Shown here: positions 1 to 64,000 of the stretch, piece by piece
Position numbering within the stretch: the first letter of the stretch is position 1
How the letters are laid out: the number at the start of each line of letters is the position of its first letter
Assembly (NCBI GenBank): GCA_021776515.1
Contig: JAJFFS010000011.1
Coordinates: 186,001 to 250,000 of the forward strand
Direction of reading: 5' to 3'
Source of the DNA: Robiginitomaculum sp.
Lineage (GTDB): Bacteria; Pseudomonadota; Alphaproteobacteria; Caulobacterales; Maricaulaceae
Length of the DNA stretch: 64,000 nucleotides
Position numbers and translations under genes: made by a program
The notes under the pieces: generated by a model
Told to the model about the DNA's origin: nothing
Database searches by the model: none
The model's input: only the letters and a program-made list of their open reading frames with translations

Positions 1-38
1 GGAGCATAATAAATTCGATAAAACCACAGGGGACCAAA

Positions 39-1295
39 ATGAAACTCAAATCCTTACTGCTTGGCGGCGTTATAGCCCTCACTTTTGGTGCCCTTTCCAC
101 AAGCGCCGATGATGTTGAATATTCTGGCACACCAGGGGTGACGCTGTATTCTTTTCCCAATCAAAGTGGCCGTAGCGTTATTGTTACCCGCGACACCCCA
201 AAGCTTAAAAAGGTGGGATTTGCCGCCAATGCCATGAGCATGAAGGTGTCGGGGGGGCAATGGGAAGTCTGCGAAAACAATCAATATAACGGCACATGCG
301 AAGTTTTTGGTCCCGGCAATCATAACTTTGGTGTTTTTAACTGGGGCAACAAAATTAAATCCGTGCGCCGTGTTCGTTCCGGAACACCAACAATTACACT
401 GTTTGCGCGCCCCAACATGGATGGTGACAAGCATACCTATGCGGGCAATGTTCCTTTTATTAAAAACTTTGCCATCAACGATTTTGCCCATTCGGCAAAA
501 GTTTCCGGCGGCAATTGGGTTGTTTGCGAACACAGTGATGGCAAAGGCAAATGCGAAACCATCCGCCGCAACATCTCCGATTTAAGCGCAATAAACCTGG
601 CTGGTTCTATTTCTTCCCTCTACCGCGCCACCGACTGGCGTAACAACCATTTGGATGGTGGCGATAGCTATGCTGGCGGTGGATATGGGGCTGGCGGCGG
701 CTATGGCAGAGGCGGTTATGATGGCGGTGGGCGCCGGTATGAAGATCGCAATCCTCAGATCACCCTTTTCGAGGGCTATAATTTTACCGGGTCTAAGATG
801 ACTATTGATGTGGAATCATCAAGTTTACTATTTGATGGTTTTTCCAACCGAGCCAGCTCGGTACGCGTAACTGCTGGCGCGTGGGAACTGTGCGATGGTT
901 CTAACTTTACCAAAACCTGCCGCGTGATCGAGCGCAACGAAAACAATCTGGAAACCATCGGCCTGGACAACCTGATCACCTCTTTGCGACCCGTCCGTGG
1001 TGACGATGGCGGTAGCCGTAGAGGCGGCGGCAGGGATGCACGCGGGTTTGAGGGCCAACGGACCGTATTCTTCGCCGAGCCTGTTTTACGCGGTGAACCT
1101 GTGGCCAGTTGCCTCTACCGCAACAGCCAATGCGGCATCGCTGCTGCCAATGCCTTTTGCCGTCAGTCCGGCCTTGGAAATGCGGCGTATTTCGATGAAG
1201 CCCGCAGTTACCGCGCACCTTATATTATAGGGGAGCGCCGGACAGCCAACAAATCGGGTCAACAGCGCCTTATTGACGTCCTTTGCAGACGTTAA
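39..1295 (+). CDS. Secreted protein with beta/gamma-crystallin-like repeats
   Basis: N-terminal signal peptide (MKLKSLLLGGVIALTFGALSTSA). Three repeats of the type 'ITLFxxxNFxGxxxxxx...SxxVxxGxWxxCxxxxFxGxCxV...L..I.SxR', plus a Gly/Tyr-rich linker and a Cys-containing C-terminus. Confidence 0.7.
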   Translation: MKLKSLLLGGVIALTFGALSTSADDVEYSGTPGVTLYSFPNQSGRSVIVTRDTPKLKKVGFAANAMSMKVSGGQWEVCENNQYNGTCEVFGPGNHNFGVFNWGNKIKSVRRVRSGTPTITLFARPNMDGDKHTYAGNVPFIKNFAINDFAHSAKVSGGNWVVCEHSDGKGKCETIRRNISDLSAINLAGSISSLYRATDWRNNHLDGGDSYAGGGYGAGGGYGRGGYDGGGRRYEDRNPQITLFEGYNFTGSKMTIDVESSSLLFDGFSNRASSVRVTAGAWELCDGSNFTKTCRVIERNENNLETIGLDNLITSLRPVRGDDGGSRRGGGRDARGFEGQRTVFFAEPVLRGEPVASCLYRNSQCGIAAANAFCRQSGLGNAAYFDEARSYRAPYIIGERRTANKSGQQRLIDVLCRR

Positions 1296-1353
1296 AGACA
1301 GGGCACTACAAAAACCTACTTGACGACGCGCCAAATTACCATCATTGAGACAC

Positions 1354-1472
1354 CACTCATCAAGACCAGCTGAGGGAAAGGCCCTGTGATGCTGGAGCAA
1401 CCTCTGGATAGCCCCGTGCTGCCCGGAAAGGTGCTAATTCCTCGCCCGCCCCTTGCGGACGACAGATGAGAG
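1354..1472 (+). promoter_or_regulatory. SAM-I (S-box) riboswitch-like leader upstream of metX-metB
   Basis: P1 arms ctcatc(1356-1361)/gatgag(1465-1470); P2 CCAGC(1366-1370)/GCTGG(1391-1395); conserved 'GCAACC' (1397-1402); P3 tctgg/ccgga; 'AAGGTGCTAATTCC' (1428-1441) matching the S-box core; P4 GC-rich hairpin. Sits directly 5' of methionine genes. Confidence 0.85.
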
Positions 1473-1539
1473 GAGAAGGCAACGCCTTCACTTCTTTTTT
1501 GTCGTATCGATGGAATTAGTCCCGCAAAGGACGAAGGCC

Positions 1540-2502
1540 ATGGCGCAAGACACAGAAATGTCACTTAAAAACTTTACGCTGCAATCCGGCGATTGTCTGA
1601 TTGACGATACCGTACGTGGACGCCTTTATGGTGCGCCTGACACACCTCTTATTATTGTTCTGGGCGGTATTTCTGCTTCACGTTTTGTGGCTGACGGGCC
1701 TCAGGGGCAAGCTGGCTGGTGGTCACCATTGGTGCACAAAAACGGCCCAATTGACCTAAACAAATTTCAGGTTCTTGGGCTTGATTATGCGCCGTGTGAG
1801 CACCGGGCAGAACAGTCTGTCTGTATTTCCACTGATGATCAGGCCAAACGGCTCCGTGCCCTGCTTGAACATATGTGTGTCGGCAAGGTGGCCGCCATTA
1901 TCGGTGCCAGTTATGGTGGTATGGTGGCGCTATCTTTTGCTCGCCTGTATCCGCAAAAGGTGGATGAGCTTTGCATCATTAGCGCCGCACACCGGCCTTA
2001 CCCGCTTGGCGTTGCCTGGCGCGGCATTCAGCGGCGCATTGTCCGCATGGCCATGGCGGCAGGCAACCCCGAAGAAGGGCTTGCTCTTGCCCGCGAACTG
2101 GCCATGACAACATATCGTTCTGCGCAAGAATTTTCGGAACGGTTTGACGGCCTGCCGACACAAACAGAGCCGTTGGGTTTTGATGTTTGCGATTATCTGA
2201 ACGCTTGCGGCAAGAAGTTTGCCGGCGTCATGGAGGCGGAACGCTTTTTAACCCTTAGCGAATCCATTGATCTACACCGGGTCGCACCAGAACAGATTTC
2301 AACCCCCGCTTTGCTGATTGCCTCAAGCACCGACCAACTTGTTCCCCCGGCGCAAATGCAGGAACTATGTAACCAGCTTGGCGGACCATCCCGGCTTGTT
2401 ACCTTAAACTCGCCATTTGGCCATGATGCCTTTCTTAAAGAGAGTAAGGCTTTAGGCGCAATACTCAGTCATTTTACCAGGGAAAAACAACATGCCGCCT
2501 GA
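1540..2502 (+). CDS. metX: Homoserine O-acyltransferase (MetX-like alpha/beta hydrolase)
   Basis: Nucleophile elbow GASYGGMVAL, 'LGGISASRFVAD', 'GHDAFL' catalytic C-terminus. The track ORF begins at 1453 inside the riboswitch; ATG 1540 is a more likely start. Confidence 0.8.
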   Translation: MAQDTEMSLKNFTLQSGDCLIDDTVRGRLYGAPDTPLIIVLGGISASRFVADGPQGQAGWWSPLVHKNGPIDLNKFQVLGLDYAPCEHRAEQSVCISTDDQAKRLRALLEHMCVGKVAAIIGASYGGMVALSFARLYPQKVDELCIISAAHRPYPLGVAWRGIQRRIVRMAMAAGNPEEGLALARELAMTTYRSAQEFSERFDGLPTQTEPLGFDVCDYLNACGKKFAGVMEAERFLTLSESIDLHRVAPEQISTPALLIASSTDQLVPPAQMQELCNQLGGPSRLVTLNSPFGHDAFLKESKALGAILSHFTREKQHAA

Positions 2503-3649
2503 ATCCGACAAGAACACAACGCTTTGTGTGACAGCCCAGATCGGTAATGACCCTGCCTTTGGCGCGGTAATACCACCGCTTTATCTTTCCAGCACCTATA
2601 CATTTGCCGCCCTGGATGAGATGGGCACCTATGACTATGGCCGAAGTGGCAACCCGAACCGCGACGCATTGGCAGACACCATAGCCAAGCTGGAAGGAGG
2701 CGCGGGCGGCGTGGTCACTTCTTCTGGTATGGCAGCCATAGATTTGGTGCTTAATCTCCTTGGTCCTGATGAGTTGGTTCTTGCACCCCATGATTGTTAT
2801 GGCGGCACACATCGGCTTTTGAACAGTCGCCAGTCTCAGGGTCGGCTGCGTGTGCTTTTTATCGATCAAGGCGATGCCAGGGCCGTTAAACAGGCCATGG
2901 CGCAAAACCCGGCTTTATTATTTATTGAAACGCCCAGTAACCCGTTAATGCGCGTTGTTGATATAGAGGGGCTTTGTCAGGCAGCACATAAAATGGGCGC
3001 GCTGGTCATGTGCGATAACACATTCCTCTCGCCTGCACGCCAGACCCCGTTGGCGCTGGGTGCTGATTTTGTTGTCCATTCGACCACCAAGTTTCTCAAC
3101 GGCCATAGCGACGTAGTCGGCGGTGTTGCCGTTGCCAAACAGGACGACCACGCAGAACAATTACGTTGGTGGGCCAACTGCACCGGCGTCACTGGCGCTC
3201 CGTTTGACAGCTACCTTACCCTGCGGGGCTTGCGCACCCTGCCCGCCCGCATGGATATTCAGGAAAGCAATGCGCAAAACATTGCCCGGTTTCTGAACCA
3301 GCACCCCTGTGTTTCAAAAGTATATTATCCAGGGCTTTCTTCTGACCCCGGCTATGCGCTGGCTAAAAAACAACAAACCGGCCCGGGGGCCGTGCTTGGT
3401 TTTACCTTAAAGGCTGATCGTGAAGGCGTACGGGCCTTTCTGGCCAACACCTCGCTTTTCCAATTGGCCGAAAGTCTGGGCGGCACAGAAAGTCTGATTT
3501 GCCATCCGGCCAGCATGACCCATCGCGCTATGGACCAAGAGGCGCAGCGCAAAGCAGGTATTACGCAAACCCTGCTGCGCCTCTCGGTGGGTATGGAGCG
3601 ATCCCAGGATCAATTAGCCGCGCTTGCCACCATGTTTGCTGCACTTTAA
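2492..3649 (+). CDS. metB: Cystathionine gamma-synthase / Cys-Met metabolism PLP-dependent enzyme
   Basis: 'VIPPLYLSSTYTF', 'YGRSGNPNRDALADTIAKLEGG', 'VHSTTKFLNGHSDVVGG' PLP-lysine region. Overlaps metX by 11 nt. Confidence 0.88.
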   Translation: MPPESDKNTTLCVTAQIGNDPAFGAVIPPLYLSSTYTFAALDEMGTYDYGRSGNPNRDALADTIAKLEGGAGGVVTSSGMAAIDLVLNLLGPDELVLAPHDCYGGTHRLLNSRQSQGRLRVLFIDQGDARAVKQAMAQNPALLFIETPSNPLMRVVDIEGLCQAAHKMGALVMCDNTFLSPARQTPLALGADFVVHSTTKFLNGHSDVVGGVAVAKQDDHAEQLRWWANCTGVTGAPFDSYLTLRGLRTLPARMDIQESNAQNIARFLNQHPCVSKVYYPGLSSDPGYALAKKQQTGPGAVLGFTLKADREGVRAFLANTSLFQLAESLGGTESLICHPASMTHRAMDQEAQRKAGITQTLLRLSVGMERSQDQLAALATMFAAL

Positions 3650-3660
3650 CGCGCATGAAC

Positions 3661-4347
3661 TTATGACGATGCAGCCTGTTTTTCTTCCAGCATCTGAATT
3701 TTATCATTCAACTGCTGCGCCCCTGAAAAGATCCTTATCGAGACAAAAAGAATGGCCGCAAGAACCGCGCCGGAGAGAAAACGATAAAACAGGGTCAGCG
3801 AAGAATAAAGCACATTATTAGGGTTGTTCTGCACCTCTGTTAGCGCCCAGCCAAACACCTCAAATGAATCGCTTAGCCCTCCACGAAGCGCCTGGTCGGT
3901 CACAAACAAGGCTATATCAAAGTAACTAAAGCCCCCGCTCGCCACAGCCGCACCATCAAAAACAAGCGCCGGGATCCCCGGCATAAGCCAATCCTGACGG
4001 GCAGCAATCAGCGCCAGCAATACCCCCGGCACAACAATTCCGACCATAAAAAGACCAAAGGCATGACCAACAATCGTTTTTGATTTAGACGATGCCGACA
4101 TTTTCAATCTTTTAATGCGTTTGTCGATTGCCGCCTGACGAACCGGCTTTCTGCCCCTTTGGGTTCTTAGTAAATCCTTGCCAGAAAAGTCCCTGATAAC
4201 CCGCAATAACCGCGCTGAAATCATGGCTGCTGCAAGAAAAATCAGTACAATCGCCATCCAGCTATAGATCAACATTGCCGCCTCTGAACGCAGCCATATT
4301 TCAACAAACCCTACCACTTCAAGGAATATTTCACGTCCGTTTTTCAT
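3661..4347 (-). CDS. Hypothetical integral membrane protein
   Basis: 228-aa ORF with several hydrophobic segments. Family not recognised. Confidence 0.6.
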   Translation of the reverse strand: MKNGREIFLEVVGFVEIWLRSEAAMLIYSWMAIVLIFLAAAMISARLLRVIRDFSGKDLLRTQRGRKPVRQAAIDKRIKRLKMSASSKSKTIVGHAFGLFMVGIVVPGVLLALIAARQDWLMPGIPALVFDGAAVASGGFSYFDIALFVTDQALRGGLSDSFEVFGWALTEVQNNPNNVLYSSLTLFYRFLSGAVLAAILFVSIRIFSGAQQLNDKIQMLEEKQAASS

Positions 4348-4490
4348 CGTCTACCTCCCCGGAATAACCCGGTTTAATATTGACCCTACCCTCAAAGGAA
4401 CTGGCCGCACGGTTGCAAAATATTACTCAAAACAAGTGCGGCTTTCTGTATTTTTTTACGTGTGTACAAAGTTTACTCTACCATTAGGGA

Positions 4491-5291
4491 TCATGACGCC
4501 CCCAGCTTCTCCCGTGCACTTTGCAGATCATGCCAGACATCACGCTTGGCCAGCGGCGCGCGCAACAGGAAGGCCGGATGAAAAGTGGGCAGGCTTGGGA
4601 TCGTTTTATCACTGTCCGTACCGTCCTGGTTTTTCACTACATAGTCATGCCATTGCCCCCGCGCACGGGTAATGCCGCTTGTCAGGTTCAGTACGGTCTG
4701 CATGGGGGTGGCCCCTGCAAGAATAATGACCTTGGGGTTTATAAGGGTGATATGACGCTCCAGGAACGGTAAGGTCATAGCCAGCTCATCCGGTGTGGGT
4801 TTGCGGTTCTTCGGCGGACGCCAGTTAAACGCGTTGGTGATATAAATATCGTCTGCACCAAACCCGGCGGCACCCAGCATCCTGTCCAGCAATTGACCCG
4901 ACTGGCCGACAAAGGGCAGACCTTGTGCATCCTCTTCACGCCCCGGCGCTTCGCCTATGATCATCAGTTTCGCACTTTCATTGCCACGGGCAAAAACTGT
5001 ATGCCTTGCCCCCGCCTTCACCGGTCCGGCATCAAAATTTTCCAATGCCGTTTTCAATTCTCCCAGTGTGCCGGTTTTAGCGGCAGCTTCATGAGCGTAT
5101 TTTAAAACCTGCTTTGGTTGCGGCGCAGGCCGGGTCTGCATTTTTTGCTCTGGCGTTATTTTTGAATTTGCTTTTTGTGATTTTCCTGTTTTAGCCCGTT
5201 TTTGTGTTGGGGGCACATCAACCCCGGCAGCTTCCCACCAGCTATTTAGCGCTTCATGGGCGCTTGTCATATCAATCGGGGTATTACCCAT
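4491..5291 (-). CDS. Type-4-like uracil-DNA glycosylase
   Basis: 'MIIGEAPGREEDAQGLPFVGQSGQLLDRML', 'YITNAFNWRPPKNRKPTPDE', 'PTFHPAFLLR'. Probable start is the internal Met at 5291. Confidence 0.88.
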   Translation of the reverse strand: MGNTPIDMTSAHEALNSWWEAAGVDVPPTQKRAKTGKSQKANSKITPEQKMQTRPAPQPKQVLKYAHEAAAKTGTLGELKTALENFDAGPVKAGARHTVFARGNESAKLMIIGEAPGREEDAQGLPFVGQSGQLLDRMLGAAGFGADDIYITNAFNWRPPKNRKPTPDELAMTLPFLERHITLINPKVIILAGATPMQTVLNLTSGITRARGQWHDYVVKNQDGTDSDKTIPSLPTFHPAFLLRAPLAKRDVWHDLQSAREKLGAS

Positions 5292-5430
5292 AGCCTTGCC
5301 TTTCCGGCCCAGCTTAGCGCAACTGGCAAACAATTGCACGGGTTGCGCGCCGCATAACCCATAAAGGTATAGCCCTTGCGTCATGTGTCCGCTAAGAGAA
5401 GAGAAAGAGGCAGCTTACAAGAGGGCTTTT

Positions 5431-7110
5431 ATGAACGACCAGACACAAGAACGCGAGGCCATGGATTTTGATGTGGTGGTTGTCGGGGCTGGCCCTGCGG
5501 GGTTAAGTGCCGCCATCCATTTAAAACAACTGGCGCAAGAGGCCGGGCAGGAATTGTCCGTGGTCGTTTTGGAAAAAGGCTCGGAGGTTGGCGCGCATAT
5601 TCTTTCTGGCGCGGTGTTGGATCCATGCGGACTGAATGAACTGTTTCCCGACTGGGCAGAACGCGGCGCGCCGGTCAAGACCGCCGTCACAAAAGACCGG
5701 TTTATGGTGTTGGGCGAGGCAGGATCGCTTACTCTGCCTAATTTTGTTATGCCACCGATGATCCATAACCATGGTAATTATATTGTCTCGCTAGCCGGTT
5801 TGTGCCGCTGGCTGGCTGAACAAGCCGAAAATATGGGTGTTGAGGTTTATCCCGGCATGGCGGCATCCGAAGTGCTCTATAATGATGACGGCGCGGTGCG
5901 CGGGGTTGTGGCCGGCGTATTTGGCGTTGCCGCCGATGGTTCGCACAAGCCCGATTATCAGCCAGGAATGGAGTTGAATGGCAAATATGTACTGTTTGGT
6001 GAAGGGGCGCGTGGCTCACTATCCAAGCAAGTGATTGCAAAATTTGACCTGGACAAAAACTCTGAACCACAAAAATTTGGCCTGGGCATAAAAGAGCTGT
6101 GGCAGGTGCGCGACGAGGTGTTCAAGCCGGGCCTGGTACAACACACATTTGGCTGGCCCCTGGGCAACGCAACGGGCGGTGGCTCATTCCTTTATCATTT
6201 CGAGGACAACTACGTAGCCCTTGGGATGGTTGTACACCTGAATTATAAAAACCCGTATCTGTCACCTTATGACGAATTTCAGCGCCTGAAAAATCACCCG
6301 ACTATTCGTGATGTTTTAACCGGCGGCAAACGTATCGCCTATGGCGCCCGGGCGCTGACCGAAGGCGGTTTTCAATCTGTGCCGACCCTGACATTCCCCG
6401 GCGGTGCCCTCATCGGGTGCTCTGCGGGTTTTATGAATGTACCACGCATCAAGGGCAGTCATAACGCCATGCGCACTGGCATGATGGCAGCGCAGGCCGC
6501 TTTTGATGCGGTGCAAAGCGGACGATGTGCCGACAAACTGGATGATTATGCAACGGCCTATGAAAACAGCCCTGTTTACCGCGAGTTAAAATTTGTGCGC
6601 AACGCCAAGCCGTTATGGAGCCGCCTTGGCACCTGGGTTGGTGGCATTGCTTTGACGGGCATGGATTTATGGGTGAATACCATTACCGGCGGGTTTTCGT
6701 TTTTCGGTACGCTGAAACATGGTAAAACCGATGCCAAATCACTGGAACCGGCCAGTAAGCACAAACCCATAAATTACCCCAAACCGGATGGCGTGATCAC
6801 CTTTGACAAGCTGACCAGTGTATCTTTTTCGGCCACCAACCATGAAGAGGATCAGCCCGTGCATTTACAACTTGCTGATCCAGACCTGCCGGTGAAAAAT
6901 AATTTGCCATACTTTGCCGGACCAGCACAGCGTTATTGCCCGGCCGGGGTTTATGAGTTTATTTATGATGATGCAGGAGAAAACCCACGCTTCCAGATTA
7001 ATGCCCAAAACTGTGTGCATTGCAAAACCTGCGACATCAAAGATCCTGAGCAGAACATAACCTGGACTTGCCCGGAAGGCGCTGGCGGCCCTAATTATCC
7101 CAACATGTGA
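5431..7110 (+). CDS. Electron-transfer flavoprotein-ubiquinone oxidoreductase
   Basis: N-terminal FAD motif 'VVVGAGPAGLSAAIHL', 'GAHILSGAVLDP', C-terminal 4Fe-4S region 'CVHCKTCDIKDPEQNITWTCPEGAGGPNYPNM'. Confidence 0.95.
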   Translation: MNDQTQEREAMDFDVVVVGAGPAGLSAAIHLKQLAQEAGQELSVVVLEKGSEVGAHILSGAVLDPCGLNELFPDWAERGAPVKTAVTKDRFMVLGEAGSLTLPNFVMPPMIHNHGNYIVSLAGLCRWLAEQAENMGVEVYPGMAASEVLYNDDGAVRGVVAGVFGVAADGSHKPDYQPGMELNGKYVLFGEGARGSLSKQVIAKFDLDKNSEPQKFGLGIKELWQVRDEVFKPGLVQHTFGWPLGNATGGGSFLYHFEDNYVALGMVVHLNYKNPYLSPYDEFQRLKNHPTIRDVLTGGKRIAYGARALTEGGFQSVPTLTFPGGALIGCSAGFMNVPRIKGSHNAMRTGMMAAQAAFDAVQSGRCADKLDDYATAYENSPVYRELKFVRNAKPLWSRLGTWVGGIALTGMDLWVNTITGGFSFFGTLKHGKTDAKSLEPASKHKPINYPKPDGVITFDKLTSVSFSATNHEEDQPVHLQLADPDLPVKNNLPYFAGPAQRYCPAGVYEFIYDDAGENPRFQINAQNCVHCKTCDIKDPEQNITWTCPEGAGGPNYPNM

Positions 7111-7157
7111 TGAGCCAATGACTTGAAATTATAGCGGTTTCGGATATTTTTTATTCC

Positions 7158-8891
7158 ATGACACATCAATCTATCATCCATCGCTGGATAGTGCTGCCTC
7201 TTGTTGGAGGCGCTTTTTTCATCCTTTCTTCCTGCACCACAGGTAATTTGGTGAATGACGGGGCTGCCCGTACCACCGAATCTGCCTATGGCAATTATCT
7301 GGCCGGGCGTTATGCCAGCTCCATGAATGATGTGCGTGCCGCCGCAGAATATTACGCGGCTGCACACAAAAAAGAACCGGAAAACCCGCTATTGCGGCGC
7401 CACGCCTTTTTAAGCGCTCTTCTGGCTGGCAACATCCCCGATAGCGCCGATTACGCCCGCCAGGCAATTGATGCAAAAGCCGAAGCACGCCTGATGCGCC
7501 TTAGCATTGCAGCCTTTTATTTGGGCAATAAACGCTTCGACCATACGCTAGAGGTATTGTCGGATGGAGAATACGGGCCTTTTAATGACGAAGTACGCCA
7601 GCTTTTGCGGGGCTGGGCCGCCTATGGTGATGGCGATGTTGATCAGGCATTGGTGTTCATCGACAGCACCAGTGAATCCCCGGTTTTTTTCCACATTGTG
7701 CAACTAAACAGAGCGTTGATTCTTGATCTTGCCGGACGAGTAGACGAGGCAGAGGCTGCTTATAAAATCGTAACAGACTCGGCGCGCTTAACTGATCGCG
7801 CAGCTTTTTCCTACGGCTTTTTTCTAGAGCGCAGGGGTAAGGAAAAAGACGCGCGAACACAGTATGAAAAAACCCTGTCAGCATTTCCCGATGCCCCCTT
7901 GTCCGGCGCGGCTATGCTTAGACTCAATACAAAACCTTTAGCAAAATTACCCAGACCTTTAATTCGTAATGCCCGTGAGGGGGCCGCAGAAGCGCTTTTT
8001 ATCACGGCACAAATCCTTGCCGCTCAGGCGCATTTTGACAAGGCGCTGGTATATCTGGAAATGGCCCGCTTTATCAATCCGCACCACGATGCAGCATTGC
8101 AATTACTGGCGCGGTTGATGGAGGTGGAAGACCGTCCTGATGATGCACTGGCGATGTTTGCCAGCATTGGACAAAAATCACCCTATCGCCTTGATGCAGA
8201 CCTTAACCGCGCCCATGCCCTTTTTCGGATGAACCGCCGCGATGAAGCAATGGGGCTTTTTCAAAAACTGGCCCTGGCCCACCCTGACGACGAGCGTCTG
8301 GTTGGTGCCTATGCAGATGCCCTACGGTCAACTGAAAATTATGAGACCGCCCTGCCGATTTACCATCGTCTGGTTTCCCAAGCTGCTGATAACGCGGGTT
8401 GGCAAATATATTTTGCCCGGGGAACCGTGCTGGAACGCCTGGGAAAATGGCGCGAGGGTGTTGTTGATTTTCGCAAAGCCTTAACGCTTAACCCGGATCA
8501 GCCGGACGTCCTGAATTATCTGGGCTATACTTATATTGATGCTGGTGAAAACCTTGATGAGGGGTTTGCCTTAATCGAAAAGGCCTTAAGTTTGAGACCT
8601 GAGGCTGGCTATATTGTTGATTCACTGGGGTGGGCGCATTACCGGCTGGGTCATTATGAGCAGGCGGTTCACTATCTTGAGCGTGCCGTGGAGCTGGAGG
8701 CGGGAGAGCCCACCATATCTGACCATTTAGCCGATGCTTATTGGCAAGTCGGACGACACCTTGAGGCCAGGTTTCAATGGAGCCACACCCTTAGTCTGGA
8801 ACCGGACGGTGATATAGACTTTGTCGAGGTCAAGGAAAAGCTGGAGCATGGGCTTGGTAATGACCCCGAAATTGCCGCCATCAAACCTTGA
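7158..8891 (+). CDS. Tetratricopeptide-repeat protein (lipoprotein-like signal)
   Basis: N-terminus 'VLPLVGGAFFILSSC' suggests a lipobox. Multiple TPR motifs, e.g. 'PDVLNYLGYTYIDAGENLDEGFALIEKALSLRPEAGYIVDSLGWAHYRLGHYEQAVHYLERAVEL'. Confidence 0.85.
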   Translation: MTHQSIIHRWIVLPLVGGAFFILSSCTTGNLVNDGAARTTESAYGNYLAGRYASSMNDVRAAAEYYAAAHKKEPENPLLRRHAFLSALLAGNIPDSADYARQAIDAKAEARLMRLSIAAFYLGNKRFDHTLEVLSDGEYGPFNDEVRQLLRGWAAYGDGDVDQALVFIDSTSESPVFFHIVQLNRALILDLAGRVDEAEAAYKIVTDSARLTDRAAFSYGFFLERRGKEKDARTQYEKTLSAFPDAPLSGAAMLRLNTKPLAKLPRPLIRNAREGAAEALFITAQILAAQAHFDKALVYLEMARFINPHHDAALQLLARLMEVEDRPDDALAMFASIGQKSPYRLDADLNRAHALFRMNRRDEAMGLFQKLALAHPDDERLVGAYADALRSTENYETALPIYHRLVSQAADNAGWQIYFARGTVLERLGKWREGVVDFRKALTLNPDQPDVLNYLGYTYIDAGENLDEGFALIEKALSLRPEAGYIVDSLGWAHYRLGHYEQAVHYLERAVELEAGEPTISDHLADAYWQVGRHLEARFQWSHTLSLEPDGDIDFVEVKEKLEHGLGNDPEIAAIKP

Positions 8892-9781
8892 GTGCGTTTG
8901 TCGAATTCGCACCGGCCAAGATTAACCTTGGCCTGAGCGTTGGCGTGCCGGATGTAGATGGTTATCACCCGCTGGGCAGTTTGGTGGTGTTTGCCAGTGT
9001 CGGTGATCGCCTTTCTTTTAATCCTGCACCTGATCTTGTTTTGCGTTGCAACGGGCCGTTTGGAGAAAACCTGGGTTCCGGGCCAGATAATCTGGTTTTA
9101 CGTGCCGCCCGTGCTTTGCAATCTGCAACGGGTACAACCAGCGGCGCACACATTACCCTGCACAAAACCCTGCCTGTTGCATCAGGCATTGGTGGGGGTT
9201 CAGCCGATGCAGCGGCCAGCTTGCGTGGTCTAAACCAAATGTGGAATTGTGGGTTAAAAGCACGCCAACTGGAAAACATTGGCGCCGATATTGGTGCGGA
9301 TATTCCGGTCTGTGTGCAAAGTCGAGCCCGGTATATGCGCGGTCGCGGCGAAATACTGGAAGATGTTTCGGGCTGGCCAGCGCTGGATGCCGTGCTGATT
9401 AATCCCGGGATTTCTGTCGCTACAAAGGATGTGTTCGCTCGTTTTGATCAATTAGGTCTGGGAGCCGCGTTAACCGATGCTGCTTTTGTGCCCGCAAGTC
9501 ATAAAAACGATGCGCTCATACAACTTGAAAGCCTGACCAATGATCTGACCATTGCCGCGTGCGAGGAGGTCTCTGTCATTGGTGAGCTTCTTGGAGAGTT
9601 GGCAAAACACCCAAAGACACACCTGGCCCGCCTTTGCGGCTCCGGCGCCACGTGTATGGCGCTGACGACTTCGGCACAAGAGGCCACAGATCTGGCGGCA
9701 GAATTAAGGCTACACCACCCGCAATACTGGATCCGCCCTGTAACGCTGGGCATTTCCTCCAGGGCACAAGCGCCCAGTTAA
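8888..9781 (+). CDS. ispE: 4-diphosphocytidyl-2-C-methyl-D-erythritol kinase
   Basis: 'APAKINLGLSVG..DGYHPLGSLVVF', GHMP motif 'LPVASGIGGGSADAAASLR', 'LCGSGATCMAL'. TTG start overlaps the upstream TGA. Confidence 0.92.
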   Translation: MSAFVEFAPAKINLGLSVGVPDVDGYHPLGSLVVFASVGDRLSFNPAPDLVLRCNGPFGENLGSGPDNLVLRAARALQSATGTTSGAHITLHKTLPVASGIGGGSADAAASLRGLNQMWNCGLKARQLENIGADIGADIPVCVQSRARYMRGRGEILEDVSGWPALDAVLINPGISVATKDVFARFDQLGLGAALTDAAFVPASHKNDALIQLESLTNDLTIAACEEVSVIGELLGELAKHPKTHLARLCGSGATCMALTTSAQEATDLAAELRLHHPQYWIRPVTLGISSRAQAPS

Positions 9782-9938
9782 CAAGGAAAAAGGCCACACT
9801 CAGAGTCTTTGAGCTTTGAAGCCCGAGAACCCTAGATTGGTCGTTATCTTAGTGTTAGGAATGCCAAAATACAGCTATACACTGTGTGGGAACACCCTCA
9901 ACGAACAAACACTTTTTCTCGGCGGCTCCAAAACCTAT

Positions 9939-10982
9939 ATGCTCTTAACTTCACCCATCATTCTCAGTCTTGTGTCCGGCACCCTTGTCTCCTTTCTGGT
10001 CACCTATCTGGCGATGAAATGGCGCGTACTGGATCACCCGAATGATCGCTCCTCGCATACCGTTTCAACCCCCAAAGCCGGTGGACTGGGGGTTATGGCT
10101 GGTGCAATGATGCCACTTGCCTTTGCCACTTCCACAGGTGCGTTTGGTGTGCCTTCTGCACAACTTATAGCGTTTATCCTGTTTGGTTTACTAGCAGGTT
10201 TGTTGGGGTTTTACGATGATTTGCGTGATCTGTCGGCGCGCCTGAAATTTTTTACCCTGGCCGTGCTGGCCTTCGGGGTGGCGGTATATGTCTATCCGGT
10301 TAGTCACTTTACGCTGGATCAGGGGCAAATTACCCTGCCTTTGTTTTTTGCTTTTTTGGGAACAGCGCTGTGGGTATTTGTGCTGGGCAACGCAGCTAAC
10401 TTCATGGATGGGTCAGATAGTCTGGTTGCAATTGGTGGTGTCATAACCGCGGCGACATTAGCGCTCTTATCGCTGGATGCGGGCAATCATGTTGCCGCCT
10501 TAATGGCTTTGGCACTGGTGGTTGCGCTTTTAGGGTTTTTACCTCTGAACATCCCGCCCGCCCGGGTATTTCTGGGCGATACGGGCGCGCTTTTTATCGG
10601 GTTCTGGCTGGGTGGCATCACCTTGCTTTATATCCATGATGGTCCAAAGAGCGCTGTCTATGCCGCAGTGCTGGTCTTCATGCCCTGGCTATCGGACATT
10701 TTATTAACAATGGCCTGGCGAGCATATCACCGCATGGATTTACTAAGTGCGCACAAGGACCATGTCTATCAACTGATGCTTCGACGCGGAGCCGGTCATG
10801 GTGCGGTCGCGGGTTTTCTGGCCCTGCAAACCCTTGTTTGCGGTGCATTGGCCTGGGTATTTCGCGCCTCTGCCACCAGCGAGTTACTGGCGCTGGGGTC
10901 TATCGCAACACTGGCTGTTATCGGGCACTGGTGGGCCCGCAAGATCTTTACCGCCCCCCCTAACGGGGCCACAGAATTATAG
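9939..10982 (+). CDS. MraY/WecA-like polyprenyl-phosphate sugar-1-phosphate transferase
   Basis: Multi-TM; 'DHPNDRSSHTVSTPKAGGLGV', 'GFYDDLRDLSARLKF', 'NAANFMDGSD', 'RVFLGDTGALFIGFWLG', 'AHKDHVYQLMLRRG'. Confidence 0.9.
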   Translation: MLLTSPIILSLVSGTLVSFLVTYLAMKWRVLDHPNDRSSHTVSTPKAGGLGVMAGAMMPLAFATSTGAFGVPSAQLIAFILFGLLAGLLGFYDDLRDLSARLKFFTLAVLAFGVAVYVYPVSHFTLDQGQITLPLFFAFLGTALWVFVLGNAANFMDGSDSLVAIGGVITAATLALLSLDAGNHVAALMALALVVALLGFLPLNIPPARVFLGDTGALFIGFWLGGITLLYIHDGPKSAVYAAVLVFMPWLSDILLTMAWRAYHRMDLLSAHKDHVYQLMLRRGAGHGAVAGFLALQTLVCGALAWVFRASATSELLALGSIATLAVIGHWWARKIFTAPPNGATEL

Positions 10983-13586
10983 AGCGACCTGGCTCTCCAG
11001 TATAAACTCCTTCGCCGGAGCGCGTAAATTATAACGGCTGCCCATCACCGCGCCATAAGCACCTGTATTGGCAATCAGCAATACATCGCCTTCTTTTGTG
11101 GGTGGTAAATGCCGGTCTACGCCCACTATATCAGCGGATTCGCAGATCGGGCCAACAATACTGATCGGGGTAAGCCCTGCCTCTTCATTCAGACGGGTCA
11201 GGTTGGCAATATCGTGGTGGGCACCATAAAGCGCCGGACGAATAAGCGAATTCATACCTGTTTCCAGTCCGGCATAAACGCTTGAGCCTTTGGTTTTGAT
11301 CTGTGTGACACAGGCCAATAAAACCCCGGATTCGGCAACAATATAACGTCCGGGTTCCAGCCATATTTCCAGCCCAGGGCACGCGGTGCGCACCAGCGTC
11401 AGGCTTTCGTCCAGCGCGGCCAAATCCAGCGCATTGGCGCCAGCGGTATCAGGTACACCCAGACCACCACCCAGATTGAGCACTTGCAGGTCAGGAAAGT
11501 CACCCGCCAGCGATGCCTGCAATTCGGCAATATCACGCCAATGTCCAGGGTCAAGTATACCGCTGCCAGCATGAGAGTGCAGACCTATAATTGTTGCGCC
11601 AGCGGCTTTGGCCAATGTGCGCATGTGCGGCAAATCGGCGATGGGAATACCAAATTTGGCACGTACCCCGGCTGTTTGCACATGACGATGATGGCCGCGA
11701 CTGCGTATCGGGTCTATACGCAATATAATATTTGCCCCGGCGAAAACTGACGGCCAGTGTTCTAACGGGTGCAGGTTATCCAGTGTCAGGCGCACACCGT
11801 GCGCCAATGCAGCCTCATATTCCTGGCGGGGTGCAAAATTTGGGGTGAATAAAATACGCTGTGGGTCCATGTCCGGAATTTGGGCAAAAACATGCTTAAT
11901 TTCTGCAAGCGATACGCATTCTATGCCCAATCCCTCACCGGCTACGGTTCTCAGAACCTCCGGGTGGGCGTTTGCCTTCATGGCATAGAACGCACGATCA
12001 ACATTGTTCAACTTCATCAGCGCGCTGGCTCGCTGACGTACCGTTTCAATGTCATAAACAAACGCCGCCGCGCCCTCTGGTTTAATAGCCAACAGGGCGG
12101 CCTGTTTTGTCACCCACCAGGGCGGGGTGGCTGAACCTGTTGCCGGCAAGGTAACACTTTCTTCCCAGGGGGGACCAAACACCTTGTCTTCAGGCTCGAC
12201 CTCGACCATTTCATCATGCAAACGCCGCGCCAGCTTCTGGGCCTGGTCTTCGTCTACCACCACGGTAAAATTCAAATCATTGGCCGCCTGACTGACCAGA
12301 CGAACCGGGTGTTCACGAAACAGTGCCAATGCGGGCGTCAGCTTGTGCAAAATTGTGCGAATGCCCCGCCCAACAAGGCTGACAGAAGCACAATTGCGTA
12401 AAATACTAACCCGGCATAATGATGCCAGATCGGTTTGCAACTGTTCCAGCGCCGCTTCATCCAGATTTTGGCCCGCATCCAGCGAAACAGTAACGCTGGC
12501 TTCAGATGTGGAGACTAAATCAACAGACAAATTGTTGTGCTCAAACGCGGCAAAGGCCTTGGCCAGAAACCCCGCCTCACCCCACATGGCGGATGAGGTC
12601 ATGGAAACCAGAATAATGCCGCGCTTGATCGTTATTGCCTTGACGCGAGCATTGGTATCAGCGGGCCTGGCGCTGATGTACGTGCCTTCAGCCTCAGGCT
12701 GCATGGTGCATTTTATCTGCACCGGAATTTGTGCGCGGCGCACCGGAGGCAGTGCCCGTGGGTGCACAACCTTGGCACCCATCAGAGCAATCTCATGGGC
12801 CTCGTCATAACTAAGGTCTTTAAGAAGACGCGCCGAAGATGTCAGGCGCGGATCTGCGCTAAACATGCCCGGCACATCGGTCCAGATGTCCAACCGTTGT
12901 GCCTGTAGTTTCGCGGCAAAAAGCGCCGCTGAAACGTCTGACCCGCCACGGCCAAGCAACACCGTTTCATCTTTGGCATTACGCGCAATAAACCCCTGGG
13001 TCAGCACCACATCACCAGACAAGGCACCCAGTATTTCCTGCAAGGCTGGATCAGCTCCATCTTCGCATATTGCACCAAGGTGTTGATGCGCATGCCCTGC
13101 TCGATCCTGTTGTACACAAACCAGCCCATCGCGGGCATCAAACAGTGAAACCGCCAGACCTTGTGCATTTAGCCGCGCAAAGCCCAGCGCAGTAGCCATA
13201 ACTTCACCTTCAGCCAGAATACGGGCGCGGACACGCGGGCTTGCTTCACCAACCAGTGTAATGCCGCCCAACCACCGCTTAAGGCGGTCAAGAGATGGTG
13301 CGATCAGCGCTTCACCATCTACACCCAGATCATTGGCCAGATCGATGTGGCATTGGGCGATCGCGCTTAACTCTTCTGCCCCGTCTTCAGACAAAGCATT
13401 TTCAATGGCAGCCTCCAGCATATTGGAAACTTGCGATAACGCAGAATGCACAATCAAGGGCCGCTCATCGGCATTTATATGCGCACGAAGAATACCTTCT
13501 ATTGTTTCCCAGCGGGCTAATGAGGACACACTTGTGCCACCAAATTTTGCCACCACCCAGGGACGCGCATCCGTTTCGGACTTCAT
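10977..13586 (-). CDS. Bifunctional aspartate kinase / diaminopimelate decarboxylase fusion
   Basis: N-terminal aspartate kinase ('VAKFGGTSVSSLARWETIEGIL', 'VLLGRGGSDVSAAL', ACT-like region), C-terminal PLP decarboxylase ('FYAMKANAHPEVLRTV', 'GLHSHAGSGI', 'LNLGGGLGVP', 'EPGRYIVAESGVLL', 'GPICESADIVG'). One uninterrupted 869-aa ORF. Confidence 0.92.
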   Translation of the reverse strand: MKSETDARPWVVAKFGGTSVSSLARWETIEGILRAHINADERPLIVHSALSQVSNMLEAAIENALSEDGAEELSAIAQCHIDLANDLGVDGEALIAPSLDRLKRWLGGITLVGEASPRVRARILAEGEVMATALGFARLNAQGLAVSLFDARDGLVCVQQDRAGHAHQHLGAICEDGADPALQEILGALSGDVVLTQGFIARNAKDETVLLGRGGSDVSAALFAAKLQAQRLDIWTDVPGMFSADPRLTSSARLLKDLSYDEAHEIALMGAKVVHPRALPPVRRAQIPVQIKCTMQPEAEGTYISARPADTNARVKAITIKRGIILVSMTSSAMWGEAGFLAKAFAAFEHNNLSVDLVSTSEASVTVSLDAGQNLDEAALEQLQTDLASLCRVSILRNCASVSLVGRGIRTILHKLTPALALFREHPVRLVSQAANDLNFTVVVDEDQAQKLARRLHDEMVEVEPEDKVFGPPWEESVTLPATGSATPPWWVTKQAALLAIKPEGAAAFVYDIETVRQRASALMKLNNVDRAFYAMKANAHPEVLRTVAGEGLGIECVSLAEIKHVFAQIPDMDPQRILFTPNFAPRQEYEAALAHGVRLTLDNLHPLEHWPSVFAGANIILRIDPIRSRGHHRHVQTAGVRAKFGIPIADLPHMRTLAKAAGATIIGLHSHAGSGILDPGHWRDIAELQASLAGDFPDLQVLNLGGGLGVPDTAGANALDLAALDESLTLVRTACPGLEIWLEPGRYIVAESGVLLACVTQIKTKGSSVYAGLETGMNSLIRPALYGAHHDIANLTRLNEEAGLTPISIVGPICESADIVGVDRHLPPTKEGDVLLIANTGAYGAVMGSRYNLRAPAKEFILESQVAL

Positions 13587-13714
13587 TTCAAACTCCAGCG
13601 CCGATTAAGGCAAATTTAAGCGGGCCTTCTTGGGCAGCCAGACGGCTAATGTCCAGCACCAACTTTACATTCAGGCGTTTTGTTCTGCAAAAAAACCTTG
13701 CCCTTGTTGTTTTA

Positions 13715-13736
13715 TTGTATTAGCACGCTAATACAA
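13715..13736. promoter_or_regulatory. 22-bp palindrome resembling a TrpR-type operator
   Basis: TTGTATTAGC-AC-GCTAATACAA, perfect 10-bp arms, 19 bp upstream of the GTG of the TrpR-related gene. Confidence 0.7.
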
Positions 13737-13754
13737 ATATGCAAGAGGTACACT

Positions 13755-14072
13755 GTGACAATCAACGATTCAGATACATCAGGAGGCGACAACAAACGTG
13801 CGCAAGAAAGCACCTTGTTAGAGGCGTTTTCGGCGTTCAAAACACCGCAAGAGCTGGAGCTTTTTCTTACAGACCTTTGCACGCCGGCAGAATTGCGGGC
13901 ACTGGCCTCACGGTGGCAGGTTGCGCAATTGCTGGATGAGGGCAACATTTCTTACCGTGACATTAGCGAACAAACCGGTGCCAGCACAACCACTGTGGGA
14001 CGGGTCGCACGGTTTTTAAACGAGGAGCCCCACCAGGGTTACCGGTTGGCACTTGATCGTGTGCAGGGGTAA
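13755..14072 (+). CDS. TrpR-related (YerC/YecD-type) regulator heading the his operon
   Basis: 'LTDLCTPAELRALASRWQVAQLLDEGNISYRDISEQTGASTTTVGRVARFL'. GTG start with upstream AGAGGT. Confidence 0.88.
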   Translation: MTINDSDTSGGDNKRAQESTLLEAFSAFKTPQELELFLTDLCTPAELRALASRWQVAQLLDEGNISYRDISEQTGASTTTVGRVARFLNEEPHQGYRLALDRVQG

Positions 14073-14075
14073 ATC

Positions 14076-14960
14076 ATGAACAACATATTACGTATTGCCG
14101 TTCAAAAAAAAGGCCGCCTGGCAGATGACAGCATCCGGCTTTTGAAACAAGCCGGGCTTGGCATATTTCGCAACCCGGGGGCGCTGACCTGCCGGGCGCA
14201 AGGACTGCCCGTAGAGTTACTGTTCGTTCGTGATGATGATATTCCTTCACTGGTTGCCAAGGGCGTTTGTGATCTTGGTATTGCTGGCGAAAATGTTTTG
14301 CGCGAAGAGGCGCTGGAAGCGCTTGCAGAAACAAACCTGCAAACCGTCCGGGCGCTAGGGTTTTCACGCTGCACCTTGAAACTGGCCGCGCCGCGAGACG
14401 GAGGCATTAAGGCAATAACAGACCTTGCGGGCATGAAAATTGCTACTTCCTATCCGGAAATCCTAAAAGAGTTTTTGTGCGATCAGGATATAACGGCTGA
14501 GTGCGTCACCTTAAAAGGCGCCGTTGAAATTGCCCCGGCACTAGGCCTTGCAGATGTCATTTGTGATCTGGTTTCCTCCGGAGCCACGCTGGCAGCCAAC
14601 GGCCTCGTTGATTTTGCCACCGTTATGCAAAGCGAGGCGCTTCTGGTGCGCTCACCCGCACGCTGGAATGATGACAAGGAAGCCCTTTTGGCCCGGTTAT
14701 TGAGGCGCATTGACGGCGTTCTGGCCAGTCGGGCCACCAAATACATCATGCTCAATGCACCCAAAGATGCCATAGAGGACATTACCGCATTGCTGCCGGG
14801 GGCTGATGCCCCAACCATTATGCCGCTGGCCGGACGTGACGACCAGATGGCCGTGCATGCGGTCTGCCGGGAAACCATTTTCTGGGATACACTGGAGCAG
14901 CTTGAAGCACGCGGTGCCCATGCCATTCTGGTTCTGCCCATTGAAAAAATGATGGGCTAG
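14076..14960 (+). CDS. hisG: ATP phosphoribosyltransferase (long form)
   Basis: 'RIAVQKKGRLADDSIRLLKQAGL', 'DLGIAGENVL', C-terminal regulatory-like extension; 294 aa. Confidence 0.93.
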   Translation: MNNILRIAVQKKGRLADDSIRLLKQAGLGIFRNPGALTCRAQGLPVELLFVRDDDIPSLVAKGVCDLGIAGENVLREEALEALAETNLQTVRALGFSRCTLKLAAPRDGGIKAITDLAGMKIATSYPEILKEFLCDQDITAECVTLKGAVEIAPALGLADVICDLVSSGATLAANGLVDFATVMQSEALLVRSPARWNDDKEALLARLLRRIDGVLASRATKYIMLNAPKDAIEDITALLPGADAPTIMPLAGRDDQMAVHAVCRETIFWDTLEQLEARGAHAILVLPIEKMMG

Positions 14961-14970
14961 GTGTGTGGTC

Positions 14971-16266
14971 ATGGATATTCTGAACTGGAACCAGTTAAGC
15001 AAGGCTGAACAGGAAAAGGCCTTACAACGCCCTGCCATGCAAGGTCGAGAATGCCGCAAAGCTGTAGGGCAAATCATTACAGCGATCAGGGAAAACGGTG
15101 ACGAAGCCATTCGTGAGTTTTCCAATCGCTTTGATGGTGTTGTGCCAGCACAATTACAAACCGGACAAAATGAGATTGAAACGGCCTGGGCTGAGCTAGA
15201 CGACGAGCACCAAAGCGCCATGCGTCGTGCCCATGATAATATAGCCCGCTTTCACCGCGCCCAATTGCCGAAAGATCTGGAAATTGAGGTTGAGCCCGGT
15301 CTTGTATGCAAACGTTTGGCACGTCCGCTGGATTGTGTTGGCATTTATGTGCCGGGCGGCAGTGCGCCATTATTTTCTTCGTTATTGATGGCGGCTATTC
15401 CGGCAAAGCTGGCAAATGTGGGCCGCATTATTGCAGCAAGCCCGCCGGGACGTGATGGAAAAGTGGCACCCATTATTCTGGCCGCAGCAAAATTGTGCGG
15501 CATTGATGAGGTTTATTGTGTTGGCGGCGCGCAAGCTGTTGCCGCCATGGCGTTTGGTACAAAAAGCATTCCCCGCGTCGATAAAGTTTTTGGTCCCGGA
15601 AATCAATGGGTAAGCGAAGCCAAGACACAGGTTACGCAAATAACGGGTGGCCCTGCCATTGATTTACCCGCAGGGCCCAGTGAGGTCATGGTGCTGGCGG
15701 ATGAGCGCGCAAACCCGGCATGGGTTGCCGCCGACCTGCTCAGCCAGGCCGAACACGATCCACAGGCGCACTTAATATTACTCTGTTTGAGTACAAACAC
15801 CGCAAAAACAATAGAGCATGAAGTGTTGCAACAACTGAACACGCTATCCCGCGCAGATATTGCCCGTGCCGCGCTTGGTAATGCCCGCCTGATCGTGGTT
15901 AAAAGCGTGGTTCAAATGCTGGATATTGCCAACACTTATGCACCAGAGCACCTGATTATCCAGATCGAAGGGGCCGACGAGTTTGTGCCTGAGGTACGCA
16001 ATGCCGGCTCTGTCTTTATCGGTGCTTACACCCCTGAGGCGTTGGGGGATTATGCCAGTGGCACCAACCATGTTTTGCCCACTGCCGGTGCAGCACGCGC
16101 TTATAGCGGCCTTGGCACCCAAAGTTTTATGAAATTCATTACCGTGCAACGCGCAACGCAAGACGCGCTTGTCGCCCTGGGGCCAACCGTACAAACGCTG
16201 GCACAACTGGAGGGACTGGAGGCCCATGCCAATGCCATCACCCTGCGCCTGGGTAACGCCTTATGA
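14971..16266 (+). CDS. hisD: Histidinol dehydrogenase
   Basis: 'GIYVPGGSAPLFSSLLMAAIPAKLA', 'VFGPGNQWVSEAKTQV', 'DLPAGPSEVMVLADERANPAWVAADLLSQAEHDP', 'YASGTNHVLPTAGAARAYSGL'. Confidence 0.96.
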   Translation: MDILNWNQLSKAEQEKALQRPAMQGRECRKAVGQIITAIRENGDEAIREFSNRFDGVVPAQLQTGQNEIETAWAELDDEHQSAMRRAHDNIARFHRAQLPKDLEIEVEPGLVCKRLARPLDCVGIYVPGGSAPLFSSLLMAAIPAKLANVGRIIAASPPGRDGKVAPIILAAAKLCGIDEVYCVGGAQAVAAMAFGTKSIPRVDKVFGPGNQWVSEAKTQVTQITGGPAIDLPAGPSEVMVLADERANPAWVAADLLSQAEHDPQAHLILLCLSTNTAKTIEHEVLQQLNTLSRADIARAALGNARLIVVKSVVQMLDIANTYAPEHLIIQIEGADEFVPEVRNAGSVFIGAYTPEALGDYASGTNHVLPTAGAARAYSGLGTQSFMKFITVQRATQDALVALGPTVQTLAQLEGLEAHANAITLRLGNAL

Positions 16267-17900
16267 GCACCCTGATCGACAAAATTGCCCGGCCAGAAAT
16301 TGCCAGCCTTACCCCGTATGCCGCGCGCGGCGGTGCGCGGGCAGAAGCGTTACAACTGGATGCTAATGAAAACCCCTGGGCGCCACCCGGTGCAAGTGGG
16401 CCGTGGAACCGCTATCCAGAGCAACAACCCGCTGCATTAGTCTCACGTTTGGCGGCGCTATACGGCGTTGAGCACGATCAGTTGTTACTCACCAGAGGCG
16501 CTGATGAGGGTATTGACCTCTTGTTTCGGGCAACCTGCCAGGCGGAGCAAGATGCGGCCCTGATAACGCCGCCGACCTTTGGGCTTTATGCTGTCGCTGC
16601 ACAGGTTCAAGGAGCGAAACTTGTCTCTGTGCCTCTGGACGAAAATTTTGGCCTGAAGATTGATGGCATTATTGCCGCCATACAAGACAACCCGGTCAAG
16701 CTTGTTTTTCTGTGCAGCCCCAACAACCCTACCGGCAATATGATTACCCGCGACGACGTATTGTCGATGGCTAAGGCGTGCCCGGACCAGCTTGTTGTTG
16801 TTGATGAGGCCTATATCGAATTTGCCGATACGCCCAGTCTGGCTGCCGATATAGGTGTCACTCCCAATCTGGTCGTCTTGCGAACCCTATCCAAGGCTTA
16901 TGCCCTTGCCGGGGCGCGTTTGGGGGCTGTGCTGGCGGGTCCGCCGGTGATCAATTTATTGCGTAAGGTTCTGCCGCCTTACCCGTTGGCGGCACCGGTC
17001 ATTGCCGAAGTTAGCCGCGCCCTTGCCCCGGTAAATATGGCCATATTTGCAGAACGCATCATCCGGATTAAACAAGAAAGGGCACGTATATCTGACGCGC
17101 TCAGTTGCTCTACTTTCGTAGATAAAATCTGGCCGTCATCTGCCAATTTCCTGCTAGTGAAATTAAAACCCGATACAGACATTACGGCACGCCTGAAACA
17201 GCAGACCATTCATGTGCGTGATTTTTCAAATCTGGGCGAGGGCATGATCCGCATCAGCATTGGTGCGCCAGAAGAAAATGATGCCCTGTTGGCTGCTTTT
17301 GGTGTTGATCCTGAAAACACAATCGCGGAGCGCGGTGCTGTTATTTCCCGCCAAACCAGCGAGACACAAATCAGCGCACTGGTGTCGCTTGATCGCCCTG
17401 AGCCTGTGCACATTGAAACCGGCATTGGGTTTTTCGACCACATGCTGGAACAAATCGCCCGCCATGGCGGTTTTTCGCTTGTCCTTAATGCCAAGGGCGA
17501 TCTGCATATTGATGAACACCACACAGTTGAGGATTGCGCCATTGTACTGGGGCAGGCCTTGCGCGAGGCCCTGGGAGACCGCGCCGGTATTGGCCGCTAT
17601 GGCTTTACCCTGCCTATGGATGAGGCACAGGCCCGTATAGCTATTGACCTTTCCGGGCGGCCAGCATTTCGTTTTGATGCCGAGATTTCTGAAACAGGTG
17701 CTGGCGAATTGAGCGGTCAGATGGTCCCTCATTTTTTTGAAACCCTTGGCCAACACCTGGGCGCTGCCATTCACATAGAGGCAGAAGGGCGGAACACCCA
17801 CCACATTATAGAGGGTATTTTCAAAGGCTTTGGCCGCGCACTGCGCCCTGCGCTGGCGCGTCAGGGTAGCGCCATTCCTTCAAGCAAGGGGGTTTTGTGA
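16263..17900 (+). CDS. Fused histidinol-phosphate aminotransferase / imidazoleglycerol-phosphate dehydratase (HisC-HisB)
   Basis: HisC half: 'LDANENPW', 'CSPNNPTGN', 'VVDEAYIEF', 'RTLSKAYALAGARLG'. HisB half: 'HIETGIGFFDHMLEQIARHGGFSLVLNAKGDLHIDEHHTVEDCAIVLGQAL', 'PMDEAQARIAIDLSGRP', 'HIIEGIFKGFGRAL'. Single 545-aa ORF. Confidence 0.93.
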   Translation: MSTLIDKIARPEIASLTPYAARGGARAEALQLDANENPWAPPGASGPWNRYPEQQPAALVSRLAALYGVEHDQLLLTRGADEGIDLLFRATCQAEQDAALITPPTFGLYAVAAQVQGAKLVSVPLDENFGLKIDGIIAAIQDNPVKLVFLCSPNNPTGNMITRDDVLSMAKACPDQLVVVDEAYIEFADTPSLAADIGVTPNLVVLRTLSKAYALAGARLGAVLAGPPVINLLRKVLPPYPLAAPVIAEVSRALAPVNMAIFAERIIRIKQERARISDALSCSTFVDKIWPSSANFLLVKLKPDTDITARLKQQTIHVRDFSNLGEGMIRISIGAPEENDALLAAFGVDPENTIAERGAVISRQTSETQISALVSLDRPEPVHIETGIGFFDHMLEQIARHGGFSLVLNAKGDLHIDEHHTVEDCAIVLGQALREALGDRAGIGRYGFTLPMDEAQARIAIDLSGRPAFRFDAEISETGAGELSGQMVPHFFETLGQHLGAAIHIEAEGRNTHHIIEGIFKGFGRALRPALARQGSAIPSSKGVL

Positions 17901-18505
17901 TGACATTAACCTCCCCCGTTATGATTGCTGATACCGGCTGCGCCAATCTGGCTTCTGTGCGTTTTGCTTTTGCTCGCCTGGGCGTAACCACCGTAACAAG
18001 CGCTAAGCCTGAGGTGCTGCAAAAGGCAGACCGTCTGGTGCTGCCCGGCGTCGGCTCGGCAAACGCTGGCATGGCTGCGCTTAACAAATACGGCCTGGCT
18101 GAAATGCTTGAAAATTATGAGCGCCCCCTGCTTGGTATTTGTCTGGGAATGCAATTGTTACTCAAAATGAGCAAAGAAGGGGATACACCGTGCCTTGGGC
18201 GCTTTGACGGTATAGCCGAGGCCTTGCCACCGCGCGCTGGCCCGGTTCCCCACATGGGGTGGAATACGCTGGGTATCGCTAAAAAAAATGCGCTCCTGAA
18301 GGGCATTAACGATGGCGACTATGCCTATTTTGTACATTCTTATGCGGTAAAACCGGATGCCAATACCATTGCCGTCACAAATTACGGCATGGCTTTTTCA
18401 TCCATCATACACCGCGACAATATTTATGGCTGCCAGTTTCACCCCGAACGCTCCGGTTCCGTCGGTGCGCGAATTTTGCAAAACTTTCTGGGAGCAAGAC
18501 CATGA
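17900..18505 (+). CDS. hisH: Imidazole glycerol phosphate synthase glutaminase subunit
   Basis: 'LPGVGSANAGM', 'PLLGICLGMQLL', 'VPHMGWNTLG', 'GCQFHPERSGSVG'. Confidence 0.95.
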   Translation: MTLTSPVMIADTGCANLASVRFAFARLGVTTVTSAKPEVLQKADRLVLPGVGSANAGMAALNKYGLAEMLENYERPLLGICLGMQLLLKMSKEGDTPCLGRFDGIAEALPPRAGPVPHMGWNTLGIAKKNALLKGINDGDYAYFVHSYAVKPDANTIAVTNYGMAFSSIIHRDNIYGCQFHPERSGSVGARILQNFLGARP

Positions 18506-19233
18506 TTTGGCCCGCAATAGACCTTATGGGTGGACAGTGCGTGCGGTTGCACAAGGGTGATTTTTCGCAAAAAACAAAATACGACGCCGACCCCCTGGCC
18601 CGCGCACAAAGCTTCGCCGCCGCCGGTGCGACAGCGCTGCACGTGGTGGATTTGGATGGCGCGTGGGAGGCTTCCCCCCGGCATAGCGCCCTGATAACAC
18701 AGATTGCTTCTGAAACAGGACTAACCGTGCAGGCTGGCGGCGGCATTCGCACCCGCGAAGGTATAAAGCTTTTGCTGGATGGCGGCGTTTCGCGGGTCAT
18801 CATTGGCTCGTTAGCCATAACTGCACCCAAGACCGTTCTGGGATGGCTTAAAGAGTTTGGCCCAAAGCGGATTATTTTAGCCCTTGATGTTCACATTGAA
18901 AACGGCACCCCCATGCCCGCCATAAGAGGGTGGCAAGACCGTAGCGCCATTACCCTGTGGGAAGCGTTAGATGGTTTTGGTGATCAGGCCGCCAATATAC
19001 TCGTGACCGACATTGACCGTGATGGTGTTCTTGGCGGTGCCAATGCAGCGCTTTATGCGCAGATCAAAACGCGACACCCTTCGCTCAACCTGCTCGCCTC
19101 TGGTGGCATTGGCGCACTTGAAGATATTTCTTTCGTTCGCAAGGCCGGTGCAGATGGTGTGATTATTGGCAAGGCGCTATATGAAAACCGCTTTTCATTG
19201 TCGGAGGCGCTGTCATGCTGGCCAGACGTATAA
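18502..19233 (+). CDS. hisA: 1-(5-phosphoribosyl)-5-[(5-phosphoribosylamino)methylideneamino]imidazole-4-carboxamide isomerase
   Basis: '[20 protein letters not shown]', '[13 protein letters not shown]', '[13 protein letters not shown]', '[13 protein letters not shown]'. Confidence 0.95.
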
Positions 19234-19982
19234 TTCCCTGTCTTGATGTTATGGATGGCATGGTGGTCAAGGGGGTACGCTTTGCGGGCCATGAGGTGGT
19301 TGGCGACGGTGTTGATCTGGCGCGACGTTATCGCAATGAGGGCGCGGACGAGCTGGTCTTTTATGACATCACAGCCAGCCCGCAAAACCGCCGTGTTGAT
19401 ACCAACTGGGTTGGCCGCATTGCCTGCGAGCTGGACATTCCCTTTACCGTCGCGGGCGGCATCCGTAGCGTCGAAGATGCGGCCCAGGTTTTAAGCGCCG
19501 GTGCCGACAAGGTTTCCATCAACTCACCAGCCTTGCAAAACCCTCAGCTTATCAATGATCTCAGCCTTCGTTTTGGCCGCCAGTGCGTGGTAGTTGGCAT
19601 AGACAGTTTCTGGGATGGCCAAAACTGGCTGGTCAAGGCCCTGACCGGCGATCCCGATAAAACCATAACCACGACGTGGAAAACTATGGACTGGCTTACA
19701 GAAGTGCAAAAGCGCGGCGCCGGTGAAATTGTGCTTAATTGCATGAACGAGGATGGCCGAAGGGCAGGCTATGACTGCCAACAACTTTCGATCATGCGAA
19801 AAAAATGCGCCGTGCCATTAATCGCCTCAGGCGGGGCAGGAAAGGCAGAAGACTTTGCCGACGTGTTTGCTAATGCCAATGTCGATGGCGCCCTAGCCGC
19901 CAGCGTGTTTCACAAAAACATCCTCACCATCCCGACCCTAAAAACTTACCTTCGCACGCAAAATATAGAGGTGCGCCCATGA
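19215..19982 (+). CDS. hisF: Imidazole glycerol phosphate synthase cyclase subunit
   Basis: '[19 protein letters not shown]', '[13 protein letters not shown]', '[11 protein letters not shown]', '[17 protein letters not shown]'. Confidence 0.95.
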
Positions 19983-20602
19983 CGCTTCCCAACAACCTGC
20001 AAAATCTGGACTGGCAAAAAGGCGGCGGCCTGATCCCCGTCATCGTGCAGGATGCGCAATGTACCACCGTGCTTATGCTGGGGTACATGAACGAAGAAGC
20101 CCTGGCGGCGAGCCTGAAAACCGGGCTGGTCACGTTTTTCAGCCGCTCTCGCAACAAACTATGGCAAAAGGGAGAAACCAGCGGCAACACCCTGAAACTG
20201 GTCAGCATAGAGACCGATTGCGACCACGATGCGTTATTGGTTGTCGCTGAACCAGTCGGCCCGACCTGCCATCTGGGTACGACGTCCTGCTTTGCAGGCG
20301 GCCTTCCGCCCGGACCGGCCTGGTTAGGCGAGCTGTCTCGCATTATTGATGAGAGGTCCACCGCCGACCCGGCCAGCAGCTATACAGCACAGTTGCTGAA
20401 CGGGCCGGTCACGCGTGCAGCGCAAAAGGTTGGTGAAGAAGGCGTCGAAGTTGCCCTGGCGGCGGTAAGCGATGACCCGAACGCCTTATCAGAAGAAGCC
20501 GCTGATCTGATCTATCATTTGATGGTGCTGCTGCGCGCCCGAGACCTCAGCGTTGCTGACGTGATGGCTGTTTTGCAACAGCGTCACCGTGGCACTGGAT
20601 GA
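19979..20602 (+). CDS. hisIE: Bifunctional phosphoribosyl-AMP cyclohydrolase / phosphoribosyl-ATP pyrophosphatase
   Basis: HisI: '[44 protein letters not shown]'. HisE: '[35 protein letters not shown]'. Confidence 0.94.
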
Positions 20603-20618
20603 ACGCTAACAAATGTGT

Positions 20619-20640
20619 CACCCTCAGACATTGGAGGGTG
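20619..20640 (+). promoter_or_regulatory. 7-bp stem hairpin enclosing the Shine-Dalgarno of the following gene
   Basis: CACCCTC(20619-20625)-agacattg-GAGGGTG(20634-20640), then TT-ATG. GGAGG lies in and at the edge of the 3' arm. Confidence 0.55.
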
Positions 20641-20642
20641 TT

Positions 20643-21665
20643 ATGATGCGTTTATCAGTTTTTATTTTTGCGGCTATGGTAATGATTGCAGGCTGTGGTC
20701 AAAATAAAATTTCTTCACCCCAAAAACATGCCCCGGTTAAGGAAATACCCGTTGTTGGTGAAGGGCAAATGATTCCCATCACCACCGAAAAGGGTGATTT
20801 CAAAGTATGGACCAAAAAAGTCGGCGACAATCCGGATATCAAGGTTCTGCTTCTTCACGGTGGGCCAGCAATGACTCATGAAATTTACGAAATTTTTGGC
20901 AAACATTTTCCGGACGCCGGCATTGAGTTTTATTATTATGACCAGCTTGGTTCTTATTTTTCGGATCAACCGGACGAACCCGACTTGTGGAAAACTGCGC
21001 GGTTTGTTGATGAGGTCGAACAAGTGCGTCAAGCTCTGGGCTTGGGGCCAGACAATTTTTACCTTTTTGGCCAGTCCTGGGGCGGTATTTTAGCGATGGA
21101 ATACGCCCTCGCCCATCAGGACAAACTAAAGGGGCTTGTCATTGCCAACATGATGGCCAGTATCCCCGAATATAACAACTATGCCGCCAATGTGCTGATG
21201 GCGGATATGGACCCAGACGTGCTGGCACAACTAAAGGCGTATGAAGCAGAAAAAGACTACGCTAACCCGCGCTATACCGAACTGTTGATCGAGCATCATT
21301 ATATCTACCATGTATTGCGTATGCCCGTCGATGAGTGGCCCGATGAAATCAACCGCGCTTTTGGTCACCTTAATACCGATATTTACATCCCCATGCAGGG
21401 GCCTAGCGAACTTGGTGCCAGCGGTGTTCTTGGTCAGTGGGACCGTCGTGCCGATCTAAAACGGATACATGTACCAACCCTCATCATTGGGGCGTCTCAT
21501 GACACCATGGACCCCGAACATATGGCGTGGATGGCCGGTCAGGTACAAAATGGCCGTTTCCATTTATGTCCAAACGGGTCTCATTTATCACAATATGATG
21601 ATGAAGAAAATTTCTTTGAGGGTTTGATCCGGTTCATCCAGGATGTTGATCGCGGTACTTTTTAG
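20643..21665 (+). CDS. Proline iminopeptidase-like alpha/beta hydrolase lipoprotein
   Basis: Lipobox-like 'FAAMVMIAGCGQ'; 'LLLHGGPAMTHE', 'YYDQLGSYFSDQP', 'LFGQSWGGILAMEYAL', 'CPNGSHLSQYD'. Confidence 0.85.
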   Translation: MMRLSVFIFAAMVMIAGCGQNKISSPQKHAPVKEIPVVGEGQMIPITTEKGDFKVWTKKVGDNPDIKVLLLHGGPAMTHEIYEIFGKHFPDAGIEFYYYDQLGSYFSDQPDEPDLWKTARFVDEVEQVRQALGLGPDNFYLFGQSWGGILAMEYALAHQDKLKGLVIANMMASIPEYNNYAANVLMADMDPDVLAQLKAYEAEKDYANPRYTELLIEHHYIYHVLRMPVDEWPDEINRAFGHLNTDIYIPMQGPSELGASGVLGQWDRRADLKRIHVPTLIIGASHDTMDPEHMAWMAGQVQNGRFHLCPNGSHLSQYDDEENFFEGLIRFIQDVDRGTF

Positions 21666-21766
21666 CGAAACCGCCGGACAAAAGTTATTCAAATTATTGT
21701 GGTTGGCTCAGTCGTTTCTTAATGGTTCTTTGCCATTATGCCTTTTGGGACATGAAGGGCATAAGA

Positions 21767-22852
21767 ATGAACAAGGTCGAACTGGTCAGACCCAATGAAC
21801 TAAGCACAGAAGATCTGGCGCTTTGGGCGCGCTGGCGAAGCGCCGATGCTGATATGGCCAGCCCCTATTTTTCACCTGATTGGTCACAGGCTGTGGCAAA
21901 GGTCCGTGACGACATACGCGTTGCCGTTTTCTTTAATTCAGAGGGCCACAAAAGCGCTTTTTTACCCTTGCAGCGCCCCTCCCGGCTTGTTTTACAGCCC
22001 GCAGGTGGCCCCCTTTGTGATTACCAAGGTGCCATTGGCGCTTCTGGACAAATGCTGGATATACAAAACCTGCTGAAAACCACCGGGGCAAGCCGGTATG
22101 ACTATAACAACCTGCTCGCCAAACAGGCTAGTTTTGCCCGCCACGCCCGCGAAATTCATGTGTCGCGGGTCATTGATCTTACTCAGGGTCACGATGCCTA
22201 TTTGCAAAACCGCAGAGATAACGGGTCCAGCGAAACCAAGCGTGCGCGTAAGCGTAAGCGTAAACTTTCCCGCGACATTGACCCCGTCCGCTTACAGCCC
22301 AATTGTCAAGATCCTGAGCTTTTCGAACAGCTGCTAACGTGGAAAAGCAACCAATACAAACGCACCGGGCAAACCGATGTTTTTAATAGTGGTTGGGCTT
22401 TGTCACTGGTTCGTAGTTTGTTTGAAACCCCCAGTGACGATTTGGGCGCTCGCCTTTTTGCGCTTTATGCTGGTGATAGACTGATTGCCCTTAATTTATG
22501 CTTGTACTCAGGCACAGTTCTGCATAGTTGGTTTATTGCTCACAACCCGGAATTTTCTCATTTTTCACCTGGCTTGATTTTATTTGAAGAAATGATCGAG
22601 CATGCGTGCCAAACCGGAATTACAGAAATTGACCTTGGGGCTGGTGATTACCGCTTCAAACTTAATCTTGCCAATGCAGCGCGGCCATTATGCGACGGTT
22701 TTGTGGGTACAAACGCACTATCAGCGCGTGTGCGCAAACTGGAGTATGATATGCGTGATGTGTTTGAGGCTCTGCCTCTTGGGCCTGTGTCGGCATGGCC
22801 CGGCAAGGCAATGCGGCGACGTGACCTCAGTCGTGGGCTAAAATTGTGTTGA
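21767..22852 (+). CDS. CelD/BcsL-like GNAT acyltransferase family protein
   Basis: BioF2/CelD-type C-terminal pattern 'SHFSPGLILFEEMIEHACQTGITEIDLGAGDYRFKLNLAN'. ATG 21767 preferred over the track start. Confidence 0.72.
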   Translation: MNKVELVRPNELSTEDLALWARWRSADADMASPYFSPDWSQAVAKVRDDIRVAVFFNSEGHKSAFLPLQRPSRLVLQPAGGPLCDYQGAIGASGQMLDIQNLLKTTGASRYDYNNLLAKQASFARHAREIHVSRVIDLTQGHDAYLQNRRDNGSSETKRARKRKRKLSRDIDPVRLQPNCQDPELFEQLLTWKSNQYKRTGQTDVFNSGWALSLVRSLFETPSDDLGARLFALYAGDRLIALNLCLYSGTVLHSWFIAHNPEFSHFSPGLILFEEMIEHACQTGITEIDLGAGDYRFKLNLANAARPLCDGFVGTNALSARVRKLEYDMRDVFEALPLGPVSAWPGKAMRRRDLSRGLKLC

Positions 22853-22919
22853 AAAATTAACTCGCCAAACACGCTTGCCTCGTTTACATCGCAATGAGCA
22901 CGTAAACGGGAGAGTTTTC

Positions 22920-23525
22920 ATGAGATTATTTGCGCTGACCTGCCTTGGCCTGAGCCTGCTTCTTACCGCCTGTAATCCGGTCAAAAAAGAAACAAAAGAA
23001 GACCCACCTGTCAGCACAGGTGATCAACCAGAGTTTTCCGGTGATTTTGATCCCGCGCAGAAAAACCTGATGGTTGGCAAGGCATATCTGGATGAAAACA
23101 AAAACGCACCCGGCGTCATTACCACCTCAACCGGCCTGCAATATAAGATAGTCAAATCTGGGCCTGAAGAAGGAGAGCACCCCTTTGCTGGCCAGTTTGT
23201 TTGTGTGCATTATCAGGGCACATCAATTGATGGCAAAGAATTTGACAGCTCTTATAGTCGTGACGTGCCTATTGTTTTTCCTTCAAACCGCCTTATTAAA
23301 GGCTGGGTAGAGGCGCTTGGCCTTATGCGTGCCGGTGATGAATGGATGTTGTATGTCGCCCCCGAACTTGCCTATGGCACCAGCGGCACAATGGGTGGTC
23401 CCATAGGGCCAAACGAAACGCTGGTTTTCAAAATCAACCTTATTAAGCTGATGGAGTTGACCGCTAATGAGTACCGCCAGACCTATGCCATCAACCCGGC
23501 GCTAGATTGTTCTGCTACGCCCTGA
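22920..23525 (+). CDS. FKBP-type peptidyl-prolyl cis-trans isomerase, lipoprotein
   Basis: Lipobox 'LSLLLTAC'; 'VCVHYQGTSIDGKEFDSSYSR..PIVFPSNRLIKGWVEALGLMRAGDEWMLYVAPELAYG'. Confidence 0.9.
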   Translation: MRLFALTCLGLSLLLTACNPVKKETKEDPPVSTGDQPEFSGDFDPAQKNLMVGKAYLDENKNAPGVITTSTGLQYKIVKSGPEEGEHPFAGQFVCVHYQGTSIDGKEFDSSYSRDVPIVFPSNRLIKGWVEALGLMRAGDEWMLYVAPELAYGTSGTMGGPIGPNETLVFKINLIKLMELTANEYRQTYAINPALDCSATP

Positions 23526-24685
23526 TGAGTGCTGACGAAGCCAAATTACGAGAAATTCTGGCCACGCTGATTGGTTTTGATACGGTTTCACGTAACTCAA
23601 ACCTGCAACTCATTGACTGGGTAGAGGGTTATCTTGGTGCGCTTGGTGCCGTATGCGCCCGCGTGGTCAATGATGATGGCAAAAAGGCAAACTTTTACGC
23701 CAGTCTTGGCCCGATGGTGCCAGGCGGCCTCGTGCTTTCCGGTCATACCGACGTCGTGCCCGTGGATGGTCAAAACTGGACCAGCGATCCTTTTTCTCTC
23801 ACCCAAAAAGATGAACGGTATTATGGGCGCGGCACATGCGATATGAAGGGGTTTATTGCCTGCGCCCTAACCGCAGCATCAGATTTTGCCAGGGCAGACC
23901 TGGCTCGGCCCGTACATTTTGCCTTTTCCTATGATGAAGAGGTGGGTTGTCTTGGTGCCCCATCGCTGATCGAAGCCATTGCGCGTAACCTGCCAAAACC
24001 CGCAGCCGTTTTGGTGGGAGAACCAACAGATATGCGCGTTGTCGGCGCTCATAAAGGGCAAAACTCCTATCGCGTGTGCGTCTATGGAAAAGAAGCCCAT
24101 TCCAGCTTACCCCATAAAGGCGCTTCGGCGGTAATGGCCGCCGGGCTATTGATGGCAGAGCTTGATGGTATTGCCAAAGACTTGCAACGCTCCGCCGATC
24201 CGCACAATCCGTTTGACCCCCCCTATGGCACGCTGACCATCGGTTTGGTTCGCGGTGGCACGGCGGTAAATATTATTGCCCGTGAGTGCACCTTTCACTG
24301 GGATTTGCGACCCCTGCCCAGCGATGATTGCGCAGCCATAGAGGCCCGCTTTACGCGCAAGGTTCACGAAATTGAAGCCCAAATGCGCAAAACTGCACCC
24401 GACGCCAGAATAGAGTTTGAGCGCATGACCTCGGCACCGCCGCTTGCCGCCGACCTGCAAAGCGCCGCAGAGCATATCGCCAGGCTTCTTACTGGCGATA
24501 ACCAGAGCCGCACGGTTTCCTATACGACCGAAGCCGGGCATTTCCAGCGGGCTGGCTTCCCGGCTGTGGTTTGCGGCCCTGGTTCCATAGAGCAAGCCCA
24601 CAAACCTGATGAGTATGTGGAGATAAGCCAGTTAAATCTGTGCCTGAAAACCTTAAGGAAATTGCCGCAGCATTTAAGCGCCTGA
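23525..24685 (+). CDS. argE: Acetylornithine deacetylase
   Basis: M20 family: 'LSGHTDVVPVDGQNWTSDPFSL', 'YGRGTCDMKGFIAC', 'GEPTDMRVVGAHKGQ', 'TEAGHFQRAGFPAVVCGPGSIEQAHKPDEYV'. Confidence 0.88.
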   Translation: MSADEAKLREILATLIGFDTVSRNSNLQLIDWVEGYLGALGAVCARVVNDDGKKANFYASLGPMVPGGLVLSGHTDVVPVDGQNWTSDPFSLTQKDERYYGRGTCDMKGFIACALTAASDFARADLARPVHFAFSYDEEVGCLGAPSLIEAIARNLPKPAAVLVGEPTDMRVVGAHKGQNSYRVCVYGKEAHSSLPHKGASAVMAAGLLMAELDGIAKDLQRSADPHNPFDPPYGTLTIGLVRGGTAVNIIARECTFHWDLRPLPSDDCAAIEARFTRKVHEIEAQMRKTAPDARIEFERMTSAPPLAADLQSAAEHIARLLTGDNQSRTVSYTTEAGHFQRAGFPAVVCGPGSIEQAHKPDEYVEISQLNLCLKTLRKLPQHLSA

Positions 24686-24694
24686 TTTTGGGCG

Positions 24695-24904
24695 TCAGCC
24701 GCCGCGCAATTGTGCTTTGACAAAAAATCCGATGAGCAGTGCAACAATGGCCACAGCTTGCAAACCCACACGCCAGCGCATGATTTTATTGCTTTTCGCC
24801 TTGGCTTCATCCCCGCCGCGCGCCATGGTTGTCACACCCCAGATAAGCGTCACAACGACCATGAGCACCGCAACAACAATAACGGTATTGATAAAAATCA
24901 GCAT
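24695..24904 (-). CDS. HIG1-domain twin-transmembrane protein
   Basis: 69 aa, two TM helices, 'TTMARGGDEAKAKSNKIMRWRVGLQAVAIVALL'. Confidence 0.8.
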   Translation of the reverse strand: MLIFINTVIVVAVLMVVVTLIWGVTTMARGGDEAKAKSNKIMRWRVGLQAVAIVALLIGFFVKAQLRGG

Positions 24905-24930
24905 GATTACGCTCTTTCCTAACTACGCCC

Positions 24931-25980
24931 CTAACTACGCCAACGCAAAGTGGCTGGTTTTACCGGGTTAACAAAGTCACGACCTTCTGTCTGGCTATCA
25001 ACCCATTCCTGCTTCAGTTTGAAATACCACATGGCCTGAACATCTGCATCATGGATCAACATCAATTTAGGGTCAAACCCCAACCCCCTCTGCTGTGCCT
25101 GAACCGCATCACGGTCCTGGCCTGCAAAGGTTAAAATGGCTTTGCGCAACAAAAAGTCTGGAACGACACTCATTAAAGGATGATCCCAGTAAAGCGCAAT
25201 GGTGATAATTGTTTGCGTTTCATCTACAGGGGTTACGGCGGTAAAAATCGTCACTTGTCGCCCACCGACCAAAATATATTCTGTGCGCAAGCCCGGTAGT
25301 TCAAACCTGATCTCTGTTTGTGGTTTTGATCCCAACAACCGGTATAAAAAAGAATTTGATGATGGCACATGCGGCAACATGGTAAAGCCGTGCTTCACCG
25401 GGCCAAAGGCTTTTTGTTTTTCGTGTACGGATTTTTCTGTACGCCACCACCATTGGCGATGGATGTAAGGGATGTGTGCCGGATCCATCAGTCCGATCAC
25501 TGCGTGGTCCACTGGGCAGTCAAAAACCATGGAAACGTGCAAGCGAGGCACGGTGTTTTCAACATGGTCCAGGCGTGGTGCCGGTATGGTTGGTTCGGCA
25601 CCTTCTTCTGCACCAAGGTAAATCCAGATAAGCCCCTGTGCCTCATCCACCGCAAACCTGCGTGTTTGTATCCGCGAAATATCCATGCCCGAAGCCTGCT
25701 CTTCGGTAAGCGAGGGAATGGCACGACACACCCCATCAACACCAAAGCGCCAGCCATGATAAGGGCACTCTATCATGGTTTCCCCGCACGTGTTTTCAAC
25801 TTGCCGGCCCACAGAAAGGGGCATTGCCCTATGCGGACAAATGTCACGTAACGCAAAAACCTGGCCCGCGCCGTCACGGCCAATAAGCACAGGCTCACCC
25901 GCAATTTGTACAGCCTGCGGCACGCCGGTTTTCACCTGCGTAGAAAGCGCGCCAAAATACCAGAGGTTTTGTAAAAACAT
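24931..25980 (-). CDS. Rieske [2Fe-2S] ring-hydroxylating oxygenase alpha-subunit-like protein
   Basis: N-terminus 'MFLQNLWYFGALS'; Rieske motif 'CPHRAMPLSVG...CPYHGWRFG'; 'DPAHIPYIHR' mononuclear-iron region. Confidence 0.87.
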   Translation of the reverse strand: MFLQNLWYFGALSTQVKTGVPQAVQIAGEPVLIGRDGAGQVFALRDICPHRAMPLSVGRQVENTCGETMIECPYHGWRFGVDGVCRAIPSLTEEQASGMDISRIQTRRFAVDEAQGLIWIYLGAEEGAEPTIPAPRLDHVENTVPRLHVSMVFDCPVDHAVIGLMDPAHIPYIHRQWWWRTEKSVHEKQKAFGPVKHGFTMLPHVPSSNSFLYRLLGSKPQTEIRFELPGLRTEYILVGGRQVTIFTAVTPVDETQTIITIALYWDHPLMSVVPDFLLRKAILTFAGQDRDAVQAQQRGLGFDPKLMLIHDADVQAMWYFKLKQEWVDSQTEGRDFVNPVKPATLRWRS

Positions 25981-25989
25981 GCTGTTGTT

Positions 25990-26059
25990 CTAGCGTGCAA
26001 GGCACACAAAGCAAGACAAAGGGCACCGCGCTCTTGCAAAGGTGTGCCTTTCGCGCTAG
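25990..26059. repeat. 70-bp nested inverted-repeat element between divergent genes
   Basis: CTAGCG-tgc-AAGGCACAC-aaa-GCAAG-(17 nt)-CTTGC-aaag-GTGTGCCTT-tcg-CGCTAG; three nested perfectly paired segments (6, 9 and 5 bp). Confidence 0.75.
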
Positions 26060-26083
26060 CCGCATGATCAAAGGGAGGCCGTT

Positions 26084-27145
26084 ATGGGGCGTAAACTAAA
26101 AGCTATCTTGTTTATTGTGTTGACTTTGATTGTAGGTGTGTCCTGGTTTTGGTGGCGCACCATGAGCTGGACAGGCGAACTGACCACCTTGTCAGCGCAC
26201 TATGATGGCACGTGCGAAAGCGTTGAGGGTATTTATGGCGCTGAAGACATTGTTATCGACCATGAAAACAACCTCGCCTATGTTTCCAGTCATGACCGCC
26301 GCAATCCGGAAACAAAAGGCTCTATCTGGGTCTTGCCAACAAACGCACCGGGCGAGGCCCATGCTCTGACTTTAACGGGTTATGATGCAGAGCGGTTTTC
26401 TCCTCATGGTGTTGATCTGTGGGTTGGTGCGGATGGTGTGCGTCGCCTGTTTGTTATTGATCATGGTGACTGGTCATTAAACCGGGTGGTTATCTTTCGT
26501 GTTGAAGATGACGCGCTGGTTTTTGAACGCGCCATCGCTAACCCCCTTATCAAACGCCCCAATGACATTGCTGCCGCCAGCCAGAGTGCCTTTTATGTAA
26601 CCAACGACCTGGGTGCCGGTTATGACAGCCAGGGCGAGTTTTTCGAGGTTCTGTTTCGACAAGTCAAAGGCAATCTGGTGTATCATGATGGTAGCAAGGC
26701 CAGCATTGTTGCCGACAAGATCGGTTACGCTAACGGCGTTGCTGTTAGCAACGATGGTTCAAGCGTTTATCTTGGGGCAATTATTGATCAATCGGTGCGC
26801 TTTTTTTCACGCGACGTTGCCAGCGGCGCGCTAACCCTTGTTGATGAAATTGTTCTGGGTACTGGCGTTGATAACATTGATGTGGATGAAGAGGGTGTGC
26901 TCTGGATAGGCGCCCACCCCAAACTTCTGACGTTTTCAAAACACGCCAAGAATGAGGCCGATCGCAGCCCCTCGCAAATTATTCGTGCCGACCCGGTAAA
27001 CAAAACCATAAAAGAGATTTACCTTAGCCACGGAGACCCCCTCTCCGGTGCTTCTGTGGGCGCACATTCAGACGGCACCCTTTTAATTGGCGGTGTTTTT
27101 GATCCACGGGTTCTGGTTTGTACCAACGATAAACCCGCGCCTTAA
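26084..27145 (+). CDS. SMP-30/paraoxonase (arylesterase)-like beta-propeller protein
   Basis: Single N-terminal TM; 'GAEDIVIDHENNLAYVSSHDRR', 'FSPHGVDLWVGADGVRRLFVIDHG', 'RPNDIAA', 'YANGVAVSNDGSSVYLGA'. Confidence 0.8.
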   Translation: MGRKLKAILFIVLTLIVGVSWFWWRTMSWTGELTTLSAHYDGTCESVEGIYGAEDIVIDHENNLAYVSSHDRRNPETKGSIWVLPTNAPGEAHALTLTGYDAERFSPHGVDLWVGADGVRRLFVIDHGDWSLNRVVIFRVEDDALVFERAIANPLIKRPNDIAAASQSAFYVTNDLGAGYDSQGEFFEVLFRQVKGNLVYHDGSKASIVADKIGYANGVAVSNDGSSVYLGAIIDQSVRFFSRDVASGALTLVDEIVLGTGVDNIDVDEEGVLWIGAHPKLLTFSKHAKNEADRSPSQIIRADPVNKTIKEIYLSHGDPLSGASVGAHSDGTLLIGGVFDPRVLVCTNDKPAP

Positions 27146-27180
27146 CCTTAAAACATATAGATGAAAGAAAGGATGTTTCA

Positions 27181-28179
27181 GTGACCAACCAGACCAAATT
27201 CGATGTTCTTGGCATCGGCAACGCCATCGTTGATGTTATTGCACCCGTAGACGATGTTTTTTTAGGCCAGAACGATATTACCAAGGCCTCTATGACGCTT
27301 ATCGACGAGGAACGGGCACAGGGCCTGTACGGTGTTTTTCCGTCCGCTGCTGAAACATCCGGCGGCTCTGCGGCCAATACTATTGCGGGTATCGCCGGGT
27401 TAGGTGCTCACACGGCGTATTGTGGCAAAGTTGCCGATGATGAACTGGGCAAAACCTTTGCTCATGATTTACGAGCAACGGGCGCCGCTTTTGAAACAGC
27501 GCCGCTGGTTGGTGGCCCTGGAACCGCGCGTTGTCTTATCGCCGTTACACCCGACGCTCAGCGCTCCATGTCCACATACCTGGGTGCATCCTCGCTTTTT
27601 TGCGTAGATGATCTGGATGAAGACATGATCCGGGATGCGGCCATCACTTATATGGAAGGGTATTTGTTTGATCGGGACGCGGCCAAACAAGCTTTTGTCC
27701 ATGCCGCCGAAATTGCTACAGCAGCAGGGCGCAAAACGGCGCTGACCCTTTCTGATCTTTTTTGCGTGGATCGGCATCGACAATCATTTTTACACCTTAT
27801 TCGGGGACACATTGATATTCTCTTTGCCAACGAGGCTGAGCTGCTGGCGCTTTACGAAACTGTCGATTTTGATAAGGCACTGGCTCGCGTGCGAGAGGAT
27901 TGTGCTTTTGCAGCCGTAACGCGCAGCGAAAAGGGCTCTGTTTTGTTGAGTAAAGAAGAAATGATCAACATCAATGCCGCGCCTGTTGAAAAGGTAGTTG
28001 ATACAACGGGTGCAGGTGACCTTTATGCCGCCGGTGTTTTATATGGCCTTTCTCGTAACTTGCCATTAGCAGAATGTGGCCGCATCGGCTCTGTTGCAGC
28101 GGCAGAGGTGATTTCACATTACGGGGCCAGAGCCCAAACAAACCTGCGCATTCTTTCTGGCCTTGGTGTCTCCTCGTGA
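27181..28179 (+). CDS. Adenosine kinase-like PfkB-family sugar kinase
   Basis: 'VLGIGNAIVDVIAPV', 'SGGSAANTIAGIAGLG', 'VDTTGAGDLYAAGVLYGL'. Confidence 0.88.
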   Translation: MTNQTKFDVLGIGNAIVDVIAPVDDVFLGQNDITKASMTLIDEERAQGLYGVFPSAAETSGGSAANTIAGIAGLGAHTAYCGKVADDELGKTFAHDLRATGAAFETAPLVGGPGTARCLIAVTPDAQRSMSTYLGASSLFCVDDLDEDMIRDAAITYMEGYLFDRDAAKQAFVHAAEIATAAGRKTALTLSDLFCVDRHRQSFLHLIRGHIDILFANEAELLALYETVDFDKALARVREDCAFAAVTRSEKGSVLLSKEEMININAAPVEKVVDTTGAGDLYAAGVLYGLSRNLPLAECGRIGSVAAAEVISHYGARAQTNLRILSGLGVSS

Positions 28180-28307
28180 TTTAATACACCAACATAACCC
28201 TGTTTTATGTAGTTATGGCCTGACGGTTAACGCCCCGGAAACGGCTTTGTTGTTACAGCATAAAGGTTAAGGCTGTTTTGCGGCTGTCATTACCCAAGGG
28301 TTGTTTT

Positions 28308-30419
28308 GTGAATTTCCACCGGCGCATTCGATCTAGTCTGACCTTCAAGGCCCTCTTGTTATATAGCTTGATCGCCCTTGTTGCTTCCTTTGGCGTGATT
28401 ATCCTGAGCGCAATAATAGAACAACACGATCGCAATGCCCTTTCGCAGGTGCAGGGCCTGACCCTTGCCAAAGCAAGCGCCTCTGCCCTGGCACCTGCAC
28501 TGTTAAAAGGTGATGTTGCTGTTGTCGAACTAACGCGCGTGCGCCTGAGCGGTCAAACAGGTGTGATTGATATTCGTGTTTTGGATGCAAATGGAGCGTT
28601 GCTGGTCCCTGTTACAAATACACAAACAAACCCGGGGACAGGGGCATATCCCGGTTTTTCACGCACCATTGCCTCCGGACAAACCAGCGCGCATACAAAA
28701 AATGGCGTTTTGCATAGCGCTGTACCGATCTATGATGAGGGGCGCTTACGCGCTGTCGTGACGCACGCCTATAACTTAACCTTGAACAAAACCAGCCTGT
28801 TAAGCCTGATTAATAAAAACATCTGGCGGGGAGCTATTTTGTTCGGGGTGGTCGTTCCTGCGGGCCTTTTAACCTTTATCCGCCTTTTGACGCCGTTGGG
28901 TGCATTAAATCAGGCCGCTGCCAAAGCGGCGGCTGGAGATTTATCTGTTCGCCTTGATATTAAAGGTAATGACGAGCTTGCTGTTTTGTCTTCAAACTTT
29001 AACACCATGCTTGATCGCCTAAAAGCCAATTTTGACAGAACACGCTGGCTGGCTTACGGCGACAACCTGACCCGCCTTGCCAACAAAACCGCATTTAATG
29101 AACAGTTACAAAAACTGGTTAGACTAGAACGCCCGCCCGGTGCTCTTTTGCTTATTGATATTGATGGTTTCAAGCGTTTTAACGATGCTTACGGGCAAGA
29201 GGAAGGAGACCGCATTCTCACGATTATCGCGGGACGGCTTCGGGCTGTGGTTAATGCTCACGCACCCACGTTTGCTGCAACGTCTGGTAAAAACCGACCC
29301 CTGTTGGCCCGGCTCTCTGGTGATGAATTTGGCCTTCTTGTTCCCGGCGCACGATCTGCGCCAGAAATTCAAAACACTGCCGCCGATATACTTGAGGCCA
29401 TTGCCGCACCGATAGACCTTTCTGGCCATAACACCAACCTTTCTGCCCGCATTGGTATTGCGCTTTATCCTCATGATGCCGGAGATGCACACACGCTTTT
29501 GACCAGCGTCAATTTTGCCATTGATGAAGCAAAGAAAGATGGGGGGGGTACCTGGAGGTTTTTTGAGCCCTCAATGTCACAAAAAGCAATCCGGCGCATG
29601 ACCTTACAACGCGAGTTGCGCCGGGCGCTGCAAGACAAAGAGTTTGTCGTCCATTATCAACCCAAAATTGATGTGCGCGAGGGCACAATATCTGGATGCG
29701 AGGCGCTGGTTCGCTGGCAGCAACCTTCGGGAAGGCTGGTTGGACCGGGCGAGTTTATTGAAGCCGCAGAAGAATCCGGTCTTATTCGGGAAATTGGTGA
29801 TTTTGTACTTGAAGAATCCTGTCTTGCTGCTGCACGTTGGGAAAAGCTGGGGCATGATTGTGGTGTTGCCGTCAACGTTTCAGCATTACAATTTGCCAGC
29901 AATGATTTTACCAAAACCGTATTTAAGGCCCTAAAACAAGCTGGCTTGCCGCCCTCCAAGCTGGAGCTGGAGCTGACGGAAAGCGTCGCCATGACAAACC
30001 CGGAACGAATGCTGGAACAAATCGGCCCATTACGGGAAAGAGGCGTTCGGTTTGCCATTGATGATTTTGGCACCGGCCATTCAAGCCTGGCATACTTAAC
30101 GCGCCTGCCGTTTGATATTTTCAAAATTGATCAGTCTTTCGTGCAATCCATGACCGAAGACAAACATGCCCGGGTTATCGTACAAACGGTTTTGGCTATG
30201 GCAGAAAGCCTGGGTTATAGCACTGTCGCTGAGGGTGTTGAAACGCGGGAACATTTTGCATTTTTGCAACTTCATTGCTGTGATTATGTTCAGGGGTACT
30301 ATTTTGCCAAACCCATGCCAGAAACCAATCTGGTTAGCATGCTGGAATCAGAAAGGGAAAACCTCACTCACACCGAGCCATCCTCCCCTGAAAAGGACAT
30401 ACAACGCCTGCTTGCTTAA
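28308..30419 (+). CDS. HAMP-GGDEF-EAL cyclic-di-GMP protein
   Basis: Two TM segments flanking a periplasmic region, HAMP, degenerate GGDEF ('LSGDEFGLL'), and EAL with intact motifs (EALVRW, VNVSALQF, ELTES, IDDFGTG, KIDQSF, VQGYYF). Start uncertain; GTG 28308 or TTG 28278. Confidence 0.92.
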   Translation: MNFHRRIRSSLTFKALLLYSLIALVASFGVIILSAIIEQHDRNALSQVQGLTLAKASASALAPALLKGDVAVVELTRVRLSGQTGVIDIRVLDANGALLVPVTNTQTNPGTGAYPGFSRTIASGQTSAHTKNGVLHSAVPIYDEGRLRAVVTHAYNLTLNKTSLLSLINKNIWRGAILFGVVVPAGLLTFIRLLTPLGALNQAAAKAAAGDLSVRLDIKGNDELAVLSSNFNTMLDRLKANFDRTRWLAYGDNLTRLANKTAFNEQLQKLVRLERPPGALLLIDIDGFKRFNDAYGQEEGDRILTIIAGRLRAVVNAHAPTFAATSGKNRPLLARLSGDEFGLLVPGARSAPEIQNTAADILEAIAAPIDLSGHNTNLSARIGIALYPHDAGDAHTLLTSVNFAIDEAKKDGGGTWRFFEPSMSQKAIRRMTLQRELRRALQDKEFVVHYQPKIDVREGTISGCEALVRWQQPSGRLVGPGEFIEAAEESGLIREIGDFVLEESCLAAARWEKLGHDCGVAVNVSALQFASNDFTKTVFKALKQAGLPPSKLELELTESVAMTNPERMLEQIGPLRERGVRFAIDDFGTGHSSLAYLTRLPFDIFKIDQSFVQSMTEDKHARVIVQTVLAMAESLGYSTVAEGVETREHFAFLQLHCCDYVQGYYFAKPMPETNLVSMLESERENLTHTEPSSPEKDIQRLLA

Positions 30420-30438
30420 GGTTTCCATGAAAAAAGGG

Positions 30439-30470
30439 CTTGATCCTTGTCTCAGAAACGCCCACATGAG
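30439..30470 (+). promoter_or_regulatory. Candidate RpoH (sigma-32)-type promoter for hslVU
   Basis: CTTG (30439-30442)-N18-CCCACATGAG (30461-30470), 8/10 to the alphaproteobacterial CYTATNTNNG -10 pattern as I recall it. Confidence 0.4.
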
Positions 30471-30496
30471 TCTCACAACTAATTAAGGAGCTTTTT

Positions 30497-31066
30497 GTGA
30501 ACACCCGTGCAGAAAAAAGTGATTTTCCGGGCTGGCGCGGCACCACTATTTTGGCGGTTCGTAAAAACGGCAAGACCGTTTTAGCTGGCGATGGCCAGGT
30601 TTCGATTGGGCAAACCATTGTAAAAGGAAACGCACAAAAGGTGCGCCCCCTGAGCTCTAGCAATGTCGTTGCCGGGTTTGCGGGCTCTACCGCCGACGCG
30701 TTGGCTTTGTTTGAGCGCCTTGAGACCAAACTGGAACAATACCCATCACAACTTGCCCGCGCCTGTGTGGAGTTGGCCAAGGATTGGCGAACTGACCGGT
30801 TTTTAAGACGCCTTGAGGCCATGTTGATTGTTGCTGATGCACATTCTTTTTATTTGCTGACCGGGGCCGGAGATGTGTTGGAGCCGGAAAATGATATTGC
30901 GGCCATTGGCTCTGGTGGCAACTACGCCCTTTCTGCCGCTCACGCCCTTTACACTTATGAAGATGATGCCGAAGTTATTGCCCGGCGCGCCATGGATATT
31001 GCCGCCGATATCTGCGTCTATACAAACAGAAACCTAACCGTAGAAGTTTTAAGCAAAAATGACTGA
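30497..31066 (+). CDS. hslV: ATP-dependent HslUV protease, peptidase subunit
   Basis: '[38 protein letters not shown]', '[16 protein letters not shown]'. Confidence 0.96.
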
Positions 31067-32366
31067 ATTTACCCCCCGGCAAATTGTTGCTGAACTTGAT
31101 CGTCACATTGTAGCCCAAAGCAACGCAAAACGCGCCGTTGCTGTTGCCCTGCGCAATCGCTGGCGGCGGCGGCGTGTGGATGAGGGCCTCAAGGCAGAAA
31201 TCACACCTAAAAACATTTTAATGATTGGACCAACCGGCGTGGGCAAAACTGAAATTGCCCGCCGCCTGGCAAAGCTTGCTGGCGCTCCCTTTATTAAAAT
31301 AGAGGCCACAAAGTTTACCGAGGTTGGTTATGTTGGCCGTGATGTTGAACAGATCATACGCGACCTTATTGAAATGGCCTTGTTGATGGTGCGGGAAAAC
31401 AAACGCACAGAGGTAGAGGGTCGCGCAAAAAACGCCGCTGAAGAGCGCATTTTAGATGCTCTGGTAGGTGCTGGTGCCAGCCCTGCCACCAGAGAGTCTT
31501 TTCGGGCACGCCTGCGCGCGGGCGATCTGGACGAAAAAGAAGTTGACCTTGATCTGTCAGATAACGCCTCGCCGTTTCAGGCTTTCGACATTCCAGGAAT
31601 GCAAGGCGGCGGCATGGGAATGCTGGATTTGGGAGAAATGCTGGGCAAGGGTCTCGGCGGACGCACCAAATCAAGACGCCTGCGTGTCATTGATGCCCAC
31701 ACACCCCTGATTGAAGAAGAAAGCGACAGACTTTTGGATGAGGCTCAAATTGTATCAGAGGCAATTGCTTCTGTTGAAAACGATGGCATCGTCTTTTTGG
31801 ATGAAATTGATAAAATTACTGCGCGCTCAGAGCGTCAGGGTGGCGACGTCTCTCGTGAAGGTGTGCAGCGTGACCTTCTGCCACTTATTGAGGGCACCAC
31901 GGTGAGCACCAAACATGGCCCCGTGCGGACCGACCACATTCTTTTTATTGCCTCTGGCGCCTTTCATGTGGCCAGTCCGTCAGATATGTTGCCAGAGCTG
32001 CAAGGCCGTTTGCCCATCCGCGTTGAGCTGCGGGCCCTGACCCGCGATGATTTTCGGCGCATTTTAACAGAGCCTGAAGCATCGTTAATTCAGCAATACA
32101 TTGCGTTAATGGCAACAGAAGGTGTAACGCTGGACTTTAATGATGAAGCTATTGACGCCATTGCTGATATTTCCGCTCTGGTAAACGCCAGTATAGAAAA
32201 CATCGGCGCTCGTCGTTTGCAAACGGTTATGGAAAAACTGCTTGAGGAAATAAGCTTTACTGCCTCCGAGCAAGATGGTGAAACGGTTTTTATCAATAAA
32301 GACTACGTTTTGGAACGTCTTGAATCGCTTTCACGCAATAACGATCTTTCCAAATTTATTTTATAA
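31059..32366 (+). CDS. hslU: ATP-dependent HslUV protease, ATPase subunit
   Basis: '[33 protein letters not shown]', '[42 protein letters not shown]', 'FLDEIDKI'. Confidence 0.97.
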
Positions 32367-32894
32367 TTTTGCTGCGCGCCTTAAAAAAACATACCAGGCA
32401 CCCTTGCCGCCGTGGCGCGTGTGGGCCGGGGCCAAGCCTGAAACGATAGCGCGAAACTCACTGTCCCCCAGCCAGGCAGACAAGCTTGTTCGCAATACCC
32501 CTTCATCGCGTTCCCCGCGCCCGGTGATGACCAGCACACAGCGCAAATGTTCGCTATAATGCCCCTCCAGGCGTTGTAATAAATAGGCCTTTGCCTCGTC
32601 ATGCTTTTTCCCATGAAGATCAATGCGTGCCTGCGCTTCGACACGGCCCCGTCGAATATGCTTATGAGACGATCGGTCTTCTGGCGCGGTGCCGGGCGTT
32701 GTTTTTGACTGACGTTCTGGCCTTCTTACGGGCCTCTTTACTGTCTCTTTAAATGATATGGGGTGATGGTTTTTTGTTTTTTCTGGAAGCTCCGCCTGCG
32801 CATCGCCCTTTCTTGTTTTTAACGGGGAAACCGTATCTTTTACGCGCTCCCATAGCTCTTGTTCAGCGCCTTCATCTTTGGGCGGGCGCGTCAT
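32361..32894 (-). CDS. Smr-domain protein
   Basis: '[39 protein letters not shown]', C-terminal '[13 protein letters not shown]'. Confidence 0.87.
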
Positions 32895-34213
32895 GATTTT
32901 GGCTCACCGGCCCCCTCTGCCCCGGCCCGTGAGCGCGGGATTAAAGCCCACCAGCGTGCTGCGTGTTTGACAATGCCAGCACGACGTCCCGCTTGAAACC
33001 CAGAGCCTAAAAACAAATCACCTCGCATCATGCCGTTTATTGCGCCGCCCGTATCTTGTGCAATTGCTAAAAACTGTGTCGGCTCGCCTTTCCAGTCCTT
33101 ATCATCACGCGGTAAGCGCGTATCAACCCATATCGGTGAGCCCAGAGGATAAACATCGGGATCTACCGCCAAAGATGCGCCCGCCGTTAATGCTGCGCCT
33201 TGTGTGCCTATCGGTCCAAGCGCAGGATCATTCACGGGTTTTGCAGCAAAGAAAACATATCGTTTGTTACGATTCATCAAAGCCCTGGTTTTTTCTGGCC
33301 CGGACCTTTTCATCCATTTTTCTATAGCACCCTTTGAAGCCTTTCCCGGATCCAACTCCCCTTCTTTAATCAAAACGCGACCTATCGAGGTATAGGGGTG
33401 GCCATTGTGCCCGGCAAAGGCGGCACGGATGACCTGGCCGTTTTGATAATGAAGCCGCCCTGAGCCTTGTACCTGCAGGAAAAAAACTTCTGCAGCTGAG
33501 CCCCAGGCCAAAGCTGTGCCACCTCTTTCTTTTATTTCTGTTCGCGTCAGGTATGGCACCAGTATCCCGTCTTTTACCTGACCCATAAACTTGCGTCCGT
33601 TAACGCCGTTCGCATTAAATTTTTTAGGATCTACAGTTACCAGATCTGGCGGCCTGGAAAAAATGGGCTCGGTAAATCCGGGCGCTGGTTCTGAGCGAAC
33701 GTCCAGCTCTGGCTCATAATACGCAGTTAGCAAACCGCCCGTTTTCCCGGGTAGCATTAGTGCGCGTGGAACGAAATGATTTTCAAAAAACACACGCGAA
33801 GCATCATTTTCAAGAGCCTTCCCCTTTGCCTCTTCGCATGCCGCTTTCCACTGGCTTGCCGCTGTCCAGTCTTTGGAAAAAACCACGCATGAGCGTTGAA
33901 AAGCCATAAACGCGACCGCCTGGTTCCCTGACAACCAGCCTGGAAGGGCGGAAAAATCCGGGCGGGTGCCATCAGGTGATAACTCTTTGTCAGCGTCGCT
34001 CTTTACCGTCTCTTGTGAAACCAATTCCTTGTCTGTTTGGGCATCAGGCTTTTGGTCTGACGGGCGTTCCCGCTCGCCCTCCGGTGCCTCTTCTGGTTCT
34101 GGTAAAGCCGCTGCTTCTTTTTGTGGCACGTCGACCGGTAGAAGGGGGGCTTTATCCGCGCCCGTGGCGCAGCCGACAAGAACCAGACAAACAACCAAAA
34201 ATACGCGCCACAT
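32891..34213 (-). CDS. mltA: Membrane-bound lytic murein transglycosylase A (MltA) lipoprotein
   Basis: Lipobox 'LVGCAT'; 'GLLTAYYEPELD', 'YLTRTEIKERGGTALAWGSAAEVFFLQVQGSGRL', 3D-domain-like 'IAQDTGGAINGMMRGDLFLGSG'. Confidence 0.92.
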   Translation of the reverse strand: MWRVFLVVCLVLVGCATGADKAPLLPVDVPQKEAAALPEPEEAPEGERERPSDQKPDAQTDKELVSQETVKSDADKELSPDGTRPDFSALPGWLSGNQAVAFMAFQRSCVVFSKDWTAASQWKAACEEAKGKALENDASRVFFENHFVPRALMLPGKTGGLLTAYYEPELDVRSEPAPGFTEPIFSRPPDLVTVDPKKFNANGVNGRKFMGQVKDGILVPYLTRTEIKERGGTALAWGSAAEVFFLQVQGSGRLHYQNGQVIRAAFAGHNGHPYTSIGRVLIKEGELDPGKASKGAIEKWMKRSGPEKTRALMNRNKRYVFFAAKPVNDPALGPIGTQGAALTAGASLAVDPDVYPLGSPIWVDTRLPRDDKDWKGEPTQFLAIAQDTGGAINGMMRGDLFLGSGFQAGRRAGIVKHAARWWALIPRSRAGAEGAGEPKS

Positions 34214-34228
34214 CAGTATTTATCCTTG

Positions 34229-34864
34229 TTAAACAAGCGTTTCTACACTGTCTAGCTTCCAGTTTGGGTTGCGAGAGTTGACCTCGCGGACAAACGTCCA
34301 CTCTTCTGTTGTTGATGTGCTTTCTACGCGTACGTCTTCCGGCGCTTTACTATTAACCTCGCGTGTTGAAATTTCAGCTGAAAAAGACACAATTACGCGC
34401 GCCTCTTTTCCTGTTAACGAAGCTTCTTTTATCTCGGCTTTTTTAATGCGGATTATCTCAGTATCAAGCTCTTCCCCCCTGTCTTCACGTGCCTTTATGG
34501 CTTCAACATAGCGTGTAAAAACCGCTGGGCTCAAAAGCGCTTTGAGGGTTTTTTTCTCGCCCCGGGAGTACGCTTCCACCACCCGCTCATAGGCGGTTTT
34601 GGCCCCGGATAAAAATGTATGTGGTTCGAAGTTGTTATCAGCAGCATGTATGGCCTCAAGGCCTGCAGCGGCTGGTCCGGTAAACGCAGGGCGCAGCGGT
34701 GTGGGAGCGGCCTGTTTAATGGGCTTTTGCCCAGGGGCGCTAATCTGTGTTGGCGCAGGCGGCGGCGCACCAACATCTTTACCCAAAACGTTATAAAGCT
34801 TTATCAGCACAAAGCCGGCTATTGCGGCAAAAACAATGATTTGCATCATGGCCATCGTTATCAT
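34229..34864 (-). CDS. Tim44/TimA-domain protein
   Basis: N-terminal TM; 'FLSGAKTAYERVVEAYSRGEKKTLKALLSPAVFTRYVEAIKAREDRGE', 'TTEEWTFVREVNSRNPNWKLDSVETL'. Confidence 0.88.
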   Translation of the reverse strand: MITMAMMQIIVFAAIAGFVLIKLYNVLGKDVGAPPPAPTQISAPGQKPIKQAAPTPLRPAFTGPAAAGLEAIHAADNNFEPHTFLSGAKTAYERVVEAYSRGEKKTLKALLSPAVFTRYVEAIKAREDRGEELDTEIIRIKKAEIKEASLTGKEARVIVSFSAEISTREVNSKAPEDVRVESTSTTEEWTFVREVNSRNPNWKLDSVETLV

Positions 34865-34980
34865 CCTTATTCGTTCACGCGCAGTATAATAACTTTTATA
34901 CAAGGAAGTCAGCCCGAAGCTTGCTGCAAATCACACAGCGTGCTAGCAGCCCGCACACCTGATAATAATGAGTTTGAAAA

Positions 34981-35499
34981 ATGAGCGACGAAACACCAAC
35001 ACCCCCGGCACAAGAACCAGCAACGCAAGAACCGCAATTGCGCTTGCTTGCCCAATACTCCAAAGATGTTTCTTTTGAAAACCCCAATGCGCCCACAAGC
35101 CTGCAAAATGGGCCAACCCCCGCAATTGAGCTTGAAATTGGCGTCGGCGCACAAAACGCACAAGAAAACATTTACGAAGTGTCTTTGTCGATTTCGGTAA
35201 AGGCCACCCGAGAGGAAACCACTGTTTTTCTGCTGGAGTTGGTATATTGCGGCCTGTTTGCAATAGAGGGCGTCCCTGAAGAAAGCCTCGGGCCTATTTT
35301 GCATATTGAATGCACCCGCCTGCTTTTCCCTTATGCGCGAAGAATTGTTTCTGACCTTACGCAAGACGGTGGATTTCCTGCCTTGCCTTTGGAGCCCATT
35401 GATTTTGCTGCTGTTTATCGGGCTGGTCTCGAACAACAAGCTGCACAGCAGGCAGCCCAACAAACCAATGGCAGCGAAAACGGCAGCGGCAACGCCTAA
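34981..35499 (+). CDS. secB: Protein-export chaperone SecB
   Basis: 'QYSKDVSFENPNAP', 'VSLSISVKATREETTVFLLELVYCGLF', 'ECTRLLFPYARRIVSDLTQDGGFPALPLEPIDF'. Confidence 0.95.
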   Translation: MSDETPTPPAQEPATQEPQLRLLAQYSKDVSFENPNAPTSLQNGPTPAIELEIGVGAQNAQENIYEVSLSISVKATREETTVFLLELVYCGLFAIEGVPEESLGPILHIECTRLLFPYARRIVSDLTQDGGFPALPLEPIDFAAVYRAGLEQQAAQQAAQQTNGSENGSGNA

Positions 35500-35506
35500 G
35501 GCGCCT

Positions 35507-36202
35507 TTAAAGGTGTTTGTTCCAGACAGCATTTTTGCCGATTTGGTTCAAAAACTTGCGGTGCTCTGTGCGTTGCGCGTCGCTTAATGGTGCGGTGACA
35601 GCCTTAATTTCTCTTTTTATCTCTTGTGTGGTTGGCTCATTGCGTCTTTGTGCCTGCTTTTTTCGCGGGTTCAAATCCAGTTTGCGTTCGCGCCCACCAT
35701 TAAGCTCCAGATACACTTCGGCGAGAAGTTTGGCGTCCAGCAATGCGCCGTGCAGGGACCTTTCTGAAAGGCTTACTGAAAAACGCTTGCACAGGGCATC
35801 CAGTGAGTTATAGGCCCCTGGAAATTTTTTGCGGGCGATAAGAAGCGTGTCGATAAAACGTCTGTCGTCAAAGCGCTCGCGGTCTATTTTAACCAGTTCT
35901 GAGTTTAGAAAATCCCTGTCAAACCGGGCGTTGTGGGCGACCATCTTGCTGTCCTCGATAAACGCCATAAAGTCTTCCACTATTTCTGAAAACAGCGGCT
36001 TATCGGCCAGAAACTCTGTTGTCAGCCCTGTAATGCGCACCACCTCTTCGGGAACATCCCTCTGTGGATTTACATAGCGGCGAAAGGTTTTACCCGTAGG
36101 TAAAAGGTCGATTATTTCCACACACCCTATTTCGGTTATGCGGTCACCATCAAACGGCTTCAGGCCTGTTGTTTCTGTATCAAACACTATCTCGCGGGGC
36201 AT
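35507..36202 (-). CDS. dnaQ: DNA polymerase III epsilon subunit
   Basis: 'REIVFDTETTGLKPFDGDRITEIGCVEI', 'VAHNARFDRDFLN', 'HGALLDAKLLAEVYLEL'. Confidence 0.95.
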   Translation of the reverse strand: MPREIVFDTETTGLKPFDGDRITEIGCVEIIDLLPTGKTFRRYVNPQRDVPEEVVRITGLTTEFLADKPLFSEIVEDFMAFIEDSKMVAHNARFDRDFLNSELVKIDRERFDDRRFIDTLLIARKKFPGAYNSLDALCKRFSVSLSERSLHGALLDAKLLAEVYLELNGGRERKLDLNPRKKQAQRRNEPTTQEIKREIKAVTAPLSDAQRTEHRKFLNQIGKNAVWNKHL

Positions 36203-36233
36203 TTTTACCTTTCAAAACAGGCCAAGCATCTGT

Positions 36234-36827
36234 CTAGGCCTCACCTGTTAGTTGTTGAAGTATGCTTTGCACTTGCTGCGCCGCATCTTCAAGCCCTTTT
36301 GATGTGTTGATAACAAAATCTGCGCGTTTACGCTTTTCTTTATCGGGTGTCTGGTGGGATAGTATGTGTGCCAAGCGCTTTTCGGTCATTCCCGGGCGAG
36401 ATAAAACGCGTTGTTTTTGTGTTTTTTGTGGTGCGCTTACAACAATTACCTTGTCTACGCTTTGCTCTCCGCCTGTTTCAAAAAGCAGGGGGATGTCAAA
36501 CAGAACAACATTGTGACCTGCCTTTACAGCTCTTTGCAACCACACCCGCCGCTCTTCTGCTACCGCAGGGTGAACAATTTTTCCCAGGTCCTTTAGGGCT
36601 GTTTTTTGCCCCTGTATTAATTTCATCAGGGCTTGCCGGTTTATCTTTCCGCTTGCTTTTACGCCTGGAAAACGCGCCTCTATGGCGTTTATGACCGCCT
36701 CGTTATCTTGGTAAAGCTGATGCACTGTTGCGTCTGCATCAAAAACAGGAATGCCCTCTTGTGCAAAAAGCCTGGCGGTCGTGCTTTTTCCCATCCCTAT
36801 TGAGCCTGTCAGCCCCAGAACAATCAT
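36234..36827 (-). CDS. coaE: Dephospho-CoA kinase
   Basis: 'VLGLTGSIGMGKSTTARLFAQEGIPVFDADATVHQLY', 'VLFDIPLLFETG'. Confidence 0.95.
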   Translation of the reverse strand: MIVLGLTGSIGMGKSTTARLFAQEGIPVFDADATVHQLYQDNEAVINAIEARFPGVKASGKINRQALMKLIQGQKTALKDLGKIVHPAVAEERRVWLQRAVKAGHNVVLFDIPLLFETGGEQSVDKVIVVSAPQKTQKQRVLSRPGMTEKRLAHILSHQTPDKEKRKRADFVINTSKGLEDAAQQVQSILQQLTGEA

Positions 36828-37681
36828 GCGTTTTCCCCCAAAGCTTTCAACAAAACCCTTTTCACGGCGTTGTCTCTGGGGGGTGGTCTTCCAAAAAAGG
36901 CCTCAAATGAGGGCCGCGCCTGAGCGATAAGCATATCAAGGCCGCCCAGCACCAAAAGGCCCTTACGCTCTGCCTCCAAAAGCAGGTTTGTTTTCAAAGG
37001 TGTGTAAATCAGGTCATAAACCAGTGCATCAGTCTCTAGCCTGCGTAACGAAATATCAAGCGGGTCCGCGCCGCGCATCCCGGCGGCACTCGCGTTTACC
37101 AAAAGCGCTACATTCAGCAACGCATCTTCGCGTTTTGACCAGGAAACGGCCTTTACCTGATGGCCAAATTGATCAGCCAGCGTTTTCGCCCGTTCGTCCG
37201 TTCGGTTTACTAAAATTATAGCGCCTGGGTTTAGTTTTAAAGCGCCAATTAATGCCGCGCGCGCTGCACCACCTGCCCCGATTATGACAATTTTTTTGTT
37301 TTTCCATTCTGCTGGCCTGCGGCTTTCCAATAATGGCGAACAAAAGCCCGCTATATCTGTGTTGTCCGCATATAATTGCCCCCCTTTACGAACCAGCAGG
37401 TTTGCTGCACCGGCCAATTGTGCCTCTTCGCTTGCTATGTCAGCCCGTTTCAAGGCGGCACCCTTATGCGGAAGTGTAATGTTCATTCCAACAAAGTCTG
37501 AATTTGCAAATAAGTCTTTGGTGCTTTGAAAGAACATATCTGATTTGACGTGTTTGCTCTCATAGACTGCGTTTATAGCCAGGGTTTTTATCCAGGTATT
37601 ATGTAATAATGGCGATAAAGAATGCGCAATCGGATCGCCAACCACACAGGCCTTTTTTAATTGCTTTTTGTTTTTAATCAT
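36824..37681 (-). CDS. aroE: Shikimate dehydrogenase
   Basis: 'VVGDPIAHSLSPLLHNTWI', 'GMNITLPHKGAAL', 'NTDIAGFCSPL', 'IIGAGGAARAALIGAL', 'GLDMLIAQARPSFEAFFG'. Confidence 0.94.
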   Translation of the reverse strand: MIKNKKQLKKACVVGDPIAHSLSPLLHNTWIKTLAINAVYESKHVKSDMFFQSTKDLFANSDFVGMNITLPHKGAALKRADIASEEAQLAGAANLLVRKGGQLYADNTDIAGFCSPLLESRRPAEWKNKKIVIIGAGGAARAALIGALKLNPGAIILVNRTDERAKTLADQFGHQVKAVSWSKREDALLNVALLVNASAAGMRGADPLDISLRRLETDALVYDLIYTPLKTNLLLEAERKGLLVLGGLDMLIAQARPSFEAFFGRPPPRDNAVKRVLLKALGENA

Positions 37682-38295
37682 GCGGGAATCGCATCTAGAT
37701 CTCGCAGCGCCTTTAATAATGGCAGTAGCGGAAGGCCCAGAATTGAAAAATAGTCACCCTTCATGCTTTCAAACAGTGTGATGCCAAGCCCTTCGACCTC
37801 ATAACAACCGACGCTCGCTAAAATGCCCTCCCCTGCATCGCGCAAATAACTATCTATAAAACAGCTGCTTAGCGCACGCATGGTCATTTGCGAGCGCGCG
37901 TGATGTTCCCACACAACATGTTTTTCTTTCATCAACACGGTTGTGCTTACTAAATAGTGTGTTTGCCCTGAAAGGGTGTCTAGGCGCTCTTTCGCTTTTT
38001 TTTGTGTACTGACCTTGTCATAGAGCTGGCCTTTAAATTCCAGTATTTGATCAGAACCTATGACAAGGTCTGACTCTCTGGCCGGGATACTTCTCGCCTT
38101 TTCTCTGGCTAGGTAGGCGCTCATTTCTTCTGCGTTGGACACGTCTGCTGTCAATTTTAACGCACCTTCATCAACATCAGGTGGTTGAGCTGAAAATTTC
38201 AAGCCTGACTTTTGTAAAATGGTTTTACGGATTAGGCTCCCAGAGCCTAAAATTAGCTTTGGGTCCTTTTGGTTTATGGTTTGAATGTTTACCAC
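37678..38295 (-). CDS. maf: Maf-family nucleotide pyrophosphatase
   Basis: 'LILGSGSLIRKTIL', 'AREKARSIPARESDLVIGSDQILEF', 'GDYFSILGLPLLPLL'. GTG 38295 likely start. Confidence 0.88.
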   Translation of the reverse strand: MVNIQTINQKDPKLILGSGSLIRKTILQKSGLKFSAQPPDVDEGALKLTADVSNAEEMSAYLAREKARSIPARESDLVIGSDQILEFKGQLYDKVSTQKKAKERLDTLSGQTHYLVSTTVLMKEKHVVWEHHARSQMTMRALSSCFIDSYLRDAGEGILASVGCYEVEGLGITLFESMKGDYFSILGLPLLPLLKALRDLDAIPA

Positions 38296-38296
38296 T

Positions 38297-39148
38297 TCAA
38301 AGACCCAGCTCCTCGTTTTTGCGAGCAACCAGCAACGACATAACCTTGGCTGACGTTTCTTCTATGGAGCGCCTGGTAACGTCAATAACCGGCCATTGGT
38401 GCCTGGCGAATAGTCTTTTGGCAAAGATAATTTCTTCACGCACAGCCGCTTCGTTTATATATTCGCTTGGTCGGTGTTCATTCAGGCTTAACAGGCGGTT
38501 GCGGCGTATTTGTACCAAACGGCGCGGGCTTATCGTCAACCCGACCACGAGCGGCCCATCTTGTACGTCTAACAACGTTTCTGGCAGCTCTGCCTTGCCA
38601 ACAATTGGAATGTTTGCAGCCTTGATGCCACGATTAGCAAGATACACACATGTTGGCGTTTTTGATGTGCGGCTAACCCCCAGCAAAATTACTTCGGCCT
38701 GACTTATCCTTTCCGGTGAAAGCCCATCATCGTGCGCCATAGCAAAATTCAAAGCATCTATGCGTTGATGGTATCCCTCATCTTGTGTGTGCTGTGCGCC
38801 AGTTTCATGACTAACAGGCGCTCCCAGATATTGACTAAGTGCGTGTAAAGCAGGCCCTAGAACGTCTATGCAAGGAAAGGCGTTACTTTTGCAAAATTCG
38901 ACCAGGCGCTGTCGCTGATCCTCGTTGACCATTGTGTACAACACCAGGCCAGGCGCAGCTTTAATTTCTTCTTGAACGAGATCCAGCTGTTTTTCTGAGC
39001 GGGTAAGAACGTGCGTGTGTTCTATCGGGATAAGCGATTTAAATTGTGCGCTTGCGGCACGCGTTATTCCAGACAGGGTTTCACCCGTTGCATCGGAAAC
39101 CAGATGTAAATGAACATAGTAGCCTTGTGTTATCTCACGTTCGATCAA
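38297..39148 (-). CDS. ppsR: Pyruvate, phosphate dikinase regulatory protein (PPDK kinase/phosphorylase)
   Basis: 'YYVHLHLVSDATGETL', 'AEVILLGVSRTSKTPTCVYLANRGIKAANIPIV', C-terminal 'WPVIDVTRRSIEETSAKVM'. Confidence 0.92.
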   Translation of the reverse strand: MIEREITQGYYVHLHLVSDATGETLSGITRAASAQFKSLIPIEHTHVLTRSEKQLDLVQEEIKAAPGLVLYTMVNEDQRQRLVEFCKSNAFPCIDVLGPALHALSQYLGAPVSHETGAQHTQDEGYHQRIDALNFAMAHDDGLSPERISQAEVILLGVSRTSKTPTCVYLANRGIKAANIPIVGKAELPETLLDVQDGPLVVGLTISPRRLVQIRRNRLLSLNEHRPSEYINEAAVREEIIFAKRLFARHQWPVIDVTRRSIEETSAKVMSLLVARKNEELGL

Positions 39149-39493
39149 CGCTCTTTCCTTCGGTTAAACGTTAATAAAGTGTTAACAAGCGCTAACAGAA
39201 CTCCGGCGTTTATGTCCTGGTCTTGGTCTGCCCGGATAATACCGCATATAGCCTGAAGTTTTACATTTTTTCCACTGTTGGCATCTTTTTTGTGTGTTTT
39301 ATGGATAAGCTTTCTATTTTCACCTATCGCTTTGATAATATTTACTATTTTATTTTTTTCTTTATTCCAACCTCGTGCCTACCTGTTCATATCATGTGTA
39401 AAAAACCAAAATAAGTTGTGAAATTCGGTTTTGTCATTGCTATTCACAGCGTAATAAAAACCACATCTTAAAATAATATATTATTGGAAAAGT
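39149..39493. other. Putative chromosomal replication origin (oriC)
   Basis: AT-rich gap between ppsR and hemE with divergent flanking genes; CtrA consensus at 39171-39186; DnaA-box-like 9-mers at 39268-39276 (TTTTCCACT), 39300-39308 (TTATCCATA, minus strand) and 39440-39448 (CTATTCACA); AT-rich tract ~39331-39366; parAB and parS nearby. Confidence 0.78.
39171..39186 (+). promoter_or_regulatory. CtrA-type binding site
   Basis: TTAA-taaagtg-TTAAC, exact match to TTAA-N7-TTAAC. Confidence 0.7.
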
Positions 39494-40537
39494 ATGGCCA
39501 TGGGTATTCCGGTAAAACCTCTTTTACAAACGCTTTCTGGGCAAACAAACAGTAAGCCTCCGGTTTGGGTTATGCGACAAGCCGGACGATATTTACCTGA
39601 ATATAGACAGCTGCGCACAGAGGCTCCTTCTTTTATAGATTTTTGTCTCAACCCTAAAATGGCGAGCGAGGCTACACTACAACCACTTCGTCGGTTTGAT
39701 TTGGATGCGGCAATAATTTTTGCCGATATTTTACTCATTCCTTTCGCCATGGAGCGCGGTGTACACTTTGTTTCTGGAGAAGGGCCTAAAATGCAGCCTC
39801 TGGAACGTGGCCAACCCTTGTCGCAACTGGAAAAGGCATGGTCTCTTGCCAAGCTGGAAGCCGTTGGAGAGGCGCTAGGGATTGTTCGTCATGCACTACC
39901 TAAAAATGTTACGCTAATTGGCTTTGCCGGTGCGCCCTGGACGGTTGCTACCTATATGATTGAAGGTGGTGGATCCAAGGACAAATGGGCATCACGATTA
40001 TGGGCCTGGCAGGAACCGGAAGAATTTGACCAGCTGATGGATATTCTGACCGAAGCCAGCATTGATTATCTGTGCATGCAGGCAAAAGCGGGCGCAGAGG
40101 TTCTCAAATTATTTGAATCCTGGGCAGAGGGACTGCCGGAACCCTTTTTTGAGCGCTTTATTATTCGCCCGGCGAAAAACATTGTCGCGGGCCTAAGAGA
40201 GCGCGGCGTAAATTTACCAATTATAGGGTTTCCGCGCGGCTGTGGTAATTTGGCGGTCCGTTATGCCAGCGAAACAGGAATTACGGCACTGGCGCTGGAT
40301 CAGGCACAGGATGGGCGCTGGTTTAGTCAAAACCTGCCAAAAGACATGGTTATCCAGGGGAACCTAGATCCTGCGGTGTTGCGTGTCGGCGGCGCCGCAC
40401 TGCAAAGCGAGGTTGCCCGCGTAAAGCAAAGTTTTGCGGGCAGGGCACATATTTTCAATCTGGGGCACGGGATTACGCCGGATACGCCGATAGAGAATAT
40501 GGAAAAACTGGTTAAGCTGGTGAAAGCAACAACGTGA
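39494..40537 (+). CDS. hemE: Uroporphyrinogen decarboxylase
   Basis: 'PPVWVMRQAGRYLPEYRQLR', 'DAAIIFADILLIPFAMERGVHF', 'QGNLDPAVL', 'HIFNLGHGITPDTPIENMEKLV'. Confidence 0.96.
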   Translation: MAMGIPVKPLLQTLSGQTNSKPPVWVMRQAGRYLPEYRQLRTEAPSFIDFCLNPKMASEATLQPLRRFDLDAAIIFADILLIPFAMERGVHFVSGEGPKMQPLERGQPLSQLEKAWSLAKLEAVGEALGIVRHALPKNVTLIGFAGAPWTVATYMIEGGGSKDKWASRLWAWQEPEEFDQLMDILTEASIDYLCMQAKAGAEVLKLFESWAEGLPEPFFERFIIRPAKNIVAGLRERGVNLPIIGFPRGCGNLAVRYASETGITALALDQAQDGRWFSQNLPKDMVIQGNLDPAVLRVGGAALQSEVARVKQSFAGRAHIFNLGHGITPDTPIENMEKLVKLVKATT

Positions 40538-41505
40538 GTGAAAAAACTGCCATTGTGCTTTTTAATATGGGTGGTCCTGACAGTATTCAAAGTGTTCGCC
40601 CCTTTTTACGCAATCTGTTTGCCGACAAAGCAATCATCAATCTACCAAATCCATTTCGATATATACTGGCAGAGGTCATTAGCCGTAGTCGTGAAAGGGA
40701 AGCCCAAAAAAATTATGCACTGATGGGAGGTGCATCACCAATTCTTGCCGAGAGTAAAAAACAGGCGAAAGCCGTGCAAAACTACCTGGAAAAATTTCTG
40801 CCGGACGAAGAGATAAAATGTTTTATTGCCATGCGATACTGGGCACCGGAAATTTTGGAAACACAAGAAAAAATAAAAACATGGGGCGCATCAAAAATTG
40901 TTCTTTTGCCATTATATCCACAATATTCCACCACAACGACGGGAAGCTTTTTAACAAAATGGGGGAGCGTAAGCGTGGGTCTGCCCAAGGCGACCGCGAT
41001 TTCTGAGTATCCAGACAATGATTTATTTATTCAGGCCCATGTGAAAAAAATCATCAAAGCTTTTGAAAAACACGGATCACCAAAAAACACGCGCATTATT
41101 ATGTCAGCACACGGGTTGCCAGAAAAAATCATCCTTGCCGGCGACCCCTATCAACAACAAATTGAAAAAACCTGCGCAGCCATTGCCAAAAACCTTCCTG
41201 AAACGCTAGACGACATGCACATTGCTTATCAAAGCAAGGTTGGTCGATTAAAATGGACCGGGCCATCAACTTTGGACGTGCTGAAGGTGGCTGGAAAAGA
41301 GCAAAAACCTGTGTTGCTGGTGCCTATAGCCTTTGTTTCCGAACATATAGAGACTTTGGTAGAGCTGGATATAGATTATAAAAAACAGGCCAAGACATTT
41401 GGTATAAAAACCTATATGCGTGTGCCTGCATTGGGGATAGAGCCTGATTACATTGCCTGTCTTGGCAAGCTGGCTATAGGGGCCATGAGAGACGAGCAAA
41501 AATGA
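40534..41505 (+). CDS. hemH: Ferrochelatase
   Basis: 'VLFNMGGPDSIQSVRPFLRNLFAD', 'LLPLYPQYSTTTTGSF', 'SAHGLPEKIILAGDPY', 'PIAFVSEHIETLVELDIDY'. Confidence 0.96.
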   Translation: MSEKTAIVLFNMGGPDSIQSVRPFLRNLFADKAIINLPNPFRYILAEVISRSREREAQKNYALMGGASPILAESKKQAKAVQNYLEKFLPDEEIKCFIAMRYWAPEILETQEKIKTWGASKIVLLPLYPQYSTTTTGSFLTKWGSVSVGLPKATAISEYPDNDLFIQAHVKKIIKAFEKHGSPKNTRIIMSAHGLPEKIILAGDPYQQQIEKTCAAIAKNLPETLDDMHIAYQSKVGRLKWTGPSTLDVLKVAGKEQKPVLLVPIAFVSEHIETLVELDIDYKKQAKTFGIKTYMRVPALGIEPDYIACLGKLAIGAMRDEQK

Positions 41506-41963
41506 ATTTTATCGCAGAAAATTATGACATTTGGCGTGCGGGGCACATTCTGACGGTTATTGCCTGGATGGCTGGCCTTCTCTATTTGCCACGTCTGTTT
41601 ATTTATCACTTTAGCGCAAAGCCGGATGGGGAACTGGAAACCTGCCTGATAGCTCAGGAGCACAGGTTATTACGAATGATCATGAATCCGGCTTTTGTCC
41701 TGGTATGGGGTTTTGGCATATTGTTGATTATTGCCAATGCAGGGCGGGCAGGCGGATGGAGTGTTTTTCTATCCTGGCCGTGGGTTTTTAAATTTTCGCT
41801 GATAACCGTGATGACGGTCTTGCATCATTACTTTGCCTTGATGCGAAAACAATTTGCCAAGGGTGAACGACCATTAAGCGAAAAAAAGTGGCGCATCATA
41901 AACGAGCTACCCGCCGTATTGGCCATATTTATAGTGGTTATTGCTGTTGTTTGGTTACGCTAA
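41502..41963 (+). CDS. hemJ: Protoporphyrinogen oxidase HemJ
   Basis: Multi-TM 153 aa; 'RAGHILTVIAWMAGLLYLPRLFIYH', 'FKFSLITVMTVLHHYFALMRKQFA', 'RIINELPAVLAIFIVVIAVV'. Confidence 0.92.
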   Translation: MNFIAENYDIWRAGHILTVIAWMAGLLYLPRLFIYHFSAKPDGELETCLIAQEHRLLRMIMNPAFVLVWGFGILLIIANAGRAGGWSVFLSWPWVFKFSLITVMTVLHHYFALMRKQFAKGERPLSEKKWRIINELPAVLAIFIVVIAVVWLR

Positions 41964-42145
41964 CGGCGTTGCCGGAAAACAAACACGCTTGACGGCTGTT
42001 GCGCAGCGTGCTTTTAGAAAACCTCTCTTGAGGCGGTAACCGATACAGGTTTGCGGCCTATTACCCAAAACATATTTTTTTCGTTTGTAACGCACGATCC
42101 GCGTGCCTTTGGCAAACATAAAGCCCCATAGGAGTCTCAGCCAAA

Positions 42146-43495
42146 ATGTCTGTGGAAGATCAAAATGAAACCGAAACGGCCGAGGATACTACGGTTGAAG
42201 AGATCATTGTAAAAGCTCGCCCGGAAGGCATGTCTCGCATGACCTTGCAGGAGCTTAAAGAAAAAGATCCTAAAGACCTTTTGAAACTGGCTGAATCTCT
42301 GGACATTGAAAATGCATCGACCATGCGCAAGCAGGATATGATGTTTGCTATTCTGAAAGACCTTGCCGAAAGAGATGTAGAAATATATGGCGGCGGCGTT
42401 CTGGAAACATTGCAGGACGGGTTTGGGTTTTTGCGATCACCAGAAGCGAACTACCTGGCCGGACCTGACGATATTTATGTAAGTCCGGTACAAATACGCC
42501 AACTGGGCCTTAGAACGGGCGATACGGTAGAGGGCGAAATACACAGCCCGCGTGATGGCGAGCGTTATTTTGCGCTGGTCAAAACAACCAAAATCAATTT
42601 TGAAGACCCTGAAAAGGTACGACATAAGGTTGTTTTTGATAATTTGACACCGCTTTACCCTGACGAGCAGATGAAAATGGAAACCCAGGACCCGACCATA
42701 AAAGATCGTTCAGGGCGGGTGATTGATATTGTTGCACCTTTAGGAAAGGGGCAGCGCGCCCTGATTGTGGCGCCCCCACGAACGGGTAAAACGGTGCTAT
42801 TGCAAAACATTGCGCACGCCATAGAAGCGAACCACCCGGAATGCTTTTTGATCGTCTTGCTGATCGATGAAAGGCCTGAAGAGGTTACCGATATGCAGCG
42901 CTCGGTTAAAGGAGAAGTGGTTTCTTCTACCTTTGATGAGCCAGCAACGCGACACGTGCAAGTTGCTGAAATGGTTATAGAAAAAGCTAAGCGTCTGGTC
43001 GAACATGGCCGTGATGTGGTTATTTTACTGGATTCCATAACACGGCTGGGCCGGGCTTATAATACCGTCGTGCCCTCTTCGGGTAAGGTCCTGACAGGCG
43101 GCGTCGATGCAAACGCCTTGCAGCGCCCAAAGAGATTTTTTGGCGCAGCGCGCAACATAGAAAACGGCGGCTCACTAAGCATTATCTCGACGGCACTGGT
43201 TGAAACGGGATCGCGCATGGACGAAGTAATTTTTGAAGAATTTAAAGGCACGGGCAACTCAGAAATTGTACTGGATCGCAAAGTTTCTGATAAGCGCGTA
43301 TTCCCGGCAATAGATGTCACCAAATCGGGCACACGCAAGGAAGAGCTTTTGGTGCCCAAGGATGTTCTGCAAAAAATGTTTGTACTCCGCCGCATTCTCA
43401 ACCCGATGGGCACGACAGACGCCATAGAGTTTTTACTCGAAAAACTACGTCAAACGAAAGACAATGATGAATTTTTTGAAAGCATGAACACGTAA
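42146..43495 (+). CDS. rho: Transcription termination factor Rho
   Basis: '[27 protein letters not shown]', '[26 protein letters not shown]', '[29 protein letters not shown]', '[15 protein letters not shown]'. Confidence 0.98.
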
Positions 43496-43686
43496 GTAAA
43501 AAGGGATCTGGTCATACTGCGGTAGTGCTGAGATGGCACTGGCGGAGTGTGGCAGAGAAGAAAAATAAGGCGGTGCCACCACCTTTTTAAGAAAAAACAG
43601 CGAGGGGGTTGTGGCAAGACCAGCGGCTAGTTTGCAATAATGAGACCCACCGAAATGAGAAAACCACGACCCCGTACTGGCACAGG

Positions 43687-43950
43687 ATGGCTGGTTGGTT
43701 CAAGTTTGGATTAAAAGAATAAGAACTTGTTTTTTTGCATGCTTGGCAGCGTAAATTCACCCTTTCCAAAAGCACGCACAACAAGCAAACCTTTATTAAA
43801 AACGACCGCTTTCAACGGCTGCTCAACACCAGGTCTAAAATAAACACCTGGATTTAGCGGATTGTAAAAGCCAGGATAATTTAGCGCCGCCACGGTTTGT
43901 ATAAAATCTGTATGGGGTGTTATTGCGAAGGCTGGTTATACTTTTAACAA
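43687..43950 (-). pseudogene. Possible remnant of a protein-coding gene
   Basis: Minus-strand reading (approximate limits) 'PAFAITPHTDFIQTVAALNYPGFYNPLNPGVYFRPGVEQPLKAVVFNKGLLVVRAFGKGEFTLPSMQKNKFLFF*' has protein-like composition but no proper start, and begins just after an in-frame stop. Confidence 0.25.
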
Positions 43951-44131
43951 GCAGGTCATACCCGCATTAAGATGACAAAAGGCAACGCACCGTCGTTTTC
44001 TGACAAAGCAGGATAATCTGCGAATCTGTCATTAAAATAGCGAGTATTTATGTTATGAGACATGAAGCGGCCCGCCCCCCCGTTTGGACAAGGCGTGGTG
44101 TCGGATAGAAACAAGCACGAAGGGAAACACC

Positions 44132-44380
44132 ATGAAGGTTAAAATAGATATTTCCTGCACACCGCAAGAAGCACGTACTTTTTTCGGTTTGCCTGATGTT
44201 CAGGGCTTAAATGAAGCTCTGACAGAAGAAATGACAAAGCGAATGCAGGAAAACATGGCAGAGCTTTCGCCTGACGCATTGATGGGGCAGTGGATGTCTC
44301 TTGGTGGTAAAATGGGCGAGCAGTTTATGGGCCTTATGTCTGGTGCAGTGAGGGGCGCAACACCAAAAAACCGTGAGTAA
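44132..44380 (+). CDS. Small conserved protein (DUF6489-like)
   Basis: 'MKVKIDISCTPQEARTFFGLPDVQGLNEALTEEMTKRMQENM' pattern; internal ATG 44132 preferred. Confidence 0.7.
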   Translation: MKVKIDISCTPQEARTFFGLPDVQGLNEALTEEMTKRMQENMAELSPDALMGQWMSLGGKMGEQFMGLMSGAVRGATPKNRE

Positions 44381-45731
44381 TTGTAGACCAACTATCTTTG
44401 CATTAACAACGCCGCCAGGCAGATCCGGGCTGGCCGTTATGCGCGTAAGTGGTGGAAAAGCCACAGAAATATTACACACCCTGTGCCGCAGAAAAGACTT
44501 TTTAGCTCGCAAAGCCAAGCTCGCACCCGTTTATTTTATAAAAGCCGCCGAGCCGTTTGACCACCCATTGGTCTTGTGGTTTTCAGGCCCGGCCAGTTAT
44601 ACGGGTGAAGATGTATTTGAGCTGCACCTACATGGTGGCCCGGCTGTTATAGAGGCCGCATCATCTGCGTTATTGGCGTTGGGCGCAATACCTGCTGGCG
44701 CAGGAGAGTTTACCAGACGCGCATTTGAAAACGGCAAGCTGGATTTGGTGCAGGCCGAGGCTGTTGCTGACCTTATTGATGCACAAACACGTGGCCAACG
44801 GGAGCAGGCACAACGTCAATTGCGCGGCGACCTGGGCGCAATGTATGAGGGCTGGCGTGACGATCTAGGTATTATACGAGCTCAAATAGAAGCGTGCATA
44901 GACTTTCCCGAAGAGGAGGACGTGTTAGCCGATGCAATGAAGGCGGTGGCACCGAAAGTAGAGGCGCTGGTTTCGTTGTTGAGCGCCCATATGGAAGACA
45001 GCAAACGCGGCATGCGCATTCGTGATGGCGTAAGCATTGCGCTTATCGGCGCGGTAAATGCCGGAAAATCAACCTTGCTCAACGCCCTTGCCGGTGAAGA
45101 TGCGGCCATTGTTTCAGACGAACCCGGCACAACCAGAGACGTTGTGCGCGTCAGCATGAACCTGGGTGGTTTTTTGGTTGATCTGGCAGATACGGCTGGC
45201 ACAAGAGACGGTGCGCAAGGCATTGAAAAAGAAGGTATTCGGCGCGCAAAACAGACGGCAGAAAATGCGGATGCTCGCATATTGGTTATAGATTCTAACC
45301 CGCCAATGACCGTGTCTGAAAAGACAAAAACCCAGATAAGAGATGGAGATTTTGTTGTCCTGAACAAACAGGATCAAAGAGGCGCAGGGTCACAGGCGGT
45401 GGACCTTGGCATAAACACGCCAGTGCAAACCCACTATGTTTCGGCTAAAACGGGTGAGGGGGTGAGCGAACTGCTCGCTGCTTTGGAAGTACACATTATA
45501 GAAATGCTGGGCAACAGGGAGGCGCCTGGGCTAACCAGAGCGCGCCACCAACAGGCTATAGAGGAAACACGGTCTGCTTTGGTTCAGGCAACGCAACAAC
45601 TGGGCAGGCACCCGGAGTTGGCGGGCGAACGCTTAAGAGAAGCGAGCGCGGCGCTGGGACAGATAACGGGCGAGACAGGAGCAGAAGAAATTCTGGATAA
45701 AATTTTTAGCGGATTTTGTATTGGAAAATAA
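44373..45731 (+). CDS. mnmE: tRNA uridine-5-carboxymethylaminomethyl modification GTPase
   Basis: 'TIFALTTPPGRSGLAVMRVSG', 'PGEFTRRAFENGKLDLVQAEAVADLI'-like region, 'GAVNAGKSTLLNALAGEDAAIVSDEPGTTRDVV', C-terminal 'IFSGFCIGK'. Confidence 0.97.
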   Translation: MSNCRPTIFALTTPPGRSGLAVMRVSGGKATEILHTLCRRKDFLARKAKLAPVYFIKAAEPFDHPLVLWFSGPASYTGEDVFELHLHGGPAVIEAASSALLALGAIPAGAGEFTRRAFENGKLDLVQAEAVADLIDAQTRGQREQAQRQLRGDLGAMYEGWRDDLGIIRAQIEACIDFPEEEDVLADAMKAVAPKVEALVSLLSAHMEDSKRGMRIRDGVSIALIGAVNAGKSTLLNALAGEDAAIVSDEPGTTRDVVRVSMNLGGFLVDLADTAGTRDGAQGIEKEGIRRAKQTAENADARILVIDSNPPMTVSEKTKTQIRDGDFVVLNKQDQRGAGSQAVDLGINTPVQTHYVSAKTGEGVSELLAALEVHIIEMLGNREAPGLTRARHQQAIEETRSALVQATQQLGRHPELAGERLREASAALGQITGETGAEEILDKIFSGFCIGK

Positions 45732-45736
45732 GCGAT

Positions 45737-45752
45737 TGTTTCACGTGAAACA
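45737..45752. promoter_or_regulatory. parS centromere site 1
   Basis: Perfect TGTTTCACGTGAAACA, part of a 20-bp palindrome ATTGTTTCACGTGAAACAAT (45735-45754), in the mnmE-mnmG gap. Confidence 0.97.
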
Positions 45753-45835
45753 ATACGGTTTTAAGAGAGAGACAAAGAGTCGACATTTGGCCTTGATGGG
45801 GTTATTGAGCGCGCCCTGGAGCGCATGGCGGAAAA

Positions 45836-47710
45836 ATGCTTAAAACCAACAAAACCTGGGACGTCGTGGTAATTGGCGGTGGACATGCGGGCTGCGAAGC
45901 CGCTGCCGCTGCTGCTCGTCTTGGTGCATCCGTTTTACTGATTAGTCCCAGCGCAAACGATTTTGGACAAATGTCATGTAATCCAGCTATAGGCGGTATT
46001 GGCAAAGGGCATTTGGTGCGCGAAGTAGATGCGCTTGATGGCCTTATGGGCAAGGCGGCCGACGCCTCGGGTATTCAGTTTCGCCTGCTTAATCGCAGCA
46101 AGGGGCCGGCGGTGCAAGGGCCGCGCACCCAGTCAGACCGAAAGCTATATAAGGACGCAATTGCAGACTTTATTACAGAGCAGGACGGGCTGCATATCTG
46201 TGAAGATCGCGTAGAAGATATAGATATTCAAGACCAAGGGGTACGTGCGGTTATTTGTGCCAGCGGCGCACGATATGATTGTGCTTCTGTGGTATTAACC
46301 ACAGGTACGTTTTTAAATGGCGTTATACACAGGGGCGGGAAGCAGGAGGCTGCTGGCCGGTTTGGAGAAGCGCCTTCTCTTGGCCTGGCCCATACGCTGG
46401 CAAAGCTGAATTTGCCTATGGGGAGGTTAAAAACAGGCACGCCCGCACGGCTTATCAAAGAGAGTATAAACTGGAGCGCGCTGGTAACGCAGGCGGCAGA
46501 TGACAACCCTGTGCCCCTGTCTTTTTTGACAGGCAACATCACGGTTCCACAAATTGCCTGCGCGATAAGTGAAACGAACCAGAAGACGCACAAAATTATC
46601 GCTGAGAATTTGGCGCTTTCTGCCATGGGAAGCGGCAATATTAGCGGACCCGGTCCGCGATATTGCCCGTCTATAGAAGATAAAATCACACGGTTTGCCG
46701 ACAAAAATAGTCACCAGGTTTTTTTAGAGCCAGAGGGCCTTGATAACCCCCATGTCTATCCGAACGGAATATCCACATCACTACAAGAAAATGTGCAAGA
46801 CGCGTTTCTGAAAACCATGGTGGGCTTGGAAAACGTGCGCGTACATCGCTACGGCTATGCCATAGAATATGACTATGTTGACCCCAGGGCGTTACGCGCC
46901 AGCCTTCAGGTCAAAAACATATCCGGGTTATATCTGGCGGGGCAAATTAATGGCACAACCGGATATGAGGAGGCGGCAGCACAAGGCCTTCTTGCCGGGT
47001 TGAATGCGGCGCTGTTTGCGGGTGGCTCAGCGCCCTTTGTTCCAGACCGGAGCGAGGCGTATTTGGGTGTAATGGTTGATGATTTGACCAGCCACGGTGT
47101 TAGTGAGCCCTATCGCATGTACACCTCCCGCGCAGAATACCGGCTGAGCTTGCGTGCAGACAATGCCGATCAGCGTCTGACGCCCATTGGTATTGCGCTA
47201 GGGTGTGTCGGGGTGGAGCGGAAAAGTGTTTTTGATAAAAAATGCGCAGCCTTGAACAAGGCGCGGGCGCTGGCAAAAAAGAGCAACAAAACCCCGCAAG
47301 AACTGCTTCGTTCGGGCATAAAGGTCAATCAGGACGGGGTTCGTCGCAGTGCGCTGGATATTTTGGCATATCCAGATAAGGGTTGGGCAGATGTGGTGCG
47401 GGTTTGGCCAGAACTGGGCACCACCGACAAAAAAATAGCAACACAACTGACTACAGACGCACTGTACGCAGGCTATCTTGAGCGCCAGCAGCGCGATGTT
47501 AAGCGCTTTCGTCGAGAAGAGCACCGCCGTTTACCGGAGGGTCTTGATTATAATGAGATAACGGGGTTATCCAACGAGGCGCGGGAAAAGCTTATCAAGG
47601 CGCAGCCTGAAACAATGGGGCAGGCGGGGCGGCTGGAAGGTGTATCACCAGGCGCGCTAGCATTGCTTTCGCACTATGTGAGGCGCACAAAGCGTCAAAA
47701 AACAGCATGA
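45836..47710 (+). CDS. mnmG: tRNA uridine-5-carboxymethylaminomethyl modification enzyme MnmG (GidA)
   Basis: '[26 protein letters not shown]', '[27 protein letters not shown]', '[12 protein letters not shown]', '[23 protein letters not shown]', '[18 protein letters not shown]'. Confidence 0.98.
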
Positions 47711-48336
47711 GCGCGCAAGAAGACCGCCAGACATTTGCCAAAACACTCAATGTTTCACGTGAAACATTAGCACGGTTTGATCTTTGGTATGATTTATTGC
47801 AAAAATGGTCGAAAAAAATCAACCTTGTTTCACCAGGCACACTGCAAGACTTTTGGTTGCGACATGCGCTGGATAGTGCGCAAATAGCCGCAATGGCCCC
47901 TAAAGGAACAAAAACCTGGATAGACTTGGGCTCAGGCGCCGGGTTTCCGGGCCTTGCTATTGCTCTGATGTGTATGGAAGACGTGCCATTACACGTTGTC
48001 ATGGTTGAATCCAACGCCAAAAAAGCGGCATTTTTGCGCACCTGTATACAGGAAACAGGCACAGGAGCTGAGGTGGTTTGTGAGCGCACAGAATTGATGC
48101 CGCCAAAGCCATACGACGTTGTTTCCGCCCGGGCCTTGGCACCTCTACCTAAATTACTGGAATTGTCGGCCCCGTTTGTGGGACCAAAAACTGTGCGCCT
48201 GTTTCCCAAGGGGGCAGACGTGCAAAAAGAAATAGATGAAGCGCAACGAGGCTGGACTCTGTGCTATCAATCTATACCAAGTCTGACAGACAAGTGTGCG
48301 TCAGTGTTAGAAATATGGGAAGCTAACCGTGTCTGA
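47707..48336 (+). CDS. rsmG: 16S rRNA (guanine527-N7)-methyltransferase
   Basis: '[46 protein letters not shown]', '[17 protein letters not shown]'. Confidence 0.96.
47751..47766. promoter_or_regulatory. parS centromere site 2 (inside rsmG)
   Basis: Perfect TGTTTCACGTGAAACA, part of AATGTTTCACGTGAAACATT (47749-47768), encoding the RsmG 'NVSRETL' segment. Confidence 0.97.
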
Positions 48337-49132
48337 ACCATCTGCAAACACACGGATTATTGCAATCGCAAACCAAAAGGGCGGGGTTGGCAAGACGACG
48401 ACGACGATAAACCTGGCAACGGCGCTTTGTGCCATTGGGCAAAAGACGCTTATTCTGGATATAGATCCGCAAGGTAACGCATCTACGGGTCTGGGTATTG
48501 ACCATGCCATGCGTCACACAACGACCTATGATGTGCTGGTGCGCCAAACACCCATAGAAAAAGCCATACTTCACACCGCCGTTCCCGGGTTACATATAGC
48601 GCCTGCCGAAGCCGATCTGGCCGGGGCAGAGCTTGAGCTTGCCAATGCGGCCCGGCGGTCACACCGGTTGAAAGACGCGCTTCGAGACCTTAGGAAAAGC
48701 GGTGAATATCACTACGTGTTGATTGATTGTCCTCCCTCTTTGAACGTTGTGACGGTCAATGCTTTAACGGCAGCAGATGCCTTGTTGGTGCCGCTACAAT
48801 GCGAGTTTTTTGCGCTGGAGGGGCTTAGCCAGCTATTACGCACAGTAGACCTGGTTCGGGGCAACCTTAACCCGGGTCTGGAAATACAAGGATTGGTGCT
48901 AACCATGTATGATCCACGCAACAACTTGTCAAAACAGGTTTCAGAAGATGTGCGCGCGCACTTTGGTGACAAGGTTTATAAAACGATGATCCCGCGTAAT
49001 GTGCGTGTTTCAGAAGCACCGTCTTATGGTAAACCAGCGCTGATTTATGATCATAAATGTGCCGGCAGCAAAGCTTATATGCGCCTGGCAAGCGAGGTAA
49101 TTCGCCGTGAAAACAAAGTGAGGGCGCTATGA
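48329..49132 (+). CDS. parA: Chromosome-partitioning ATPase ParA
   Basis: Deviant Walker A 'ANQKGGVGKTTTTINLATAL', 'ILDIDPQGNASTGLG', 'DCPPSLNVVTVNALTAADALLVPLQCEFFALEGLSQLL'. Confidence 0.97.
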   Translation: MSEPSANTRIIAIANQKGGVGKTTTTINLATALCAIGQKTLILDIDPQGNASTGLGIDHAMRHTTTYDVLVRQTPIEKAILHTAVPGLHIAPAEADLAGAELELANAARRSHRLKDALRDLRKSGEYHYVLIDCPPSLNVVTVNALTAADALLVPLQCEFFALEGLSQLLRTVDLVRGNLNPGLEIQGLVLTMYDPRNNLSKQVSEDVRAHFGDKVYKTMIPRNVRVSEAPSYGKPALIYDHKCAGSKAYMRLASEVIRRENKVRAL

Positions 49133-50004
49133 GCGAAAAACCAAAAGGACAGCGACTAGGGCGCGGGTTATCGGCCCTTTTGGGGGAGACAGAGCCGTCT
49201 GCACTTTCAACGCAAAACGTAGAAGGTGGGGCCACCGTTCCCATAGAAACAGTTAGCCGCAATCCGGAGCAGCCCCGGAGAAACTTCGACGAAGAAGAGC
49301 TGGAAAGCCTGACGCGCTCAATAAAAGAAAAGGGTGTTTTACAACCCATTATTGTTCGGCCCATACCGGGTGGTGATGGTTATCAAATTGTTGCGGGCGA
49401 GCGTCGCTGGCGGGCGGCGCAACGTGCCGGGATGCACGAGATCCCTGTAATTGCACGCGATTTATCAGATCGTGAAGTTTTGGAAATAGCGCTTGTGGAA
49501 AACATACAGCGCACAGACCTGGACCCCATAGAAGAGGCAAGAGGGTTTCTGGTTTTATCTGAGCAGTTCAACCATACACAAGAAGATATTGCCGGGGTGA
49601 TCGGCAAAAGCCGGGCTGCCATTGCCAATGCCTTGCGATTACTGAACTTACCACGATCAGTGCAGAAACAAATTAGCGACGGCGCGCTCAGCGCGGGTCA
49701 CGGGCGGGCCATGATCAATGCGCCAGACCCGGAAGGCATGGCGATATACGTTATAAACAAGGGTCTGAATGTTCGCCAAACGGAAGACCTGGCCAGACGG
49801 GCCGCGCCTGAAACCAAAGGGGGCAGAGCAAAGGTCGCGCCAGAAAAAGACCCCGACATACGTGCTCTTGAAGAAGACCTGACGCGACAATTGGGCTTGG
49901 GGGTCACAATAAACGCCCATGTCAATGGTTCGGGCCAATTACAGATAAATTATAAAACCCTGGAGCAGCTGGATGATTTGTGCCGCCGTCTTACACAGGA
50001 TTAG
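49129..50004 (+). CDS. parB: Chromosome-partitioning protein ParB
   Basis: 'RLGRGLSALLGE', 'NPEQPRRNFDEEELESLTRSIKEKGVLQPIIVRP', 'YQIVAGERRWRAAQRAGMHEIPVI', 'ALVENIQRTDLDPIEEA'. Confidence 0.97.
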   Translation: MSEKPKGQRLGRGLSALLGETEPSALSTQNVEGGATVPIETVSRNPEQPRRNFDEEELESLTRSIKEKGVLQPIIVRPIPGGDGYQIVAGERRWRAAQRAGMHEIPVIARDLSDREVLEIALVENIQRTDLDPIEEARGFLVLSEQFNHTQEDIAGVIGKSRAAIANALRLLNLPRSVQKQISDGALSAGHGRAMINAPDPEGMAIYVINKGLNVRQTEDLARRAAPETKGGRAKVAPEKDPDIRALEEDLTRQLGLGVTINAHVNGSGQLQINYKTLEQLDDLCRRLTQD

Positions 50005-51046
50005 TGACGCCTACGATAGAGCTAATTTTAATGATAAGCCGGGCTAATAAATTCTCTGGCAGGGCACCGCTTCTTTTCATCGCGCGTTCTGTAGACAGAC
50101 AATGTTCAATAACGCGCTCCAGTGCAGGCTGACGCCAAGAAGAAAGTTGACGTGAAAAGGAATTTTGATTGGTAAAAAATACCGGAGGACGCAAACTGGC
50201 CATAGCCGATTTGGCGTCTTTGCCCGCGTTTATGGCAGATCTGGCCTCGCTCAAACGTAAAAAATGTCGCTGTAGCGCCCGGAGCAAGGCAATCGGTGAT
50301 TGTCCGGCTTCAAGTGCATGAACCAAAAGGCGGTCTGCGGTCTTTGCAGAACCATCTGCAACCGCAGACGTAAAGGCATCGAGGTTGTGGCCTTGAGAGT
50401 CGGCAATAACAGCTTGAACATCTGTTGTTTCGACCAGGCCCCCATCGTTTTTGGCGGCATATAGTGCCAGCTTTTCTATTTCAGAGCGCGCCATCGCCCG
50501 ATCTTGTGGTAAACGACTAACCAGAAAATCAATGGTGCCATCGGCAAAGGTGAGATTCTGTACACGAGCTATATCCATCGCAAGTTCGTGCAAGTCACGC
50601 ACACTGGGGGCATAACAGGCAATTGTCGCTGCATGGGTGTTTTCTTGCTCTACACACTTTCTCAATGCCGAGCGCGGGCTTAAATCCCCGGCTTCGATAA
50701 GCAAAAAAGCGGCCGGAATTATTTGTTTGTCAGAAAGTGCGGCCAATAAAAACTTTAGCGGTTTGGCTGATTGCTCAGAGCTGGCCTTAAGGCGCACAAC
50801 GCTTGGCCCGCCACCAAGGGGTTGTGCGCAAAGCGCGTCCTGAAGTGAGGCAGGGTCGTTTTTAATGTCGGCATCGGTTAACGAGGTTTGTGCAAAGGGG
50901 CCGGGCGTCTTACCCAAAAGGACGTGTTCAATAGCGCGTGCCCTTTCCTTGATCAAACCATGATCCGGGCCGTAAAGAAGAACAATGTTGATATCCGGGT
51001 CCGGGTTTTTTAAAAACCGGCTGACGGCCCCCGCAGAGAGCTTCAC
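49991..51046 (-). CDS. holA: DNA polymerase III delta subunit
   Basis: 'VLLYGPDHGLIKERARAIEHVLLG', 'LPQDRAMARSEIEKLALYA', 'QSPIALLRALQRHFLRLSEAR'. Confidence 0.88.
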   Translation of the reverse strand: MKLSAGAVSRFLKNPDPDINIVLLYGPDHGLIKERARAIEHVLLGKTPGPFAQTSLTDADIKNDPASLQDALCAQPLGGGPSVVRLKASSEQSAKPLKFLLAALSDKQIIPAAFLLIEAGDLSPRSALRKCVEQENTHAATIACYAPSVRDLHELAMDIARVQNLTFADGTIDFLVSRLPQDRAMARSEIEKLALYAAKNDGGLVETTDVQAVIADSQGHNLDAFTSAVADGSAKTADRLLVHALEAGQSPIALLRALQRHFLRLSEARSAINAGKDAKSAMASLRPPVFFTNQNSFSRQLSSWRQPALERVIEHCLSTERAMKRSGALPENLLARLIIKISSIVGVTNPV

Positions 51047-51540
51047 TTGTTTTCAGGGGCGCTGGCAAAAAACACGGCCAAATCATTCAGTACTTTTTCA
51101 GCCAATATTAAAGCGGCGCTTTCTTCTGCGTCTTGTTCAGCAATAAGGGCGCCGTAAGGTTCATCGGGTACGTCAAAAGCCGAGATGCCTTCAGAAGAGC
51201 CCTGGTAAGCAATTTTTCCGTTGCGGTCTCGCAGTGAATATGTGGCGCTCATGATGAGCCGTGCGCGCGTAGAAACATCATCAACCCTGACGCCAACATT
51301 GGTTTGGTTTTTTCTTAGTGTTGTTTCCAGTACATATTCGCCAGACGTTCCCGTATTAACACCGCCACGATCCATGAGCGCTTGTGCAAAAAGAAACCCG
51401 GACCGCCCCTCAATGGGGCTTAAGCTTAGTCTGTCAAACCCACGCCGCACAGATGTGTTTTCTCCATAAAGGGGCTCAAATCCGGCGCAAGCCCCCAAAA
51501 CCATCAGGAGGGCGGCAGGAAAAATATATTTCATGTTCAT
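51043..51540 (-). CDS. lptE: LPS-assembly lipoprotein LptE
   Basis: Lipobox 'LLMVLGACAGFEPLYGEN'; position between leuS and holA as commonly seen in proteobacteria. Confidence 0.82.
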   Translation of the reverse strand: MNMKYIFPAALLMVLGACAGFEPLYGENTSVRRGFDRLSLSPIEGRSGFLFAQALMDRGGVNTGTSGEYVLETTLRKNQTNVGVRVDDVSTRARLIMSATYSLRDRNGKIAYQGSSEGISAFDVPDEPYGALIAEQDAEESAALILAEKVLNDLAVFFASAPENK

Positions 51541-51544
51541 CATT

Positions 51545-54091
51545 TTAATTGGCCACAATATTGACGATGCGATCAGGAACAACCACCACCTTACGTACGG
51601 TAAGGCCCGTTAATGCCCGAACAGCCCCCTCATTGGCAAGGGCAAGACTTTGTACCTCTTCTTGTGAAAGCCCACGAGGCGCGGAAAACTCGCCCCTGCG
51701 TTTACCATTAATCTGAACGGGTATCATAATGGTATCATCTTCGACCAGCGCTGGGTCATAATTGGGCCAGTCAGTGGTTGCCACAAGACCAACACCACCC
51801 AACTTTTCCCAGCAAGCCTCTGCCAGATGTGGAGCAAAAGGGGCCAGTAATTGTGCAAAAACACGCATTGTAGGTGCGGTATCGCTAAGGCCCGTAGCCT
51901 TGCGAACGGCGTTGAGCAAATCATAAAGCCGGGCAACGGCACGGTTGAACCTGAAACCTTCTATATCTTCGCCCACAGCCTTTATCGTTTTATGGCACAG
52001 GCGCGCCAGCTCTGTGTCCGGCTTTGTTGACCCAGAGGCGTCCATTGCGGCGCAGGTGCTCGCCCATACCCTTTGAATAAAACGATTAGACCCCTCTACG
52101 CCAGCTTCCGTCCATTCAACATCACGCTCTGGAGGCGAGTCTGAAAGAACAAACCATCGTGCAACATCGGCACCATAACGGGCAATAATGTCTTTGGGGT
52201 CCACAATGTTCAGCTTTGACTTGGACATTTTTTCAATAGCGCCGACAGTTACCGCTTCGCCGGTTTTATACTCAACCCAAGCGCCGTCTTTTTTCTCCAC
52301 TTCATGAGGAGGAACCCATTGTTTTTGTTTGTTTTTATAGGTTTGGTGTGTAACCATTCCTTGTGTGAACAATCCGGCAAACGGTTCTTCGCCATCAATA
52401 TCAATAAGACCACAATCTTTCATCGCGCGGGTAAAAAACCGGGCATAAAGAAGGTGTAATACTGCGTGTTCGACGCCACCAATATATTGATCCACGGGGA
52501 GATAAAATTTTGATGCTTCTGGATCAACGGGTGCGCTGGCATGGGGTGAGCAAAAGCGCGCAAAATACCAGGACGAATCCACAAATGTATCAAGCGTATC
52601 TGTTTCCCGAATGGCAGCAGAGCCACACTCAGGGCAGTTGGTTTCTTTCCAGGCTTGCGCACGGTTTAAGGGATTTCCCGGTTGGTCAAAACTAACATCA
52701 TCGGGCAGGATAATTGGCAAATCACCTTCGCGCACGGGCACCACGCCGCATTTTTGGCAATGCACAGCGGGAATGGGGCAACCCCAATACCGTTGGCGGG
52801 AAACGCCCCAATCACGCAGGCGATAATTAACCGTGGTTTTCCCAGCGCCGCTATTTTCAATAGCCTGAGATGCCTTTACGATAGCCTCATCTACGCCGAG
52901 CCCATTCAGAAAGCCGGAATTTATCATGGTGCCGCCACCCGTATAGGCCGCATCACCAATCAACACATCGTCTGGTTCCGTTCCTTCAGGGCAGACCACG
53001 GGGATGACCGGCAATTCGTATTTGCGGGCAAAATCCAGATCCCGTTGATCGCCAGCCGGGCAGGCAAATATAGCCCCCGTGCCATAGTTCATAAGAACAA
53101 AATTAGCGGCCCAAACAGGCAGGGTTTCACCTTTTATAAAGGGGTGTTTAACCCGTAACCCCGTATCCACCCCTTCCTTTTCTGCGCGCTCTAGCGCCTC
53201 TTCAGAGGTGCCAAGCTGTGCGCACTTATCAGCAAAAGCCTTTAAGGCGGGGTTTGACTTGGCCATACCCTGTATGACCGGATGATCTGGCGCCAGAGCC
53301 AGAAAACTGGCCCCGTGCAGCGTATCGGGACGCGTGGTATAAACCTCTATTGTTTTGAAGCCGTCGCAGGGCGTTTCATCGGTGATGGAAAAATGAAACT
53401 GCAAACCTTCTGATCGCCCGATCCAGTTGGCTTGCATCGTTTTTACTTTTTCAGGCCAGCGATCCAGCGTTTTCAAGCCATCTAGTAAACTTTCTGCATA
53501 ATCAGTGATTTTAAAAAACCACTGAGTCAATTTACGACTTTCAACCAGGGCGTTAGAGCGCCAACCACGCCCATCGATAACCTGCTCATTAGCAAGAACG
53601 GTTTGGTCAACCGGATCCCAGTTTACTTTTGAAGATTTGCGATAAACCAGACCGGCCTTCCAGAAGGCCAGAAAGATTTTTTGTTGTTGGCCGTAATATT
53701 CCGGGTCGCACGTCGCAAATTCGCGGCTCCAGTCTAGTGCAAAGCCCAGCTGTTGCATTTGTTCGCGCATGGCCGCGATGTTTTCATAGGTCCAGGCCTT
53801 GGGGTGGACCTTTCGTGCCATAGCTGCGTTTTCTGCAGGCATTCCAAAAGCATCCCAACCCATGGGGTGCAGAACAGAAAACCCGTTTGCCAGACGGTAG
53901 CGCGCGATAACGTCGCCCATGGCATAATTGCGCACATGCCCCATATGAATTCTTCCCGAAGGATAGGGAAACATTTCCAGTATGTAGGCTTTTTTCTTCC
54001 CAGAAGCATGGCGGTCAGCGCTAAAGGTTTTGTTTTCATCCCAGGCGCGCTGCCATTTTTGTTCGCTGGCTGAGTGGTCATAAAAGGTCAT
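51545..54091 (-). CDS. leuS: Leucyl-tRNA synthetase
   Basis: '[30 protein letters not shown]', 'CPEGTEPDD', '[13 protein letters not shown]' KMSKS motif. Confidence 0.98.
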
Positions 54092-54121
54092 AATAAGCCA
54101 GACTTTTCAATACGTTATAGT

Positions 54122-54589
54122 TTACCCCAGGGTAGAAATTTTCAACTCGCGAGCCCGCGTTAAAATTGCATTTTCAATTTGAACCTCAGTATTTGGATCT
54201 ACGGCAGCATCAACCCAGTTTCCGTTGGCATCAATTTCTTGTTTGAATACGGAAACCTTAATGGCATCTGCACGCAAACGCGTATCAAGAATATACACAA
54301 TCGCTTTAAACCGCTCATTGGGCGCAAGGCTATCACTGTGCCAGCCGGTAATAACAACACCGCCATAGGGGTCGGCAGAGGTCAGTGGCATGAACTCAAT
54401 AGTTTCCAGTGCGGCGCGCCATAAAAAGCTATTTACCCCGATACCTGAAACTGATTGAGAGCGCTTGAACAAGCCGCCCTGTTTTTTTGCCCCGGTATCA
54501 GACCGGCTTTTTCCTGACCCAAAAGCAGAACAGGAAACCAGCGCGGTGGTGGCTGCGAAGGTAATGGCAATGCGAACATATGTGCGCAT
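54122..54589 (-). CDS. DUF3576-like lipoprotein
   Basis: Lipobox-like 'FAATTALVSCSA'; 'INSFLWRAALETIEFMPLTSADPYGGVVITGWHS'-type pattern; upstream of leuS. Confidence 0.82.
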   Translation of the reverse strand: MRTYVRIAITFAATTALVSCSAFGSGKSRSDTGAKKQGGLFKRSQSVSGIGVNSFLWRAALETIEFMPLTSADPYGGVVITGWHSDSLAPNERFKAIVYILDTRLRADAIKVSVFKQEIDANGNWVDAAVDPNTEVQIENAILTRARELKISTLG

Positions 54590-54842
54590 AAAATATTCTC
54601 CATATGGAATAGCGAGTTACTGCAAACACAATTTGATAGCGTGTATATCACGCTGATCCGCATAGACCAGACCAGCTTTACAGAATTGCACATCATTTGA
54701 ACAAGGGGCGCTCCCAACAGAAATGTTGCCCTTGGGACACAATACAAAATAACAATAAAGAAAGCGCTCTTTTAACCTTGACCCCTCAAATGCCATCGTT
54801 CATGGAAAAGGCAGGCGTCCGGGGGATGGGGCTGCTCGCGGC

Positions 54843-54891
54843 CGGTCACAGCCACTAAACAGCGATAGCGCTGGTCCTTGGGCTGTGACCG
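54843..54891. repeat. Nested hairpin element in divergent intergenic region
   Basis: CGGTCACAGCC(54843-54853) pairs with GGCTGTGACCG(54881-54891), enclosing inner CAGCG-atag-CGCTG (54860-54873). Confidence 0.7.
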
Positions 54892-55043
54892 AATCGCCGT
54901 GTAAATTCAAATAGCGTGGTTGGTACAACATTGTATCAGGCCGCAACTGTGAGGCATTAACGTAATATTGTTGGAAATAAATTAGACTACTCGATCAAAA
55001 GGTGTTTTGATGGGGAAAGATTAAGTTAGGGATCAGACAAGGC

Positions 55044-55481
55044 ATGAAGTACATGCGACACATTTTAGCCGTTTTGGCTATTACCACCATCGCCGGGCCA
55101 GGTCTGTCTGACGAGGTGCATAGCAGTGTGCGCGCCAATGATTCTTCGTTACCCTGGAACCGCGCCTTTACGGTACGCGATGAAGCGCGCGAAGAGGGTC
55201 ACCTTGTTGTGTCGGCACGCTCATCCGGTGTTGCCATTCCTGCGAACAGCAAGTGGGGTGTCACTGTCAACCTTGATGCAAAGAACCCTTCTTTTGATAA
55301 TATGGACCGTGTGAGCGCAGGGGCATATTTTGACCTCAGCCCACGTGTTCGCCTGGGTGGTAGTTTTAGCTTTGGCGCCCCGGGTGACCTAAGAATTTCT
55401 ACACCACGGGACAGAACGTTTCCCAGAGGGCCTGGCGAAAACGAACCAGCGGTTCGTATAGAATCCTCCATAAAGTTTTAA
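55044..55481 (+). CDS. Secreted protein resembling alphaproteobacterial NtrZ-type periplasmic proteins
   Basis: Signal peptide; C-terminal 'KWGVTVNLDAKNP...VSAGAYFDLSPRVRLGGSFSFGAPGD...EPAVRIESSIKF'. Confidence 0.5.
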   Translation: MKYMRHILAVLAITTIAGPGLSDEVHSSVRANDSSLPWNRAFTVRDEAREEGHLVVSARSSGVAIPANSKWGVTVNLDAKNPSFDNMDRVSAGAYFDLSPRVRLGGSFSFGAPGDLRISTPRDRTFPRGPGENEPAVRIESSIKF

Positions 55482-55502
55482 ACTGACAAGAGCACGGCGC
55501 CT

Positions 55503-56429
55503 TCACGCCATCGCGCTATCTGGTTTTTCCTGATTTATTTCTGCATCAGGGCTTGTCACAACATCACGCATACCAAGCGGCAAGGGTTGTGATATCTGGC
55601 TTTTACAAATTGCCAAAAGGCGCGCGGTTATGCGCCACCGATCCCGCAAGGCGTTTGTTGCACCGAACAAAACCAACAGAGATAATATAGGTAAATACCA
55701 GGAAAAAACGGCGTTATGAGCGCTGTCAAACCCGAAAACGCGTATTTTTAACAGAAAAAAACAAACAGCAAAAAGAGGTACGCTTATAAAGCGCAAAGTA
55801 CGAGACCATAAAATCAGGACCATAAAAAAAATGGCCAGCAGCAAGATCGAACGGTGGTCCTGTAAAGAACCAAAGCTGGCAGATGTCTGGCTTGACCACA
55901 CAGGAACAACCTTTTCGGACAACCACCCAAGCGCGCCTTCAAACACACGAAAAACAAAATCAAAATAAGGCAGTGTAACTTCGGGAAGATAGCTACGCAA
56001 AGAGTTCAGAAAAATAGAAATTTTTTGAGCAAACAGACCTGTTTCAGTAACCACGGCGGCACTAACAAGGAAAAACACACTTAACCACCAACCAAAAGCC
56101 CGACTAACGCGCGCTTTATGCAGCAAGGTTCCCAGGGGCGCGACCTGTTGTCGCTCTCGTTGGTTACGATTAATAACAGAAGCCAGAACAGACCTCTTGC
56201 CTTTTAGGGGGGTGAGCAAAACCTGCGTAATAATATCACCCTCAGCCAGTGAAATGTTCCAGCCCTCTGTCTTAATATATTCAACAGAGCCATCGGAGGT
56301 CCGTAATGTCAGCATTGAGGTGTTTTCAGTTGTTGATGGGGGGGCGACTACTTTTGCATCACGCAAGGAATAACAAACGGTTCTGCGACCGAATTTTTGT
56401 TCCTTTAAATGTGGCGAAAGCGCACTCAT
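55503..56429 (-). CDS. Hypothetical membrane protein with soluble N-terminus
   Basis: Internal ATG 56429 (MSALSPHLKEQKFGRRTVCYSLRD). N-terminal ~110 aa soluble, then several TM segments. Family not recognised. Confidence 0.6.
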   Translation of the reverse strand: MSALSPHLKEQKFGRRTVCYSLRDAKVVAPPSTTENTSMLTLRTSDGSVEYIKTEGWNISLAEGDIITQVLLTPLKGKRSVLASVINRNQRERQQVAPLGTLLHKARVSRAFGWWLSVFFLVSAAVVTETGLFAQKISIFLNSLRSYLPEVTLPYFDFVFRVFEGALGWLSEKVVPVWSSQTSASFGSLQDHRSILLLAIFFMVLILWSRTLRFISVPLFAVCFFLLKIRVFGFDSAHNAVFSWYLPILSLLVLFGATNALRDRWRITARLLAICKSQISQPLPLGMRDVVTSPDAEINQEKPDSAMA

Positions 56430-56684
56430 ACAACCTCTCCAGATAAATGTTAGGTTATTTTTGCTCACAAGAAAACGGAGGACTCTTTTATGGGGAATTA
56501 CAAAATCAAGTACGCAGGTAAAAACCAACACCGTAAGACATAAAGGTATCTTTATATCACCTTGCCATGAGGTATAACCATTGATATAGCCTGCTTAGAA
56601 CCGGGCAATCGCTCGCGCGTGTCGGGATGACGGCTTTCCAGACCGCTTTTGCTTTCATGCCGATAAGATTTAGGACGCACGAAT

Positions 56685-57980
56685 ATGACCGCGCAAAATG
56701 ATTATAAAGTCAAAGACATCAGTCTGGCCGAATGGGGCCGCAAGGAAATCGATATTGCAGAAATAGAAATGCCGGGCCTGATGTCCATCCGCAAAGAGTA
56801 TGCTGGCGAACAACCATTGAAAGGTGCCCGCGTCACCGGCTGCCTGCACATGACTATTCAAACCGCTGTGCTGATAGAAACCCTTACGGCATTAGGTGCA
56901 GAAGTGCGCTGGTCTTCGTGCAATATTTTTTCAACGCAGGATCAGGCCGCCGCCGCTATTGCCGTAACGGGCGTTCCTGTTTTTGCCTGGAAGGGTGAAA
57001 CCGAAGAGGAATATGAATGGTGCATAGAGCAAACCATAAAGGGCCCGGATGGCTGGGCACCCAATATATTGCTGGATGACGGTGGTGATCTGACTTTGAT
57101 GCTGCACGAAAACCACCCTGAGCTTTTGGACGATATTGTTGGTGTTTCCGAAGAAACCACCACTGGTGTTCACCGGCTTTATGAAATGGCGAAAAAGGGT
57201 GACCTGAAAATTCCGGCGATTAACGTCAATGACAGCGTTACAAAATCCAAGTTCGACAACAAATATGGCTGCCGCGAAAGTCTGGTCGATGCCATCCGCC
57301 GTGGTACAGACGTTATGATGGCTGGCAAACTTGCAGTGGTTTGTGGCTATGGCGATGTAGGCAAGGGCTCAGCCCAGAGCCTTGCCGGCTCCGGTGCCCG
57401 CGTAATCGTTACGGAAATTGACCCCATCTGCGCCTTGCAAGCCGCCATGGATGGTTTTGAGGTGCGCCGTCTGGATGATGTGGTGTCCAATGTGGACATC
57501 ATCGTTACCACGACGGGCAATAAAGACATTGTCACTGCCGACCATATGCGCGCCCTGAAAGACATGGCGATTGTTTGCAATATTGGCCATTTCGACAATG
57601 AAATCGCCGTTGCCGACATGAAGAATTACAAATGGACCAATATCAAGCCACAGGTTGATATGATTGACCTGCCGTCCGGCAACCGCATGATCTTGTTGTC
57701 TGAGGGCCGCCTGGTGAATTTGGGTAATGCCACTGGCCACCCCAGCTTTGTCATGTCGGCCAGCTTCGCCAACCAGACCCTGGCGCAGATCGAGTTATGG
57801 AAACATGGCTCAAAATACGAAAACCAGGTTTATACCCTGCCCAAACATCTGGATGAAAAGGTGGCGCGTTTGCATCTGGCCAAGCTGAGCGCCGACTTGA
57901 CGGTGTTAAGTGACGAACAGGCCGAATATATCGGCGTATCTGTCACAGGCCCGTTCAAAAGCGATGCTTATCGGTATTAA
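56685..57980 (+). CDS. ahcY: S-adenosylhomocysteine hydrolase
   Basis: '[33 protein letters not shown]', '[21 protein letters not shown]', '[42 protein letters not shown]'. Confidence 0.98.
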
Positions 57981-58009
57981 TAAATCAAACTCAAGACAAA
58001 CGATCTATA

Positions 58010-58040
58010 ACCCCGTGCTCTTTTAGGGCGCGGGGTTTTG
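58010..58040 (+). terminator. Rho-independent terminator after ahcY
   Basis: ACCCCGTGC-tcttttagg-GCGCGGGGT-TTT. Confidence 0.8.
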
Positions 58041-58041
58041 T

Positions 58042-58830
58042 TTAGGGGGAGGTCTCAACAGCATTGTTTTGTACGGAGTACTTTTTTTGAAACAAATTCT
58101 GAATTACATCGGTCACGATAATCACCGCCAGGACAAAATAAAATGTGGTTTTGCTCATCGCTTCAACCGTGACATTGAAGAGATGAATATGCGCTAGATG
58201 TCCGCCCTCGGTCACCAAAAGCACGCCGACAAGAAACAGGATGAACAGCCCCATCACTTCATACATGCGGTTTTTTTCCAAAAAGGTGGCTACATAATCA
58301 GAAAGCCAGATCATCATCACGCCAGAAATAATAATGGCTGTGGCCATGATGATAAAAACATCGGACAGCGCCATAGCCGACAGAATGGAATCAAAAGAAA
58401 ACACCAAATTCATGGTAACAATCCAAAACAGCGCCTTGACCATAGAGCCTTTTGGCTTTGTCTCGCCCTCAAGGTCTTCAACAAGCAGCAAATGGCTTAT
58501 TTCCTTGGTCGCCGTGTAAATAATAAAACCGCCACCCAGCAAGGTGATCAGGCTATGAACGGTGAACGAGCCCTCGAAAATACCGGCAACATGTAAGTCA
58601 AATAGCGGCGTGGAGAACGCATTGACCATACCCATAACGATAAACAGCAGCACAATACGAAAGAGGATGGCAATGCCGATACCGGCCTGACGGACAAAGG
58701 CCTGATGGCGCTTTTCTACGCGCTTGGATTCGATGGAAATATAAAGAAGATTGTCAAAGCCAAGCACGGCCTGCAAGGCTACCAGCATGAAAAGCGTGAA
58801 CAGGTTTTCCGGGGTAAATAGCGCGATCAT
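58042..58830 (-). CDS. TerC-family membrane protein
   Basis: 'VALQAVLGFDNLLYISIESKRV', 'GGGFIIYTATKEISHLL', 'MNLVFSFDSILSAMAL', 'GVMMIWLSDYVATFLEKNRMYEVMGLFIL'. Confidence 0.92.
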   Translation of the reverse strand: MIALFTPENLFTLFMLVALQAVLGFDNLLYISIESKRVEKRHQAFVRQAGIGIAILFRIVLLFIVMGMVNAFSTPLFDLHVAGIFEGSFTVHSLITLLGGGFIIYTATKEISHLLLVEDLEGETKPKGSMVKALFWIVTMNLVFSFDSILSAMALSDVFIIMATAIIISGVMMIWLSDYVATFLEKNRMYEVMGLFILFLVGVLLVTEGGHLAHIHLFNVTVEAMSKTTFYFVLAVIIVTDVIQNLFQKKYSVQNNAVETSP

Positions 58831-59045
58831 TTGAGACTCCAAAATCAGGGATATTCTTTTTTATAGCGACGACACACAAACGCAATAAATTCATTGCTGT
58901 TATCGACGGGCGGACGGGGGCATCAGTGGTTTTAATCGCACCCCTTGTGTGGCAAAAAAGATACACTAAGTATAATTAGAAATAAGGGTTTCGTGCCATA
59001 AAGGGCGAAAACCTTACCACCTCGCTGAATGCACAGGGGATTTAC

Positions 59046-61637
59046 ATGGATATTGAAAAGTTTTCTGACCGCGCAAAGGGCATGATACAAGCCGCGCAAA
59101 CTCAGGCGCTTGCGGCAGGTCATCAACAATTTACCCCCGAACATGTGTTAAAAAGCCTGCTGGACGACAAGGAAGGCCTTGGGGCCAATCTGATGCGTTC
59201 CGCAGGGGCGGAGCCGGAGCGCGCTTTGCAGGACGTCAATGCCGCGCTGGCTAAACTGCCCAAGGTGGAAGGCGGCGAGGGGCGCATTTACATGTCCGCC
59301 GACACCGCCAAGGTTTTGCAAGCCGCAGAAGAAGCGGCGCAAAAGGCGGGCGACAGCTTTGTCACGGTAGAGCGTATTTTGCTGGCGCTTTGCCTGGTTA
59401 AAGAGGCCAAAACATCTGAAATTCTTAAAACCGCCGGGCTAACCGCACAAAAGCTTAACCACGCCATCAATGAAGTGCGCAAGGGCCGTTCCGCCGATAC
59501 GGCCTCGGCTGAACAGACTTATGATGCGTTGAAAAAATATACCCGCGACCTCACAGAGGCCGCCCGCGATGGCAAGCTGGACCCTATTATTGGACGCGAT
59601 GAGGAAATTCGCCGCACTATTCAGGTGCTTTCACGCCGAACCAAGAACAACCCGGTGCTCATAGGCGAGCCGGGTGTTGGTAAAACCGCCATCGCCGAAG
59701 GCCTGGCGCTGCGCATCATTAATGGCGATGTGCCAGAAGGCCTGAAAAACAAAAAACTCTTGTCTCTTGATATGGGTGCGCTTATCGCCGGGGCGAAATA
59801 TCGCGGCGAGTTTGAAGAGCGCTTAAAGGCTGTCATCAATGAGGTGCAGGCCGCCGAGGGTGAGATCATTCTCTTTATTGATGAAATGCACACTCTGGTC
59901 GGTGCCGGCAAATCAGACGGTGCTATGGACGCATCCAATTTGCTAAAACCAGCACTGGCGCGCGGTGAGCTGCATGCCATCGGGGCGACAACGCTGGATG
60001 AATACCGCAAGCATGTGGAAAAAGATGCGGCATTGGCGCGGCGGTTTCAACCGGTGATGATTGAAGAGCCTAATGCAGAAGACACCATTTCCATTTTGCG
60101 TGGGCTTAAAGACAAGTATGAGGTCCACCACGGCGTGCGTATTGCCGACAGTGCGCTTATCGCCGCAACCACTTTATCAACACGCTATATCACAGACCGG
60201 TTTTTGCCCGATAAAGCCATTGATTTAATGGATGAGGCGGCATCGCGCTTGCGTATGCAAATAGACAGCAAACCAGAGGCGCTGGATGAAGTGGACCGCC
60301 GCTTGATGCAGGTGCATATCGAAGCGGAAAGTTTGCGCAAGGAAGACGATGATGCTTCAAAAAAACGTCTTGAAACACTTGAAGAGCAAATCGTTGAGCT
60401 AGAGGCGCAATCGGCAGAACTTGGCGGTTCATGGCGGGCAGAAAAGGACCGGCTTGCAGACGCCACCAAGGCTAAGGAGGCTTTGGAATTATTGCGCGGC
60501 GAGCTGGCCGAAGCTGAACGGGGTGGTGATTGGGCCCGTGCCTCCGAGATAAAATACGGACGCATTCCCCAACTTGAGGAAGCCTTGCAGCAAGAGCAGG
60601 AACAAAGCGAGCAGGGCTCTACCCTTGAGGTGGTTGATGCTGAACAGGTTGCCGCCATTGTTTCGCGCTGGACCGGCATACCCGTTGATAAAATGCTTGA
60701 AGGGGAGCGTGAAAAACTGCTGGCCATGGAAGAGCAATTACGGGGCCGGGTCATTGGTCAGGATGAGGCGTTAAGCGCGGTTGCAGATGCCGTGCGGCGG
60801 GCCAGGGCGGGATTGTCAGACGCTTCTAAACCCATTGGCTCTTTCATGTTTTTGGGCCCCACGGGCGTTGGCAAGACGGAGCTGACCAAGGCGCTGGCAG
60901 ACTTTTTGTTTGATGATGAACACGCCATCACCCGCCTTGATATGTCAGAATATATGGAAAAACACTCGGTTAGCCGCATGATCGGCGCGCCGCCGGGCTA
61001 TGTTGGTTATGAAGAAGGCGGCGCGTTGACCGAGGCGGTGCGGCGCAGGCCATACCAGGTAATCTTGCTCGATGAGATCGAAAAAGCCCACCCGGATGTC
61101 TTTAATGTCTTGCTGCAAGTGCTGGACGATGGCCGTCTTACCGATGGCCAAGGGCGCACGGTGGATTTTCGCAATGCCCTTATCATTATGACTTCAAATC
61201 TGGGGGCTGAACACCTGGTGGCGGCATCAACCCAGGCGGCGGAACAATCACGCGGCGCGGTGATGGAGGCGGTAAAAAGCCATTTCAGGCCAGAGTTTCT
61301 GAACCGCGTGGACGAAATTGTTCTCTTTCAACGGTTATTGCCTGAACACATGGCCCGCATTGTTGATATTCAGATGCAGCGTCTATTGGCGCTATTGGCG
61401 GACCGTAATATTACCATAGAGCTGGATGATGCAGCACGGAACTGGATTGGCAATCAGGGGTATGACCCGGCTTATGGGGCGCGGCCTCTCAAGCGGGTTA
61501 TTCAAAAACAATTGCAAGATCCGTTGGCCAAGCTGATCCTTGAAGGCACCATAAAAGACGGTGATACCATAAAGACCAGCGTTGCCGGGGAGGCGCTGAC
61601 CTTTAATGGTAAAACATTGAAACAGCTGGCGCGTTAA
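59046..61637 (+). CDS. clpB: ATP-dependent chaperone ClpB
   Basis: Clp-N repeats, two AAA modules ('[18 protein letters not shown]', '[19 protein letters not shown]'), middle coiled-coil, '[27 protein letters not shown]'. Confidence 0.98.
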
Positions 61638-61639
61638 GG

Positions 61640-61689
61640 GTTGTTTCTTTTTAGTCCCACCGTTGCTTTTTGCAAAATCAAGAAACAAC
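61640..61689. repeat. 10-bp perfect inverted repeat downstream of clpB
   Basis: GTTGTTTCTT(61640-61649)...AAGAAACAAC(61680-61689), 30-nt spacer. Confidence 0.55.
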
Positions 61690-61760
61690 ACATGGTTCCT
61701 GGGTTTGGCCTGCCAGACGGTTTGGGATAGGGTGCGTGTATTCAAACAACGAGGCACATT

Positions 61761-62480
61761 ATGAAACTTATTTCCCTGCTTGGTGCGCTCATGTTGGCCA
61801 TTACGGCACCAGCATGCGCGGACCAACCTGATGATAAAAATGACGGCAAGCTTTATTTGAACGCCGTTGGTGAAGTCTCTGGCACCCCCGACATTGCCCA
61901 TATAAGCGCTGGTGTTATTAGCGAGGCGGCGACGGCACAAGCGGCGCTGGCCAATAACCGCAAGCAGATGAACGGCGTGTTTGCGGCGCTAAAGGCCGCC
62001 GGGGTTAAGGACAAGGATGTTCAAACAAGCGGGCTGAACGTCAACCCCGTTTACGCCCCCTACAAACAGGGCGTGCGCCCCGAACAACGCATTACCGGCT
62101 ATCGGGTTTCCAATCAGGTCAGCGCCACGGTGCGTGATCTTGACGGCTTGGGCGGTGCTATTGATGCGCTGGTAAGTGCCGGTGCCAATACAATTGGCGG
62201 TATTTCATTTGGACTTTCTGATGTTGCTTCGGCGCAAAATAAAGCTCGTAAAAAAGCCATTGCTGAATTGCTTGAAAAGGCCGAGCTTTATGCCACAAGC
62301 GCCAATGTTCACCTTGGGCCCATTCTAGAACTGCGCGAACAATCCTCAGGTGGCCCTGTGCCGAAACTGGCCTATGCCCGTATGGAAATGGTGGCAGATG
62401 CTGCGCCAACACCCATTGCCGCGGGACAAGTTTCAACCCGCATCACAGTGTCGGCAACCTTCGCCATAGCGTCTGAGTAA
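61761..62480 (+). CDS. SIMPL (DUF541)-domain secreted protein
   Basis: Signal peptide; 'LNAVGEVSGTPDIAHISAGVISEAATAQAALANNRKQMNGVFAALKAAGVKDKDVQTSGLNVNPVY', 'ITGYRVSNQVSATVRDLDGLGGAIDALVSAGANTIGGISFGL'. Confidence 0.92.
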   Translation: MKLISLLGALMLAITAPACADQPDDKNDGKLYLNAVGEVSGTPDIAHISAGVISEAATAQAALANNRKQMNGVFAALKAAGVKDKDVQTSGLNVNPVYAPYKQGVRPEQRITGYRVSNQVSATVRDLDGLGGAIDALVSAGANTIGGISFGLSDVASAQNKARKKAIAELLEKAELYATSANVHLGPILELREQSSGGPVPKLAYARMEMVADAAPTPIAAGQVSTRITVSATFAIASE

Positions 62481-62485
62481 AAAAC

Positions 62486-62517
62486 AAACCCGGCACACCG
62501 TGGATGTGCCGGGTTTT
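62486..62517 (+). terminator. Rho-independent terminator (possibly bidirectional)
   Basis: AAACCCGGCACA-ccgtgga-TGTGCCGGGTTTT. Confidence 0.88.
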
Positions 62518-62539
62518 ATAAGGCGCTTTCTATCAGAGC

Positions 62540-63670
62540 CTAGTACACATACCGCACAAGGGTTTGCGCACCGGTTTCTTCATAGTTTTTTGTGGTAGAG
62601 TTGAAGCATACCATGGTTGAAACAATTGCCGAGCGTCGCCCGTAAACACCACGCTGGGTTTCCCTGTGACAATCGCGAACATCGCCGCCACCATAGCCAC
62701 CATCGGTATATTCGCTGTAGGCGAATTGATCATCCCGATAATCATTTCGTCCCCAATTAGAGTTATAGCTTTGGTGGTAGGGGTCTGTGCAATAAATATT
62801 GGAATGGCCGATGTGTCCATAACCGGATAGGTACCCTGTGCGATTGCGATAGCCATAATTGCCACCATACCACCAGGGAAACAGATCATAGCTGCTGTAA
62901 TAGGGGTACCCGTAACGGTTGCCATAGCGACTATAACCAAAGCCACCTAAATAAAGGGCGAAACTGGAATTGCTGTTATGGCGGTGTGATCTGTGTCGAT
63001 TGTTCGTGTGGCGACGCTGGTTACGGTTATTGTGCCGCGCAGAATTGCGATGATTACGATTGGTAATGCGATGATTGCCGCGATTATGATTGTTGCCATA
63101 GCGGTGATCGTTATGGCCGCCCCGGCGGGTATTGTGGTTACGGTTACCGTTCCGGCGATTACCACGATGGGTGTTTCCGGCGTGCTGGTTATTCTGCCCA
63201 CCATCGCCGCGGGCATTATGATCGCGGTTACGGTTACGATTACGGTTACCATCTCGGCGATTACCACGATGGGTGTTTCCGGCGTGCTGGTTATTTTGCC
63301 CACCATTGCCACGCGCATTATGATTGCGATTACCATCGCCACGATTGCCACGATGGTTATTGCCTGCCTGCTGATTGTTATGTCCACCATCGCCGCGTGA
63401 ATTATGGTCGCGGTTACGGTTACGCTCGCCATCACCCCGGCTTCCTCCCCGGTTTCCCCGGCGGGAGTTATTGGCGTTATGATCATTTGAACGTTGGTTG
63501 TTGCGGGTGCGGGTGCCCCTGTTTTGCCGATTTTCACCGCCATTATGAACGGCCATTTGCGGCGCGCGGACGCGGATTGGATTATCAGCCTGAGAAGCAT
63601 AGGCGGGTATGCCTGCGGCGGTTAGAAAAATGCCGAGCATTCCTGCTGAAAGTAAAAATCGATTACGCAT
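62540..63670 (-). CDS. Secreted low-complexity Asn/Arg/Gly/His-rich repeat protein
   Basis: Signal peptide 'MRNRFLLSAGMLGIFLTAAGIPAYA'; repeats such as 'RGDGGQNNQHAGNTHRGNRRDGNRNRNRNRDHNA'; Tyr/Gly-rich then Cys-containing C-terminal domain. Confidence 0.75.
   Translation of the reverse strand: MRNRFLLSAGMLGIFLTAAGIPAYASQADNPIRVRAPQMAVHNGGENRQNRGTRTRNNQRSNDHNANNSRRGNRGGSRGDGERNRNRDHNSRGDGGHNNQQAGNNHRGNRGDGNRNHNARGNGGQNNQHAGNTHRGNRRDGNRNRNRNRDHNARGDGGQNNQHAGNTHRGNRRNGNRNHNTRRGGHNDHRYGNNHNRGNHRITNRNHRNSARHNNRNQRRHTNNRHRSHRHNSNSSFALYLGGFGYSRYGNRYGYPYYSSYDLFPWWYGGNYGYRNRTGYLSGYGHIGHSNIYCTDPYHQSYNSNWGRNDYRDDQFAYSEYTDGGYGGGDVRDCHRETQRGVYGRRSAIVSTMVCFNSTTKNYEETGAQTLVRYVY
63150..63400 (-). repeat. 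In-frame DNA tandem repeat inside the low-complexity gene
   Basis: The segment 'gcgattaccacgatgggtgtttccggcgtgctggttatt' recurs with a 102-bp offset (starts at 63155 and 63257), with a further degenerate copy. Confidence 0.7.
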
Positions 63671-63777
63671 AATGACCTCCTTGAAGAATCCGATGTTGAC
63701 CTAATGCTAAATTAACCAACATGAAGCCAAGCTGAACGGCGCATTCACGCTATAAATATAACATAAAAAGGAACATC

Positions 63778-64000
63778 ATGGCCACCGCTCCTGCAATCGA
63801 TCTGGAACACCTGGCCCGTTATAGTGGCGGAGATGCGGAACTGGAGGCAGAAGTTTTTGAAATGTTCAAACAGCAGGTTGAAATGTGGATGCGTTTATTA
63901 ACCCCCGAAGCCGATGCGCAAAGCTGGGCCTCTGCAACGCATTCCCTTAAAGGTTCTGCTCGCAGCATCGGTGCGCATCAACTTGCCAAGGCATGTGAAA
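63778..64000 (+). CDS. Hpt (histidine phosphotransfer) domain protein, truncated by window end
   Basis: Reads MATAPAIDLEHLARYSGGDAELEAEVFEMFKQQVEMWMRLLTPEADAQSWASATHSLKGSARSIGAHQLAKACE; HSLKGSAR phospho-His motif. Confidence 0.8.
   Translation, partial: MATAPAIDLEHLARYSGGDAELEAEVFEMFKQQVEMWMRLLTPEADAQSWASATHSLKGSARSIGAHQLAKACE

Follow-up and report, generated by a model that had tools for sequence, protein, structure and literature searches.

A predicted chromosomal replication origin of the Caulobacter Cori type between ppsR and hemE in a Robiginitomaculum-like genome

Results and discussion

Location and setting of the predicted origin

The intergenic gap separating ppsR and hemE is very likely the chromosomal replication origin (oriC) of this Robiginitomaculum-like bacterium, a predicted homologue of Caulobacter Cori. 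It lies in the window, i.e. the whole 64-kb stretch of DNA analysed (C3:186001-250000), which belongs to a 2.57 Mb draft genome of 21 contigs estimated to be 99.85% complete. Among named relatives, the closest is a Robiginitomaculum sp. MAG, whose hemE is 83% identical; Maricaulaceae and Oceanicaulis come next. An initial annotation had proposed oriC at this gap, and this assignment is now supported by a GC-skew minimum, parS sites, a conserved CtrA site, hemE/ppsR synteny and DnaA-box enrichment in orthologous gaps, the last four being independent lines of support. Cori-type oriC is a well-known kind, and the Robiginitomaculum-like example is an ordinary one. The gap and its boundary genes are as follows.

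38297..39148, minus strand: ppsR, left boundary gene (DUF299/COG1806, Kinase-PPPase; PF03618, 1.3e-86; NF003742)
39149..39493, no strand: AT-rich gap between the divergent genes ppsR and hemE, predicted to be oriC (skew minimum at 39689; orthologous gap in relatives)
39494..40537, plus strand: hemE, right boundary gene (URO-D; PF01208, 7.1e-106)

The AT-rich gap of about 345 bp and the divergent gene orientation originally described are both borne out. The gap measures 345 bp at 33.9% GC, and the 2-kb windows around it have 45-55% GC. The open reading frames from 32361 to 39148 (mltA-like, dnaQ, coaE, aroE, maf, ppsR and others) are all on the minus strand and those from 39494 to 50004 (hemE, hemH, hemJ-like UPF0093, rho, mnmE, gidA, rsmG, parA and parB) all on the plus strand, so both flanks are transcribed away from the gap. 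This ppsR-gap-hemE order is kept across relatives, including Caulobacter and Phenylobacterium. Of the features that characterise the Cori family, three are found here, namely an intergenic position between hemE and COG1806, at least one TTAA-N7-TTAA site, and an AT content above the genome average with an unstable element, as are those of oriC in general, a cumulative GC-skew minimum with parS and parAB nearby.

GC skew and the partition locus

Cumulative skew was computed over the complete 257-kb contig C3, joined from pieces. The exact GC-skew minimum falls at window position 39689, 0.2 kb from the gap, and the purine-skew minimum at 39775, with a mean GC skew of -0.024 to the left of the minimum and +0.043 to the right. 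The check named in the initial annotation, by which a far-off skew switch would count against an origin here, therefore came out in favour of the gap on this contig. Eight other contigs were sampled in 20-kb segments, and the shorter contigs of the genome were read at their start. C9 and C18 have positive skew, as does C8 in 10 of 11 samples, C7, C4 and C17 are negative, and C19 is near zero (-0.005) at its start and positive afterwards. Among the sampled contigs, a clear switch from minus to plus is seen on C3 alone. Along C13 (126,620 bp) the skew passes from +0.08 to -0.03, and on this single indication the terminus probably lies there; a genome-wide search for a dif core like that of E. 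coli, allowing three mismatches, gave no match.

In the closed relatives G026 and G015 the skew likewise changes sign between samples flanking hemE (-55/+122 kb and -81/+90 kb, respectively). A third closed relative, G024, has no clear switch at hemE (G024:C1 ~2298688), its skew being weakly negative for several hundred kb past the gene and its right replichore almost without skew. Its parS sites are where they would be expected, 8 and 10 kb away from hemE. This speaks for a weak or rearranged skew rather than for a relocated origin, but we count G024 as an unexplained exception.

The partition locus lies to the right of the gap.

45737..45752, no strand: parS site 1, TGTTTCACGTGAAACA, a perfect palindrome
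47751..47766, no strand: parS site 2, TGTTTCACGTGAAACA
48329..49132, plus strand: parA (ParA/MinD-family matches)
49129..50004, plus strand: parB (TIGR00180, 8.3e-57)

These two parS sites, 6.2 and 8.3 kb right of the gap, are the only ones in the genome even when one mismatch is allowed. In C. crescentus parS lies within 8 kb of Cori (PMC4468827).

A conserved CtrA site at the ppsR edge

The best motif of the gap, absent from the initial annotation, is a perfect full site for CtrA.

39164..39178, no strand: overlapping CtrA-like site with one mismatch, TTAAACGTTAATAAA, of weak significance alone
39171..39185, no strand: perfect CtrA full site TTAA-N7-TTAA, TTAATAAAGTGTTAA, inside the conserved block CGTTAATAAAGTGTTAACAAG

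No segment of the gap is better conserved in the alignment of genus members than the block CGTTAATAAAGTGTTAACAAG, and the full site is at the same place in all six genus gaps examined. The predicted start of ppsR is 22 bp away from this site, and no other exact full site occurs on C3 within 25 kb of the skew minimum. We compared 68 non-redundant ppsR-hemE gaps drawn from the genomes of relatives, with expectations taken from shuffles. TTAA-N7-TTAA occurs 62 times in 45 of the 68 gaps against 1.5 expected (about 40-fold), and control spacings of 5, 6, 8 and 9 yield 3, 2, 0 and 0 sites, near or below chance. The offset of the full site within the gap varies by genus while the boundary genes stay constant; across the relatives (L017-L126) it is seen near the ppsR edge, at about 260-320 bp, or at two or three places in Caulobacter.

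The genome encodes the regulators CtrA, GcrA and DnaA (the last on contig C8) and three IHF/HU-family proteins, the CtrA orthologue (L216) being 231 aa long with CtrA 4qpj as its best PDB match (3e-60). There are 18 copies of TTAA-N7-TTAA genome-wide, one in the gap and another upstream of dnaA, against 65 of the reversed control AATT-N7-AATT, a marked deficit that could reflect selection against stray CtrA sites or dinucleotide bias. The copy near dnaA (G000:C8:272322-272336; L001 ~2540-2554) precedes the start of the dnaA ORF by about 130 bp, and from this predicted site CtrA may control dnaA too.

Candidate DnaA, IHF and unwinding elements

Beyond the CtrA site the gap contains the following candidate elements.

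39268..39276, plus strand: weak DnaA-box-like 9-mer TTTTCCACT, without exact conservation in the genus alignment
39300..39308, minus strand: DnaA-box-like 9-mer TTATCCATA, aligned with a perfect TTATCCACA (minus strand) in L019
39325..39337, minus strand: TATCAAAGCGATA, possible IHF site, the one match in the gap to the loose consensus WATCAN5WTR and near chance level (about 0.3 matches expected on a rough estimate)
39331..39370, no strand: AT-rich tract with the lowest stability of any 40-mer in the 64-kb window, candidate unwinding region
39395..39403, minus strand: DnaA box TTTTACACA, the sole exact TTWTNCACA in the gap
39440..39448, plus strand: DnaA-box-like CTATTCACA, followed by GCG-TAA-TAA-AAA, a possible DnaA-trio
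39453..39492, no strand: hemE-side AT-rich element, candidate duplex unwinding element (nearest-neighbour scan)

The three DnaA-like 9-mers quoted originally, at 39268, 39300 and 39440, are each one mismatch from TTWTNCACA, as reported, but that list overlooked the exact match at 39395. Variants of the 39300 box occur at similar offsets in the relatives L020 and L021, the nearest relative L018 carries TTTTGCACA at the position of the 39395 box as read from the alignment, and the counterparts of the 39440 box are TTGTTCACAGCGTAAAAA in L018 and CTGTTCACAGCCTAAAAA in L019. No perfect TTATCCACA is present in the 345-bp gap. The description of the boxes as weak holds: the gap contains five near-DnaA 9-mers against 1.4 in dinucleotide shuffles, 1.3% of which reach five, and taken alone these boxes are weak evidence (about 1% significance). 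The densest 345-bp stretch of such 9-mers in the 257-kb contig overlaps the gap. The signal in the 68 relatives' gaps comprises 10 copies of TTATCCACA against 0.12 in shuffles and 34 of TTWTNCACA against 2.3, with reversed DnaA-box controls at chance, and the most over-represented 8-mers of these gaps are largely DnaA-box-like (TATCCACA, ATCCACAG, TTTTCCCC, TATCCCCA and TTCACAGG). As the DnaA sites of Cori, G-boxes and W-boxes, are themselves weak (PMC4468827), weak boxes are to be expected here and present no problem.

The element at 39440 recalls the BUS module, in which a DnaA box with DnaA-trios following within 16 bp serves unwinding (PMC8287927). The arrangement CTATTCACA-GCG-TAA-TAA-AAA has a similar counterpart in the two nearest relatives only, and its reading as a DnaA-trio is tentative; we rejected the trio as a family-wide motif, the box-GC-TAA form being confined to the nearest relatives. 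Also rejected as an origin were five perfect TTATCCACA words at C17:97543-98175. They belong to a coding repeat at C17:97228-98266 (L259, G000:C17:95001-101000), 6.7 tandem copies of 156 bp inside a 1116-aa ORF, so that the words recur at intervals of exactly 156 bp; origin finders could be misled by this coding coincidence.

Duplex stability was assessed by a nearest-neighbour scan of 40-mers over the whole window. The AT-rich tract noted originally at about 39331-39366 is confirmed, and its 40-mer is the least stable one in the window; only 11 of some 64,000 40-mers are less stable than the hemE-side element at 39453. Because an AT-rich block aligns at the position of 39453-39492 across Caulobacterales gaps, this element is no weaker a candidate for unwinding than the tract at 39331.

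Alternative locations

The gap might be merely the divergent promoter region of ppsR and hemE, its AT-richness, CtrA site and gene divergence reflecting transcription, with oriC elsewhere, e.g. beside dnaA. CtrA sites act at promoters too, the site at 39171 is close to the predicted ppsR start, and a CtrA-type site is also present upstream of dnaA (C8:272322). We nevertheless regard this explanation as very improbable, as the skew minimum of the whole contig, like both parS sites, falls at the ppsR-hemE locus, and promoter function alone fails to explain the DnaA-box enrichment in orthologous gaps. The skew also leads us to reject an origin beside dnaA: on C8, a predominantly positive contig, the sign of the skew does not change in a sustained way over the 20-kb samples around dnaA (250-310 kb).

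Origins close to gidA or parAB exist in other bacteria, and GC skew resolves position to kilobases only, so that an origin within about 10 kb but outside the gap, for instance in the mnmE-gidA or parAB intergenic regions, has also to be weighed. This we consider slightly less probable still, since the exact skew minimum is so near the gap, the gap holds the only exact CtrA full site within 25 kb of that minimum on C3, and mapping in Caulobacter placed the homologous origin between ppsR and hemE too (PMC1914354).

Predicted initiation and its control

With the origin placed in the ppsR-hemE gap, its sequence suggests that DnaA, CtrA and IHF would bind there and that replication would start there. 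DnaA-ATP would assemble on the few low-affinity boxes at 39268, 39300, 39395 and 39440 and melt one AT-rich element, either 39331-39370 or the conserved hemE-side 39453-39492, from which two replisomes would depart in opposite directions as bidirectional forks. ParB bound to parS, 6-8 kb away, would move the new origin to the other pole. Phosphorylated CtrA at 39171-39185 would repress initiation in the non-replicating cell type, as CtrA~P does at Cori in swarmer cells (PMC4468827).

About 82 bp separate the end of the CtrA site from the first DnaA-like box, and at this distance the steric exclusion proposed for Cori may not apply. That CtrA acts in this genus from its single distal site at the ppsR edge by something other than simple DnaA exclusion seems to us doubtful, though a good deal less remote than either alternative location; such control would have to use other routes, e.g. 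ppsR-side transcription, DNA bending or long-range assembly. The same site could also serve the ppsR promoter. The comparative support for this origin placement in a Robiginitomaculum-like genome is strong, and the result is useful mainly as annotation. It also means that CtrA-linked origins extend across marine Caulobacterales relatives, with a CtrA site that shifts within the gap between genera, a natural comparative series for testing CtrA origin silencing.

Comparison with known origins

Cori has been mapped in Caulobacter between hemE and COG1806/DUF299 (PMC1914354). The gap described here shares with C. crescentus Cori these boundaries (COG1806/DUF299 being ppsR), TTAA-N7-TTAA, low-affinity DnaA boxes, an AT-rich element and parS within about 8 kb (PMC1914354, PMC4468827). 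It is shorter, at 345 bp against about 500-575 bp in Caulobacter and Phenylobacterium relatives (aligned genes), and has one full CtrA site where C. crescentus Cori has five binding sites. The CtrA site is some 80 bp from the nearest DnaA-like box, whereas in C. crescentus Cori the two are adjacent, and the G-box TGATCCACA, which several Caulobacter-type gaps carry about 4 bp away from a CtrA site, is absent from the gap here, unlike in C. crescentus Cori.

Among stalked budding relatives, Hyphomonas neptunium has a CtrA ChIP-seq peak at its chromosomal origin, and by this published description it resembles the present case in having CtrA beside the origin (PMC7200025). The origins of Rickettsia prowazekii and Wolbachia, in silico predictions, are flanked by hemE and carry DnaA, CtrA and IHF sites (PMC1914354). 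Both differ from the gap described here in their higher AT content and in their numbers of sites; the R. prowazekii origin has the same hemE/COG1806 boundaries, whereas in Wolbachia the second boundary gene is a different one (PMC1914354).
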